46,401 nt of DNA, from positions 1-46,401 of the forward strand of contig NZ_RQVT01000011.1 of assembly GCF_004010055.1 (NCBI RefSeq), in the 5' to 3' direction. The stretch is from Psychroflexus aestuariivivens (GTDB lineage: Bacteria; Bacteroidota; Bacteroidia; Flavobacteriales; Flavobacteriaceae). Below the pieces are notes generated by a model. The model saw nothing but the letters and a program-made list of their open reading frames with translations, made no database searches and had not been told where the DNA came from. Numbering within the stretch: the stretch's first letter is position 1; every line of letters begins with the position of its first letter. This document shows positions 1 through 46,401 of this stretch, in pieces. The translations under genes were made by a program, and so were the position numbers.

Positions 1-59
1 ATGAAATCGAGTGAGTTATTTTTCATCTGTGGCGGGGGATTCCGTAGATTTTCTTAGAG
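1..59. repeat. Terminal direct repeat, left copy
   Basis: Bases 1-59 are identical to bases 46343-46401 in the same orientation. The sequence resembles a dispersed intergenic repeat that I associate with flavobacterial genomes. The shared end could mark a circular contig or two ends that stop in the same genomic repeat. Confidence 0.9.
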
Positions 60-391
60 TTTTATTGTTCGCCTAGATTTTTTTGTTTCTTTTTTCATCA
101 ATAGAAAAAAGAATGGAATGTTGTTTTTCTAACGTAAATATCATTTTTATCTAAAAAAACCTAGAAACGTGAAATCTATTAGCTAAATGTCACTTCGAGT
201 GATTTTACTAATGCGGCAAGCAGTAGGAAAATTGTATCGAGAAGTCGTTCTAACTAAAGCATAAATAGTTCTCGATACATTTATTAAGCCCTTGCCGGTC
301 GTACTAAACACTCGAACTGACAGAGTGAGATTTCAAATTTTTCATTTCAAATTTATAGGTCTGAATTCTAAAATCCAACATCTCCCTCTCC
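60..391. other. Gene-free left end with repeats
   Basis: No credible ORF is present. Bases 88-112 form a hairpin-prone stretch (TTCTTTTTT, a short loop, AAAAAAGAA). A copy of the long nested-inverted dispersed repeat occupies 188-322. Bases 331-385 carry an AT-rich motif (TTTCAAATTT and variants) that recurs near 40224, 44805 and 46216. Confidence 0.6.
188..322. repeat. Dispersed nested inverted repeat, copy 1
   Basis: The ends are TGTCACTTCGAGTG (188-201) and CACTCGAACTGACA (309-322), which are inverted with one mismatch. An inner pair, TATCGAGAAGT (235-245) and AGTTCTCGATA (267-277), can form a second stem. Related copies lie at 16363-16460, 40400-40555 and 46055-46213. No ORF is inside. 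Confidence 0.8.
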
Positions 392-454
392 AGCTATAAG
401 CTATAGGCTGTAATCAATAAGCTAAATGCAAAAAGCCAAAAGCCAACAGCTTCA
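392..454. repeat. Heptamer array, AGCNNNN type
   Basis: Nine consecutive 7-bp units fit an AGCNNNN pattern (AGCTATA, AGCTATA, GGCTGTA and on to AGCCAAA, AGCCAAC, AGCTTCA). No four-helix-bundle gene is next to this array, so it is a solo array. Confidence 0.75.
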
Positions 455-844
455 AGTCACCAATCTCACACCACCTCAAACATGTTTTAGCACTGAAATC
501 CCTGCATTCACGACAAGGCAAACATTAACAAAGAAATTTAGTGATTTTATTTTGGTTTTCTTTAAGAAAACGTCTTTATTTGTAGGTTGTAAGCGATGAT
601 TATAAGTTGCTTATAAAGCTAATGTTTAGTCAACTTTTGCATAACATGGCAAGTGTATTTTAGCCGATTCTAAAAGCTGACTAACCAAAGCTAAGACAAA
701 AATGAAAACATTTCATCTCTGACCTGAAAATGGGACTCAGAGTGGCGAAGCCGTGGAGAATTTTAGCCAAGGTAGAATCAGAGTCAGTGGCTATTGGCAA
801 AAAAAAGCCTAAAGATTGTAATTTGTGAAAAACATAAATTTATT
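455..844. other. Gene-free stretch
   Basis: AT-rich sequence with no credible ORF and no recognised RNA gene. I see no clear promoter or terminator in it. Confidence 0.5.
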
Positions 845-893
845 AGCTCTTAGCTTTTGGCTATTAGCAAAAACCAATCGCCGAAAGCCAATC
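845..893. repeat. Heptamer array left of four-helix-bundle copy 1
   Basis: Seven in-phase 7-bp units (AGCTCTT, AGCTTTT, GGCTATT, AGCAAAA, ACCAATC, GCCGAAA, GCCAATC) end eight bases before the ATG at 902. Because the array has few stop codons, an apparent in-frame ATG at 857 reads through it; that extension is repeat-derived. Confidence 0.75.
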
Positions 894-1050
894 AACAACA
901 AATGAGAAATTTCAGAAAGTGGGAAGTTTATAATAATGCTAAAAGTTGTTCAGTTTTAGTATATCAAATTACAAAAGACTTTCCAGAAGTTGAAAAATTT
1001 GGATTAATCAGTCAAATAAGAAGAGCTTCCGTCTCGGTAGTGGCGAATAC

Positions 1051-1342
1051 TTGACCTGTGAAATAAATTCAAAATCTTATGAAAGATTTTTTCTATATAT
1101 ACGTTTTAAAAAGTATAGTTGATGGTGAAAACTATACTGGATATACAAATGATTTGAATTTACGAATTGAGCAGCACAATAAAGGTTATGTAGAATCTAC
1201 CAAAAACCGAAGACCTTTGAAGATTATTTATTTTGAGGCTTGTTTGTCACAAAATGATGCTTTGAAAAGAGAAAAATACCTCAAAACGCATTATGGTAAA
1301 ATGTTTTTAAAAAAACGACTCAAATCGTATTTCACAGGTTAG
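1051..1342 (+). mobile_element. Small GIY-YIG insertion with 12-bp inverted ends
   Basis: The segment splitting the four-helix-bundle gene is bounded by ACCTGTGAAATA (1054-1065) and its exact reverse complement TATTTCACAGGT (1328-1339). The only gene inside is a GIY-YIG nuclease whose last codons and stop are formed by the right inverted repeat. Comparison with the intact paralogue at 6165 places the junctions within a few bases. No target duplication is evident. The behaviour suggests a homing-type or transposon-like unit, but mobility is inferred from one insertion. Confidence 0.7.
1079..1342 (+). CDS. GIY-YIG domain endonuclease (UvrC N-terminal/YhbQ-like)
   Basis: This 87-residue protein is essentially one GIY-YIG nuclease domain. 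Visible motifs are YIYVLKS (6-12) and YTGYT (19-23), an arginine at R29 in NLRIEQHN, and the metal-binding glutamate at E65 in KREKYLKT. Stand-alone GIY-YIG proteins of this size are common in Bacteroidota and their substrates are mostly unknown. The gene lies inside an interrupted four-helix-bundle gene between perfect 12-bp inverted repeats, and its final residues (YFTG) and stop are encoded by the right repeat. That arrangement suggests the nuclease promotes its own spread. It could equally be a housekeeping repair-type nuclease carried passively. Confidence 0.85.
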   Translation: MKDFFYIYVLKSIVDGENYTGYTNDLNLRIEQHNKGYVESTKNRRPLKIIYFEACLSQNDALKREKYLKTHYGKMFLKKRLKSYFTG

Positions 1343-1547
1343 ACAGAAGGTGCTAGTAGATCAACAGATAAGAATTTTAAACACTTTTTGACGATGTCTT
1401 TAGGCTCATCTTTCGAAATTGAAGCTCAGTTAGATATTTCATTAGAATTAGGGTTTATTACAGAAAAAGATTATAAGGAAATCAGCAGTAGAAATGAGGT
1501 TATCCAAAAACAATTAAACGCTTTCATCTCAAAACTTAAAAAATATT

Positions 1548-1610
1548 AACCAACAGCCAAAGGCTAATCCCCAACTGCCAAAAGCCAACAGCCAAAGGTT
1601 AATCGCCAAC
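1548..1610. repeat. Heptamer array right of four-helix-bundle copy 1
   Basis: Nine in-phase 7-bp units start on the second base of the TAA stop codon of the split gene (AACCAAC, AGCCAAA, GGCTAAT, CCCCAAC, TGCCAAA, AGCCAAC, AGCCAAA, GGTTAAT, CGCCAAC). The array fills most of the gap to the epimerase gene. Confidence 0.8.
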
Positions 1611-1635
1611 CGCATTCGTTAAAACCAATTATAAA

Positions 1636-2658
1636 GTGAATAAAAGCAACAAAACCATATTAATAACAGGAGCCGCGGGTTTCATCGGCTACCACTTGGC
1701 TGAAACACTCCTTAAACAAGGTCACCAAGTCATTGGTTTGGATAATTTGAATGACTATTATGCGGTGCAATTGAAACTCGATCGCTTGAAGCAATTGGGA
1801 ATCCTGGAAGTGAAACAAGGGCAGATGGTGGAGAGCGAAATCCATGGCAAGCAATGCCAATTCATTCAGTTGGATTTAGCAGATCGCACCGAATTGCCGA
1901 AGTTGTTTGAAGACTTTCAATTTGATAGCGTCTGTAACTTAGCCGCTCAGGCTGGGGTGCGTTACAGTTTGGAAAATCCGATGGCGTACATCGATAGTAA
2001 TGTGGTGGGTTTTGTGAATTTGATGGAATGCATGCGACACCATGGCGTCAAAAAACTAGTATATGCCTCTAGTTCCAGCGTGTATGGCATGAATGACAAA
2101 ATTCCTTTTGAAACCACCGACCGCGTCGATCATCCGATTAGCCTTTACGCCGCGTCCAAGAAATCTAACGAATTGATGGCCTACACTTACAGCCATTTAT
2201 ACGATTTACAAACGATTGGATTACGCTTTTTTACCGTGTATGGCCCTTGGGGTCGTCCCGATATGGCGATGTTTTTGTTTACAGACGCTATTTTGAATGA
2301 CCGCCCAATCAAAGTGTTTAATGAAGGGCGTTTATCCAGAGATTTTACTTATATCGATGACATCGTCAAAGGCGTTGAAAATATTTTACTGAAAGACCAA
2401 CCTGATGATAAGAAATACAGCTTATATAATATCGGCAATGGCAGTCCGGTGCAATTGATGAACTTCATCAGTGCCATTGAAGACAAAATCGGCAAAACCG
2501 CCGAAAAACAAATGTTGCCCATGCAACCCGGCGATGTAGAAAAAACCTGGGCAGACACCAAAGCCTTGGAACAAGATTACAACTACAAACCCAACACCGA
2601 CATCACCTACGGCGTCGGAAAGTTTGTAGATTGGTATAAAGGGTATTTTGGGGGTTAG
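1636..2658 (+). CDS. NAD-dependent epimerase, probable UDP-glucuronate 4-epimerase
   Basis: A 340-residue short-chain dehydrogenase/reductase of the extended GalE type. The Rossmann motif GAAGFIG is at 12-18, the serine patch SSSSVYG at 145-151, and the catalytic YAASK at 171-175. The stretch FFTVYGPWGRPDMAMF (199-214) is typical of UDP-glucuronate 4-epimerases of capsule loci, which interconvert UDP-GlcA and UDP-GalA in the cytoplasm. The start is GTG at 1636; the reading frame opens directly into the Rossmann strand. The gene would supply a uronic acid for the polymer. A related UDP-GlcNAc or UDP-Glc 4-epimerase cannot be excluded from sequence alone. A second type of heptamer array starts on its stop codon. 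Confidence 0.85.
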   Translation: MNKSNKTILITGAAGFIGYHLAETLLKQGHQVIGLDNLNDYYAVQLKLDRLKQLGILEVKQGQMVESEIHGKQCQFIQLDLADRTELPKLFEDFQFDSVCNLAAQAGVRYSLENPMAYIDSNVVGFVNLMECMRHHGVKKLVYASSSSVYGMNDKIPFETTDRVDHPISLYAASKKSNELMAYTYSHLYDLQTIGLRFFTVYGPWGRPDMAMFLFTDAILNDRPIKVFNEGRLSRDFTYIDDIVKGVENILLKDQPDDKKYSLYNIGNGSPVQLMNFISAIEDKIGKTAEKQMLPMQPGDVEKTWADTKALEQDYNYKPNTDITYGVGKFVDWYKGYFGG

Positions 2659-2699
2659 TTATTCGTAACTGGTAATTTGTAACTAGTGATTTGTGACAA
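2658..2699. repeat. Heptamer array, GTNANNN type
   Basis: Six consecutive 7-bp units (GTTATTC, GTAACTG, GTAATTT, GTAACTA, GTGATTT, GTGACAA) begin on the last base of the TAG stop codon of the epimerase gene. The same type recurs at 45999-46033. Confidence 0.7.
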
Positions 2700-3090
2700 A
2701 ATAATATCAAATGAAAACTCATAAAGAAACTATCAATACAACTAAAGAGTAGCCATCCACCCTTTAGGGCTGGGGTAAAGATGGCGATATTGAACACATT
2801 ATATAGAGCAGCCATCCACCCTGCTTGTCCCGTAAAATACAGAGTCAATTTATATGAGATAAAGTCTGGGGTAAAGATGGTAGAATGAAGAATTTTTTTT
2901 GTTGACTAAGCCCTATCATGAAGTGAAATTAGTAGAAGCAAAAAGTAAATTTTTGTTTTTGTTGACCCCATCCCTATCCCGAAGAATATCGGGAGGAGCA
3001 AAAACAAAAATTACAAAAAAATAATTTCAAGTTAACCTTAATTACTTGTCTTAAAACAGAAACTAAAAGTCAGCAGCAAAGTTTTAATCT
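2700..3090. other. Gene-free stretch with short repeats
   Basis: Contains two degenerate copies of a unit built from GCCATCCACCCT and CTGGGGTAAAGATGG (2751-2784 and 2810-2880). These are followed by two diverged hairpin units (2896-2947 and 2948-3012). There is no credible gene here; an apparent minus-strand ORF across this area is built from repeat sequence. Confidence 0.6.
2948..3012. repeat. Hairpin-forming repeat
   Basis: The 14-base arm AATTTTTGTTTTTG (2948-2961) is the exact reverse complement of 2999-3012. An inner stem CCCGA/TCGGG sits around an AGAATA loop. A degraded relative lies just upstream (2896-2947). It could act as a bidirectional terminator, but its repeated nature suggests a REP-like element. 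Confidence 0.6.
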
Positions 3091-3219
3091 ATGGAAAAAT
3101 CGCCTTATCATCAGGATAGTATGTTTAAAGGTGCTTCTCCTGAAATATTTATAAGAGCTAAGAAATTAAGACAGAATTACGAAAAACAAATGACTCTAAA
3201 TTTAGGCAAACATTGCTGA
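3091..3219 (+). pseudogene. N-terminal remnant of a DUF559 (Vsr-like) endonuclease gene
   Basis: A 42-residue ORF reads MEKSPYHQDSMFKGASPEIF and then IRAKKLRQN. This resembles the start of DUF559 proteins, which belong to the very-short-patch-repair nuclease fold and usually begin with a Y-H-x-x-M-F-x-G-A-S-P-x-x-F pattern. The conserved nuclease core that should follow is absent and the frame stops early, so this is a leftover fragment. The family call rests on pattern recall. Confidence 0.5.
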
Positions 3220-3243
3220 GATTCTAATCATCTAATACTTTTG
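3213..3243 (+). promoter_or_regulatory. Candidate Bacteroidota-type promoter for the ABC exporter
   Basis: TACTTTTG at 3236-3243 fits the TAnnTTTG -7 element, and a TTG at 3213-3215 lies 20 bases upstream as a -33 element. It is 44 bases before the ATG at 3288 and follows a gene-free stretch, a plausible place for the main operon promoter. Confidence 0.45.
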
Positions 3244-3287
3244 TGTTATATTAATGAGCATAGAAAACAATTTAATTATGAAATTAC

Positions 3288-5084
3288 ATGAATAAAATTA
3301 AACGTCTGATAGCTAAACACTTCACTAACTTTACCTATTTTTACCGCCATCTTAGGTACAGAATCTTTGTTGCTGTAGGTTTGAGTATAGCCGTAGGGAC
3401 CTTAGATGGTTTTGGACTTTCTATGTTTTTACCCCTGCTGCAAATGGTTAATGACTCATCGAATGTTGATACCGATGGTATGGGTAAACTTAGGTTTTTA
3501 GTAGATTTTATAGAGGATTCAGGAATTGAACTCACACTCGTAAGTGTACTTGCATTTATGTTTTTCTTCTTCTTGTTAAAGGGTATAGCAAAGTATGTTA
3601 GTGGAAGATACAATATATCAATACAACAATTTTTCGTTAGAAAATTAAGACTTAAAATCCTAACAGGGCTGTCAACACTTAGCTTTAAAAAGTTTATAAC
3701 TTCTGACTCTGGTCGTATTCAGAATACGATGACTGGCGAGGTAGAAAGACTTGCAAAATCATTCAGTAGTTATTTTAGTGCAATACAGCAAGGTGTGATA
3801 GTGAGTGTTTATATTGTTTTTACATTTTTTATAGATTTTCAATTTGCAATCTTAGTAGTAATTGGTGGTTTTTTAACGAATTTCATCTACCGTATTGTAT
3901 ACATTAAAACGAAGTCTGCTTCAAAAGAATTAACTACTCAAAACCATGAATACCAAGGGTTAGTGCTTCAACAAGTCGGAAATTTTAAATATTTAAGATC
4001 AACAGGAACAGAAGAGCTGTATGAAAAAAAATTACGAAATTCAGTATATCAAATAGAGGGCTCAAGAAAGAAAATAGGTTTTCTAAATGCATTTCTTTTG
4101 TCTGTAAAAGAACCAATGATGGTAGGGGTTGTAGCTTTAGTAATTATCTTGCAAACTAAATTTTTGGGTGGGACGCTAGGGCCTATTTTGATTAGCCTTC
4201 TGTTTTTTTACAGAGCTTTAGCTATATTATTGGTTATGCAATCACAATGGAATGCTTATCTGTCTGTTTCAGGGTCAATGGAAAATATGAAAGAGTTTCA
4301 GGGTGAATTAGAAGAAAACAAGGAAACGCAAGGAGATCAACAAATTGTTTTTTTTGAGAAAGCGCTATCATTGAATAATGTCTCATTTAATTATGGTGAG
4401 GAAAGAATTCTTTATGATATAAACCTGAACATTAAAAAAGATGAAACAGTAGCTTTTGTAGGGGAAAGTGGTAGTGGGAAAACAACACTTATAAATTTAT
4501 TAGCTGGATTAATGCCAGTTGATGGTGGGGAATTTACCGTTGATGGTATTGAACGTAATGATTTGGATGTGCATTCATACCAAAGACGCATAGGCTACAT
4601 TACCCAAGAGCCGGTGGTATTTAATGATACTATTTTAAATAATGTAACTTTTTGGTCAGAACCAAATCCAAATACTTTAAGGCAATTTAAAAAAGCCTGC
4701 AAACAAGCAGCTATTTGGGATTTTATTCAAACCCTGCCCAATAGAGAAGATACGGAGTTGGGTAATAATGGTATAAATTTGAGCGGAGGGCAAAAACAAA
4801 GAATTTCTATTGCACGAGAACTCTATAAAGATATTGATATTTTAATTATGGATGAGGCGACATCAGCTCTTGATAGTGAAACGGAAAAGAGCATAAAGAA
4901 AAATATCGAAAATTTAAAAGGGCAGTATACAATACTTGTAGTAGCACATCGCTTATCCACAATAAAGAATGCTGACCGAGTAGTTTTCATGGAAAACGGA
5001 CAAATAAAAGATATCGGTCGATATGAAGAACTGGTTGATAGAGCTCCTAAGTTTAAGAAAATGGTTGAATTACAGGAAGTTTAA
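3288..5084 (+). CDS. ABC exporter with fused membrane and ATPase domains, probable oligosaccharide flippase
   Basis: A 598-residue half-transporter of the MsbA/PglK type. The N-terminal part has about six hydrophobic segments (roughly 25-50, 85-105, 165-205, 275-320). The C-terminal ATPase carries Walker A GESGSGKTT (392-400), signature LSGGQ (498-502), Walker B ILIMDEA (518-524) and the switch histidine H554 in VVAHRLST. Such proteins flip lipid-linked oligosaccharides or lipid A core across the inner membrane. No Wzx-type flippase is seen in this locus, so this is the best candidate for moving the repeat unit, as PglK does in Campylobacter. A decayed relative of its ATPase domain lies at 15949-16303. 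The substrate is inferred from context only. Confidence 0.88.
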   Translation: MNKIKRLIAKHFTNFTYFYRHLRYRIFVAVGLSIAVGTLDGFGLSMFLPLLQMVNDSSNVDTDGMGKLRFLVDFIEDSGIELTLVSVLAFMFFFFLLKGIAKYVSGRYNISIQQFFVRKLRLKILTGLSTLSFKKFITSDSGRIQNTMTGEVERLAKSFSSYFSAIQQGVIVSVYIVFTFFIDFQFAILVVIGGFLTNFIYRIVYIKTKSASKELTTQNHEYQGLVLQQVGNFKYLRSTGTEELYEKKLRNSVYQIEGSRKKIGFLNAFLLSVKEPMMVGVVALVIILQTKFLGGTLGPILISLLFFYRALAILLVMQSQWNAYLSVSGSMENMKEFQGELEENKETQGDQQIVFFEKALSLNNVSFNYGEERILYDINLNIKKDETVAFVGESGSGKTTLINLLAGLMPVDGGEFTVDGIERNDLDVHSYQRRIGYITQEPVVFNDTILNNVTFWSEPNPNTLRQFKKACKQAAIWDFIQTLPNREDTELGNNGINLSGGQKQRISIARELYKDIDILIMDEATSALDSETEKSIKKNIENLKGQYTILVVAHRLSTIKNADRVVFMENGQIKDIGRYEELVDRAPKFKKMVELQEV

Positions 5085-5112
5085 GGATTTTGTATAACAA
5101 ATAACCAGATAA

Positions 5113-6132
5113 ATGAATATAAAAAACAAATCAATTTTAATAACAGGAGGGACAGGCTCTCTTGGTAAAGCGTTAACAAGCCATATTTTATCTAACTATG
5201 AGGGTGTAAGAAAATTGGTGATTTACTCAAGAGATGAGCAGAAGCAGTTCCAGATGGCACAAGAGTTTCCTACAGATCAATATCCGCAAATACGTTTTTT
5301 GATTGGAGATGTAAGAGATAAAGACCGACTATCAAGAGCCTTTAAAGATATTGACTATGTCATTCATGCGGCAGCGATGAAACATGTGCATTTAGCAGAA
5401 TACAATCCAGATGAATGCGTAAAAACAAATATTGGCGGTGCTGAAAATGTGATTCATGCTTCATTAGAAACCAATGTAGAGCGAGTGGTAGCTTTATCAA
5501 CAGACAAAGCTTGTGCTCCAATCAATTTATATGGAGCCACAAAGTTAACTTCAGATAAGTTGTTCGTTGCAGCCAATAACATCACCGGATGGAATCCTAT
5601 CAAGTTTTCTGTAGTACGCTATGGAAACGTCATGGGTAGTAACGGTTCGGTTATCCCATTTTTCCTAAATAAACGCAATGAAGGCATTTTACCAATTACA
5701 GATCCTAACATGACGCGTTTTAATATCTCCTTGCAGGGTGGCGTAGATATGGTCATGCATGCCTTAGCGCAGGCTTGGGGTGGTGAAATTTTTATCCCGA
5801 AAATACCATCGTATAGAATTATGGATGTCGCCAATGCCGTTGCGCCTCATTGTGAGCACAAAGTTGTCGGAATCAGACCTGGGGAAAAAGTACATGAAGA
5901 AATGATCACCCCGTCAGATTCTTTTTATACCTACGATTTAGGAAAATATTACACCATTCTCCCATCCAAACCAAAGTGGAAAGTAGATGATTTTATTGCT
6001 GAACACAAAGCTAAAAAAGTAGAGGAAGGCTTTGCCTACAACTCTGGAGAAAACACCGAATGGGAAACGGTGGAATCGCTTAGAAGTTTGATTAAAGAGC
6101 ATGTAGATCCATCGTTTGAAGTGAACGAATAG
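5113..6132 (+). CDS. pseB: UDP-N-acetylglucosamine 4,6-dehydratase (inverting)
   Basis: A 339-residue extended SDR. The nucleotide motif GGTGSLG is at 12-18, followed by SRDEQKQF, AAAMKHVHLAEYNP, STDKACAPINLYGATK (with the catalytic TDK and YxxxK) and RYGNVMGSNGSVIPFF. This set is characteristic of PseB, which removes water from UDP-GlcNAc with inversion at C5 to start pseudaminic acid synthesis. Length and motifs match the family. The gene is 28 bases after the ABC exporter. In most genomes pseB and pseC are adjacent; here a four-helix-bundle gene with heptamer arrays sits between them, and the left array starts within the TAG stop codon of this gene. Confidence 0.93.
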   Translation: MNIKNKSILITGGTGSLGKALTSHILSNYEGVRKLVIYSRDEQKQFQMAQEFPTDQYPQIRFLIGDVRDKDRLSRAFKDIDYVIHAAAMKHVHLAEYNPDECVKTNIGGAENVIHASLETNVERVVALSTDKACAPINLYGATKLTSDKLFVAANNITGWNPIKFSVVRYGNVMGSNGSVIPFFLNKRNEGILPITDPNMTRFNISLQGGVDMVMHALAQAWGGEIFIPKIPSYRIMDVANAVAPHCEHKVVGIRPGEKVHEEMITPSDSFYTYDLGKYYTILPSKPKWKVDDFIAEHKAKKVEEGFAYNSGENTEWETVESLRSLIKEHVDPSFEVNE

Positions 6133-6165
6133 CCATTAGCTTTTAGCCTTTAGCAATTAGCCAAA
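6131..6165. repeat. Heptamer array left of four-helix-bundle copy 2
   Basis: Five in-phase units (AGCCATT, AGCTTTT, AGCCTTT, AGCAATT, AGCCAAA) run from the second base of the pseB stop codon to the first base of the ATG of the next gene. The whole gap between the two genes is heptamers. Confidence 0.85.
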
Positions 6166-6518
6166 TGAGAAATTTTAGAAAATGGGACGTTTATAATAAT
6201 GCAAAAAGTTGTTCAATTTTGATTTACCAATTTACAAAAGACTTTCCAGATGATGAAAAGTTTGGCTTAATTAGTCAGTTGAGAAGGGCATCAATTTCAA
6301 TTGTTGCAAATATTGCGGAAGGTTCTAGCAGATCATCAGAGAAGAATTTCAAACATTTTTTAAGTATGTCCCTAGGGTCTTCATTTGAAATAGAAGCACT
6401 TTTGGAAATATCTTTGGAATTAGGTTATATTTCTGTTGAAAATTCTAATGACATCATGAAGAAAAATGAGATTATACAAAAGCAACTCAATGCATTTATT
6501 TCAAAACTTAATAAATAA
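6165..6518 (+). CDS. Four-helix-bundle protein (S23-like), copy 2
   Basis: An intact 117-residue protein, MRNFRKWDVYNN to FISKLNK, of the 23S rRNA intervening-sequence / four-helix-bundle family. Recognisable landmarks are FPDDEKFGLISQLRRAS, NIAEGSSRSSEKNF and SLGSSFEIEALLEIS. Relatives occur inside rRNA intervening sequences and as bAvd accessory proteins of diversity-generating retroelements. The role of free-standing copies is unknown; binding nucleic acid through a basic oligomeric surface is plausible. It separates pseB from pseC, which are normally neighbours, and nothing suggests a metabolic job. Heptamer arrays abut both sides. It is closely similar to the split copy at 902 and more distant from the copy at 40700. 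Confidence 0.88.
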   Translation: MRNFRKWDVYNNAKSCSILIYQFTKDFPDDEKFGLISQLRRASISIVANIAEGSSRSSEKNFKHFLSMSLGSSFEIEALLEISLELGYISVENSNDIMKKNEIIQKQLNAFISKLNK

Positions 6519-6523
6519 TTAGT

Positions 6524-7900
6524 ATGTCATCCATAAAGCCAAAAGCTAATAGCCAACAGCCAACAGCCATACCTTACGGCAAACAAAACATCACTGAAGA
6601 AGATATCAAGGCCGTTGTTGAAGTCTTAAAGTCAGACTACTTGACCCAAGGGCCAAAAATTGCTGAGTTCGAAAAAGAATTTGCCAACTATGTCGGTTCA
6701 AAATATGCCATAGCAGTGTCTAATGGAACCGCAGCTTTGCATTTAAATGCTTTAGCGCTAGGAGTCAAATCTGGCGATAAAGTGATTACCACACCCATCA
6801 CTTTTGCTGCATCCGCCAATTGTGTGCGCTATTGTGGTGGTGAAGTGGTTTTTTCCGATATAGACCCAAAGACCTATTTATTAGATATTGAAAATGTAAG
6901 AGAACTTCTGGAAGCAGATACAAAAAAAGAAATCAAAGGCATCATCCCCGTTGATTTTGCGGGTAGAGCAGTAGATTTGGAAGCCTTTAGAAAATTAGCA
7001 GATGAATTTAATTGCTGGATTATTGAGGATTCCTGCCATTCACCTGGCGGCTTTTTTACCGATAGTAAAGGCCAAAAGCAACACTGTGGGAATGGCAATT
7101 TTGCTGACTTAGCTATTTTTTCATTTCACCCAGTCAAACATATCGCGGCAGGTGAAGGCGGAATGATTACGACCAATGACGAAACGCTATACCAAAAGCT
7201 CACAGAACTAAGAACACACGGCATCACCAAAGACAGCAGTAAATTTCAAAATAATGTGCATTTAGCCCTTGGCGATTGGCAATTAGCAAAAAGCCAACAG
7301 CCAACAGCCAACAGCCAGGAACAAGCAGCCAACAGCCAACAGCTAACGGCTAACAGCTATCCGAACTGGTACATGGAAATGCAAAACCTCGGCTACAACT
7401 ACCGGCTAACCGATTTTCAAGCAGCCTTAGGCTTAAGCCAACTCAAACGAGCTAATAAAGGTTTAATAAAACGCCACGAAATTGCAGCTAGATATTTTGA
7501 AGCATTTAAATCGATACCACAAATCACAGATCGAAATATAGAGTCTAATACAAGTCAAACGCCAACAGCCAACAGCCAATCGCCAACAGCTGAAAGCAAG
7601 CCAACAGCCAACAGCCAACAGCTAACAGCTAATGCCCACGCCCACCATCTCTACGTCATCGAAGTTGAAAACAGACTTGGGCTTTATAATTATTTGAGAG
7701 AGAATCATATCTATACACAGATCCATTATATTCCTTGTCATTTGATGCCCTACTACAAAGAACAAGGCTGGAAAGAAGGAGATCTGCCTAATGCGGAAGC
7801 TTATTACACGAGTTGTATTAGTTTGCCGATGTTCCCAAGTTTAAAAATAGAGGAGCAGGAGTTTGTTATTAAAAAGATCAAAGAATTTTTAAAGCAATAG
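6524..7900 (+). CDS. pseC: UDP-4-keto-sugar aminotransferase (DegT/DnrJ family) with repeat-derived insertions
   Basis: A 458-residue PLP aminotransferase matching PseC, which adds the 4-amino group to the PseB product. Typical stretches are IPYGKQNITEEDIKAV (16-31), AVSNGTAALHLNALALG (64-80), the PLP lysine K205 in FHPVKHIAAGEGG, MEMQNLGYNYRLTDFQAA (284-301) and HYIPCHLMPYY (401-411). Family members are usually about 380-400 residues. The excess is explained by three AGCCAAN heptamer arrays translated in frame: residues about 5-15, 248-279 and 343-370, giving QQPTANS-like heptapeptides. All lie at the terminus or in apparent loops, and the catalytic blocks are intact, so activity is plausible. 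The ATG at 6524, six bases after the previous stop, is the only credible start. Confidence 0.9.
   Translation: MSSIKPKANSQQPTAIPYGKQNITEEDIKAVVEVLKSDYLTQGPKIAEFEKEFANYVGSKYAIAVSNGTAALHLNALALGVKSGDKVITTPITFAASANCVRYCGGEVVFSDIDPKTYLLDIENVRELLEADTKKEIKGIIPVDFAGRAVDLEAFRKLADEFNCWIIEDSCHSPGGFFTDSKGQKQHCGNGNFADLAIFSFHPVKHIAAGEGGMITTNDETLYQKLTELRTHGITKDSSKFQNNVHLALGDWQLAKSQQPTANSQEQAANSQQLTANSYPNWYMEMQNLGYNYRLTDFQAALGLSQLKRANKGLIKRHEIAARYFEAFKSIPQITDRNIESNTSQTPTANSQSPTAESKPTANSQQLTANAHAHHLYVIEVENRLGLYNYLRENHIYTQIHYIPCHLMPYYKEQGWKEGDLPNAEAYYTSCISLPMFPSLKIEEQEFVIKKIKEFLKQ
6537..6571. repeat. Heptamer array in the pseC N-terminus
   Basis: Five units (AGCCAAA, AGCTAAT, AGCCAAC, AGCCAAC, AGCCATA) encode most of the first 15 residues of PseC. 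It is also the right-hand array of four-helix-bundle copy 2. Confidence 0.85.
7264..7361. repeat. Heptamer array inside pseC, first internal
   Basis: Fourteen consecutive 7-bp units occupy 98 bases, including AGCCAAC five times and AGCTAAC, GGCTAAC and AGCTATC at the end. The encoded peptide is the Gln/Asn/Ser/Thr/Ala-rich insert at about residues 248-279, just before the conserved block beginning WYMEMQNLGYNYR. Confidence 0.9.
7553..7633. repeat. Heptamer array inside pseC, second internal
   Basis: Six units (7553-7594) and five units (7599-7633) are separated by a 4-base slip. They encode the insert at about residues 343-370, before HHLYVIEV. Pure runs are short: two AGCCAAC units in a row at most before the slip is counted, three after it. 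Confidence 0.9.
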
Positions 7901-7933
7901 GATAGATTCTTAATTATATAAATGGATATATAA

Positions 7934-8776
7934 ATGAGTACTTTAATCAATAAAATAGGGGTTGGCACGGTTCAGTTTGGAATTGATTATGGTATTTCAA
8001 ATAATGAAGGGAAAACTCCATTATCAGAGGTAAAAAAAATCTTGGAGTATTCCCTCAATATAGGAATAGAATATATCGACACGGCTTTCGCCTATGGTAA
8101 TGCTGAAGAAGTACTTGGGAACTTTGACCTTTCTGACTTTAAAATTATTTCAAAATATATTCCTAAGCCTGAATTTAACTTGAATTCTCAATTCAAAGAA
8201 TCATTAAATCGATTGAAATTATCCAGTATTTATGGGTATATGGCTCATAGGCCTTTGGATTTATTAGAAGATAAATGTAAGGCATGGCAACAATTACAAG
8301 AATTAAAAAATGAGGGATTAGTAAAAAAGATAGGAGCTTCATTTAATACTATTAAAGAATTTGAAAAATTAAAATCTCATAAAATCGAGTTAGATATTAT
8401 CCAGGTTCCTTATAATTATTTCGACCGGCGTTTTGAATTAATCATGAGAAAATTAAAGGACAACGGTTGTGAAATCCATACAAGATCTACTTTTTTGCAA
8501 GGATTATTTTTTTATCCAACTGATTCATTGCATCCTTTTTTTCAGGATATCAAAGAAGATCTTAAAATTCTACAGAGCTACGACAATCTTGCAAACAGAT
8601 TATTAGCTCATTCTCTTAATATAGACTTTATTGATGTCGTAAATATTGGAGTGAATAATTTAAATCAATTGAAAGAAAATACTAAAGAATTAGATCAAAA
8701 TTTATTTGATTTACCTGTTATGAACAAACAAATTAATAACAACATTCTAACTCCTTCCTCATGGCCGCAAAATTAA
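7934..8776 (+). CDS. Aldo/keto reductase family protein
   Basis: A 280-residue TIM-barrel aldo/keto reductase. The usual catalytic tetrad is visible: D49 and Y54 in IDTAFAYGNAEE, K74 in IISKYI and H105 in YMAHRP. Such enzymes use NADPH to reduce carbonyls, although some members near nonulosonic acid genes have no known substrate. The gene is 33 bases after pseC, and its 3' end overlaps the next gene by 16 bases, so it is co-translated with the oxidoreductases that follow. In this setting it probably acts on a keto-sugar intermediate of the pseudaminic-type sugar. The exact step is not known to me. Confidence 0.85.
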   Translation: MSTLINKIGVGTVQFGIDYGISNNEGKTPLSEVKKILEYSLNIGIEYIDTAFAYGNAEEVLGNFDLSDFKIISKYIPKPEFNLNSQFKESLNRLKLSSIYGYMAHRPLDLLEDKCKAWQQLQELKNEGLVKKIGASFNTIKEFEKLKSHKIELDIIQVPYNYFDRRFELIMRKLKDNGCEIHTRSTFLQGLFFYPTDSLHPFFQDIKEDLKILQSYDNLANRLLAHSLNIDFIDVVNIGVNNLNQLKENTKELDQNLFDLPVMNKQINNNILTPSSWPQN

Positions 8777-9669
8777 AGATTGGTATTATTGGAATGAGTG
8801 AGGGGAACGGACATCCATACTCATGGGCTGCTATTTTTAATGGCTATAATAAAAATGAAATGTCTAGATGTCCATTTCCGGTAATTCCAGAATATTTATC
8901 TCAACAAATATTTCCTGATGATTTTTTAACTCATCGAGCTGAAGTTTCACATATTTGGACGCAAAACGTTGAAGTTACAAAACATATCGCTTTATGTTCA
9001 AACATTCCTAATATATGTAATACTATAGAAGAAATGGTATCCAACGTTGATGCTGTCCTATTGGCAAGAGACGATGCAGAAAATCATTTAAAATATGCAA
9101 AACCAGTTTTAAAAGCTGGAATACCTATTTATATAGACAAACCTTTTGCACTGAACACAACTGACGCCGATAAACTCTTAAATTTAGCAAAGCATCCTAA
9201 TCAAATATTTACCTGCTCAGCTTTACAGTTTGCTGAAGAATTTCAACTTATAAACTTAGATTTAGCTAAAATCGGTGCCATAAAAAGCATTTCTGCAATG
9301 GTTCCTAAAAGTTGGGAAAAATATGCTGTTCATATAATAGAGCCAGTTTTAAATTTGATTCCCGAAAGAGGGAATATTAAATCAATTGAACGTATTAAAA
9401 CAGAAGTGAAAGATATTATAAGTGTACAGGTTAATTGGACTTCTGAAATTACAGCTAACTTTCAAACTTTTGGAAAATTAGGAGCACCACTTTCTATTCG
9501 TATTGTTGGAACTGAAGGATACAAGGATTTATATATAAAAGATACTTATAGTGCTTTTAAGTCTGCATTAAATAGGTTTTTAGATGTAATTGAAGATCAT
9601 GAGCCTAATATTTCAAGAGAATTCACAATGGAAATGATTCAAATTTTAGAAAAAGGACAATATGCGTAG
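8761..9669 (+). CDS. Gfo/Idh/MocA family oxidoreductase
   Basis: A 302-residue protein with an N-terminal Rossmann fold (KIGIIGMSEGNGHPYSWA at 5-22) and the family lysine in GIPIYIDKPFAL (about 124-135), equivalent to the EKP motif. The loop after the first strand is long and contains GNGHPYSW instead of a compact GxGxxG, a sign of an unusual subfamily. The gene overlaps both neighbours, by 16 bases upstream and 8 bases downstream. Members of this family oxidise or reduce hydroxyls of nucleotide sugars. Together with the flanking aldo/keto reductase and SDR it may remodel one stereocentre of the nonulosonic acid precursor. Confidence 0.82.
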   Translation: MAAKLKIGIIGMSEGNGHPYSWAAIFNGYNKNEMSRCPFPVIPEYLSQQIFPDDFLTHRAEVSHIWTQNVEVTKHIALCSNIPNICNTIEEMVSNVDAVLLARDDAENHLKYAKPVLKAGIPIYIDKPFALNTTDADKLLNLAKHPNQIFTCSALQFAEEFQLINLDLAKIGAIKSISAMVPKSWEKYAVHIIEPVLNLIPERGNIKSIERIKTEVKDIISVQVNWTSEITANFQTFGKLGAPLSIRIVGTEGYKDLYIKDTYSAFKSALNRFLDVIEDHEPNISREFTMEMIQILEKGQYA

Positions 9670-10405
9670 AGTTTTTATAACAGGGGGTACTGGAAATATA
9701 GGCGCGAGATTGGTTAAAGATCTGGTCGCAGATGGTCATGAGGTTATGTTTACATCACGTTCTAAAGCTGCTGGCGAAAAGCTAATATCAGAAAATAAGC
9801 TGAATACTAATAAGTGTTTCGCGGTTGAATTGGATTTTAACGATGAAAAAAGTCTCGCGAATTTGAAGGATCAGCTTAAATTTTTGCCCGATTCAATAAT
9901 ACATAATGCTCGATCTTTAGACTCTTTGAAAATTAGCGAAAAGGGACGTTTATCACAGAATCAGTTTCAACAAGAATTTTTCAACGGTATTACTTTTCCT
10001 GTGGAATTAAATCACTTTTTCATCGATTCAGGCTCCCCTTTAGGTGATATAGTTTTTATCAGCTCCATGTATGGAGTAGTAGTTCCCAATCCGAGTTTAT
10101 ATGATAATTTTGAGCTTCAATCCCCTATTAACTATGGTGTTGTAAAAGCATCACAATTGCACCTCGTTAAGGAATTAGCAGTAAGATTAGCTACTAAAGG
10201 AATACGAGCAAATGCTATAAGCTATGGCGGTGTTGAAGGACGGGTAGACGATAAATTTAAGGAGAGATATTCTAAACTGGCACCAAGCGGAAGAATGTTA
10301 ACTCATGATGATTTATATCCTCCTGTAAAATATATCTTAAACAATCCTGACTTAAATATGACTGGTGAAACTTTAAAAGTAGATGGGGGATGGACAATTT
10401 GGTAA
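9662..10405 (+). CDS. Short-chain dehydrogenase/reductase, PtmA-like
   Basis: A 247-residue classical SDR. The cofactor motif TGGTGNIG lies near residue 7, ISSMYG is in the catalytic strand, YGVVKAS carries the YxxxK pair, and the C-terminal TGETLKVDGGWTIW is typical of the family. It sits directly before a CMP-sugar synthetase gene and overlaps it by 16 bases. The same pairing, PtmA with PtmB, is known from the flagellin-glycosylation loci of Campylobacter. The natural substrate of PtmA-like proteins is not firmly established, so oxidoreduction of a nonulosonic acid or its precursor is inferred. Confidence 0.85.
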   Translation: MRRVFITGGTGNIGARLVKDLVADGHEVMFTSRSKAAGEKLISENKLNTNKCFAVELDFNDEKSLANLKDQLKFLPDSIIHNARSLDSLKISEKGRLSQNQFQQEFFNGITFPVELNHFFIDSGSPLGDIVFISSMYGVVVPNPSLYDNFELQSPINYGVVKASQLHLVKELAVRLATKGIRANAISYGGVEGRVDDKFKERYSKLAPSGRMLTHDDLYPPVKYILNNPDLNMTGETLKVDGGWTIW

Positions 10406-11109
10406 AAGACAGAGTAGCAATAATCCCAGCTCGAGGTGGAAGTAAGCGTTTACCCAAAAAGAATATTATGGATTTTTTTGGAAAGCCTATGATAGCATGG
10501 ACAATCAAGGCTGCTTTGGAGACTGAACTTTTTGATACAGTTTTGGTGAGCACAGATAGCAGGGAGATAGCTGAAGTGGCAGTGTCTTATGGAGCTTCTG
10601 TACCTTTTTTGAGAAATAAGAAAGCTGATGATCATAGTACAGTAAGTGAAGCTACTCTTACGGGTTTAGTTCAACTCGAAGATTTCAATGAGAAAAAATA
10701 CAAAACAGTAGTTCAACTTATGGCAAATTGCCCAATGAGAACTTCTAAAAATATAATTGATCAAGTAAAATCTTTCGAGAAGAATAACCTACAAAAAAGT
10801 ATTTTATCAGGATTTCAATATGGTATGTTTAACCCTTGGTGGGCTCACATAAAAGATAATGAAGGGAATTACAGAAAACTGATGAATAATTTTGATGATG
10901 ATTCTCGCTCTCAAGATTTGAAGGACTTGGTTTGTCCAACTGGTGCAACCTGGATTAGTACATCAGAAAATCTAAAAAAGTACGGTACCTTTTACAGCCC
11001 AAATTATTCCTTTTTTGAAATTACTTGGCAAGAAGCAGTAGATATAGATGATTACGAAGATTTTAAACTTGCAAAAGCCGCTTATATTCTGAGAAATGAA
11101 AAAATATAA
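10390..11109 (+). CDS. pseF: Acylneuraminate (nonulosonate) cytidylyltransferase
   Basis: A 239-residue CMP-sugar synthetase. The nucleotide-binding motif IIPARGGSKRLPKKNI (11-26) is diagnostic, followed by VLVSTDSREIAEVA, QLMANCPMR and a C-terminal AVDIDDYEDF with metal-binding aspartates. Such enzymes join CTP and a nonulosonic acid to give the CMP-sugar donor. Next to pseI, the substrate is most likely pseudaminic acid or a derivative, hence pseF; a PtmB/LegF-type specificity is the main alternative. The ATG at 10390 overlaps the SDR gene by 16 bases and the 3' end overlaps the acetyltransferase gene by 14 bases. Confidence 0.85.
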   Translation: MDNLVKDRVAIIPARGGSKRLPKKNIMDFFGKPMIAWTIKAALETELFDTVLVSTDSREIAEVAVSYGASVPFLRNKKADDHSTVSEATLTGLVQLEDFNEKKYKTVVQLMANCPMRTSKNIIDQVKSFEKNNLQKSILSGFQYGMFNPWWAHIKDNEGNYRKLMNNFDDDSRSQDLKDLVCPTGATWISTSENLKKYGTFYSPNYSFFEITWQEAVDIDDYEDFKLAKAAYILRNEKI

Positions 11110-12103
11110 ATGCTTAAAAACTCAGGAACACAGTTTAGGTAAATTTAAACTTGTTCCTATCCGTTTTGAAGACCGTTATAAAATTATGCAATGGCGTAAC
11201 GAACAAATGTATCATCTAAGACAGGCAGAACCTTTAACCAAAGAAAAACAAGATGCTTATTTTGAAAACATAATCTCTAAGTTATTTGAACAAGAACAAC
11301 CTAGCCAAATTCTATTTTCTTTTTTAGAAAATGGCGAATGTATTGGCTACGGAGGTTTGGTGCATATCAATTGGATTGATAAAAATGCAGAAATTTCCTT
11401 TGTCATGAATTCAGACAAAGAAGAATCTTATTTTGAAACCTATTGGGAATTATTTTTGAATCTTTTGAAACGACCTGCTCTTAAAGATTTAAATTTACAT
11501 AAGATTTATACTTATGCTTTTGATTTAAGACCTCGATTATACACAGCTTTAAACAAAGCTGGCTTTGTTCAAGATGCAAGATTAATGGGGCATTGTAAAT
11601 ATAACGAAGAGTTTAAAGATGTTTTAATAAATGCTTTTTGGAACCCAGGACATAGTTTAGAATATAGAAGAATCATAAGCGATGATGTTGATGTTTTTTA
11701 TGAGTGGGCGAATGATAAAGAAGTGAGATCAAATTCTTTAAACTCTGAACCCATCAAATACGAAGATCATATTAAGTGGTTTTCTTCCAAACTAGAATCT
11801 ACACAAACCGAAATTTATATTTTTAATAGTGAAAAGATGCCTGTTGGTCAGGTAAGATTAGATTTAGAAGATGGGTTTTGGGAAATTGATTATTCAGTCG
11901 ATAAAAAATACCGCGGTCTGGGCTTAGGGAAGAGCATGATTTCAATGATAACCCATAGTAATCCTTTAAAGAATTTTAAAGCTTTAGTTAAAGAAGAAAA
12001 TAAAGCTTCTAAGAAGGTTTTTGAGAATTTAAATTTTTTGAAAGTCAAAAAGGGTAATTTAGATGGAGAGAATATCTTACACGAATATAAATTGACAAGA
12101 TGA
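11096..12103 (+). CDS. Tandem GNAT acetyltransferase, second half PseH-like
   Basis: A 335-residue protein that reads as two GNAT domains. The first (about 15-165) has LVPIRFEDRYKIMQWRNE and ECIGYGGLVHINW. The second (about 175-335) has the DVDVFYEWANDKEVRSNS block seen in PseH-like domains, then KKYRGLGLGKSMI, an acetyl-CoA loop near residue 270. PseH acetylates the 4-amino group in pseudaminic acid synthesis. In many genomes this type of C-terminal domain is fused to PseG; here its partner is another GNAT domain, and no PseG hydrolase is seen in the window. Two acetyl transfers to two amino groups are possible but unproven. Confidence 0.82.
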   Translation: MKKYKCLKTQEHSLGKFKLVPIRFEDRYKIMQWRNEQMYHLRQAEPLTKEKQDAYFENIISKLFEQEQPSQILFSFLENGECIGYGGLVHINWIDKNAEISFVMNSDKEESYFETYWELFLNLLKRPALKDLNLHKIYTYAFDLRPRLYTALNKAGFVQDARLMGHCKYNEEFKDVLINAFWNPGHSLEYRRIISDDVDVFYEWANDKEVRSNSLNSEPIKYEDHIKWFSSKLESTQTEIYIFNSEKMPVGQVRLDLEDGFWEIDYSVDKKYRGLGLGKSMISMITHSNPLKNFKALVKEENKASKKVFENLNFLKVKKGNLDGENILHEYKLTR

Positions 12104-12777
12104 AAAACTACATACTTATAACAGAAAAGTCTTGGCATAAAAAAATGTTTGAACATCTTTCACAAAGACCAAATGAAAAATGGGTTTTGATAGATGAAAA
12201 ATCTCTCTTCAACATTGAATATTTGAACAAAATTGAAGCTGATAAGATATTCATTCCTCATTGGAGTTACATCATACCTAAACCGATATGGAGCAAATAT
12301 GAATGCGTCGTTTTTCATATGACAGATTTACCTTTTGGAAGAGGTGGTAGCCCTTTACAAAATCTTATAGTTAGAGGCTATGAGTCAACTAAAATTTCAG
12401 CTTTGAAAGTTGATGAAGGTATTGATACTGGCGATATTTATTGTAAAGAAAATCTTTCTTTACTGGGAACCGCCTCTCAAATTTTTAAAAGATCAGTTCC
12501 TATAATTACAAATATGATCGAGAGGATTATTGATCATAATTTGGAACCTAAGCAACAAAAAGGCACTTCTGTTACATTTAAAAGGAGAAAGCCAGAAGAT
12601 GGCAAAATGAACAATATCGATGAATTAGAAAAAGTTTACGATTACATACGAATGTTAGACGGAGAAGATTATCCTCCTGCATTTATAGAAACTGATAATT
12701 TACGTATTGAATTTACAAACGCAGAATTAAGCGAAAATTCACAAATAAAAGCAAATGTTAGAATACTTAAAAAATAA
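12100..12777 (+). CDS. Formyltransferase family protein (sugar N-formyltransferase candidate)
   Basis: A 225-residue protein of the methionyl-tRNA formyltransferase fold. The core FHMTDLPFGRGGSPLQNLI (about 69-87) matches the family's active-site loop, followed by VDEGIDTGDIY with the conserved aspartate. It lacks the RNA-binding C-terminal domain of true Fmt, as sugar N-formyltransferases do; these use N10-formyltetrahydrofolate. N-formylated pseudaminic acid is known from several bacterial O-antigens. The gene overlaps the acetyltransferase gene by 4 bases and the deacetylase gene by 23 bases, which ties the three reactions together. Confidence 0.82.
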   Translation: MKNYILITEKSWHKKMFEHLSQRPNEKWVLIDEKSLFNIEYLNKIEADKIFIPHWSYIIPKPIWSKYECVVFHMTDLPFGRGGSPLQNLIVRGYESTKISALKVDEGIDTGDIYCKENLSLLGTASQIFKRSVPIITNMIERIIDHNLEPKQQKGTSVTFKRRKPEDGKMNNIDELEKVYDYIRMLDGEDYPPAFIETDNLRIEFTNAELSENSQIKANVRILKK

Positions 12778-13471
12778 AAAAATATTAGTTATTGTTGCTC
12801 ATCCCGACGATGAAGTGTTGGGGCTTGGTGCTACAATATATCAACTTATTAATGAATTTAATTGTAAAGTAAGAGCAGTTATATTAGGAGAAGGCATCAC
12901 CTCTAGAGATGAATCCAGAGACACTGTCAAAAGAAAAAAAGAATTAGAGATACATCGGTCTAACATTAAAAGTGCTGCTAAAATAATCGGCTATGAATCA
13001 ACTGGGATTTATGATTTTCCTGATAATAGATTTGATACTGTGGCTTTATTAGATATTATAAAATGTGTGGAGAAAGAGAAAAAGGAATTTGATCCTGAAG
13101 TTATATTTACTCATCATGGAGGTGATGTTAACATTGATCACCAAAAAACTTTTGAAGCGGTGATAACAGCTGCAAGACCCATGTCAGACGAAAAAGTAAA
13201 TACGATAATTACTTTTGAAACTATGTCTGGTACAGAGTGGAGAGCCTCTTCAGATCCTAAGCATTTTATACCAAATTTATTTTTCGAGATTTCTCAAAAA
13301 GCTATTCAAGTAAAATGCAAAGCCATGGAGGCTTATGAATATGAAAGCAGACCTTTTCCACATCCAAGATCACCTGAAGCTTTAAGAATAAGAGCAGGAA
13401 TGTGGGGTGTGAGTAATGGAGTACATTTGGCAGAAGCTTTTCAAATAATAAGATCAATACAAAAAATATGA
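12755..13471 (+). CDS. PIG-L family N-deacetylase
   Basis: A 238-residue LmbE/PIG-L protein. The zinc motif is AHPDDE at 15-20, with a third ligand region in FTHHGGDVNIDHQ. The family hydrolyses N-acetyl groups on sugars such as GlcNAc-PI or bacillithiol and mycothiol precursors. Its position between a formyltransferase and pseI suggests removal of an acetyl group from an amino sugar so that a formyl group can replace it. The start overlaps the upstream gene by 23 bases; its first residues (MLEYLKNKKILVIVAH) lead directly into the first strand. The end overlaps pseI by 4 bases. Confidence 0.87.
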   Translation: MLEYLKNKKILVIVAHPDDEVLGLGATIYQLINEFNCKVRAVILGEGITSRDESRDTVKRKKELEIHRSNIKSAAKIIGYESTGIYDFPDNRFDTVALLDIIKCVEKEKKEFDPEVIFTHHGGDVNIDHQKTFEAVITAARPMSDEKVNTIITFETMSGTEWRASSDPKHFIPNLFFEISQKAIQVKCKAMEAYEYESRPFPHPRSPEALRIRAGMWGVSNGVHLAEAFQIIRSIQKI

Positions 13472-14517
13472 AAATAGGAACGTTCAATCTTGATAAAGAT
13501 GACTCAAGTGTATTTATAATAGCTGAACTTTCTGCCAATCACAACGGTAGTTTAGAAACAGCAAAAGAAACGATAAAAGCTGCAAAAAGAGCTGGCGCTG
13601 ATGCGATCAAGCTTCAAACTTATACGGCTGATACAATGACAATAAACTCATCAAAAGATGATTTTGTCATTAAAGGAACTATATGGGAGGGAAGAAATTT
13701 ATATGAATTGTATCAGGAAGCCTACACACCATGGGAGTGGCATGCAGAACTGTTTAACATTGCTAAGGAAGAAGGCTTAATTTGTTTTTCTTCCCCTTTT
13801 GATAAAACTGCTGTTAATTTTTTGGAAGATTTGAATGTTCCTGCTTATAAAATAGCTTCTTTTGAAATTACTGACATCCCTTTAATTGAATATACAGCAT
13901 CTAAGGGTAAGCCTATTATACTTTCGACAGGAATTGCAAGTTTAGAGGATATAGAATTAGCACTAGATACTTGCAGAAAAGCTGGAAATAATGACATTGC
14001 ATTATTGAAATGCACATCCTCTTATCCAGCACCAATTGATGAAGCGAATATGGCTATGATCCCTGAATTTAAAGAACGCTTTGGGGTTATCCCCGGTTTA
14101 TCAGACCACACTTTGGGCGCAACAGTTCCTATTGTGGCGACTACCCTAGGGGCTAAAATTATTGAAAAACACTTTATCTTAGATAAATCGGTTGGCGGCC
14201 CAGATGCATCCTTCTCTTTAGATGAGCAGGAATTTACTGATATGGTCAAAGCCGTTCGCGAAGCTGAAAAAGCAGTAGGTAAAGTCGATTTTACCTTAAC
14301 TGAAAAACAAATTAAAGGCAAAGATTTTAGCCGGTCGCTTTATGTGGTTAAAGACATTAAGAAAGGAGAAGTCATAACGGAAGATAATGTAAGAAGCATT
14401 CGTCCTGGTCATGGCTTGCACCCGAAATATTTACCTGAGGTTTTGGGTAAACTGGCGAAAATGAACTTACTGAGAGGGCAGCGTCTCAATTTTAAAATGC
14501 TTGATACAGAGCTATAA
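13468..14517 (+). CDS. pseI: Pseudaminic acid synthase
   Basis: A 349-residue NeuB-family synthase that condenses phosphoenolpyruvate with a 6-deoxy-altrose derivative. Landmarks are IIAELSANHNGS (20-31), AIKLQTYTADTMT, LYELYQEAYTPWEWH, FSSPFDKTAV, LSDHTLG and EKHFILDKSVGGPDASFSLD, which are closer to PseI than to NeuB or LegI. The C-terminal 60 residues (from about 290, SLYVVKDIKKGEVI) form the SAF (antifreeze-like) domain. It ends the run of overlapping genes that began at 7934. The hydrolase PseG that should release its substrate from UDP is not in the window. Confidence 0.93.
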   Translation: MKIGTFNLDKDDSSVFIIAELSANHNGSLETAKETIKAAKRAGADAIKLQTYTADTMTINSSKDDFVIKGTIWEGRNLYELYQEAYTPWEWHAELFNIAKEEGLICFSSPFDKTAVNFLEDLNVPAYKIASFEITDIPLIEYTASKGKPIILSTGIASLEDIELALDTCRKAGNNDIALLKCTSSYPAPIDEANMAMIPEFKERFGVIPGLSDHTLGATVPIVATTLGAKIIEKHFILDKSVGGPDASFSLDEQEFTDMVKAVREAEKAVGKVDFTLTEKQIKGKDFSRSLYVVKDIKKGEVITEDNVRSIRPGHGLHPKYLPEVLGKLAKMNLLRGQRLNFKMLDTEL

Positions 14518-14546
14518 TCACATTTTAAGAATTATAAATAAAATCA

Positions 14547-15896
14547 ATGGGTGAAAATGTTTTTATAAAAGGAACAGGTAAACAAAAATTGTGGGGTTGG
14601 TTAATTAACCAACTCAAAAATAAAGGTTTTTGGAATAATGTCGTTCTAGAAAATTCGACTGTAACTGTGAAAAAGCCAGGTTTACAAAGGCTAGTACCGA
14701 AATTTGTATATGAATATGAAAAATATGCAAATACTGAGATTGAAATTGTTAAGGAGATGAGAAAGTACTTTGCTGATTTTCACGAATACTATTCTCGATT
14801 AAACGAGGCAAATCAGAATAATTACAACCTTTTAAGTTATCATGAGGTACTGGATATTTATAATATCTTGATTTATCATTATTTAAGGTTACTGTTAGAT
14901 GAGGGAATAAGCTTAGTTATATTTAATCGACCTTATCATACTTCGCAAGATTTTACACTCTACAAATTAGCTAAAGTATTAAATATCAAAACACTTATTC
15001 TACACCAATTTGCTCATCAACAAAATAGATTTTTTCATGTTTTCGAAAATGAAGATTTTGGTGATTTCAATACTTCTATAAAATCATCAAATAAAACTGA
15101 GTTTTTCAAAGTTGAGAGGAAATATGAAAAAGAACACGATTATATGATTTCTTACTATGAAAAGAAAAAATCCTTGAAAGGGAAGTTGACTAATTCGAGC
15201 ATAGTTCAATTATTCATTGATTACTATAAAGGTCATAATTTTTTCAGTTCATTGTATAGGTTTAAACTATTAAAAAATTACAAAAAAAATTTAGCAACAT
15301 ATGCTGTTTCAGAGGTAAATTTATCAAAAAATTACATCTACTTTGCTCTGCATTTGCAGCCTGAAATGACAACCTCAAATTGGGGAGGAATATTCTGTGA
15401 TCAAGTATTAGCTATAGAGCAACTGAGTGAAATACTGCCATTAGGTTGGAAAATATATGTAAAAGAAAATCCAAAACAACAAAATTTTCAAAGAAGCAAG
15501 TATTTTTTTAAGCGGCTTAATGCTATAGACAACGTCACCTTGGTAGATAGTGCCTTCGATACATACAGCTTGCTCAAAAATAGTCGAATTGCTGCAACTA
15601 TCACTGGGACTGTTGGTTGGGAAGCAGTAACTGGAGGTAAGCCCGTAATTATTTTTGGCTTTGGGACTTGGTATAAAACAATACCAGGTGTCCATCTGTT
15701 TAATAAAGATTTAGAATTGGAACAAATCGCCAATACAAAAATTATTCATGATGAAGTAGAAAAAGCCTATAATACCATAATGGAGTACACACATCAAGGT
15801 GTGGTTTATGCTTTTAAACGAATTGATACTCCAGAACAGATAAAAGAAAATAGGGAAGCTGTTTATAGAGCATTTTTAAACATTCTTAACTATTAA
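14547..15896 (+). CDS. Capsule-polysaccharide-synthesis-type glycosyltransferase
   Basis: A 449-residue cytoplasmic protein with no signal peptide. The C-terminal half has the GT-B-like stretch ATITGTVGWEAVTGGKPVII (about 350-369) followed by FGFGTWY. This is seen in Capsule_synth (KpsC/KpsS-like) proteins and related surface-sugar transferases. An upstream segment, YFALHLQPEMTTSNWGG, also fits that group. It lies 29 bases after pseI, so transfer of the CMP-activated nonulosonic acid, or a Kdo-like sugar, onto the growing chain is a reasonable guess. The exact donor is not evident. Confidence 0.68.
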   Translation: MGENVFIKGTGKQKLWGWLINQLKNKGFWNNVVLENSTVTVKKPGLQRLVPKFVYEYEKYANTEIEIVKEMRKYFADFHEYYSRLNEANQNNYNLLSYHEVLDIYNILIYHYLRLLLDEGISLVIFNRPYHTSQDFTLYKLAKVLNIKTLILHQFAHQQNRFFHVFENEDFGDFNTSIKSSNKTEFFKVERKYEKEHDYMISYYEKKKSLKGKLTNSSIVQLFIDYYKGHNFFSSLYRFKLLKNYKKNLATYAVSEVNLSKNYIYFALHLQPEMTTSNWGGIFCDQVLAIEQLSEILPLGWKIYVKENPKQQNFQRSKYFFKRLNAIDNVTLVDSAFDTYSLLKNSRIAATITGTVGWEAVTGGKPVIIFGFGTWYKTIPGVHLFNKDLELEQIANTKIIHDEVEKAYNTIMEYTHQGVVYAFKRIDTPEQIKENREAVYRAFLNILNY

Positions 15897-15948
15897 AAAT
15901 GAAATTAAATATAGTCATGAAATCTTTTGATTTTTGAGGTGTGATTGT

Positions 15949-16303
15949 ATGATTTTTTTACAAAATATTGTCCAAAAAGAAAATACGTATATAGGGATTA
16001 ATAGCATTAACCTAAGCGGCGGTCAAAAACAACGAATTGCTATTGCTAGGGAGCTTTACATTAACATCGAAATTTTGATCATGGACTAAGCTACTTCTGT
16101 ATTAGACAGTAAGACAGAAAAAAGTATTCAGGACAGTATATACGTTGAAAAAAATATACAATTCAGTTGGTAGATCATAGGTTTTCAACAATTAAAGTTC
16201 TGAATCGAATGGTATTCCTGAAGAGAAGATGTATTGAAAAGGTCGACATCTATTAAGAACTCTTAGAAAAATCCAAAGATTTTACAGAATTCAAAATTTG
16301 ATG
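15949..16303 (+). pseudogene. ABC exporter ATPase domain remnant
   Basis: One reading frame gives GINSINLSGGQKQRIAIARE, LYINIEILIMD, a stop, then ATSVLDSKTEKSIQDS. This aligns with the signature and Walker B region of the exporter at 3288. The catalytic glutamate codon after IMD is a TAA stop, and the region downstream is frameshifted. Walker A and the membrane domain are missing. It is the decayed 3' end of a second exporter, similar to but diverged from the intact one. Confidence 0.85.
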
Positions 16304-16362
16304 ATTAGGCAGCCACTTTCTTCTCGAATGAATAAAAAAAAATATTGAAATAAAAGTCAGTT

Positions 16363-16460
16363 TGTCACTTCGAGCCTTCCTGCCTATGATATTATTCAGG
16401 CAGGTAATTTTACTGATGTGTTATGTGGCAGCAAAATTATATCGAGAAGTGATTCTAATT
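16363..16460. repeat. Dispersed nested inverted repeat, partial copy 2
   Basis: Starts with TGTCACTTCGAG and ends with TATCGAGAAGTGATTCTAA. Only the left arm and the inner left arm are present; the right half is missing. Confidence 0.7.
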
Positions 16461-16526
16461 AACACAATTGAATACAACAAAATTTTAAATCTAATCTCTA
16501 ACATCTAAATAATCTAAAACTAAACA

Positions 16527-17609
16527 ATGATTCCGGTAACCAAATCCTTTTTTCCACCTATTGAAGACTATCAAAAGCAAGTCCAGCGCATTTGGGACAA
16601 CCAATGGTTGACCAATAATGGTGCGCTTTTGCAGGAGTTGCAGGAGAAACTCGTCGCACATTTAGGGGTGAAACACATCATCCCGATGACCAACGGAACT
16701 TTACCTTTGCATATTGCTTTAAAGGCTTTGGCTAAGGGTGGAGAGGTGATTACCACACCTTTTTCTTATGTGGCAACAACCGCCAGTATTGTGTGGGAAC
16801 AATGTACCCCGGTTTTTGTAGATATTCATCCTGAATATTTGACGATTGACGAAACCAAAATTGAAGCAGCGATTACCAAACAAACAACGGCTATTTTAGC
16901 GACCCACGTGTATGGCAATCCTTGTGATGTTGAAGCGATAGAAAACATTGCAACAAAATACGATTTAAAAGTGATTTATGATGCGGCACATTGTTTTGGC
17001 GTGAGGTATAAAGGGCAATCCATATTTAACTATGGCGATGTCTCGACTTGTAGCTTCCATGCCACCAAATTATTCCATACAGGAGAAGGCGGGGCGGCTT
17101 TTGTGCAAGATGAGGCGATGAAACACGAAATTTTTTTTAGGCATAATTTTGGGCATGATGAACCAACAGCATACCATGGCTTAGGGACGAATGCCAAAAT
17201 GAGTGAGTTACAAGCCGCCATGGGCTTAAGTGTATTGCCTTATATGGACAATATTCTAGAAGCTCGTAAAACAATCGTTGACTATTATGATGCACATTTA
17301 GATTTTAGCAAATTACAAAAGCTAAAAATACGACCAGAAACCCAATGGAATTATAGTTATTACCCTGTGATTTTTCCTACTGAAACCGATTTGTTAAATG
17401 CCATCGACCGATTGAATGCGGCGGATGTTTTTCCACGACGTTATTTCTACCCGAGTTTAGAAGCTTTACCTTATATAGATTCTAACCAATGTCCTATTGC
17501 TAAAGATTTAGCCAGTCGAGTATTGTGTTTACCTTTGTATGTTGGTTTAAAAGAAAAAGAGATTATACATATTATTTCAATTTTAGGAGAAACTTTATAC
17601 GTTTTTTAA
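16527..17609 (+). CDS. DegT/DnrJ/EryC1/StrS family sugar aminotransferase
   Basis: A 360-residue PLP enzyme. The probable Schiff-base lysine is in SFHATKLFHTGEGGA (about residues 176-190). Other family blocks are WLTNNGALLQELQEKL, PMTNGTLPLHIAL, VITTPFSYVATTASI, YDAAHCFGV and NAKMSELQAAMGL. It would convert a nucleotide-linked 4-keto (or 3-keto) 6-deoxysugar to the amino sugar. It is well separated in sequence from PseC. The nucleotide 4-keto-sugar source is not obvious; the PseB or Gmd product is possible. The next gene starts at the base after its stop, so the two are tightly coupled. Confidence 0.88.
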   Translation: MIPVTKSFFPPIEDYQKQVQRIWDNQWLTNNGALLQELQEKLVAHLGVKHIIPMTNGTLPLHIALKALAKGGEVITTPFSYVATTASIVWEQCTPVFVDIHPEYLTIDETKIEAAITKQTTAILATHVYGNPCDVEAIENIATKYDLKVIYDAAHCFGVRYKGQSIFNYGDVSTCSFHATKLFHTGEGGAAFVQDEAMKHEIFFRHNFGHDEPTAYHGLGTNAKMSELQAAMGLSVLPYMDNILEARKTIVDYYDAHLDFSKLQKLKIRPETQWNYSYYPVIFPTETDLLNAIDRLNAADVFPRRYFYPSLEALPYIDSNQCPIAKDLASRVLCLPLYVGLKEKEIIHIISILGETLYVF

Positions 17610-18818
17610 ATGAAAAAACTTTTATTATTAGGAGGCTTAAGGTATCTAATCCCTGTTATTGAAGCTGCAAAACAGTTAGGGCACTATGTTATTACCTGTG
17701 ATTATATTCCTGAGAATATTGCTCATAATTATAGCGATGAATATCATAATGTAAGCATAACAGATAAAGAACAAGTGTTGAGTTTGGCAAAAAAACTTAA
17801 TATAGATGGAATTATGTCTTTTGCTGTTGATCCAGGTGTTGTTACTGCTGCTTATGTTGCAGAAAAGATGAATTTACCTAGCCCAGGACCATTAAAATCC
17901 ATTGAAATTTTACAAAATAAAGCACTTTTTAGAGAATTTTTAAAATCACATAACTTTAATGTACCATTTTCAAAAAGCTACTCTGATAGAATTCATGCAT
18001 TAAAAGATTTTGAAGGAAATAATGATTATCCCGTTATTGTTAAACCTGTTGATGCCGCAGGAAGTAAAGGAGTGAACAAAGTAAAAAGTTTTGAAGAACT
18101 GAATTTAGCAATACTGAATGCTTTAAAGTTTTCACCTTCAAAAACTTTTATCATTGAAGAATTTCTTGAAAGTAAAGTTTTTTCTTCTGATTCGGACTCC
18201 TTTTCTATTAATGGAGAGTTAGTAGCAGTTACTTTTTCTGCACAACGTTTTGATACTAAATCACCAAACCCTTTTACACCGTCAGCATACAGTTGGCCAT
18301 CTAATATATCCGAAAATAACCAAGCTTATTTAAAAACAGAATTACAGAGGTTGATCACATTATTAGATTTAAAATCATCAGTTTATAATATTGAGGTCAG
18401 GGAAACTCTAGAACAAAAGGCATACATTATGGAAGTCTCTCCTAGAGGTGGAGGAAATCGTTTATCTGAAATGATTAGGTATGCTACAGGAACTGACTTT
18501 ATTAGGTGTGCTGTTCAATCTGCGTTAGGCGAAGATTTTGATGATATTAAACTTAACAATTTTAAAGGTTTTTGGGCTGAAATCATCCTATATAGCAATT
18601 CTACAGGGATCTTTGAGAAATTCGTTATAGATGATAAAATCAGAAAAGCAGTCGTTGAAACTGATTTGTGGGTAAAACAAGGAGAAATAGTTAATGCATT
18701 CAATGCGGCTAATGATGCGATTGGTACAGTTGTTTTACAATTTGACAACAAGGAAACTATGGAAAAAGTTTTAAAGCACTATTCCAGATATTTTAAAGTC
18801 GTAGTCAATATTAAATGA
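17610..18818 (+). CDS. ATP-grasp domain ligase
   Basis: A 402-residue ATP-grasp protein of the carbamoyl-phosphate-synthase/PurK-like type. It shows an N-terminal pre-grasp fold (KKLLLLGGLRYLIPVIEAAK), the ATP-binding strand NDYPVIVKPVDAAGSKGV (about 134-151), FIIEEFLE, and the metal-binding region IMEVSPRGGGNRLSEMIRYA. Enzymes of this family activate a carboxylate as acyl phosphate and join it to an amine. It is next to an aminotransferase gene, so it may put an amino acid or other acid on the new amino sugar. The stop overlaps the next gene by 4 bases. Confidence 0.82.
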   Translation: MKKLLLLGGLRYLIPVIEAAKQLGHYVITCDYIPENIAHNYSDEYHNVSITDKEQVLSLAKKLNIDGIMSFAVDPGVVTAAYVAEKMNLPSPGPLKSIEILQNKALFREFLKSHNFNVPFSKSYSDRIHALKDFEGNNDYPVIVKPVDAAGSKGVNKVKSFEELNLAILNALKFSPSKTFIIEEFLESKVFSSDSDSFSINGELVAVTFSAQRFDTKSPNPFTPSAYSWPSNISENNQAYLKTELQRLITLLDLKSSVYNIEVRETLEQKAYIMEVSPRGGGNRLSEMIRYATGTDFIRCAVQSALGEDFDDIKLNNFKGFWAEIILYSNSTGIFEKFVIDDKIRKAVVETDLWVKQGEIVNAFNAANDAIGTVVLQFDNKETMEKVLKHYSRYFKVVVNIK

Positions 18819-19789
18819 GAAAATCAATAGGAGGGTATTTAGGGTTAGAATTGTCTGATGGTCAAGAGTTTTATTCTGATGCAATTGCTTTAAATTCTGG
18901 TAGAAGTGCCTTGGAGTATATATTAAAGTGCAATAATTATACTAAGATTTATCTTCCTTTCTTTACTTGTGATGCAGTACTGCAGCCTATTATAAAGTTA
19001 AATTTAGATTATGAGTTTTATGAGATTAACCAAAACTTAGAGCCAATATTTGATCTCAAAAATATTTCTCCAAGAGAAGGGTTCATATACACAAATTATT
19101 TTGGTCTAAAATCTGATTATATTCGAGATAACCTTCAGGGGCATGAAAATATTATAATTGATAATGCCCAAGCTTTTTATGCCAAACCATTATCAAGTCT
19201 AAACACATTTTACTCTCCAAGAAAGTTTTTTGGCATTCCAGATGGTGGATATGCATTTTCAAAAAAAAAATCAAGAATTGATTTGAAAGCATCAAAATCA
19301 CATGATAGTATGTCACATTTAATTAAGCAATTGGATGTTTCAACAGAGTATGGGTTTTTAGATTATCAACGTAATGAAAATAACATTGAAAAGTATTCTT
19401 TGCAATCAATGTCAAGTATCACCAAAAAATTATTGAAATCAGTCGATTATGAATGGGTAATGGATAAACGTAATGAGAATTTCAGTTTTTTAGCCAAAGA
19501 ATTAAATCAATATAATCAATTAAATATTAAACCATCTAAAGAAGCACCTTTGAGCTATCCACTACTCCTGCAATTTAATGTAGAAAAGATAAAAGTTGAC
19601 TTAGTTAAACAAAAGATATATACTCCAAAATACTGGAGTAACGTCTTAGATTGGCTGCCAAGAAAAGATTTATTAGAAGCAAAATTAGTTGAAAATATGC
19701 TACATCTGCCAATAGATCAGAGGTATAACCATAAAGATATGAATTATTTAGCAGTGTCTATAAAAAAAAAATTAGAAAGAAATGAATAA
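18815..19789 (+). CDS. Divergent DegT-like PLP-fold protein
   Basis: A 324-residue protein resembling a reduced sugar aminotransferase. The family-like blocks are ALNSGRSALEYILK (26-39), YLPFFTCDAVLQPI, IIIDNAQAFYA and SPRKFFGIPDGGYAF. In that last block the lysine of SPRKFFG could take the place of the PLP lysine. The usual histidine-rich context is absent and the protein is about 40 residues shorter than typical. It could be a true aminotransferase with altered substrate or a partner subunit. It overlaps the ATP-grasp gene by 4 bases and the sulfotransferase gene by 8 bases. Confidence 0.6.
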   Translation: MRKSIGGYLGLELSDGQEFYSDAIALNSGRSALEYILKCNNYTKIYLPFFTCDAVLQPIIKLNLDYEFYEINQNLEPIFDLKNISPREGFIYTNYFGLKSDYIRDNLQGHENIIIDNAQAFYAKPLSSLNTFYSPRKFFGIPDGGYAFSKKKSRIDLKASKSHDSMSHLIKQLDVSTEYGFLDYQRNENNIEKYSLQSMSSITKKLLKSVDYEWVMDKRNENFSFLAKELNQYNQLNIKPSKEAPLSYPLLLQFNVEKIKVDLVKQKIYTPKYWSNVLDWLPRKDLLEAKLVENMLHLPIDQRYNHKDMNYLAVSIKKKLERNE

Positions 19790-20588
19790 ATTAGCATTGT
19801 TTTCGGTTCCAAGATCTGGTTCAAGCTGGTTAGGTGAGATTTTAAATAGCTCACCAGAGGTTATTTATAAATTTCAACCAAATTTTGCTTACTCATTTGA
19901 AGCTGAATTAAAATCAAATTCAAGTAAAAATGAAATTGATGATTTTTTTCAACGACTTTATGTTTCTAAAGATGACTTTGTGAATGGTAGATTAAGCATA
20001 AGTGGAAAAAAAAGGGATTTAAAATTTTATAAACAGAATCCTTCAACACTGTTGTTTAAAGAAACTCACTATTTAAATATTATAGATAATTTGTTAAAAA
20101 AATCAGAAACAAAAATTATTGGATTAATTAGATCACCTTTCGCAACAATAAATTCTTGGCTTAGCATACCAAAAGAATTTAATCCAGATTGGGATGTTGA
20201 AAAAGAGTGGAAAGATGCGCCTTTAAAAAATGGTAATCTCAAATCAAATTATTTTGGTTATAATAAATGGAAAGAGGTTTGTTTTATGTTTTTAAATTAT
20301 CAAGAAAAATATCCTAAACAGTTTTATCTAATCAATTATAATCAATTAATAGTTGATGTTAAATCTGAAATTGAAAATCTTTATAGGTTTTGTGAATTAG
20401 ATTTTTCTTTGCAAACGCAAGAGTTTATAAATAAGTCAACTCAATATCAATCTGAAGATGCCTATTCTGTCTTTAAAGAAAAGAAAAATGATTTAGGATG
20501 GCAAAAAACTTTACCAAAATTTATAGAAGAAAAAATTAAAAAAGACGAGGATTTCATTAAATTAAATCAAATTTTTAAATGGATCTGA
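19782..20588 (+). CDS. Sulfotransferase family protein
   Basis: A 268-residue cytoplasmic sulfotransferase. The PAPS 5'-phosphosulfate loop is SVPRSGSSWLGEIL (8-21) and the 3'-phosphate site is GLIRSPFATINSWL (114-127, with R117 and S118). The family moves sulfate from PAPS to a hydroxyl or amine. It overlaps both neighbours, by 8 bases upstream and 10 bases into a glycosyltransferase gene. The likely acceptor is a sugar of the repeat unit. No PAPS synthesis genes are in the window. Confidence 0.85.
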   Translation: MNKLALFSVPRSGSSWLGEILNSSPEVIYKFQPNFAYSFEAELKSNSSKNEIDDFFQRLYVSKDDFVNGRLSISGKKRDLKFYKQNPSTLLFKETHYLNIIDNLLKKSETKIIGLIRSPFATINSWLSIPKEFNPDWDVEKEWKDAPLKNGNLKSNYFGYNKWKEVCFMFLNYQEKYPKQFYLINYNQLIVDVKSEIENLYRFCELDFSLQTQEFINKSTQYQSEDAYSVFKEKKNDLGWQKTLPKFIEEKIKKDEDFIKLNQIFKWI

Positions 20589-21589
20589 AGGAATTTAGGG
20601 CTAAATACGAATACGAGTCAGTTATTGAAAATAAGAATGACGTTTCAGATGAACCATTAATATCAGTATGTGTACAGACTTATCAGCATGCAGATTACAT
20701 AGAAGATTGCTTGAAAGGTATTTTAATGCAAAAAACAGATTTCAAATATGAAATTTTACTTGGTGAAGATGCTTCATCGGATGGAACAAGAGAAATTTGT
20801 ATAAAGTATGCTAAAAAACACCCTGATAAAATACGTTTATTTTTGCATCATCGTAAAAATAACATTAAAATAAATGGATCACCGACAGGACGATTTAATT
20901 TTTTGTATAATTTGTATACAGCTAAGGGTAAGTATATTGCGCTCTGTGAAGGTGATGACTATTGGACAGACCCTTATAAGTTGCAAAGGCAGGTAGATTT
21001 TATGGAAGCCAATCCTGAATATGTATTGACTTATCATGGATTTATGAATAAGATAAATGTTTTATCAGAGGATAATACCATCGGTTTCAATGAACCAGTA
21101 AATCAGATTTTATTTAAGCCTAGGCTTTTAACATGGTTATTTAGAAGTAAAGCAACTTTAGATTTACCAGAATCTTTGTATAAAGCCCCTAATGGTGATC
21201 AAGCATTTAGATTTCATTTATCTACGCAAGGTAAACTTGCTTGTATAAAAGATATTAAACCTGCCATTAGGAGTGTACACGAAGGTGGCGTGATGAGTTT
21301 GCAATCAGAGAAGAAGCGTAATACACGTGGACTTAAAACTTGGGAAGTGATTTTAGAAAGCTACAGAGGCACAAAACATGAAGCAGGCTTAAAACAACGT
21401 GTAAATGGATTTAAGTATAGACAAATGCAACTTAAACAAGTAGAAACTTCTAGTTTTAATCACCAAGTAAAATTAATAAGCTTTTTGTTTAAATCTGGCT
21501 TATATAAAAAAAGATTTAAACAAGGATTAAAAAAAACAGCTTTAAATATTCTAAAGTTACTAAAGCTTTATAAACCCAAATATCAATGA
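20579..21589 (+). CDS. Glycosyltransferase family 2
   Basis: A 336-residue GT-A protein. PLISVCVQTYQHADYIEDCL (25-44) is the nucleotide-binding start, EILLGEDASSDGT follows, and IALCEGDDYWTDPYKL (about 118-133) carries the DXD-type metal site. The C-terminal third is basic and helical. It would add one sugar to the lipid-linked repeat unit at the inner membrane. Its start overlaps the preceding sulfotransferase gene and its stop overlaps the remnant sulfotransferase by 4 bases. The sugar transferred cannot be told from sequence. Confidence 0.9.
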   Translation: MDLKEFRAKYEYESVIENKNDVSDEPLISVCVQTYQHADYIEDCLKGILMQKTDFKYEILLGEDASSDGTREICIKYAKKHPDKIRLFLHHRKNNIKINGSPTGRFNFLYNLYTAKGKYIALCEGDDYWTDPYKLQRQVDFMEANPEYVLTYHGFMNKINVLSEDNTIGFNEPVNQILFKPRLLTWLFRSKATLDLPESLYKAPNGDQAFRFHLSTQGKLACIKDIKPAIRSVHEGGVMSLQSEKKRNTRGLKTWEVILESYRGTKHEAGLKQRVNGFKYRQMQLKQVETSSFNHQVKLISFLFKSGLYKKRFKQGLKKTALNILKLLKLYKPKYQ

Positions 21590-21862
21590 AATTAATTTTT
21601 CATATTGGTCTTCCTAAAACAGGAACATCTTACCTGCAATCCTTTCTTTTTCATAAATATGATGACCTTAGGAATCATGGAATTTATTTTCCTCTTGGTG
21701 AAGATTCAAATAAAGAAAAAAAATCACATTTTGAAGAATCTCGAAGCATAATCAATGACCTTCATAATATGACAAAAAATTCATAATTCAATTAAAGAAA
21801 TAGTAGATAGTCTCAATAAAAAAATGTCAGATAGTAAAAAGTTCTATATAGATGAAATCTAA
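21586..21862 (+). pseudogene. Truncated sulfotransferase gene
   Basis: The first 66 codons encode a clear sulfotransferase start, IFHIGLPKTGTSYLQSFL, closely related in pattern to the gene at 23405. A frameshift near 21780 is followed by NSIKEIVDSLNKKMS in another frame, up to a stop at 21860-21862. The remaining two thirds, including the 3'-phosphate site, are gone, and the next gene starts inside the remnant at 21852. It looks like a deletion that joined the remnant to the next gene. Confidence 0.85.
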
Positions 21863-22703
21863 AGTAATATGGATGTATTGGCATCAAGGCTTTGACCAAG
21901 TTCCGCCTATTATACAATCTTGTGTCCAGCAATGGCGGGATCTGCATCCGGACTGGGAGATACATTTGCTTGACCAATATAATATTTATGAATATGTACA
22001 ACCTCTGGACATAGATGCTAACATTTTAAACAAAATGACTTTAGCGCATCGCTCAGATTTACTAAGAACCCAGCTACTGATTAAGTATGGTGGTGTTTGG
22101 GCAGACCCAACCTGTTTTCCGCTTCAAAAGCTAGAAGGTTGGTTGCCGCAGTACATATCAGCAGGTTTTTTCTTTTTTTATAAACCAGGTCGAGATCGCA
22201 TCATCTCCAATTGGTTTATATCAGCAGAGCAGGGCAACGACCTTTTAAAAAAACTATATCAAGCATTGATCAATTATTGGAATAGCAATAATTTCAAGAA
22301 CTTAGGCAGACAGGATACGTCATATGAAAAGCTTATTAATCGCATATTAAATCGTAATCTAGTTTTACCTAGATTATGGTTTACCCTCATATTTACTAAA
22401 ATTTTACGTATTTATCCTTATATGGTTTACCATTTTATGCTGTATCATCTCATGTCAAAAGACAACAAGATTAAGCAGCAATTTGACCAGATGCCTAAAC
22501 TATCTGCAGAACCACCTCATGCTTTACAACGTGCTGGAATGATGAGTCCTTTGAGTGATACTATCAAAACAATAATTGATGATAAACAAGTGCCTTTATT
22601 CAAATTGACTTGGAAAATTAAACAAGACAAGATTCCCCAAGATTCGAATTTAGCTTATTTATTTAATCAAATCAACAAAAATGAACACACAGACAAAGCC
22701 TAA
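21852..22703 (+). CDS. Capsular polysaccharide synthesis glycosyltransferase (GT32/Caps_synth type)
   Basis: A 283-residue protein. VIWMYWHQGFDQVPPIIQSC (5-24) and the donor-site block AHRSDLLRTQLLIKYGGVWA (65-84) ending in DPT are typical of Caps_synth / DXD-type transferases. They use a nucleotide sugar and a divalent metal. The C-terminal half has two or three aromatic-rich helices that may attach it to the membrane. It starts inside a broken sulfotransferase gene and overlaps the following sulfotransferase gene by 23 bases. Confidence 0.85.
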   Translation: MKSKVIWMYWHQGFDQVPPIIQSCVQQWRDLHPDWEIHLLDQYNIYEYVQPLDIDANILNKMTLAHRSDLLRTQLLIKYGGVWADPTCFPLQKLEGWLPQYISAGFFFFYKPGRDRIISNWFISAEQGNDLLKKLYQALINYWNSNNFKNLGRQDTSYEKLINRILNRNLVLPRLWFTLIFTKILRIYPYMVYHFMLYHLMSKDNKIKQQFDQMPKLSAEPPHALQRAGMMSPLSDTIKTIIDDKQVPLFKLTWKIKQDKIPQDSNLAYLFNQINKNEHTDKA

Positions 22704-23403
22704 AGTGGTTTGCATTGGCTGGCACAAAACTGGCACCTCCACAATGGGCGATGCTTTATTAAGTTTAGGCTATAAAGTCATTGGTGCTAGGGAAGATTTG
22801 GCATATTCGCTTTTAGAAGAGAATATTCAACCAGCTTTAACTGTTGCTGATGATTTTGAAGCCCTCCAAGACGTGCCATGGGCAGCATTATTTAAAGAAT
22901 TAGATCAAGCTTTTCCCAATAGTAAATTTATTCTGACTACTAGAGAAGAGCAAGCATGGCTTAATTCAGCAAAAAAACATTTTAAAGATGGAAATTTTAA
23001 GCTTCATGAATGGCTTTATGGAAATGGTGTTTTGGAAGGTAATGAAGACTTGTATTTAAAACGCTATCGAGCGCATTACGAAGAAGTTAAGGCTTATTTT
23101 AAAGATCGGCCTGATGACTTGATTGTGATGGATTTCAAACAAGGGGATTCTTGGGAGAAACTTTGCAGTTTTCTCAACCAACCCATTCCTAAAAAAGCAT
23201 TCCCACACTCCAATAAAGGCAAGCATAATTATACTTTGAAAGATAAATTTGTTCACGCTTTAAGACAATTAAGTCCAAATTGGTTAAGGCAATTACGGAT
23301 CAAGTTGCTACTTAAACTTGGCTTCCCTGATAAAAGAGACCGTTTTAATAACAAGCAATACAACAAAGCAGAACGCAACAAAAGAAAACAAGTCTCAAAA
23401 TAA
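22681..23403 (+). CDS. Sulfotransferase family protein (Sulfotransfer_4-like)
   Basis: A 240-residue protein. CIGWHKTGTSTMGDALLSLG (11-30) is the PAPS-loop, and KFILTTREEQAWLNSAKKHF (82-101) is the 3'-phosphate site. This layout fits the NAD-dependent-epimerase-neighbour type sulfotransferases of the Sulfotransfer_4 group rather than the type at 19782 and 27751. The last 40 residues are very basic. It overlaps the glycosyltransferase gene by 23 bases and ends two bases before the next sulfotransferase start. Confidence 0.83.
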   Translation: MNTQTKPKVVCIGWHKTGTSTMGDALLSLGYKVIGAREDLAYSLLEENIQPALTVADDFEALQDVPWAALFKELDQAFPNSKFILTTREEQAWLNSAKKHFKDGNFKLHEWLYGNGVLEGNEDLYLKRYRAHYEEVKAYFKDRPDDLIVMDFKQGDSWEKLCSFLNQPIPKKAFPHSNKGKHNYTLKDKFVHALRQLSPNWLRQLRIKLLLKLGFPDKRDRFNNKQYNKAERNKRKQVSK

Positions 23404-23404
23404 A

Positions 23405-24484
23405 ATGAAATTATATATTCATATCGGTACAGAAAAAACGGGCAGCTCTTTTTTACAATCTTACCTAGCCAAAAATAGACAAATGTTGGCAAAACACGGT
23501 GTACATTTTCCTGAGGCTGGACTTAGAGAGGCAGATATGCTAAGTGGTAAGATTTCTCCTGGCAATGCTTCTGAACTTAATACTTTGTTAAGTCAAAAAT
23601 CATGGGCTAAAGTAGAACAATGGCTGAAAATGAAATATAAAGCGACAAAAAATAACAACTGCAATCAATTGCTTTTATCCAACGAGATTTTAGTCAAAAC
23701 TTTTTCAGGTCAAACTACGTTATCTAATTTTATCAAGGTTGCAAGCGATCAGGGTTTTGAGTTACAGCCTTTGTTGTTAATCATTAGAGACCCCGTTGGT
23801 CAGGCTTTGTCATTATATAAACACCGATCTAAAAATGGCGATATGATGCCTATTCACCAATGGTTAAGAGAGAAATATAATTTAGCACATTGTATCAGAA
23901 ATTTCTATCAAAATATTGAAGACCTAAATGTTGTTCTTAACCAATATGCTTATCAAAAAAACAGTAAATATTTAGTGGATCTGTGCATCAACAAGTGGAT
24001 GGGCTTAGATGAGCAAATCACAATTGAACACACGAGTGTTAATCCTTCGCTAACTTTATCTGAATTAAAACTAATGAGTCAAATCAAAGTTCAGAATGCA
24101 TATTTATCTAATATGTTCTATAAACAAATGATTGAAATCCCAGATGAGCAAAAGTCGGATGAATCGAATTTAAAGTCTTTTTATAAGGACGTCATTGCCC
24201 AACATCTTGTAAAATATCAAAATGTTTGGGAGATGTGTAATATAAATATGACAAACGGGCAAATATCCATACCTAAAAACTTTATTAATAAAAACTTTGT
24301 AAATCAAACATCAGTTGAATATAGCTTTACAGAAGTCCAGCTGACTAAGGTTTCAGAACTAATGTCATTTGCCTCAAGTAAAACTTTTCTGAAACAAAAA
24401 ACTAATTGGCAAAGAAAGCAAAAATTTAAAAAATTATTACCAAATCAGGTTGTAAAAGCAATAGTTAACTTCTGTAAAAATTAA
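23405..24484 (+). CDS. Sulfotransferase-like protein
   Basis: A 359-residue protein if started at the ATG at 23405. This start is chosen because the PAPS-loop IHIGTEKTGSSFLQSYL (5-21) then begins at the normal place; an upstream ATG at 23318 would only add residues read through the preceding gene. The 3'-phosphate site is LLIIRDPVGQALSLYKHR (124-141). The closest relative here is the truncated gene at 21586. It belongs to the same putative operon as the two transferases before it. The acceptor is unknown. Confidence 0.82.
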   Translation: MKLYIHIGTEKTGSSFLQSYLAKNRQMLAKHGVHFPEAGLREADMLSGKISPGNASELNTLLSQKSWAKVEQWLKMKYKATKNNNCNQLLLSNEILVKTFSGQTTLSNFIKVASDQGFELQPLLLIIRDPVGQALSLYKHRSKNGDMMPIHQWLREKYNLAHCIRNFYQNIEDLNVVLNQYAYQKNSKYLVDLCINKWMGLDEQITIEHTSVNPSLTLSELKLMSQIKVQNAYLSNMFYKQMIEIPDEQKSDESNLKSFYKDVIAQHLVKYQNVWEMCNINMTNGQISIPKNFINKNFVNQTSVEYSFTEVQLTKVSELMSFASSKTFLKQKTNWQRKQKFKKLLPNQVVKAIVNFCKN

Positions 24485-24965
24485 AAAAAGAATTTTTAAT
24501 TTATTTATAAATAATATTTAGCTACTTATTATTTCTACCATTGACTTATATAGCTTGTTGATATTCAATGATTAAGATGTGGTACAATTGTCTAATAAAT
24601 TTTTATACTTAAAGAGTTTTTTATTTTTTTTAGAACAATTTTCATGAAATTTGTCAGATATTTACTTTTCATTTCAAGGGTTTTTTAACTCAAGATTAAT
24701 TTGAATATTTATAATATTAAAATCTATTCATAAACAGGAATACTAAGAAAATGTTTTTGAAGACATGTTATTTGCCGCCCAATCATTAGCTTAAGATTTT
24801 CCTTTTTAACAAGTAGATTTTTTAATGTAGATATGAGAAATTATTTAGAAGAATTGACATTTTATCCAGATAATGGTTTTGGAAAATTTACAGATGGACA
24901 TTAGAACTTAAAAAATGGTAGAGATACTATACATTTATAATCTAAACTTTAATACATACTAATAC
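24485..24965. other. AT-rich gap, probably decayed coding sequence
   Basis: No intact gene is present. A 23-codon ORF at 24833-24904 (MRNYLEELTFYPDNGFGKF) looks like a coding remnant but I cannot assign it. There is no clear hairpin or promoter of the TAnnTTTG type. Confidence 0.45.
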
Positions 24966-26276
24966 TTGCCTTTGAGCCGTTTCAAACATTATATAAAAGC
25001 ACATGCATTATTGTCCTTTTTCTCCCCTGCACTAGGATTGTATTATGCCATTAGGTTAGGTGATAAAAAATATTTGAGGGTGTTCCTGCTTATATTTGTA
25101 ACAATCTATGGCTCTTTGTTTCATACTTCATTTTTAGGAGACGGAAGCCGTCATTGGGCAAGAGTGTATGATCACTATCAATATTTAGAATTTCAAGTAT
25201 TTTGGGAAGAATTGATAGCTATTGTTAGTTTTAAACCTCTGCCCTCAACAAATGCTGATGTTTATATTCACTTACTGTCTTACTTTATTGGTGGTGTTTT
25301 AAATGTTCCAGACTTGTTTTTTGTGTGTGTTGCATTTGTATTTGCCTATTTTTACTCAGGAACTATGGTGAAATTATTGAGTTATGTAGATTGGAAAAGC
25401 CAATACAATAAATTCTATCTGCTATTTTTTTTAATGCTTTTTATACTATGGAAGGCTCCGGGTAGTATGCAAACTGTCAGAACATGGACAGGGATGTACG
25501 TATTGCTTTATGCGGTTATTTCGTATTATGAAACCAAAAGACGGAAATACCTATTGCTGGCATTAACGCCTCCCTTAATTCATGTTGGTTTTTTTGCGCT
25601 TGCGATTCCAATTTGGTTGGTGCTTTTTACAGGATTCAGAAATCCTAAAGTATATTTCATTATTTTTTTAGTATCAACTTTAGCTTCTAATATTGTCAAC
25701 CAAGAAAGTTTGAAGCAAAATTTATCTCAAACCGAACTTGGCGCTAGCAAAGTAAATGCTTACCATGTTGATGATGAACGGGCGGATATTAGACAAGAAC
25801 AGGTTGAAAATATTGCCAAAAAAGAAAGATTTTATAAAGATTTTGAACGTAACAAAATACACCACCATGTATTGACTTTTATAATAATATTTATTTTTTT
25901 AATATTATCAAACAGGCATTTTGGAGATATTGAAAAAACCCTGTTTTCTTATGGACTTGCCATGGCATCGTTTTCTAACTTTTTAACCTCAATATATGCA
26001 GTACATAATAGGGGCTGGCAAATTGCAGGATTTTTAATCTTAGCTTTGATGGTTATTTTTTTATCTAAAAACAATTTAAAAAGTTTTAAATTTTCCACAT
26101 TAAAAATCAAATTACCACTGAGTTTAGCTGTTATTTTAATGACACCATATTTGTTATTTCTACTCTCTGACTTTATTTATAAGACAAGTGTTTATGTAGC
26201 TTTTATGCCGATTTTTAGTTGGATTAATCCAGATATGGCAATTAATATTAGAGGGTTTATCGATTTATTTATATGA
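24966..26276 (+). CDS. EpsG-family membrane protein, probable polysaccharide polymerase (Wzy)
   Basis: A 436-residue, very hydrophobic protein with about ten to twelve membrane segments. Family-like features are the periplasmic FLGDGSRHWARVYDHYQ after the first segments (about 55-71), GSMQTVRTWTGMYVLLYAVI (about 162-181) with the conserved arginine, and the PPLIHVGFFALAIP block (about 199-212). EpsG and Wzy proteins link repeat units in the periplasm. The start is TTG at 24966; no ATG lies near enough, and the frame leads quickly into the first hydrophobic segment. It is the only polymerase candidate in the locus and so fits a flippase/polymerase pathway. Confidence 0.78.
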   Translation: MPLSRFKHYIKAHALLSFFSPALGLYYAIRLGDKKYLRVFLLIFVTIYGSLFHTSFLGDGSRHWARVYDHYQYLEFQVFWEELIAIVSFKPLPSTNADVYIHLLSYFIGGVLNVPDLFFVCVAFVFAYFYSGTMVKLLSYVDWKSQYNKFYLLFFLMLFILWKAPGSMQTVRTWTGMYVLLYAVISYYETKRRKYLLLALTPPLIHVGFFALAIPIWLVLFTGFRNPKVYFIIFLVSTLASNIVNQESLKQNLSQTELGASKVNAYHVDDERADIRQEQVENIAKKERFYKDFERNKIHHHVLTFIIIFIFLILSNRHFGDIEKTLFSYGLAMASFSNFLTSIYAVHNRGWQIAGFLILALMVIFLSKNNLKSFKFSTLKIKLPLSLAVILMTPYLLFLLSDFIYKTSVYVAFMPIFSWINPDMAINIRGFIDLFI

Positions 26277-26415
26277 TTAAAATTATGAAAACAAACTTTT
26301 GAATTATGGCGCTAAAATCATTAACTAAAATTGCAATTCAACTCTCTAGTTTTCTGTTATCTTTACCAATAGCTTTTAAATTTTCCAAGTCACAAGTCTT
26401 TATCTTATAGTTATA

Positions 26416-26538
26416 GACGATACTGAAGAAGTTATTGAAATACAAAATCTTGGTGATGCTTATTTTGCGGATCAAGATTGCGTTAATAACAAAAGAGCAG
26501 ATATGGTGATAAATAAAATAATAGAAGATAAGAATTGA
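26416..26538 (+). pseudogene. Coding remnant of an unrecognised gene
   Basis: After a broken start near 26306 (MALKSLTKIAIQLSSF), one frame reads DDTEEVIEIQNLGDAYFADQ, then DCVNNKRADMVINKI, to a stop at 26536. The amino-acid pattern looks like real protein but the frame is broken near 26405-26415 and no family is evident to me. Confidence 0.35.
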
Positions 26539-26568
26539 CGACTCAAATATTAACTTAAAAACTTTTAT

Positions 26569-27747
26569 GTGATTTATAAAATATTAATCATACTCACCCC
26601 GGCTTTTGACCCCAATACTGGAGGTGTACAGATGTCCACTTATAAAATGTCCAATTATTTCAACAATCAGGGACATGACACTCATGTATATTCTTATAAT
26701 GTTGGTGGACATGCTCAACAAGAAGTCGCAACCCTGCATTCTGCTGCTAAAAAAGGCGGTAATAATGAACAAAAAAATAACCAACAACTTCAAGATTTAA
26801 TATTGAGTTTAAAACCAAACGTAGTCATTAACCAAATGCCTTATGAGCGTCCAATAGGTGAAGCCTTAAGGCAAGTCAAATCCAAATGTGATTTTTTACT
26901 CTTAGGCTGTTTAAGGAATACACTTTATTCGGTAAAACTTAACTTAGATGATTATGTAAAAGCAGCAGTACCGAAGCCACTACAGCCCTTATTCAATAAT
27001 GCTGTTGGAAAACAGTTGTTATTGCAAAAACACAAATCAAGACATAAAGAAGATCTAAAATTTATATTAGACACCTACGACTACTTTGTAATGTTTGGAC
27101 CGCCAAATATGGAAGAGTTAAAGTATTTTGTTGGGAATTATGAGTTACACAAAACCCATTTAATTCCGAATTCAATTCCAAGTGTATTGCCAGAAGTGCC
27201 GCCTAAAGACAAACGCATCTTATGGTTAAGCCGTCTGAGTTATAAACAAAAACGAGCAGATTTAATACTGCCGTTTTGGAAACAAGTCATGCATGAATTG
27301 CCAGATTGGCAATTCGATGTAGTCGGTAATGGGGATGCCTATGAAGATTTAAAACAACAAATTGAAAAAGAACAGATTCCAAGAATCACCTTGTATGGCA
27401 AACAAAACCCAGAGGCCTATTATAAACGCTCCCCGATTTATATTATGACCTCAGCCTTTGAGGGTTTTCCAAATACTTTGATTGAAGCCCAATCTTATGC
27501 CAGTATTCCAGTGGTATATGACAATTATCCCATTTGTTCATGGGCAGTCAAAGAAGGTCAAAGCGGTGTGTTGATTCCGCCATTTAAGGTGGATTATATG
27601 GCAAGGGAAGTGGTTGCCTTAGCCAAAAATCAAGAACGCCAAAATCAACTCATGCAAACGGCATTGGATAATGCGAAGGAATTTGAAATTAACAAGGTTG
27701 GTCAAGAATGGATTTCTTTTTTTAACCGTGAGTTATTGAAACCTTAA
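26569..27747 (+). CDS. Glycosyltransferase family 4
   Basis: A 392-residue GT-B enzyme. The N-terminal acceptor domain begins ILIILTPAFDPNTGGVQMST (5-24). The C-terminal donor domain has ILWLSRLSYKQKRADLILPF (about 222-241), FDVVGNGDAYEDL, and the E-x7-E type motif in AFEGFPNTLIEAQSYASIPV (about 297-316). The start is GTG at 26569, since the ATG two bases upstream reads ATG-TGA. It would add a sugar to the repeat unit. It ends three bases before the next gene, a sulfotransferase. Confidence 0.9.
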   Translation: MIYKILIILTPAFDPNTGGVQMSTYKMSNYFNNQGHDTHVYSYNVGGHAQQEVATLHSAAKKGGNNEQKNNQQLQDLILSLKPNVVINQMPYERPIGEALRQVKSKCDFLLLGCLRNTLYSVKLNLDDYVKAAVPKPLQPLFNNAVGKQLLLQKHKSRHKEDLKFILDTYDYFVMFGPPNMEELKYFVGNYELHKTHLIPNSIPSVLPEVPPKDKRILWLSRLSYKQKRADLILPFWKQVMHELPDWQFDVVGNGDAYEDLKQQIEKEQIPRITLYGKQNPEAYYKRSPIYIMTSAFEGFPNTLIEAQSYASIPVVYDNYPICSWAVKEGQSGVLIPPFKVDYMAREVVALAKNQERQNQLMQTALDNAKEFEINKVGQEWISFFNRELLKP

Positions 27748-27750
27748 TTT

Positions 27751-28734
27751 ATGAAAGACATTATATTTCATATTGGACATCCTAAATGTGCATCAACAAC
27801 GCTACAAAATAGAGTATTTATTAACGAGAAAAGTTATCTTGGTACGGCTAAGACGATGCCAAATAACTTAGCCAAAAAATTGCAACGTATTTCTCCCGTA
27901 GGTCCGAGTATAACATGGAGTAAGAATAAAACTAGACAATGGGCTGATGAGGTTCGTGAATTTTCTAACCTAAACTGTATTGACGAAACACCCCTTATTG
28001 CGAGTTCAGAAATGTATGCAAACCGTAATAAGTTTAAAGAACGACCAATCATCCCATTTTTGAAATACTTTTCTCGAAATATTTGGACTGAAGGCGAGGT
28101 GAAAATTGTCATGGTCATACGCAATCAGTTTGAAAGATTGGCTTCTGAATATGCGCAGGTTTCGGTTACCAACATTAAAGCTTCACAATATGATTTTGAA
28201 AGATATATTGATAATCATATCAAACAAAACAATAAGCATTTGGATTATGTAGCTTGGGTAAGTGACTTATATGAATCTTTTAGTAAAGATCAGGTTTGTG
28301 TTTTGCTGATGGAAGACATTCAAACTAAAAAATTCTGGGAAGAATTGAAATTTTTTTGTGAACTAAAAAACTTTGAAGTAGAGACGATGTTCTCTAATAA
28401 TGCCAATTCAAGTTCAAGAAAATCTTCAAAACATACATGGAAATTAAGACCCTTTAGTTCCGAAGAAAAAGCTAAAGTGAAAGTGAATAATTATATGAGG
28501 TTGTTATGGCCACAGTCTATAGCTGTAGATTTGAGAGCATCAACTAATTTAAAACTTAGAAATTTATTAAGTAAGTCTTACAAAAGTAAAAGTGAATATT
28601 CTAAATCAGTTAGAGGTGATGAAATTGTACTGACAGAAGAATTAAAGTCAAAATTACTGGAATACTATAAGCCTTCAAATATAGCATTAGGTCATTTGTT
28701 AAATCGTGATTTGTCAGAAGTGAATTATTATTAA
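27751..28734 (+). CDS. Sulfotransferase-like protein
   Basis: A 327-residue protein with a PAPS-loop IIFHIGHPKCASTTLQNRVF (4-23) and a 3'-phosphate site IVMVIRNQFERLASEYAQ (119-136, R124). In the loop, the usual KTGTT is replaced by KCASTT, a variation that keeps the lysine and threonines. It is the fourth intact sulfotransferase of the locus and lies between a family-4 glycosyltransferase and a deacetylase-like gene. The substrate is inferred to be a polymer sugar. Confidence 0.8.
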   Translation: MKDIIFHIGHPKCASTTLQNRVFINEKSYLGTAKTMPNNLAKKLQRISPVGPSITWSKNKTRQWADEVREFSNLNCIDETPLIASSEMYANRNKFKERPIIPFLKYFSRNIWTEGEVKIVMVIRNQFERLASEYAQVSVTNIKASQYDFERYIDNHIKQNNKHLDYVAWVSDLYESFSKDQVCVLLMEDIQTKKFWEELKFFCELKNFEVETMFSNNANSSSRKSSKHTWKLRPFSSEEKAKVKVNNYMRLLWPQSIAVDLRASTNLKLRNLLSKSYKSKSEYSKSVRGDEIVLTEELKSKLLEYYKPSNIALGHLLNRDLSEVNYY

Positions 28735-28739
28735 AGCGA

Positions 28740-29873
28740 ATGAGAATAATTAATAAGATTTTAGAAATAGCAAAACAAAACCTTACTAATCTATCAGGTT
28801 GGCATACCAAACGAAAGATTGTCGTCTTTGAAAGTGATGATTGGGGAGCCACACGAATGTACGATAAAGACGCTTACAAATATTTGTTGAATAAAGGGTA
28901 TCCGGTAGATAATTGTCCTTACAATAGAAATGATAGAATTGAAAGTAATGAAGATGTAAGTGTTTTAGCAGAAACTTTATTGAAGTATAAGGATCAGTTT
29001 AACCATCCAGCAAAATTTACATTAAACAATATAGTAGCGAATCCTGATTTTGATAAAATCAAAGCATCAGATTTTCAAGAATATCATTATGAAACCTTTC
29101 AAACGACTTTATCACGTTATGAGGATGCAGATCAAGTCGTGGATTTGTTGCAAGAAGGGATTCAAAAAGAATTATTTCAACCCCAACTCCACGGTAGAGA
29201 GCATATTAATGTGGAGTTATGGTTAAAAAGATTACAAGCAAAAGAACAACGATTTTTAGATGCCTTTGAACAGAAAATGTATACTGTAACAGGTTCTGGT
29301 AAAGTCAGTGGTAGAAGAGATAATTTGGATACTTATGGTAGTTTCGAAACTAAAGGGAAGTATCATGACTATTCCAAAAATATAAGAGAGTCTCAAGAAT
29401 TGTTTTTTAAAGCTTGGGGTTTCAATTCACAAACTTTTATTGCCCCTTGTTATGTTTGGCATCCTAATCTAGAACAAATATTAGTAGAAAATAAAATAAA
29501 AGGTATACAGGGGACGCATGTACAAAGAGTTCCGCTTCAAACAGGTTTTCAAGTTAAAAAAAAATATCATTTTACTGGGCAGATTAATGCCTTAAAGCAA
29601 GTGTATTTGAATAGAAATGTGATGTTTGAACCTGCTGAAAACCCTCAAGTAGATGTAGTTAATGAAGCGCTCAAGCAAATCAACTTGGCGTTTAAGTACA
29701 ATAAACCTGCAATCATTAGTTCACACAGGCTAAACTATATTGGGGGCTTAAATTATAAAAATAGAACTGAGAATATTAAAAAATTAGATATTTTATTAAT
29801 GGCAATTACAAAACAATGGAAACATGTAGAATTTATGTCTTCAGATCAACTTATCAACTTGATAAATAAATAA
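28740..29873 (+). CDS. Polysaccharide-deacetylase-like protein, copy 1
   Basis: A 377-residue protein that starts IVVFESDDWGATRMY (27-41) with a DD pair, as in NodB-fold carbohydrate esterases. It has QLHGREHIN (149-157), FIAPCYVWHP (233-242) and IISSHRLNYIG (325-335). These could form the metal site and catalytic base, but the standard NodB H-x3-H motif is not plainly present, so the family call is tentative. It has no signal peptide and so would act in the cytoplasm or at the inner membrane face. A diverged paralogue with the same four blocks is at 39035. It is followed one base later by the AsnB-like gene. Confidence 0.65.
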   Translation: MRIINKILEIAKQNLTNLSGWHTKRKIVVFESDDWGATRMYDKDAYKYLLNKGYPVDNCPYNRNDRIESNEDVSVLAETLLKYKDQFNHPAKFTLNNIVANPDFDKIKASDFQEYHYETFQTTLSRYEDADQVVDLLQEGIQKELFQPQLHGREHINVELWLKRLQAKEQRFLDAFEQKMYTVTGSGKVSGRRDNLDTYGSFETKGKYHDYSKNIRESQELFFKAWGFNSQTFIAPCYVWHPNLEQILVENKIKGIQGTHVQRVPLQTGFQVKKKYHFTGQINALKQVYLNRNVMFEPAENPQVDVVNEALKQINLAFKYNKPAIISSHRLNYIGGLNYKNRTENIKKLDILLMAITKQWKHVEFMSSDQLINLINK

Positions 29874-29874
29874 T

Positions 29875-31761
29875 ATGTGTGGTCTAGTAGGATTTGTTGA
29901 TATAAAACAAAAAAGCACGGAAGCGCATTTGAGAGCTATGGTTGGAACTTTGAAACATAGGGGGCCTGATAGTCAAGACCATTTGCTTTTAAAAAGAAGT
30001 AATTATTATATTGGTTTAGGGCATGCACGTTTGTCTATCATAGATTTAACATCTGTAGCAAATCAGCCGATGCAATTTGAACATTTGCAAATAGTGTTTA
30101 ATGGTGAAATTTATAATTATAAGGAGATTAAAGATGAACTGAAGGAGTTGGGACATCATTTCAATACTTCATCTGACACAGAAGTTATTTTACAAGCCTA
30201 CAAAGTTTGGGGGAAACAAGCAATTCATAAATTCATCGGCATGTTCGCCTTTGCTATTTATGATCAACAAAACAATGAATTGTTTTTATGTAGAGATCGC
30301 GCTGGAGTGAAACCTTTATTTGTATACCAGCATGAGCATTTGTTATTATTTGCATCAGAGTTGAAAGCTTTTCATGAGCACCCTTTATTTAAAAAAGATC
30401 TTAACATCAATGCCGTTCATGCTTATTTTGATTTTGGATACGTACCGAGTCCACACTGTATTTTTAAAAATTGTTATAAAGTTAATGCTGGTGAGTACAT
30501 TACTTATAATTTAAATAATTTAGAGCTTAAGAAAAAAAAGTATTGGTCAATAGATACTTATTACAATAAAGAAAAGTCAAAAATCAGCTATGAAGAAGCT
30601 AAACATGAGGTACATGAGTTGTTAAAGTCATCTTATGCTTACAGAATGGTGTCAGATGTGCCTGTTGGGGTTTTTTTAAGTGGGGGCTATGACAGTACTT
30701 CAGTGGCTGCTATATTGCAAAACAAATCTGAAAAGCCAATTAAAACCTTTACCATTGGGTTCAAAGAAGGGAATAATGAAGCACCATTTGCTAAAGAAAC
30801 AGCAAAATATTTAGGCACAGATCATTATGAGTACTATTGTACAGAAAAAGAAGCCCAAGAATTAATTCCTGATCTAGCTTATTACTATGATGAACCTTTT
30901 GCAGATAGTTCAGCTATACCAACAACTTTGGTGAGTAAGTTTGCAAAGCAAGAGGTTACAGTTTCATTATCTGCCGATGGTGGTGATGAAATTTTTGCGG
31001 GTTATAGTCAATATTGGCGTTTTCCAGAGAAGATGAGAAAGTTATCTAAATGGAGTCTTTTTCAAAATAAATGGACTTCAGGTTTGTTAAAAGGGATTTC
31101 TTCTGTAATGCCAAATAATCAAGAAAGACCAAAACACATATTAGAATCCTTATCTAACAACTTTAAAGGTAAAGGCGAAAAACTTGCTGTAGAACTTTAT
31201 GAGTCAGCTAGGAAAATGCCTAATTTTCACACTAGAAAATTATTTAATACACAAGCCAATCCTAAATTAGGATTTGAAATAGCAAATACAAATTTAGAAT
31301 CTATTGAACAACTGATGATTGTGGATTATCAATCGTATTTACATAATGATATTTTAACAAAGGTAGATAGAGCAACTATGACACACTCATTAGAAGGCAG
31401 AGAGCCTATGTTAGATCATCGTTTGGCTGAATACGTGGCAAGATTACCTATAGATTTTAAATATAATAACGGAATATCCAAGCGCATCTTAAAAGATATA
31501 GTTCATGACTATGTACCAAAATCTATGATGGAACGTCCTAAAACTGGTTTTTCAATTCCAGTACTAAAATGGCTTAGAGAAGATTTGTCATTTTATGTAG
31601 ATGAATATTTAAGTAAGGAAAAGTTAGACCAAGTTGAAATAATCAATACGGAATATGCACTTTTATTAATTAATAAATTTAAATTAAATAAACTCCACTA
31701 TACGCCAATCATTTGGAAACTCTTAATGTTTATGATGTGGTGGGAAAAATGGGAAGCATAA
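29875..31761 (+). CDS. asnB: Asparagine synthase (glutamine-hydrolysing) type amidotransferase
   Basis: A 628-residue two-domain protein. The N-terminal glutaminase begins MCGLVGFVD with Cys2 as nucleophile and has LKHRGPDSQD and FNGEIYNY. The synthetase domain carries the PP-loop SGGYDS (269-274) and SLSADGGDEIFAGYSQYW. In polysaccharide loci such proteins (for example WbpS-like) are thought to make amides of uronic acids rather than free asparagine. This fits the uronic-acid epimerase at 1636, but it could also be a housekeeping-type AsnB. Confidence 0.85.
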   Translation: MCGLVGFVDIKQKSTEAHLRAMVGTLKHRGPDSQDHLLLKRSNYYIGLGHARLSIIDLTSVANQPMQFEHLQIVFNGEIYNYKEIKDELKELGHHFNTSSDTEVILQAYKVWGKQAIHKFIGMFAFAIYDQQNNELFLCRDRAGVKPLFVYQHEHLLLFASELKAFHEHPLFKKDLNINAVHAYFDFGYVPSPHCIFKNCYKVNAGEYITYNLNNLELKKKKYWSIDTYYNKEKSKISYEEAKHEVHELLKSSYAYRMVSDVPVGVFLSGGYDSTSVAAILQNKSEKPIKTFTIGFKEGNNEAPFAKETAKYLGTDHYEYYCTEKEAQELIPDLAYYYDEPFADSSAIPTTLVSKFAKQEVTVSLSADGGDEIFAGYSQYWRFPEKMRKLSKWSLFQNKWTSGLLKGISSVMPNNQERPKHILESLSNNFKGKGEKLAVELYESARKMPNFHTRKLFNTQANPKLGFEIANTNLESIEQLMIVDYQSYLHNDILTKVDRATMTHSLEGREPMLDHRLAEYVARLPIDFKYNNGISKRILKDIVHDYVPKSMMERPKTGFSIPVLKWLREDLSFYVDEYLSKEKLDQVEIINTEYALLLINKFKLNKLHYTPIIWKLLMFMMWWEKWEA

Positions 31762-31798
31762 AAAACACCACAATTACACAGATATTATTCAGTATGAT

Positions 31799-32086
31799 TT
31801 GTATGATAAAATTTTGAATTATGTGATCGCAAATAAAGATCACTTATCATACGTGAATATAGAAGCTTTTAAAGTTATCATGCAAGAAATCAAACGCTAT
31901 CCCAAACATAACTTTGACTATTTGGAATTGATTTGCTGGATGGTATCCTACACAAAATTTGCATTGACATATCAAGATCAACTCGAATCGCCTAAATTGT
32001 ATCATTCAAAAATACAAGCTCAAAAGGCTAAATTGGAATATCGGCTTCTGACACGGGCTAGGTACGCAAAACACAATTTATTTTGA
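31799..32086 (+). CDS. Hypothetical protein
   Basis: A 95-residue protein, soluble and rich in Lys, Tyr and Leu, with two likely helical halves (YVNIEAFKVIMQEIKRYP and DYLELICWMVSYTKFALTYQ). I do not recognise the family. The only start at its full length is TTG at 31799, and the frame stays open upstream of that, so it may be a remnant of a longer gene. The stop overlaps the start of a broken glycosyltransferase gene. Coding character looks real, but no function can be offered. Confidence 0.45.
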   Translation: MYDKILNYVIANKDHLSYVNIEAFKVIMQEIKRYPKHNFDYLELICWMVSYTKFALTYQDQLESPKLYHSKIQAQKAKLEYRLLTRARYAKHNLF

Positions 32087-32331
32087 ATACGACTAAAACA
32101 AAAAAAATAAGCTGCATTATTCATGCATTAGGTATTGGTGGTATGGAGCGTGTGATGTCTATTTTGCTTAATGATTTTGCGCAAAGAGAAAATGTAGAAG
32201 TATCCTTGGTGTTGATAGGAAGAAATCGGAATATAACCTAAAGATTAAGTATAATTGTCGTTTTAAACTTCAACTGGTAAAATGATCCGAATTTTTTGTA
32301 AATAAAATTAATATACTTCAAAAATCAAAAG
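32083..32331 (+). pseudogene. Broken family-4 glycosyltransferase, N-terminal remnant
   Basis: Reads ISCIIHALGIGGMERVMSIL and then LVLIGRNRNIT to a stop at 32239-32241. GGMERVMSIL is the typical acceptor-domain start of a family-4 glycosyltransferase. Traces such as FVNKINILQKSK continue in other frames to about 32330. The rest of the gene is gone. Confidence 0.75.
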
Positions 32332-33201
32332 ATGAAAAAAAAGCTCTTATATTATACTTATAGGTTAATAGGGGATGTATTATATTTAAAACTCCGTTAT
32401 AAACAACGTACTGGTAAAACGCTTTCACTTGAACATCCCGAAACATTTACTGAAAAGTTACAATATTTAAAACATCATGATCGTAGACCTATTTACACAA
32501 AATGTGTGGATAAAATAGGAGTTAAAACCAGAGTGAGAAGTATTTTGGGATCACCGTTCGTTATTCCTACACTTAAAGTACTTCAATCGCCAAAGGAATT
32601 ACATGCAGAAAATTTACCTGATGCACCTGTGATTATCAAAGCAAATCACGACAGTGGCGGTACAAGATTTATTCGTGATAAATCTAAAGTTGATTTTAAA
32701 GATCTTCAAAGACATTTTGACCGTAAAATGAAAGTGAACTTCTTTTATTCCAACATGGAATGGGAATACAAGAATATAAAGCCTAGGATTTTGATAGAGC
32801 CACTTATGTCTGACGGTACCGGTAATTCACTGTTGAATGATTATAAAATACATTGCTTCCATGGTGTACCGCAATTTATTCAAATGATCAGTGATCGTGC
32901 GGAGGGAGCAAAAGAAACTTGGTATAATACAGAGTGGAAATTCCTAGATATGTGGTATTTCGCAAGTGAACATAAGATTGTTGAACGTCCTAAAAAATTG
33001 AACGAAATGCTGGAAATTGCACAAAAACTATCTAAGCCTTTCCCTTATGTGCGCATAGACTTATACGACACACCTGATGGAATTTTATTCGGTGAATATA
33101 CTTTCAGACCTTGGGGTGGTTACATGAAATGGAATGACGAAAAGTGGGACAAAAAACTCGGTGACTTAATTGATTTAAGTCTTATAAAAAAGGATGACTA
33201 A
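32332..33201 (+). CDS. TupA-like ATP-grasp protein, copy 1
   Basis: A 289-residue protein of the ATPgrasp_TupA type found in capsule and teichuronopeptide loci. Visible blocks are LKHHDRRPIYTKCVDKIGVK (51-70), PVIIKANHDSGGTRF (about 99-113) and YVRIDLYDTPDGILFGEYTF (about 238-257) with the metal-binding acidic residues. TupA-type ligases are thought to link amino acids to uronic acid polymers. The gene starts within a run of A residues after a dead glycosyltransferase. It has a second, diverged copy at 34185. Confidence 0.82.
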   Translation: MKKKLLYYTYRLIGDVLYLKLRYKQRTGKTLSLEHPETFTEKLQYLKHHDRRPIYTKCVDKIGVKTRVRSILGSPFVIPTLKVLQSPKELHAENLPDAPVIIKANHDSGGTRFIRDKSKVDFKDLQRHFDRKMKVNFFYSNMEWEYKNIKPRILIEPLMSDGTGNSLLNDYKIHCFHGVPQFIQMISDRAEGAKETWYNTEWKFLDMWYFASEHKIVERPKKLNEMLEIAQKLSKPFPYVRIDLYDTPDGILFGEYTFRPWGGYMKWNDEKWDKKLGDLIDLSLIKKDD

Positions 33202-33215
33202 AATAACAATTATTG

Positions 33216-33850
33216 TTCCTTTTTAAGCTAACTTGAAAGTAAGAGGTCATCAAATTACGCTGATTAGCTTGGACTCTAAGCCTGCTTTTTTATGCTTTAC
33301 ATAAAGAAGCTAAATAACATCAGCCATCAAACCAAATCACGAGTCAAAACAAGAAAATACGTTTTTACTAATGGTCTTAGGTTGCAAAAAACAATTAAAG
33401 AAATTAACCAGAATGTCATCTGTTCTTTTGGCGAAAAATATAATTCTTACATGAAGATATATCTACGGGAAATAAAAATACTGATTTATTCAGGCAAAAG
33501 AACTTCACCGCTCTCAAGTTTAAAATGACGTTATGGTTTTTGTTAATCCGTTTGACTATAAACTATTAAAAGATAAATACAATTTCAAGCGAACTTAAGT
33601 AATAGTCAACCCTATAGATTTAGATTATCCTAAACTTGAATGAGAAAATTTAATCTTAAATGTTGGAAGTATTGGTGGTAATAAAAACCAAGATTAATTG
33701 ATTCGATATTTAGTGAGATGAAAAACAATGCTTGGAAACTTCATTTTGCTGGGACGGTCCGTTAAAACAAAAATGCAGTGCCTTAGCCAATCAATTAGAT
33801 TTTGACGAGCAAATAAATTTCACGGACTTTAACAAGTTTATAAAATCTAT
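33216..33850 (+). pseudogene. Degenerate duplicate of the glycosyltransferase at 35099
   Basis: Long stretches are nearly identical in DNA to 35160-35840 of the intact gene: ATTAGCTTGGACTC, GTCATCTGTTCTTT, AGAACTTCACCGCT, CTTAAATGTTGGAAGTATTG and CAAAAATGCAGTGCCTTAGC. The copy has lost its start, carries frameshifts, deletions (about 60 bases near 33545-33560) and stop codons, and lacks the last third. Confidence 0.92.
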
Positions 33851-33856
33851 GGCTCT

Positions 33857-34132
33857 AACAAAATAGAAAGTGGTATAAAGAAAGAAAAATCGAGATGAAA
33901 GTGATTCCAGAAGGGAAAAAGCTAGACTTAACCGATTATCAAAAGAAAAAACAAAAGGAAGAATATAATGAAAGAAATCAGATAGAAGGGAAATTTGGAC
34001 AAGCCAAACAAGCTTATGACCTCAACAATATTAAAGATAAGCTCAGTAATACACCTCACAGTTGGATTAGAGTTATTCTCTTTTATAACAAATCTTGTAA
34101 AACTTGCCGAAATCTTTAATTTCAAATTTTGA
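33857..34132 (+). pseudogene. IS5-type transposase, C-terminal remnant
   Basis: The frame from about 33862 reads NRKWYKERKIEMK, a spacer, then ERNQIEGKFGQAKQAYDLNN and IKDKLSNTPHSWI. This fits the C-terminal end of IS5/IS1182-like transposases, with the catalytic glutamate in the RNxIEGKFG motif. A frameshift moves the tail to NLVKLAEIFNFKF in another frame, ending at 34132. No inverted terminal repeat could be placed. The insertion directly follows the broken glycosyltransferase copy. Confidence 0.75.
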
Positions 34133-34184
34133 CTTTCTGAGAAAATCCTATTTTTTGTCTAAACTCTAGATAACAATAATTTAT

Positions 34185-35099
34185 ATGAAAAATGTAAATA
34201 AATTTAAAATATATATATACCAAATTTTTTTAAAAATAAATCCTAGATTGTTTTATAAAATTCAGCATTTTAGAATTCATAAAAAATTCGGAAAACATAC
34301 ATATTGGCCTAACATAAGTAATCCCAAAACATTTAATGAGAAAACAATACACTCAAAATGTATAAATCAGCATAAGAAATTAAGCCCATTGGTGGACAAA
34401 GAATCCGCAAAAGAAATAATCAGTAGTGTAATAGGGGAGCAATATATAGTTCCCACACAATTAGTTATAAAAGACAAGTTGGAGAAAAAGAATTTGGATC
34501 AACTTTCACCACCTTTTATCATGAAACCAACTCATTTATCAGGTGAGATAATTATCATTAATAACGAAGAAGATTTTGATTTAGACCAAGTTAATCAATG
34601 GATTGATAAATGTTTAACTACTAATTTAGATGCCACGACTGGAGAAGTCCAATATAGGAATTTAAAACCTAAAATTATTATCGAAGACTGCTTGGGTTCA
34701 AATTTATTGGATTATAAACTTTTTTGTTTTCATGGTGAAGTACATTATATTCAAGTTGATCATGACAGACACACTTTTCATTCAAGGAGTTTTTATAAGC
34801 CGAATTGGTCAAAACAAAATTTTTCAACTTTATATCCAATGAAAATAGAAACAATATCACCACCAAACAATCTTGCTGAATTAATTTCGATAGCAGAACG
34901 ATTATCAAAACCTTTTGACTTTGTTAGAGTTGACCTATATGATACAAATGGGAAGGTTTATTTTGGGGAGTTAACTTTTCATCATGGATCAGGCTATGAG
35001 CCTTTTACTACGTATAAAGACGATTTGAATTTTGGCAATTTATGGCAATCATTTTATAGCTATAAAGATTTAAAGGTTGAAAAAATTTACAGTAATTGA
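34185..35099 (+). CDS. TupA-like ATP-grasp protein, copy 2
   Basis: A 304-residue ATP-grasp protein with the same blocks as the copy at 32332: NPKTFNEKTIHSKC (about 47-60), PPFIMKPTHLSGEIIIIN (about 109-126), LLDYKLFCFHGEVHYIQVD and FVRVDLYDTNGKVYFGELTF (about 245-264). Identity between the two is only moderate, so this is an old duplication or separate acquisition, unlike the very similar glycosyltransferase copies beside them. Its TGA stop overlaps the ATG of the next gene. It probably ligates an amino-acid-like group to a sugar carboxylate. Confidence 0.82.
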   Translation: MKNVNKFKIYIYQIFLKINPRLFYKIQHFRIHKKFGKHTYWPNISNPKTFNEKTIHSKCINQHKKLSPLVDKESAKEIISSVIGEQYIVPTQLVIKDKLEKKNLDQLSPPFIMKPTHLSGEIIIINNEEDFDLDQVNQWIDKCLTTNLDATTGEVQYRNLKPKIIIEDCLGSNLLDYKLFCFHGEVHYIQVDHDRHTFHSRSFYKPNWSKQNFSTLYPMKIETISPPNNLAELISIAERLSKPFDFVRVDLYDTNGKVYFGELTFHHGSGYEPFTTYKDDLNFGNLWQSFYSYKDLKVEKIYSN

Positions 35100-36157
35100 T
35101 GAGGAAATGTGTAACATTCCTAGTTCCCTCCTTAAAAGCTGGCGGCCTAGAGCGTGTCGCCTCTTTATTGGCTAATCGGGGAACAGATAATTATCAAATT
35201 ACCTTGATCAGCTTGGACTCCGAGCCTCCTTTTTATTCGTTACATAAGGAAGTAAAATTACTTCAGTCACCAGAGAAAATCACACGGCAAAACAAGAAAA
35301 TACGCTTTTTCACCAACGGAGGATGGTTGAGAAAAACGGTCAAAGAAATTAACCCCGATGTCATCTGTTCTTTCGGTGAAAAATATAATCCGTACGTGAT
35401 GTTTTTCCTTGCGGGAATAAAAACCCCCATTTATTTAGCCAACAGAACTTCACCGCTTTCAAGCTTAAAAGGTCGTTACGGTCTTTTAAATCCGTTTGCC
35501 TATAAATTCGCTGCAGGAGTGTTGTTACAAACAAAGCAATCCATTGAACTATTAAAAGATAAATACGATTTCAAGCGAACTGAAGTGATAGGTAACCCCA
35601 TAGATTTAGACTATCCTAAACTTGAAAGAGAAAATATAATCTTAAATGTTGGAAGTATTGGAGGTAATAAAAACCAAGATTGGTTGATTCGCTATTTTAG
35701 TGAGTTGAAAAACAAGGGTTGGAAACTTCATTTTGCCGGAGACGGTCCGTTGAAACAAAAATGCAGTGCCTTAGCCGAACAATTAAATATTGCCTCGCAA
35801 GTTGTATTTCATGGGGTAGTAAAAGATATAAAATCAAACTATTCACGTGCTTCCATTTTCGCATTCACTTCTACCGTTGAGGGTTTTCCTAATGCTCTAG
35901 GAGAAGCTATGGCAGCGGGTTGTGCTTGTATAGCTTACGACTGTATTGCAGGGCCTTCTGATATCATAGATGATGGCGTAAACGGATTTCTAATTCCAGT
36001 AGGTGATCATGAACTATTTCAAGATAAACTAAAACATTTAATGCAAGATCAAGCCCTAAGAGAAAAATTCGGAAAGAATGCTAGAGAAAAAATGAAACTG
36101 TTTGAAGCTGATCAAATTGCTGAAAAGTTCTACCAATTTATTACTGCTGATTTATAA
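35099..36157 (+). CDS. Glycosyltransferase family 4
   Basis: A 352-residue GT-B enzyme. The acceptor-domain start VTFLVPSLKAGGLERVASLL (5-24) and donor-domain motifs ILNVGSIGGNKNQDWLIRYF (about 181-200), LHFAGDGPLKQKC and STVEGFPNALGEAMAAGCAC (about 257-276) identify it. The ATG at 35099 is preferred over the TTG just upstream because it gives the common one-base stop/start overlap (TGATG). It is intact, while a degenerate copy lies at 33216. The donor sugar is not evident. Confidence 0.9.
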   Translation: MRKCVTFLVPSLKAGGLERVASLLANRGTDNYQITLISLDSEPPFYSLHKEVKLLQSPEKITRQNKKIRFFTNGGWLRKTVKEINPDVICSFGEKYNPYVMFFLAGIKTPIYLANRTSPLSSLKGRYGLLNPFAYKFAAGVLLQTKQSIELLKDKYDFKRTEVIGNPIDLDYPKLERENIILNVGSIGGNKNQDWLIRYFSELKNKGWKLHFAGDGPLKQKCSALAEQLNIASQVVFHGVVKDIKSNYSRASIFAFTSTVEGFPNALGEAMAAGCACIAYDCIAGPSDIIDDGVNGFLIPVGDHELFQDKLKHLMQDQALREKFGKNAREKMKLFEADQIAEKFYQFITADL

Positions 36158-36458
36158 GCGAGAGCAAGAAATTTGAAAAACATAGTGCTTAAATTAGTTG
36201 GGGTATAAAACGAATTCTACCATGTTATATCTTAGAGTTTGCCACAGTGTATCAAGGAGAAATCCTGTGATGAAATCAAACAAAGAAACTCTGAAAAAAA
36301 GCCGAGTAACATCGTGGTATAAAATACACGGAGCAACACCACTAAAATACATTGTAAAACTCTCTGTTGAAGTTTACACCGTGCTAAACCGCGAAAATAC
36401 ACCGTGAAACACCGTGGTATATTCAACATAGTATAAGACTCAGAAACATACCGATACC
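36158..36458. other. Gap made largely of CACCGTG-type repeats
   Basis: From about 36236 to 36425 the sequence is a loose array of motifs such as ACACCGTGGTAT, ACCGTGAAAC and ACATCGTGGTAT. The same family fills the gaps at 37577-37737 and 38914-38990. No gene is supported; an ORF of 69 codons here is made of repeat sequence. Confidence 0.65.
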
Positions 36459-37583
36459 TTGAAAATAATCATTAACACCGCCCATCAACGTTTTGGGGGT
36501 GCCATACAAGTCGCCTTATCATTCATTAATGAATGCAAAAATTTTCCTAAACATGAGTACCATGTATGGATAGGTTATGGTGTAAGTAAGTCCATTAAAA
36601 CAGACAGTTTTCCTGATAATTTTCAGTTTTACCACTTTGATTTTGGTGTCATCAATTTTAAAAAAATCAAGCTAATCCAAAATCAGCTGTCAGCTTTAGA
36701 ACACCAAATCATTCCAGACGTGTTGATCTCGACCTCTGGACCAACTTATTTTCATTCTAAAGCACCACAAATTATAGGCTTTAATTTGCCTCTGTACATT
36801 TACCCAGAGTCGCCTTATGTTCAAGAGATGTCTTGGAAATCTAAGCTAAAGTTAGCTTTAAAACGGAAAGCGCATTTTTACTATTTCAAACGAGACGCCG
36901 CAGCCTATGTCACCCAAACTGATGATGTGAATCAGCGTGTGCGTAAAGCACTAGATACTGATCAAGTCTTTACAGTCACGAATACCGCCAGTAATTATTA
37001 TAAAGATTGGGAAGTGTATCCCAAACGATTGCCAGAAAAGCCAAAAGACGTATTTCGTTTGATTTGCATATCCTCTTATTATCCTCATAAAAACTTGGAG
37101 TTAATTCCCGAAATGCTTGAGGAATTAAAACAAAAAGGGATTAACAATATAGAGTTTGTATTGACATTACAGTCTGATGATTATAAAACTTACATTGGTC
37201 ATCATCCACAAATTCACAATGTGGGACCGATACCACCAGAAGCTTGTCCATCTTTATATCATGAATGCGATGCCTTGTTTTTACCAACTTTAGCCGAATG
37301 TTTTTCAGCCTCTTATCCGGAAGCTATGATGATGAAAAAGCCTATTGTCACCACAGACCTTGGATTTGCAAAAAGTATCTGTGGTGAAGCGGCCTTATAT
37401 TTTGAGCCAAAAGATGCAAGATCGGCAGCGGATCAGATAGAAAAATTGTTAGAGAATACAGAACTGCAAAAAGATTTGGTAGCTAAGGGAGATGAGCAGT
37501 TAAAAACTTTCGACAGCCCACAGGATCGGGCAAAGAAGTATATTGAACTGTGTAAATCGTTGGCCAAAAGAACCACAGAGTAA
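36459..37583 (+). CDS. Glycosyltransferase family 4
   Basis: A 374-residue GT-B enzyme. It begins KIIINTAHQRFGGAIQVALS (2-21). The donor domain has LICISSYYPHKNLELIPEML (about 203-222), HNVGPIPPEACPSLYHECDA and LPTLAECFSASYPEAMMMKK (about 284-303), the E-x7-E motif. The start is TTG at 36459; no ATG lies in this frame near the beginning and the frame leads at once into the first strand. Repeat-filled gaps lie on both sides. It would add one sugar of the repeat unit. Confidence 0.88.
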   Translation: MKIIINTAHQRFGGAIQVALSFINECKNFPKHEYHVWIGYGVSKSIKTDSFPDNFQFYHFDFGVINFKKIKLIQNQLSALEHQIIPDVLISTSGPTYFHSKAPQIIGFNLPLYIYPESPYVQEMSWKSKLKLALKRKAHFYYFKRDAAAYVTQTDDVNQRVRKALDTDQVFTVTNTASNYYKDWEVYPKRLPEKPKDVFRLICISSYYPHKNLELIPEMLEELKQKGINNIEFVLTLQSDDYKTYIGHHPQIHNVGPIPPEACPSLYHECDALFLPTLAECFSASYPEAMMMKKPIVTTDLGFAKSICGEAALYFEPKDARSAADQIEKLLENTELQKDLVAKGDEQLKTFDSPQDRAKKYIELCKSLAKRTTE

Positions 37584-37737
37584 GACTGTGTTAAACAGTA
37601 TAAATATACCGTGAAACACAGTGTAAAAACTTTGCGTCACATCGAGGTAAAAAAAGCACCTTGCGACACCGTGAAAAGACTCCGTGAAACACAGTGGTAG
37701 AACAACCCTAAAAACACAGTGGTAAATAAACACTTAA
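37577..37737. repeat. CACCGTG-type repeat region
   Basis: Contains a series of related motifs: ACAGAGTAAGACTGTG, ACCGTGAAACACAGTG, ACACCGTGAAAAGA, CTCCGTGAAACACAGTGG and AACACAGTGGTAAA. They alternate ACACCGTG and ACACAGTG cores at irregular spacing and fill the gap between two glycosyltransferase genes. Confidence 0.65.
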
Positions 37738-37740
37738 ACA

Positions 37741-38892
37741 ATGCCAGACACTCAGCCTAGAAAGCTAGTCATACTCAACCAAGCAGCCAATTATCTTACG
37801 ATTGGCTTCGCCAACGCATTCAATCAAAAATTTGATGAAGTCGTACTCATTGCAGGATCAGTACATGCACAAGGAGAAGAACTCGACCCAGATATTCATT
37901 GGCACAAAATCAACCAATGGCATGAAGCCCCAACGGCAAAAAAAATGCTTTCATTTTTAAAAGCACTATTCAATATGTGGTGGTTGCTCATGACCAAATA
38001 CCGTAAACACGAAGTGATGTTTGTGTCTGTACCACCAATGGGCTACCTTTTAAATTTAATACTACCGCACCGTTTTAGCATGGTAATATGGGATGTTTAT
38101 CCAGATATATTTAAAATTACAGGGATGCAGGAATCCCATCCAGTGTATAAAATATGGTCATACCTTAACAGAAAATCCTTTAAAAAAACTTACCGGTTAT
38201 TTACCATTAGTGAAAAAATGGCAGATTTGGTAGAAACCTATGTCAACAGAGATAAAATAATCATTCAGCCAATTTGGTCGATTTTTCAGAAGAATCAGAA
38301 AATTGCAAAGCAAGACAATTTGTTCATCAATCAACATCAATTAGACAACAAGTTTATAGTGCAATATTCAGGTAATATCGGTTTGACACATAATGTTGAA
38401 GTTTTGGTAGACATCGCAGAAGAACTTCAACACAATCCAAAGATTCTATTTCAAATCATCGGTAGAGGACCTAGGAAAAATTATTTAGAGCAATTGGTTA
38501 AATATAAAAACTTACCCAATTGTATGTTTTTGCCCTTTCAATCAGATGAGATGTTTCCTTACTCTTTGTCAGCAGCAGACTTAGGGGTGGTTATTTTAGA
38601 TGAAAAAACAAGCAAAGGTAGTGTGCCTAGTAAGTCATTCAACTTAATGAGTTATGGCATCCCGGCATTGTATATTGCTGCTGAAGACAGTCAACTATCA
38701 GTATATGCCAAACGCTATCAACATGCTAGTTTGTTTACAAAACAACACTTAAAGGACGCAGCAAATTGGATTGAAAATTTGAGTACAAATAAAGAACAAC
38801 AGAGACTCATGTCTAGAAATGCAGAGGATGCGGCTCAAGATTTTAAACGTTCAAATGCAGATAAATTTGTTAATAAATATTTATACCAATAA
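37741..38892 (+). CDS. Glycosyltransferase family 4 (WbuB-like)
   Basis: A 383-residue GT-B enzyme of the type that acts with UDP-linked N-acetylfucosamine in several O-antigen loci. Visible are KLVILNQAANYLTIGFANAF (8-27), a hydrophobic membrane-contact segment MLSFLKALFNMWWLLM (about 69-84), VIWDVYPDIFKITG, FIVQYSGNIGLTHNVEVLV (about 208-226) and SKGSVPSKSFNLMSYGIPAL (about 289-308). The start ATG at 37741 follows the repeat gap directly. The WbuB likeness is to the general subfamily and does not fix the donor. Confidence 0.85.
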   Translation: MPDTQPRKLVILNQAANYLTIGFANAFNQKFDEVVLIAGSVHAQGEELDPDIHWHKINQWHEAPTAKKMLSFLKALFNMWWLLMTKYRKHEVMFVSVPPMGYLLNLILPHRFSMVIWDVYPDIFKITGMQESHPVYKIWSYLNRKSFKKTYRLFTISEKMADLVETYVNRDKIIIQPIWSIFQKNQKIAKQDNLFINQHQLDNKFIVQYSGNIGLTHNVEVLVDIAEELQHNPKILFQIIGRGPRKNYLEQLVKYKNLPNCMFLPFQSDEMFPYSLSAADLGVVILDEKTSKGSVPSKSFNLMSYGIPALYIAAEDSQLSVYAKRYQHASLFTKQHLKDAANWIENLSTNKEQQRLMSRNAEDAAQDFKRSNADKFVNKYLYQ

Positions 38893-38913
38893 GTTTAAAT
38901 AAATGAACTATAT

Positions 38914-38990
38914 CACAGCGTAAAAATATCACAGACTTACAAGGAGAAAAGACACCATGCAACACAGTGAACAAACCCCGAGAAACACTG
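38914..38990. repeat. CACCGTG-type repeat region before the second deacetylase-like gene
   Basis: Motifs such as TATCACAGCGTAAAAA, GACACCATGCAACACAGTGA and AGAAACACTGTGTTA continue this repeat family. They supply a spurious in-frame ATG at 38957 ahead of the probable real start at 39035. Confidence 0.55.
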
Positions 38991-39034
38991 TGTTACAACA
39001 AAACACTAGAATACAAAAAACTCAATACTTAACA

Positions 39035-40162
39035 ATGAAACAAACTTTAGCCAATCATATTAAGAATATAGGCGGATGGACCACCAAGCGTAAGATATTA
39101 TGTTTTGCTGTGGATGATTATGGCAATATAAGGCTGCATAGTCCAAGTAGTGTGGAGAAACTCAAGTCAAAAGGCGTGCAGTTGAGTGGGCGTTTTGATT
39201 ACTTGGATGCATTGGATACGAGAGAAGATTATGAACAATTATTCGAGGTCTTGGGCAGTATTAAAGACAAATACCTAAACCCGGCGATTTTTACATCTTA
39301 TGCCTTATCGGCAAATATCGATTTTGATAAGGTTTTGAAAGAGAGACGCAAATATGAATACGAATTGTTGCCAGAAACCTACAAAAAACTAGCGGCAGAC
39401 GATTTGGCTTATGAAGGTGCTTTCGAGATGTTGCAGGAAGGCATCGCCAACAAATTTATTAAACCTCAGTTTCACGGTCGGGAACATTTGAATGTCAGTT
39501 TGTTTCAAGATTTGCTCAATATTGAACATCCACACCTGATGGCTAATTTGGAAAATCGTTCTTATGCAGGTATTCCAAAACTTGCAGAAAAACCCACTGT
39601 GGGTTTTACCCAAGCCTTTGCGTTTTGGGATGAAAAGGAAGTAGAATATCATAAATCCATAATTAAAGACGGCTTACGATGTTTTGAAAAAGTTTATGGC
39701 TATAAGTCGGTAACTTTTACGCCCCCAGCTCAGCAGTTGCACCCTAAACTCTATAATTATATCAATCAACAAGGTGTAATTTCAATTGATAAGTCAAGAA
39801 GTATGCAGCGACATCTTGGTCAAAATGAGTTTATTCAGGAAAAAAATAAGTTAGGATATCAAAATAATCAAGAACACATTACGATGGTGAGAAATGTGGT
39901 TTTTGAACCCACGGAAGATAGAGGTGTTGATTGGGTTGAGTTTACGTTTAAGCAAATTCAAGCTGCGTTTAGACTCAATAAACCAGTAATTGTCAGTTCA
40001 CATCGTGTCAATTATTGCGGGCATATCGACCCTGAAAATAGAACAAAGGGTTTAATAATCTTAAAAGCTTTACTCCAAAAAGTAGTACAAAAATATCCAG
40101 AGGTTGAGTTCATGTCAGTCGATCAACTAGCCGAAGAAATTAATGCAGGTTCAAACCTGTAA
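39035..40162 (+). CDS. Polysaccharide-deacetylase-like protein, copy 2
   Basis: A 375-residue protein when started at the ATG at 39035. That start aligns with the paralogue at 28740 (IGGWTTKRKILCF against LSGWHTKRKIVVF); an upstream ATG at 38957 would add 26 residues read from repeat sequence. The four conserved blocks are AVDDYG (25-30), FHGREHLNV (146-154), TFTPPAQQLHPKLYN and VSSHRVNYCG. As in the paralogue, the aspartate pair and histidines could bind a metal, but no classic NodB motif is clear. It lacks a signal peptide. The presence of two diverged copies suggests two different acceptor sugars. Confidence 0.65.
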   Translation: MKQTLANHIKNIGGWTTKRKILCFAVDDYGNIRLHSPSSVEKLKSKGVQLSGRFDYLDALDTREDYEQLFEVLGSIKDKYLNPAIFTSYALSANIDFDKVLKERRKYEYELLPETYKKLAADDLAYEGAFEMLQEGIANKFIKPQFHGREHLNVSLFQDLLNIEHPHLMANLENRSYAGIPKLAEKPTVGFTQAFAFWDEKEVEYHKSIIKDGLRCFEKVYGYKSVTFTPPAQQLHPKLYNYINQQGVISIDKSRSMQRHLGQNEFIQEKNKLGYQNNQEHITMVRNVVFEPTEDRGVDWVEFTFKQIQAAFRLNKPVIVSSHRVNYCGHIDPENRTKGLIILKALLQKVVQKYPEVEFMSVDQLAEEINAGSNL

Positions 40163-40300
40163 TTTGAAATCACTATTGTAGAAATAAAAGCCTTAAGCTA
40201 AAGGCTTATAAGCAGTAGGCTTGAATATTTCAAATTTTCCATTTCAAATTTATGAGACTAACATCTTAAATTCAATATTTTATAATCGCATTGAAAAATC

Positions 40301-40337
40301 TTAAACCTGTCAGGTCTCCAAGACCTGACAGGTTTAA
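40301..40337. repeat. Perfect 17-bp palindrome with 3-base loop
   Basis: The arm TTAAACCTGTCAGGTCT (40301-40317) and its exact reverse complement (40321-40337) are separated by CCA. It lacks a following T-run, so it is more like a REP-type element than an intrinsic terminator, although it could stop transcription after the deacetylase-like gene. Confidence 0.9.
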
Positions 40338-40399
40338 CCCAGAGCCCTCATTTCAGAGGTTTTACTGATGTAGCAAGCAGCAGGAAAATAGTATCGGTT

Positions 40400-40555
40400 T
40401 GTCACTTCGAGTGATTTTACTGATGCGGTCAGCAGCAGGAAAATATTATCGAGAAGTGATTCTAACTAGATCAAAAATAGTTCTCGATACACCTTGACTA
40501 AAAACTACCAGCATCAGAGATGCCTTGTTTTTATGTCAAGCCACTCGAACTGACA
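40400..40555. repeat. Dispersed nested inverted repeat, copy 3
   Basis: Ends TGTCACTTCGAGTG (40400-40413) and CACTCGAACTGACA (40542-40555), with the inner TATCGAGAAGT and AGTTCTCGATA pair. A partial repeat of its left interior (TTTTACTGATG and GCAGGAAAATA) lies just upstream at 40361-40396. Confidence 0.8.
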
Positions 40556-40607
40556 GAGAAGCCTAAACCTGTAGCTTGCAACCTAAAATCACAATTATAG
40601 AGATAAA

Positions 40608-40642
40608 AGCTTTAAGCAGTAGGCAATAAGCTGTAAGCCATT
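40608..40642. repeat. Heptamer array left of four-helix-bundle copy 3
   Basis: Five in-phase units (AGCTTTA, AGCAGTA, GGCAATA, AGCTGTA, AGCCATT) lie about 60 bases before the ATG at 40700. Confidence 0.7.
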
Positions 40643-40699
40643 AATTAAGCCAAGAATTTAAAAGCTATAAGAGGAAAATCAAATCTAAACTTCATCATA

Positions 40700-41053
40700 A
40701 TGAGAAATTTTAAAAAATATGATATTTGGAAGTTAAGTCATCAACTCACTTTAGAGATTTATCATATCACAAAAAATTTCCCAAATAGTGAGAAGTATCA
40801 GTTAATATCTCAAATGCAAAGAGCGGCTTATTCTATACCCTCTAATTTCAGTGAAGGAGCAGGTAGGTACTCAGATAAGGAATTTAATCGCTTCATTCAA
40901 ATATCGCTTGGATCAGCACATGAATTAGAATATTTCATTTTTTTGTCTAAAGACTTAGGGTATTTAGATGAAATTAAGTTTCAAGAGTTAGACAATAATA
41001 TTAACACTCTCAAAAAGAAAATTTTTAGTTTAAGTAAAAAGTTAACTTCATAG
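40700..41053 (+). CDS. Four-helix-bundle protein (S23-like), copy 3
   Basis: An intact 117-residue protein, MRNFKKYDIWKLSHQLTLEI onward, with FPNSEKYQLISQMQRAAYSI, NFSEGAGRYSDKEFNRFI and SLGSAHELEYFIFLSKDLGY. It is the same family as the genes at 902 and 6165 but from a distinct branch (SEGAG in place of AEGSS, and an IWKLSHQL start). Heptamer arrays lie on both sides, the right one starting directly after the TAG stop. It is not expected to act in sugar metabolism and stands between an unrelated deacetylase-like gene and the GDP-mannose genes. Confidence 0.88.
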   Translation: MRNFKKYDIWKLSHQLTLEIYHITKNFPNSEKYQLISQMQRAAYSIPSNFSEGAGRYSDKEFNRFIQISLGSAHELEYFIFLSKDLGYLDEIKFQELDNNINTLKKKIFSLSKKLTS

Positions 41054-41060
41054 TGCAATA

Positions 41061-41123
41061 AGCCTACAGCTAATAGCCTACAGCCTACAGCCTACAGCCA
41101 ATAGCCAAAAGCCAACAGCTTAT
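41061..41123. repeat. Heptamer array right of four-helix-bundle copy 3
   Basis: Nine in-phase units (AGCCTAC four times, AGCTAAT, AGCCAAT, AGCCAAA, AGCCAAC, AGCTTAT). One further degenerate unit (41054-41060) links it to the stop codon of the gene. Confidence 0.9.
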
Positions 41124-41160
41124 ATCTCAAACCATCAACAAAATCTAAAAACCAAACAAT

Positions 41161-41502
41161 ATGGAACACGATGAACGCCCATGGGGCGCATACTTCGTAT
41201 TAGAAGACAGTCCCACGCATAAGGTGAAACGCATAGAAGTGAAACCTGGAGGACGACTGTCCTATCAATACCATCACAAACGGTCAGAAGTCTGGACAAT
41301 TGTCAAAGGGGAAGCAAGAATCACCTTGGATGACGTCGATACGGATTATAAATCTGGAGATGTGATACAAATCCCATTAAAAGCAAAGCACAGAATTATG
41401 AATATTGGTCAAGAAAAGCTTATTTTTGTGGAAGTACAATTGGGAACTTATTTTGGAGAAGATGATATTGTTCGTTTGGAAGATGATTATCAACGCTCCT
41501 AA
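41161..41502 (+). CDS. Cupin-type mannose-6-phosphate isomerase
   Basis: A 113-residue single cupin domain equivalent to the C-terminal third of bifunctional ManC/AlgA proteins. Typical blocks are DERPWGAYFVLEDSP (4-18), VKRIEVKPGGRLSYQYHHKR (23-42) with metal-binding histidines, SEVWTIVKGEA and IPLKAKHRIMN. It would convert fructose-6-phosphate to mannose-6-phosphate. It is encoded as a separate protein directly before the guanylyltransferase gene, so the two act as a split version of the usual fusion. Some single-cupin relatives are annotated only as phosphomannose-isomerase-like. Confidence 0.82.
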   Translation: MEHDERPWGAYFVLEDSPTHKVKRIEVKPGGRLSYQYHHKRSEVWTIVKGEARITLDDVDTDYKSGDVIQIPLKAKHRIMNIGQEKLIFVEVQLGTYFGEDDIVRLEDDYQRS

Positions 41503-41532
41503 ATTCTAAATTTGGAAGACAGCGCACATTCT

Positions 41533-42531
41533 ATGAAGAAACAACACATCTTATTGACAGGTGGCGTAGGTAGCCGTTTGTGGCCCTTATCACGCAAGTC
41601 CTGCCCTAAACAATACTTACCACTCATTCAAGGCAAATCTCTATTTCAACTGTGCATCGAAAGAAATGCTGGTCTGGTAGATGCAGGAATCATTGTGGGA
41701 AACAAGGATAATTATAAGCACTCAAGAACACAGGCTTCAGGAGACTATGGCTTCAATTATGATGAAATTATAGAAGCAGTGCCTAAAAATACGGCAGCAG
41801 CTATTGCGTTTGCTGCTTTAGCAACTAATCCTGAAGATTTGTTGTTGGTGACACCAGCCGACCATGTGATAGATGCAGGAGAAAATTATGAAAAAGCCAT
41901 AACATACGCTTTTCAACTCGCCGAACAAGGCGCAATTGTGACCTTTGGAGTGAAACCTAATCAACCAGAAACTGGCTATGGTTATATCGAGCATAAAGGT
42001 CTAGATGTTTTAGGATTTAAGGAAAAACCAAATCAAGATTTAGCAGAAAAATACATCAAAGCTGGAAACTTCCTTTGGAATTCTGGTATCTTTTGTTTTC
42101 AAGCTAAAGTATTTTTAGAGGCATTGAAACAATTTGAACCAGAGATATATGAAAAAAGTCGTATAGCTTACGAAGCCAGACAAAAGGACTTTTTACCAGA
42201 ACATGAGAGTGAGCAGATTCCTGAACTTAGTGTAGATTACGCCGTGATGGAACGTTCAAAAAATATCAAAGTGGTGTCTGCCGATTTTTATTGGTCAGAT
42301 CTGGGATCATTTTCAGCGATTTATGATTACTTTAAATTACATGACTTAGGACGCTTTGACCAGTCTCAAAACTTGATCTTAAATTCAAATAAGCATATTG
42401 AACTGCCGCATGTCTCTGAGCATATTTACGTAGAAACTAAGGATGCAGTCCTTTTGGTAGATAAAAATCAAGCCCAGGATGTCAAACAGATTCATAATTC
42501 GATTAAAACAGCACATCCAGAATTGACTTAA
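41533..42531 (+). CDS. manC: Mannose-1-phosphate guanylyltransferase
   Basis: A 332-residue protein if started at the ATG at 41533, where MKKQHILLTGGVGSRLWPLS begins. A TTG at 41512 would add seven residues of no family character. The pyrophosphorylase signature GGVGSRLWPLSRKSCPKQYL (10-29), the product-site FKEKPNQDLAEKYI and GNFLWNSGIFCFQ are clear. It makes GDP-mannose from GTP and mannose-1-phosphate for the next two genes. The usual C-terminal isomerase cupin is missing because it is a separate gene upstream. A phosphomannomutase is not in the window. Confidence 0.9.
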   Translation: MKKQHILLTGGVGSRLWPLSRKSCPKQYLPLIQGKSLFQLCIERNAGLVDAGIIVGNKDNYKHSRTQASGDYGFNYDEIIEAVPKNTAAAIAFAALATNPEDLLLVTPADHVIDAGENYEKAITYAFQLAEQGAIVTFGVKPNQPETGYGYIEHKGLDVLGFKEKPNQDLAEKYIKAGNFLWNSGIFCFQAKVFLEALKQFEPEIYEKSRIAYEARQKDFLPEHESEQIPELSVDYAVMERSKNIKVVSADFYWSDLGSFSAIYDYFKLHDLGRFDQSQNLILNSNKHIELPHVSEHIYVETKDAVLLVDKNQAQDVKQIHNSIKTAHPELT

Positions 42532-42575
42532 ACTAACGGATAAAAAAATAAGCTTTTATTAAAATAAACAAGACA

Positions 42576-43721
42576 ATGAAAACAGCATTAATAACAGGAA
42601 TCACAGGTCAAGATGGTGCCTACTTAGCTGAACTACTTTTGGAAAAAGGCTATATGGTGCACGGTATCAAACGAAGAGCATCCTTGTTCAATACCGACCG
42701 TATAGACCATCTTTACCAAGATCCTCATGCTAAAGATATTCGCTTGAAATTACATTATGGGGATTTGACAGATTCGATGAATTTAACTCGAATTATTCAA
42801 GAGACTCAACCCGATGAGATTTATAACTTAGCAGCGATGAGTCATGTCAAAGTGAGTTTTGATACCCCAGAATATACAGCAAATGCCGATGGTATAGGAA
42901 CATTGAGAATTTTAGAAGCTGTTCGCTTATTGGGAATGGAGAAGAAAACTAAAATTTACCAAGCTTCTACATCAGAGTTGTATGGCTTGGTACAGGCAGT
43001 TCCTCAAAGTGAAACAACTCCTTTTTATCCGCGTTCACCCTATGCAGTTGCTAAGCTATATGCTTACTGGATTACAGTAAATTATCGTGAAGCTTATAAT
43101 ATGTTCGCTTGTAATGGCATATTGTTCAATCATGAATCTCCACTTAGAGGCGAAACCTTTGTAACGCGTAAAATCACCAGAGCAGTTTCTAAAATTGCTT
43201 TAGGTTTACAGGATAAAATGTTTATGGGAAATCTAGATGCCAAAAGAGACTGGGGGCATGCTAAAGATTACGTTGAAGGCATGTGGCGAATACTTCAGCA
43301 AGATGAAGCTGAAGATTATGTGTTGGCAACAGGTAAAACCACAAAAGTCAGAGATTTTATCAGTATGTCATTTGCTGAGGTAGGCATCAAGATTAGTTTT
43401 GAAGGTAAAGATGAACAAGAAGTCGGACGGTTTGAGGATTTCAATGCTGAGATTTTCGAAAGCGTGACAGGCTTAGCAACCAAGGATTCCAAGTTAAAGA
43501 AAGGTGATGTTTTGGTATCTATCGACCCAGAATACTTCAGACCGACAGAAGTTGATTTATTGATTGGAGACGCCAGTAAGGCACAAGAGAAATTGGGATG
43601 GAAACCAAAGTATGATTTAGAAGCCTTAGTTAAAGAAATGGTCGCTTCAGATGTGATTTTATTTAAACGCGACTTAGAATTGAAAAAAAGCGGTTATGCC
43701 GTCTTAAAACAAGCTGAATAA
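42576..43721 (+). CDS. gmd: GDP-mannose 4,6-dehydratase
   Basis: A 381-residue extended [23 protein letters not shown] (3-22) is the cofactor site, and [17 protein letters not shown] is the hallmark loop of Gmd. The catalytic YxxxK is in [15 protein letters not shown], and [20 protein letters not shown] follows. It turns GDP-mannose into GDP-4-keto-6-deoxy-mannose, the precursor of GDP-L-fucose and other deoxysugars. The protein is slightly longer than many relatives; the extra residues are near 300-320 ([18 protein letters not shown]), where length varies in the family. It is 44 bases after manC and 13 bases before fcl. Confidence 0.95.
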
Positions 43722-43734
43722 AGACAAAGACACT

Positions 43735-44691
43735 ATGAATAAAACGAGCAAAATATACATTGCTGGACATAGAGGAATGGTGGGCAGTGCGATTTGGCGA
43801 GCTTTGGAAGCTAAAGGCTACACTAATCTGATTGGACGAAGCAGTAAAGACTTAGATTTAAGAAATCAGGAGGCTGTTCAAAGCTTTTTTAATAAAGAAC
43901 AACCAGAGGTAGTCATTGATGCTGCAGCACGAGTCGGCGGTATTTTAGCCAATAAGGATTATCCATATAATTTCCTAATGGAGAATCTTCAAATTCAAAA
44001 TAATCTAATCGATACCTCATTGAAGCACGAGGTTGAAAAGTTTATTTTCTTAGGCTCGTCTTGTATCTATCCAAAACTAGCACCACAACCACTTAAAGAG
44101 GACTACTTGTTGACCGATACTTTAGAACCAACGAATGAGTGGTATGCCATCGCTAAAATTACAGGCGTTAAAGCTTGTCAGGCCATTCGTCAACAATATG
44201 GCAAGGATTACGTGAGCCTAATGCCAACAAATCTTTATGGTGAACAAGATAATTTTGACTTAAAAACTTCGCATGTCTTACCAGCGATGATTCGTAAGTT
44301 TCATGAAGCCAAACTTAATGCCCATGCACCAGTTGAACTTTGGGGGTCAGGAACACCGAAAAGAGAATTTTTATATGTAGATGACTTGGCACAAGCCGTG
44401 CTGTATGCTTTGGAAAATCGACTGGAAGAACATCTCTATAATGTGGGCACGGGAACAGATTTAAGTATCAAAGCATTGGCAGAAAAAATACAGGCTATTG
44501 TTGGCCATCAAGGCGAAATCCAATGGGATATTACAAAACCAGATGGAACGCCAAGAAAACTCTTAGATGTATCTAAACTTCATGAACAAGGATGGCATCA
44601 TCAAGTCAGTTTAGACGAAGGCATTAAACAAACTTATGAGTGGTTTTTGAAACACAGTGACAGTTATAAAGAAGTTAAATTGAACGCTTAG
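43735..44691 (+). CDS. fcl: GDP-L-fucose synthase
   Basis: A 318-residue SDR epimerase/reductase. IYIAGHRGMVGSAIWRAL (7-24) has the GxxGxxG motif with the RGM variant typical of Fcl. Further blocks are AARVGGILANKDYP, the SSCIYP motif with the catalytic cysteine, and the YxxxK pair in NEWYAIAKITG. KREFLYVDDLA completes the family pattern. It carries out 3,5-epimerisation and 4-reduction to give GDP-L-fucose. With manC and gmd it forms the complete branch from mannose-1-phosphate. Confidence 0.95.
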   Translation: MNKTSKIYIAGHRGMVGSAIWRALEAKGYTNLIGRSSKDLDLRNQEAVQSFFNKEQPEVVIDAAARVGGILANKDYPYNFLMENLQIQNNLIDTSLKHEVEKFIFLGSSCIYPKLAPQPLKEDYLLTDTLEPTNEWYAIAKITGVKACQAIRQQYGKDYVSLMPTNLYGEQDNFDLKTSHVLPAMIRKFHEAKLNAHAPVELWGSGTPKREFLYVDDLAQAVLYALENRLEEHLYNVGTGTDLSIKALAEKIQAIVGHQGEIQWDITKPDGTPRKLLDVSKLHEQGWHHQVSLDEGIKQTYEWFLKHSDSYKEVKLNA

Positions 44692-45006
44692 TTTTAGCTT
44701 ATTGAGTGAATGACAAGTACTATTTCGTTTGAAATCTGGAATTATTAAAATAGAGAAATGATAAAAGAGCCTTTAGGCGGTAAGCTTTAGGAATTAAGCC
44801 TAAAATATCAAATTTTTCCATTTCAAATTCGATATTTTAAATTTATAAGTCTGACATTTGAAATCTAACATCTGATGATCTTAAGAAAATATCAGAATAA
44901 CCTGCAACAAAGAAGCCTCAAATTACTAGTCACTATTCACTAGTATACCAGTTAACCAGTCTACTAATTAAACAGTCATCCACTCCATATATATCAAAAA
45001 AAATAA
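44692..45006. other. Gap with degenerate repeats
   Basis: Contains degenerate heptamers (AGCCTTT, GGCGGTA, AGCTTTA near 44769-44789), the AT-rich motif shared with the left end (44805-44880), and a short stretch of ACTAGTC, ACTATTC and ACTAGTA units near 44926-44946 related to the GTNANNN arrays. No gene or promoter is evident. Confidence 0.55.
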
Positions 45007-45999
45007 ATGAAACGACTATTATATTTCGCATATTACCTGAAACAACTCAATTGGAAATTGCTGAAGAAATTTATGGCGCATACCAAAGGAAAACACGGAC
45101 TTTCTGAAGCTAAACAGTGGTCGATGATTCTAAGAAATTCCTTGAAATACAATATTTCCATTTTGGAATTTTACCAATTTAATTTCTTGCATAAAAGTCA
45201 TGAAGAAAAACTAAAATGGGCTGGGACTGGAACCTTATATGAGTTTCAGTTAAAAGCCAATCCACCTAATGAACGACAGATTTTAGATGATAAACGTTTG
45301 TTTTTAAAATCTTACGGCAAGTATGTGGTAAATCAAGTGCATACTTTGCAAGAATTGGAAGCCGATGCCAAGCTTATTGACGATTTTCTGAATAAGCACG
45401 AGAAAATTGTATTCAAAGAAGCCAGTGGCAAGTGTGGCGCAGGGGTGGCCATTAAACCAACCAGTGAATTAACGCCATCATCCATGTTGAATTATATGAA
45501 AACCAATAAGTTCGATATGGTGGAAACTTACATACAGCAGCACGAGTCAATCAATAAATTATCACCATCGGCGGTGAATACCATTAGAATTTTCACAAAG
45601 TTGGATGAAGATAATAATTATTCAGTCTTAGGTTGTAGAATGCGTATTTCAGTAGATTGTGAAGTCGATAATTTAGCTGCAGGCAACTTAGCTGCTCCCA
45701 TAGATGAAGCCACAGGAATCATTAGTGGACCTGGTGTTTATTCAGACATTACCAAGTCACCTGAAACGCACCACCCTATCACCGGTACAAAATTACCAGG
45801 TTTTCAAATTCCATACTGGAATGAAATCATGGCAATGGTCAAAGAGGCCAGCTTGTTGCATCCACAAAACAAATCCATCGGCTGGGATGTGGTCTTAACC
45901 CCTAACGGCCCTGGACTAATCGAAGGCAACCACGATTGGTGTAAATTGGTCTGGCAATTACCAGTGAATCAGGGCTTGAAAGAGAAACTTAAGGGTTAG
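45007..45999 (+). CDS. Sugar-transfer-associated ATP-grasp protein
   Basis: A 330-residue protein of the ATPgrasp_ST type, frequent in capsule and exopolysaccharide loci. Visible blocks are LDDKRLFLKSYGKYVV (about 94-109), EKIVFKEASGKCGAGVAIKP (about 131-150), HESINKLSPSAVNTIRIFTK and IGWDVVLTPNGPGLIEGNHDW (metal-binding region, near 296-316). The family is thought to ligate a small carboxylate to a sugar or lipid-linked intermediate; the exact reaction is not established. It is the fourth ATP-grasp protein in the locus. The GTNANNN array begins on the last base of its stop codon. Confidence 0.85.
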   Translation: MKRLLYFAYYLKQLNWKLLKKFMAHTKGKHGLSEAKQWSMILRNSLKYNISILEFYQFNFLHKSHEEKLKWAGTGTLYEFQLKANPPNERQILDDKRLFLKSYGKYVVNQVHTLQELEADAKLIDDFLNKHEKIVFKEASGKCGAGVAIKPTSELTPSSMLNYMKTNKFDMVETYIQQHESINKLSPSAVNTIRIFTKLDEDNNYSVLGCRMRISVDCEVDNLAAGNLAAPIDEATGIISGPGVYSDITKSPETHHPITGTKLPGFQIPYWNEIMAMVKEASLLHPQNKSIGWDVVLTPNGPGLIEGNHDWCKLVWQLPVNQGLKEKLKG

Positions 46000-46033
46000 T
46001 GAGTAGTTGGCAGTGACTAGTAATTAGTTTTTG
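45999..46033. repeat. Heptamer array, GTNANNN type
   Basis: Five consecutive units (GTGAGTA, GTTGGCA, GTGACTA, GTAATTA, GTTTTTG) start on the last base of the TAG stop of the ATP-grasp gene, as the array at 2658 does after the epimerase gene. Confidence 0.65.
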
Positions 46034-46054
46034 TCTGAAATTTAATCAACAAAA

Positions 46055-46213
46055 TATCACTTCGAGTGATTTTACTGATGCGGCAAGCAGAAGGAAAATA
46101 GGATCGAGAAGTCTTTCTAACTAGATCATTAATAGTTCTCGATAGCTCTACTGAGCATAGTCGAAGTACATTTATTATGCCCTCGCTGGTCGTAATAAAC
46201 ACTCGAACTGACA
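46055..46213. repeat. Dispersed nested inverted repeat, copy 4
   Basis: Ends TATCACTTCGAGTG (46055-46068) and CACTCGAACTGACA (46200-46213), with the inner arms ATCGAGAAGT and AGTTCTCGAT. It is the closest relative of copy 1 at the other end of the window, sharing the ACATTTATTA and CTGGTCGTA interior, and it has an extra GCATAGTCGAAGT segment. Confidence 0.8.
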
Positions 46214-46342
46214 GCAGGATATTTCAAATTTATGAGTCTAACATCTGAAATCAAAGCATTTGAGAAAACCGGCTTATCAAAAAAACTTTTAAAAATCAAG
46301 GAAGCAGCGTAGGATGAGAAGATGAAAATCTGTTTGAACTCG
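46214..46342. other. Gene-free right end
   Basis: AT-rich sequence leading into the terminal repeat, with a small hairpin CTCGAT-GAA-ATCGAG at 46340-46354 spanning the repeat boundary. No gene is seen. Confidence 0.5.
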
Positions 46343-46401
46343 ATGAAATCGAGTGAGTTATTTTTCATCTGTGGCGGGGGATTCCGTAGATTTTCTTAGA
46401 G
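46343..46401. repeat. Terminal direct repeat, right copy
   Basis: Identical to bases 1-59 over all 59 positions, in the same orientation. Confidence 0.95.

Follow-up and report, generated by a model that had tools for sequence, protein, structure and literature searches.

Heptamer arrays translated within a Psychroflexus pseC gene and their proposed origin in the inverted ends of IVP (S23) gene elements

The pseC gene of Psychroflexus aestuariivivens contains, at three places, tandem AGCCAAN heptamers of a family that is otherwise intergenic in the stretches examined, which raises the question of where these repeats came from and how an enzyme gene could take them up without being broken. The window analysed here is 46,401 nucleotides long and comprises one whole contig (NZ_RQVT01000011.1, forward strand) of a draft genome of 3.1 Mb that is split into 64 contigs. 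Tandem Repeats Finder (TRF) reported three period-7 arrays within the open frame 6524–7900, each with the consensus AGCCAAC or a rotation of it and with degenerate units (76–84% matches): 6537–6569 at the 5' end of the gene (4.7 units), 7292–7357 in its middle (9.4 units) and 7561–7629 (10.3 units). A periodic scan for AGCCAAN placed the same regions at 6530–6571, 7278–7361 and 7553–7640, and no region was obtained from its control, the reversed sequence (175,531 bases); exact three-unit AGCCAAN matches numbered 5 in the whole genome, some of them overlapping, and 0 in the backward-read control. The original prediction of arrays at the start of pseC and at two internal sites is confirmed, with corrections to extent. 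The middle array, given as 7264–7361 with 14 units, is real but begins later and has 9.4 units by TRF, whereas the third, given as 7553–7633 with 11 units, stands except for a unit count above the 10.3 of TRF. Because the native stretch 7241–7276 aligns without gaps to the nearest orthologue (GCCCTTGGCGAT versus GCAATTGGTGAT), the middle array starts at about 7285–7292. On the plus strand, we accordingly delimit site 1 at 6530–6571 (TRF, scan and alignment), site 2 at 7292–7361 and site 3 at 7553–7640. Sites 2 and 3 can be aligned over about 70 nt, including an irregular middle, with a score of 46, compared with at most 33 for the other four arrays tried, which suggests that one may have been copied from the other, a hint only, as repeats align easily.

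The 458 aa product of the gene (6524–7900, plus strand) can be identified as PseC, UDP-4-amino-4,6-dideoxy-N-acetyl-beta-L-altrosamine transaminase: it passes the NCBIfam equivalog cut-off (TIGR03588, 446.5 versus 423.5 bits; PF01041, 350.5 bits), has the core of a PLP enzyme and an HPVKH block that is invariant among the aligned PseC sequences, and its gene adjoins pseB upstream (5113–6132, plus strand; UDP-GlcNAc 4,6-dehydratase, inverting; TIGR03589, 509.2 bits, cut-off 407.75). A match of some kind was present in 138 of 149 relatives searched, most at 30–40% identity and probably representing other enzymes of the family; the nine best loci were used as orthologues, with start codons chosen by script (one, L061, has no Met start). 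All nine have pseB upstream of pseC. At 458 aa against 380–407 aa, the Psychroflexus protein is 51–78 residues longer than these orthologues. An alignment with other PseC proteins had been suggested as a check; in it, all three array segments are insertions absent from 9/9 orthologues, and both internal insertions fall where the orthologues themselves vary in length. Relative to ArnB (1mdo), residues 240–286 stand opposite 13 residues and 333–369 opposite 10, facing lengths that were read off where three aligned stretches stop, the second and third of which are weak on their own.

An AlphaFold2 model built from the ten-sequence alignment (best of five; mean pLDDT 71, pTM 0.71) matches the folds of ArnB and of Helicobacter PseC (2fn6), with TM-scores by target length of 0.83–0.86. 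Its pLDDT is below 50 at residues 1–3, 5–11, 243–256, 258–290 and 335–371, and likewise at 204–209 and 232–238. The earlier placement of the repeats in loops is consistent with this low confidence and with the absence of the internal inserts from orthologues, and the model predicts these inserts to be disordered surface loops; since low pLDDT also follows where inserts are uncovered by other alignment rows, surface exposure is to be read as a prediction. Outside the inserts, comparison with the nearest orthologue over 357 codons gave a dN of 0.13 and a dS of about 2, near saturation, as for a gene evolving under purifying selection. The claim of intact catalytic blocks is borne out by the TIGR03588 score, the invariant HPVKH and these substitution rates, and so is the wider claim that a repeat family made its way into a coding gene and left it unbroken.

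The original prediction overlooked a likely source of the arrays: IVP (S23) genes are flanked by such arrays in inverted orientation, and one of these genes lies directly before pseC. Located between pseB and pseC, outside any 23S rRNA gene, this gene encodes an IVP/S23 four helix bundle protein of 117 aa (6165–6518, plus strand; PF05635, 114.2 bits, cut-off 33.8; TIGR02436, 108.4, cut-off 24). Its 5' arm is an inverted array of AGCYAAN-type heptamers (6135–6162, minus strand; TRF 6130–6163) that scores 19.0 in the periodic scan, exactly the score limit, while the plus-strand reading of the same arm, 6138–6165, scores 19.5. The 3' arm is site 1, which doubles as the N-terminus of PseC (MSSIKPKANSQQPTA before IPYG). 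No IVP ORF separates pseB from pseC in any of the nine orthologous loci; the two genes overlap at TAATG in L059, L064, L065 and L066 and are about 0.6 kb apart in L060.

The window contains two more IVP genes, and all three share the layout of inverted array, gene and sense array. The second gene, at 917–1522 (plus strand), is interrupted, with PF05635 matches at 917–1048 and 1343–1522, a 5' arm at 835–869 (minus strand, periodic scan) and a 3' arm at 1548–1610 (plus strand, TRF and periodic scan). It is 84% and 75% identical in nucleotides to the gene at 6165, and the alignment of the two paralogues spans the gene and the arms and stops there, 60–70 nt beyond having been tried. The interrupting stretch, 1057–1343, carries a GIY-YIG endonuclease ORF (1079–1342) and inverted ends (TGACCTGTGAAAT / ATTTCACAGGTTA), and looks like a small inserted element. 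The third IVP gene (40700–41053, plus strand; 117 aa; PF05635, 127.9 bits) lies between an inverted 5' arm of AGCYTAN type (40605–40639, minus strand, boundaries by eye) and a 3' arm at 41054–41130 (plus strand, TRF and periodic scan). A further array, at 420–461 (plus strand, periodic scan), has no adjoining IVP gene of its own. Scored for inverted match, the arms of the element at 6165 reached 14.5, with 1 of 35 partners scoring higher, and those of the third element 18.0, the best of 35, where swapping the partners gave a median of 8.5. Folds of the joined flanks of the three window elements gave z of −1.4 (element at 6165), −2.3 and −3.1 against shuffles; the first of these and the fold of site 3 (z −0.5) are no better than shuffles. 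A minus-strand scan match at 7261–7288, with a score of 19.0, equal to the limit, and a hairpin z of −2.9, was first taken for the inverted arm of an IVP-less element at site 2, then dropped, being mostly native sequence by the alignment to the nearest orthologue; neither internal pseC site, therefore, has an inverted arm of its own.

Of the 8 PF05635 matches in the whole genome, two are the pieces of the interrupted gene and the others correspond to six genes, of which one contains an internal stop. The four IVP genes outside the window have short-period flanks by eye, with the units AGCTAAN, TTAGATN, GAGTCAG and GTTTATN. The window has no Rfam match at gathering score. As for a reverse transcriptase that might act as the mover, the genome has two RVT_1 matches, both on another contig, and no link between them and the arrays was found.

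Heptamer flanks accompany IVP genes well beyond this genome. In a discovery set of 35 loci (29 from relatives and 6 from the Psychroflexus genome; 110-nt flanks), the period-7 score was 0.62 and 0.61 in the two flanks versus 0.41 in control stretches, and the arms of one element matched each other in inverted orientation with a score of 14.6, versus 9.4 after swapping, being best partners in 10/35. An independent set was drawn from the best 80 of at least 576 confirmed IVP relatives, two of which were dropped for short flanks. The remaining 78 loci, from Bacteroidota as well as, judging by record titles, Chloroflexota, Planctomycetota, Acidobacteria and others, have no flank in common with the discovery set. 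Here the two flanks scored 0.60 and 0.59 at period 7, compared with 0.40 for the 304 control stretches; scores were elevated at periods 8 and 14 as well and near control at the remaining periods. By a strict measure, exceeding the 99th percentile of control stretches on either side, only 15/78 loci stood out at period 7 and 6 at period 8. Judged against shuffles at p 0.01, periodicity was present in at least one flank at 49/78 loci versus 14/88 control genes, and in both flanks at 25/78 versus 2/88.

The arms of these 78 loci matched in inverted orientation with a score of 15.5, against 8.9 for swapped partners (permutation p 5e-5), although an element's own arms were the single best of 78 partners in only 30. 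The inverted match exceeded the 95th percentile of swapped pairs at 49/78 IVP loci versus 9/88 control genes, which themselves showed a smaller inverted excess (10.1 versus 8.2). The direct-orientation match was raised as well, but less (12.3 versus 8.6). Two-sided arrays were present in 53 elements of both sets, out of the 112 of 113 with an intact protein, and inverted profile similarity was greater than direct similarity in 46/53. The heptamer itself differs from element to element, its likeness being weakly related to IVP relatedness over the 53 elements (Mantel r 0.23, confounded with species relatedness). Some elements (L211, L149, L195) have 8-nt units instead. An AGCCAAN-type heptamer alongside a related IVP gene also occurs in another genome (L223, by eye). 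As an association, this broad pattern, an IVP gene flanked by inverted heptamer arrays that match each other, is well supported.

These elements are strongly oriented within their surroundings. Among the 73 of 78 loci with neighbours on both sides, both neighbours run along the IVP gene in 59 and against it in 2, and 12 are mixed; where the neighbours are co-directional, the IVP gene is thus sense in 59/61 cases and antisense in 2/61 (p 2e-15), while other neighbouring gene pairs share a strand in 118/154. It seems that the IVP gene needs, or is retained only with, sense transcription. One operon junction recurs in 17 loci from many species (among them L117, L121, L138 and L006), where it holds related IVP genes before a gene whose start, by eye, resembles that of a thiolase; for 14/17 of these IVP genes, the nearest relative within the sets sits at the same junction. 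The heptamers differ from locus to locus at this junction, yet own arms score 13.4 versus 9.8 when swapped within the site (permutation p 1e-4), and are best partners in 5/17. Matched arms at a shared junction mean either that pairing is functional or that the arms correct each other.

The mismatches between arms bear on this choice. An RNA duplex of own arms is stronger than one of swapped arms (−42.5 versus −29.4). If a stem in the sense RNA were what selection preserves, G.U mismatches should outnumber A.C mismatches; the opposite was found in the 57/78 elements above the score limit, with 93 mismatches of the A.C type versus 45 of the G.U type, a 2-fold bias of which flank composition explains about 1.3-fold (by hand). 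The antisense duplex is the stronger one in 49/78 elements and the sense duplex in 26/78. Since A.C exceeds G.U and the antisense duplex is stronger in most elements, we favour, short of proof, an explanation that acts on the DNA, be it correction or some other role.

Most arrays of the AGCCAAN family have no IVP gene at their side. Only 7/32 AGCCAAN scan regions in the stretches read adjoin one (counted by hand), and many of the remainder are located on contigs C5, C28 and C64, accompanied by surface-sugar genes by eye. In 7 other genomes, 0/10 distinct AGCCAAN places fetched (of 11 listed) had an IVP ORF within 1.5 kb, and the expectation of an IVP gene beside every such array was rejected on this count. 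At the same 10 places no array lies in a sense ORF of at least 100 codons; in L088, two arrays fall within one antisense ORF composed largely of the repeat. The translated arrays of pseC are unusual among the arrays examined.

At the level of whole genomes, the two features do go together. A survey of 198 genomes for exact three-unit arrays of AGCCAAN, CTTGANT and AATACTN (union and sizes by hand) found such arrays in 33, all with IVP matches, which are present in 125 genomes and absent in 73 (33/125 versus 0/73; p 5e-8); the link is weaker without small genomes (at least 2.5 Mb: 33/111 versus 0/14; p 0.02). The three motifs hold no special place, as backward-read AGCCAAN arrays occurred in 18/198 genomes versus 8/198 for AGCCAAN itself, and the backward-read controls of CTTGANT and AATACTN in 5 and 16 genomes, respectively. 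All control-array genomes but one (G078) have IVP matches (by hand), so that tandem heptamers in general seem to accompany IVP. Backward-read control patterns are tandem in G105, G197, G033, G014 and others, amounting to more heptamer families than those named here.

The nearest known counterpart of this layout is an intervening sequence (IVS) of 23S rRNA. In Coxiella burnetii, an S23 ORF is reported to lie between terminal inverted repeats that form a 28-bp stem, with three tandem heptamers, variable in number between strains, directly 5' of the ORF; the IVS sits within 23S rRNA, is cut out by RNase III and is termed selfish by the authors, and S23 proteins are described as having no known function (Warrier 2016, PMC4990558). 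The present elements have in common with that IVS the S23/IVP ORF, the heptamers beside it and, at group level, the terminal inverted repeats around it, but they differ in lying between protein genes and in having heptamers on both sides that vary from element to element. Heptamer direct repeats were described, in a second report, as intergenic TAACTGA arrays in Beggiatoaceae, Cyanobacteria and Bacteroidetes, with composite arrays in Bacteroidetes, some of them translated inside ORFs, mostly at protein ends; the patchy distribution was taken there as horizontal transfer, for which no mechanism was evident (MacGregor 2015, PMC4679880). The main text of that paper contains no match for 23S or helix bundle. 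Compared with what it describes, the present arrays are likewise tandem heptamers, mostly intergenic and sometimes translated, but their consensus is AGCCAAC and not TAACTGA. Among the open-licence papers listed in literature searches, judged mostly by title and opening of the abstract, none links IVP genes outside rRNA to inverted heptamer arrays. Rickettsia palindromic elements offer a partial parallel, as a repeat family found in frame within coding genes. Those elements are about 100–150 bp long, with their own sequence, and are not known to carry heptamer arrays tied to an IVP gene.

We consider it probable, at roughly 0.6, that IVP elements end in these arrays and that array copies lacking the gene spread locally, including in frame into pseC. 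The AGCCAAN arrays would be the terminal repeats of elements consisting of an inverted heptamer array, the IVP (S23, four helix bundle) gene and a sense heptamer array, which sit sense in operons and probably depend on read-through transcription. One such element would have come to lie at the pseB–pseC junction, so that its 3' array now encodes the N-terminus of PseC, and gene-less array copies would then have spread locally into two permissive PseC loops. Tolerance of these inserts may be explained by two properties of the repeat: in this orientation AGCCAAN arrays contain no stop in any frame as long as T is absent from particular positions, and three units, or 21 nt, yield one heptapeptide, SQQPTAN, whatever the frame. 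As to the copying route, slippage combined with template switching between arms is our guess, and it would also keep the arms complementary. That the elements move as units, that the internal arrays derive from element arms, and what mobility, copying and function the elements may have, is inferred from these patterns; neither a target duplication nor an exact element boundary was found, and no movement was observed. Under this reading, the tie between IVP genes and arrays would give S23 proteins and the spread of heptamers each a testable cause, with arrays marking present or past IVP sites, and pseC would be a case of element ends absorbed by an intact enzyme gene, showing one way in which proteins may become longer through selfish DNA. 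A broader proposal, which we hold tentatively and at somewhat less than even odds, is that S23/IVP genes with inverted heptamer arrays form one widespread class of bacterial mobile element, of which the 23S rRNA IVSs would be the rRNA-dwelling members; the arrays would be its ends, their sequence turning over while the ends stay matched, and could spread without the gene, becoming the source of many orphan intergenic arrays and, rarely, of arrays inside proteins.

Among the findings against an origin in elements are that most AGCCAAN regions lack an IVP neighbour and that the internal sites lack an inverted arm, and both fit a rival account in which replication slippage built up the internal arrays on the spot out of a short AGCCAAC-like sequence native to the gene, the IVP element explaining site 1 at most. 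Slippage is the ordinary growth route of tandem arrays, and the loops concerned vary in length among the orthologues. We nevertheless regard this account as unlikely, given that the same degenerate heptamer recurs in 32 scan regions, among them the two arms of the element that immediately precedes pseC, that sites 2 and 3 have an irregular middle in common, and that a seed array is present in 0/9 orthologues. The PseC pathway makes a surface sugar, and with a unit of 7 nt, not a multiple of three, the coding arrays might instead form a contingency switch, in which gain or loss of a unit shifts the frame and turns PseC and surface pseudaminic acid on or off. The gene and its pathway suit such a switch, but the degeneracy of the units (76–84% matches) lowers slippage, and comparable arrays occupy intergenic positions in this genome; we consider a switch improbable.

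Selection of the inserted peptide itself, rich in Gln, Pro, Thr, Ala, Asn and Ser, as a linker or binding surface would be in keeping with the open frames of the arrays. Whereas the 12 intergenic arrays of the AGCCAAN family are open in only 15/36 frames, each of the three coding arrays is free of stops in the frame that is translated. However, open frames are needed merely for upkeep of the enzyme, the low model confidence suggests no fold, and the insert occurs in 0/9 orthologues, and we give this explanation very little credence. Among the units of the intergenic arrays, T occupies the N in 4/29 and position 4 in 8/29; from these letters we estimate by hand that about 62% of three-unit blocks are stop-free, so open arrays of the length found in pseC are possible by chance, with some stops probably avoided or lost. 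Least credible of all is an assembly artefact: although the genome is a draft of 64 contigs and the window is one whole contig, unique sequence surrounds the arrays, their unit makeup varies from one to another, the reading frame is preserved, and the same heptamer stands beside a related IVP gene in another genome (L223, by eye).

A second translated array, parallel to site 1 of pseC, was found in the independent set: at 1/35 loci with a strong 3' array, L199 from Flavobacteriales, an ATG precedes the midpoint of the array and is in frame with a long open stretch beyond it. The gene encodes an epimerase with a polysaccharide C-terminal domain, and its product would begin MSKQQPPITNHQSPIT directly before the nucleotide-binding motif; no ATG, GTG or TTG is in frame between the array and this motif. 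L199 parallels pseC as a polysaccharide gene that a 3' IVP array would start. Extended intergenic regions of L045 (contig C28, at about 4730–5200 and 7700–9400) consist of many different heptamers (CTGAAAN, CTAAAAN, CAACCTG, AGCCAAN) as well as the octamer ACCAGTCN, on a contig without a PF05635 match. An AGCCAAG-type array of 154 nt occupies 5984–6137 of L046 (contig C64, minus strand), and the ORFs near it resemble, by eye, polysaccharide export genes.
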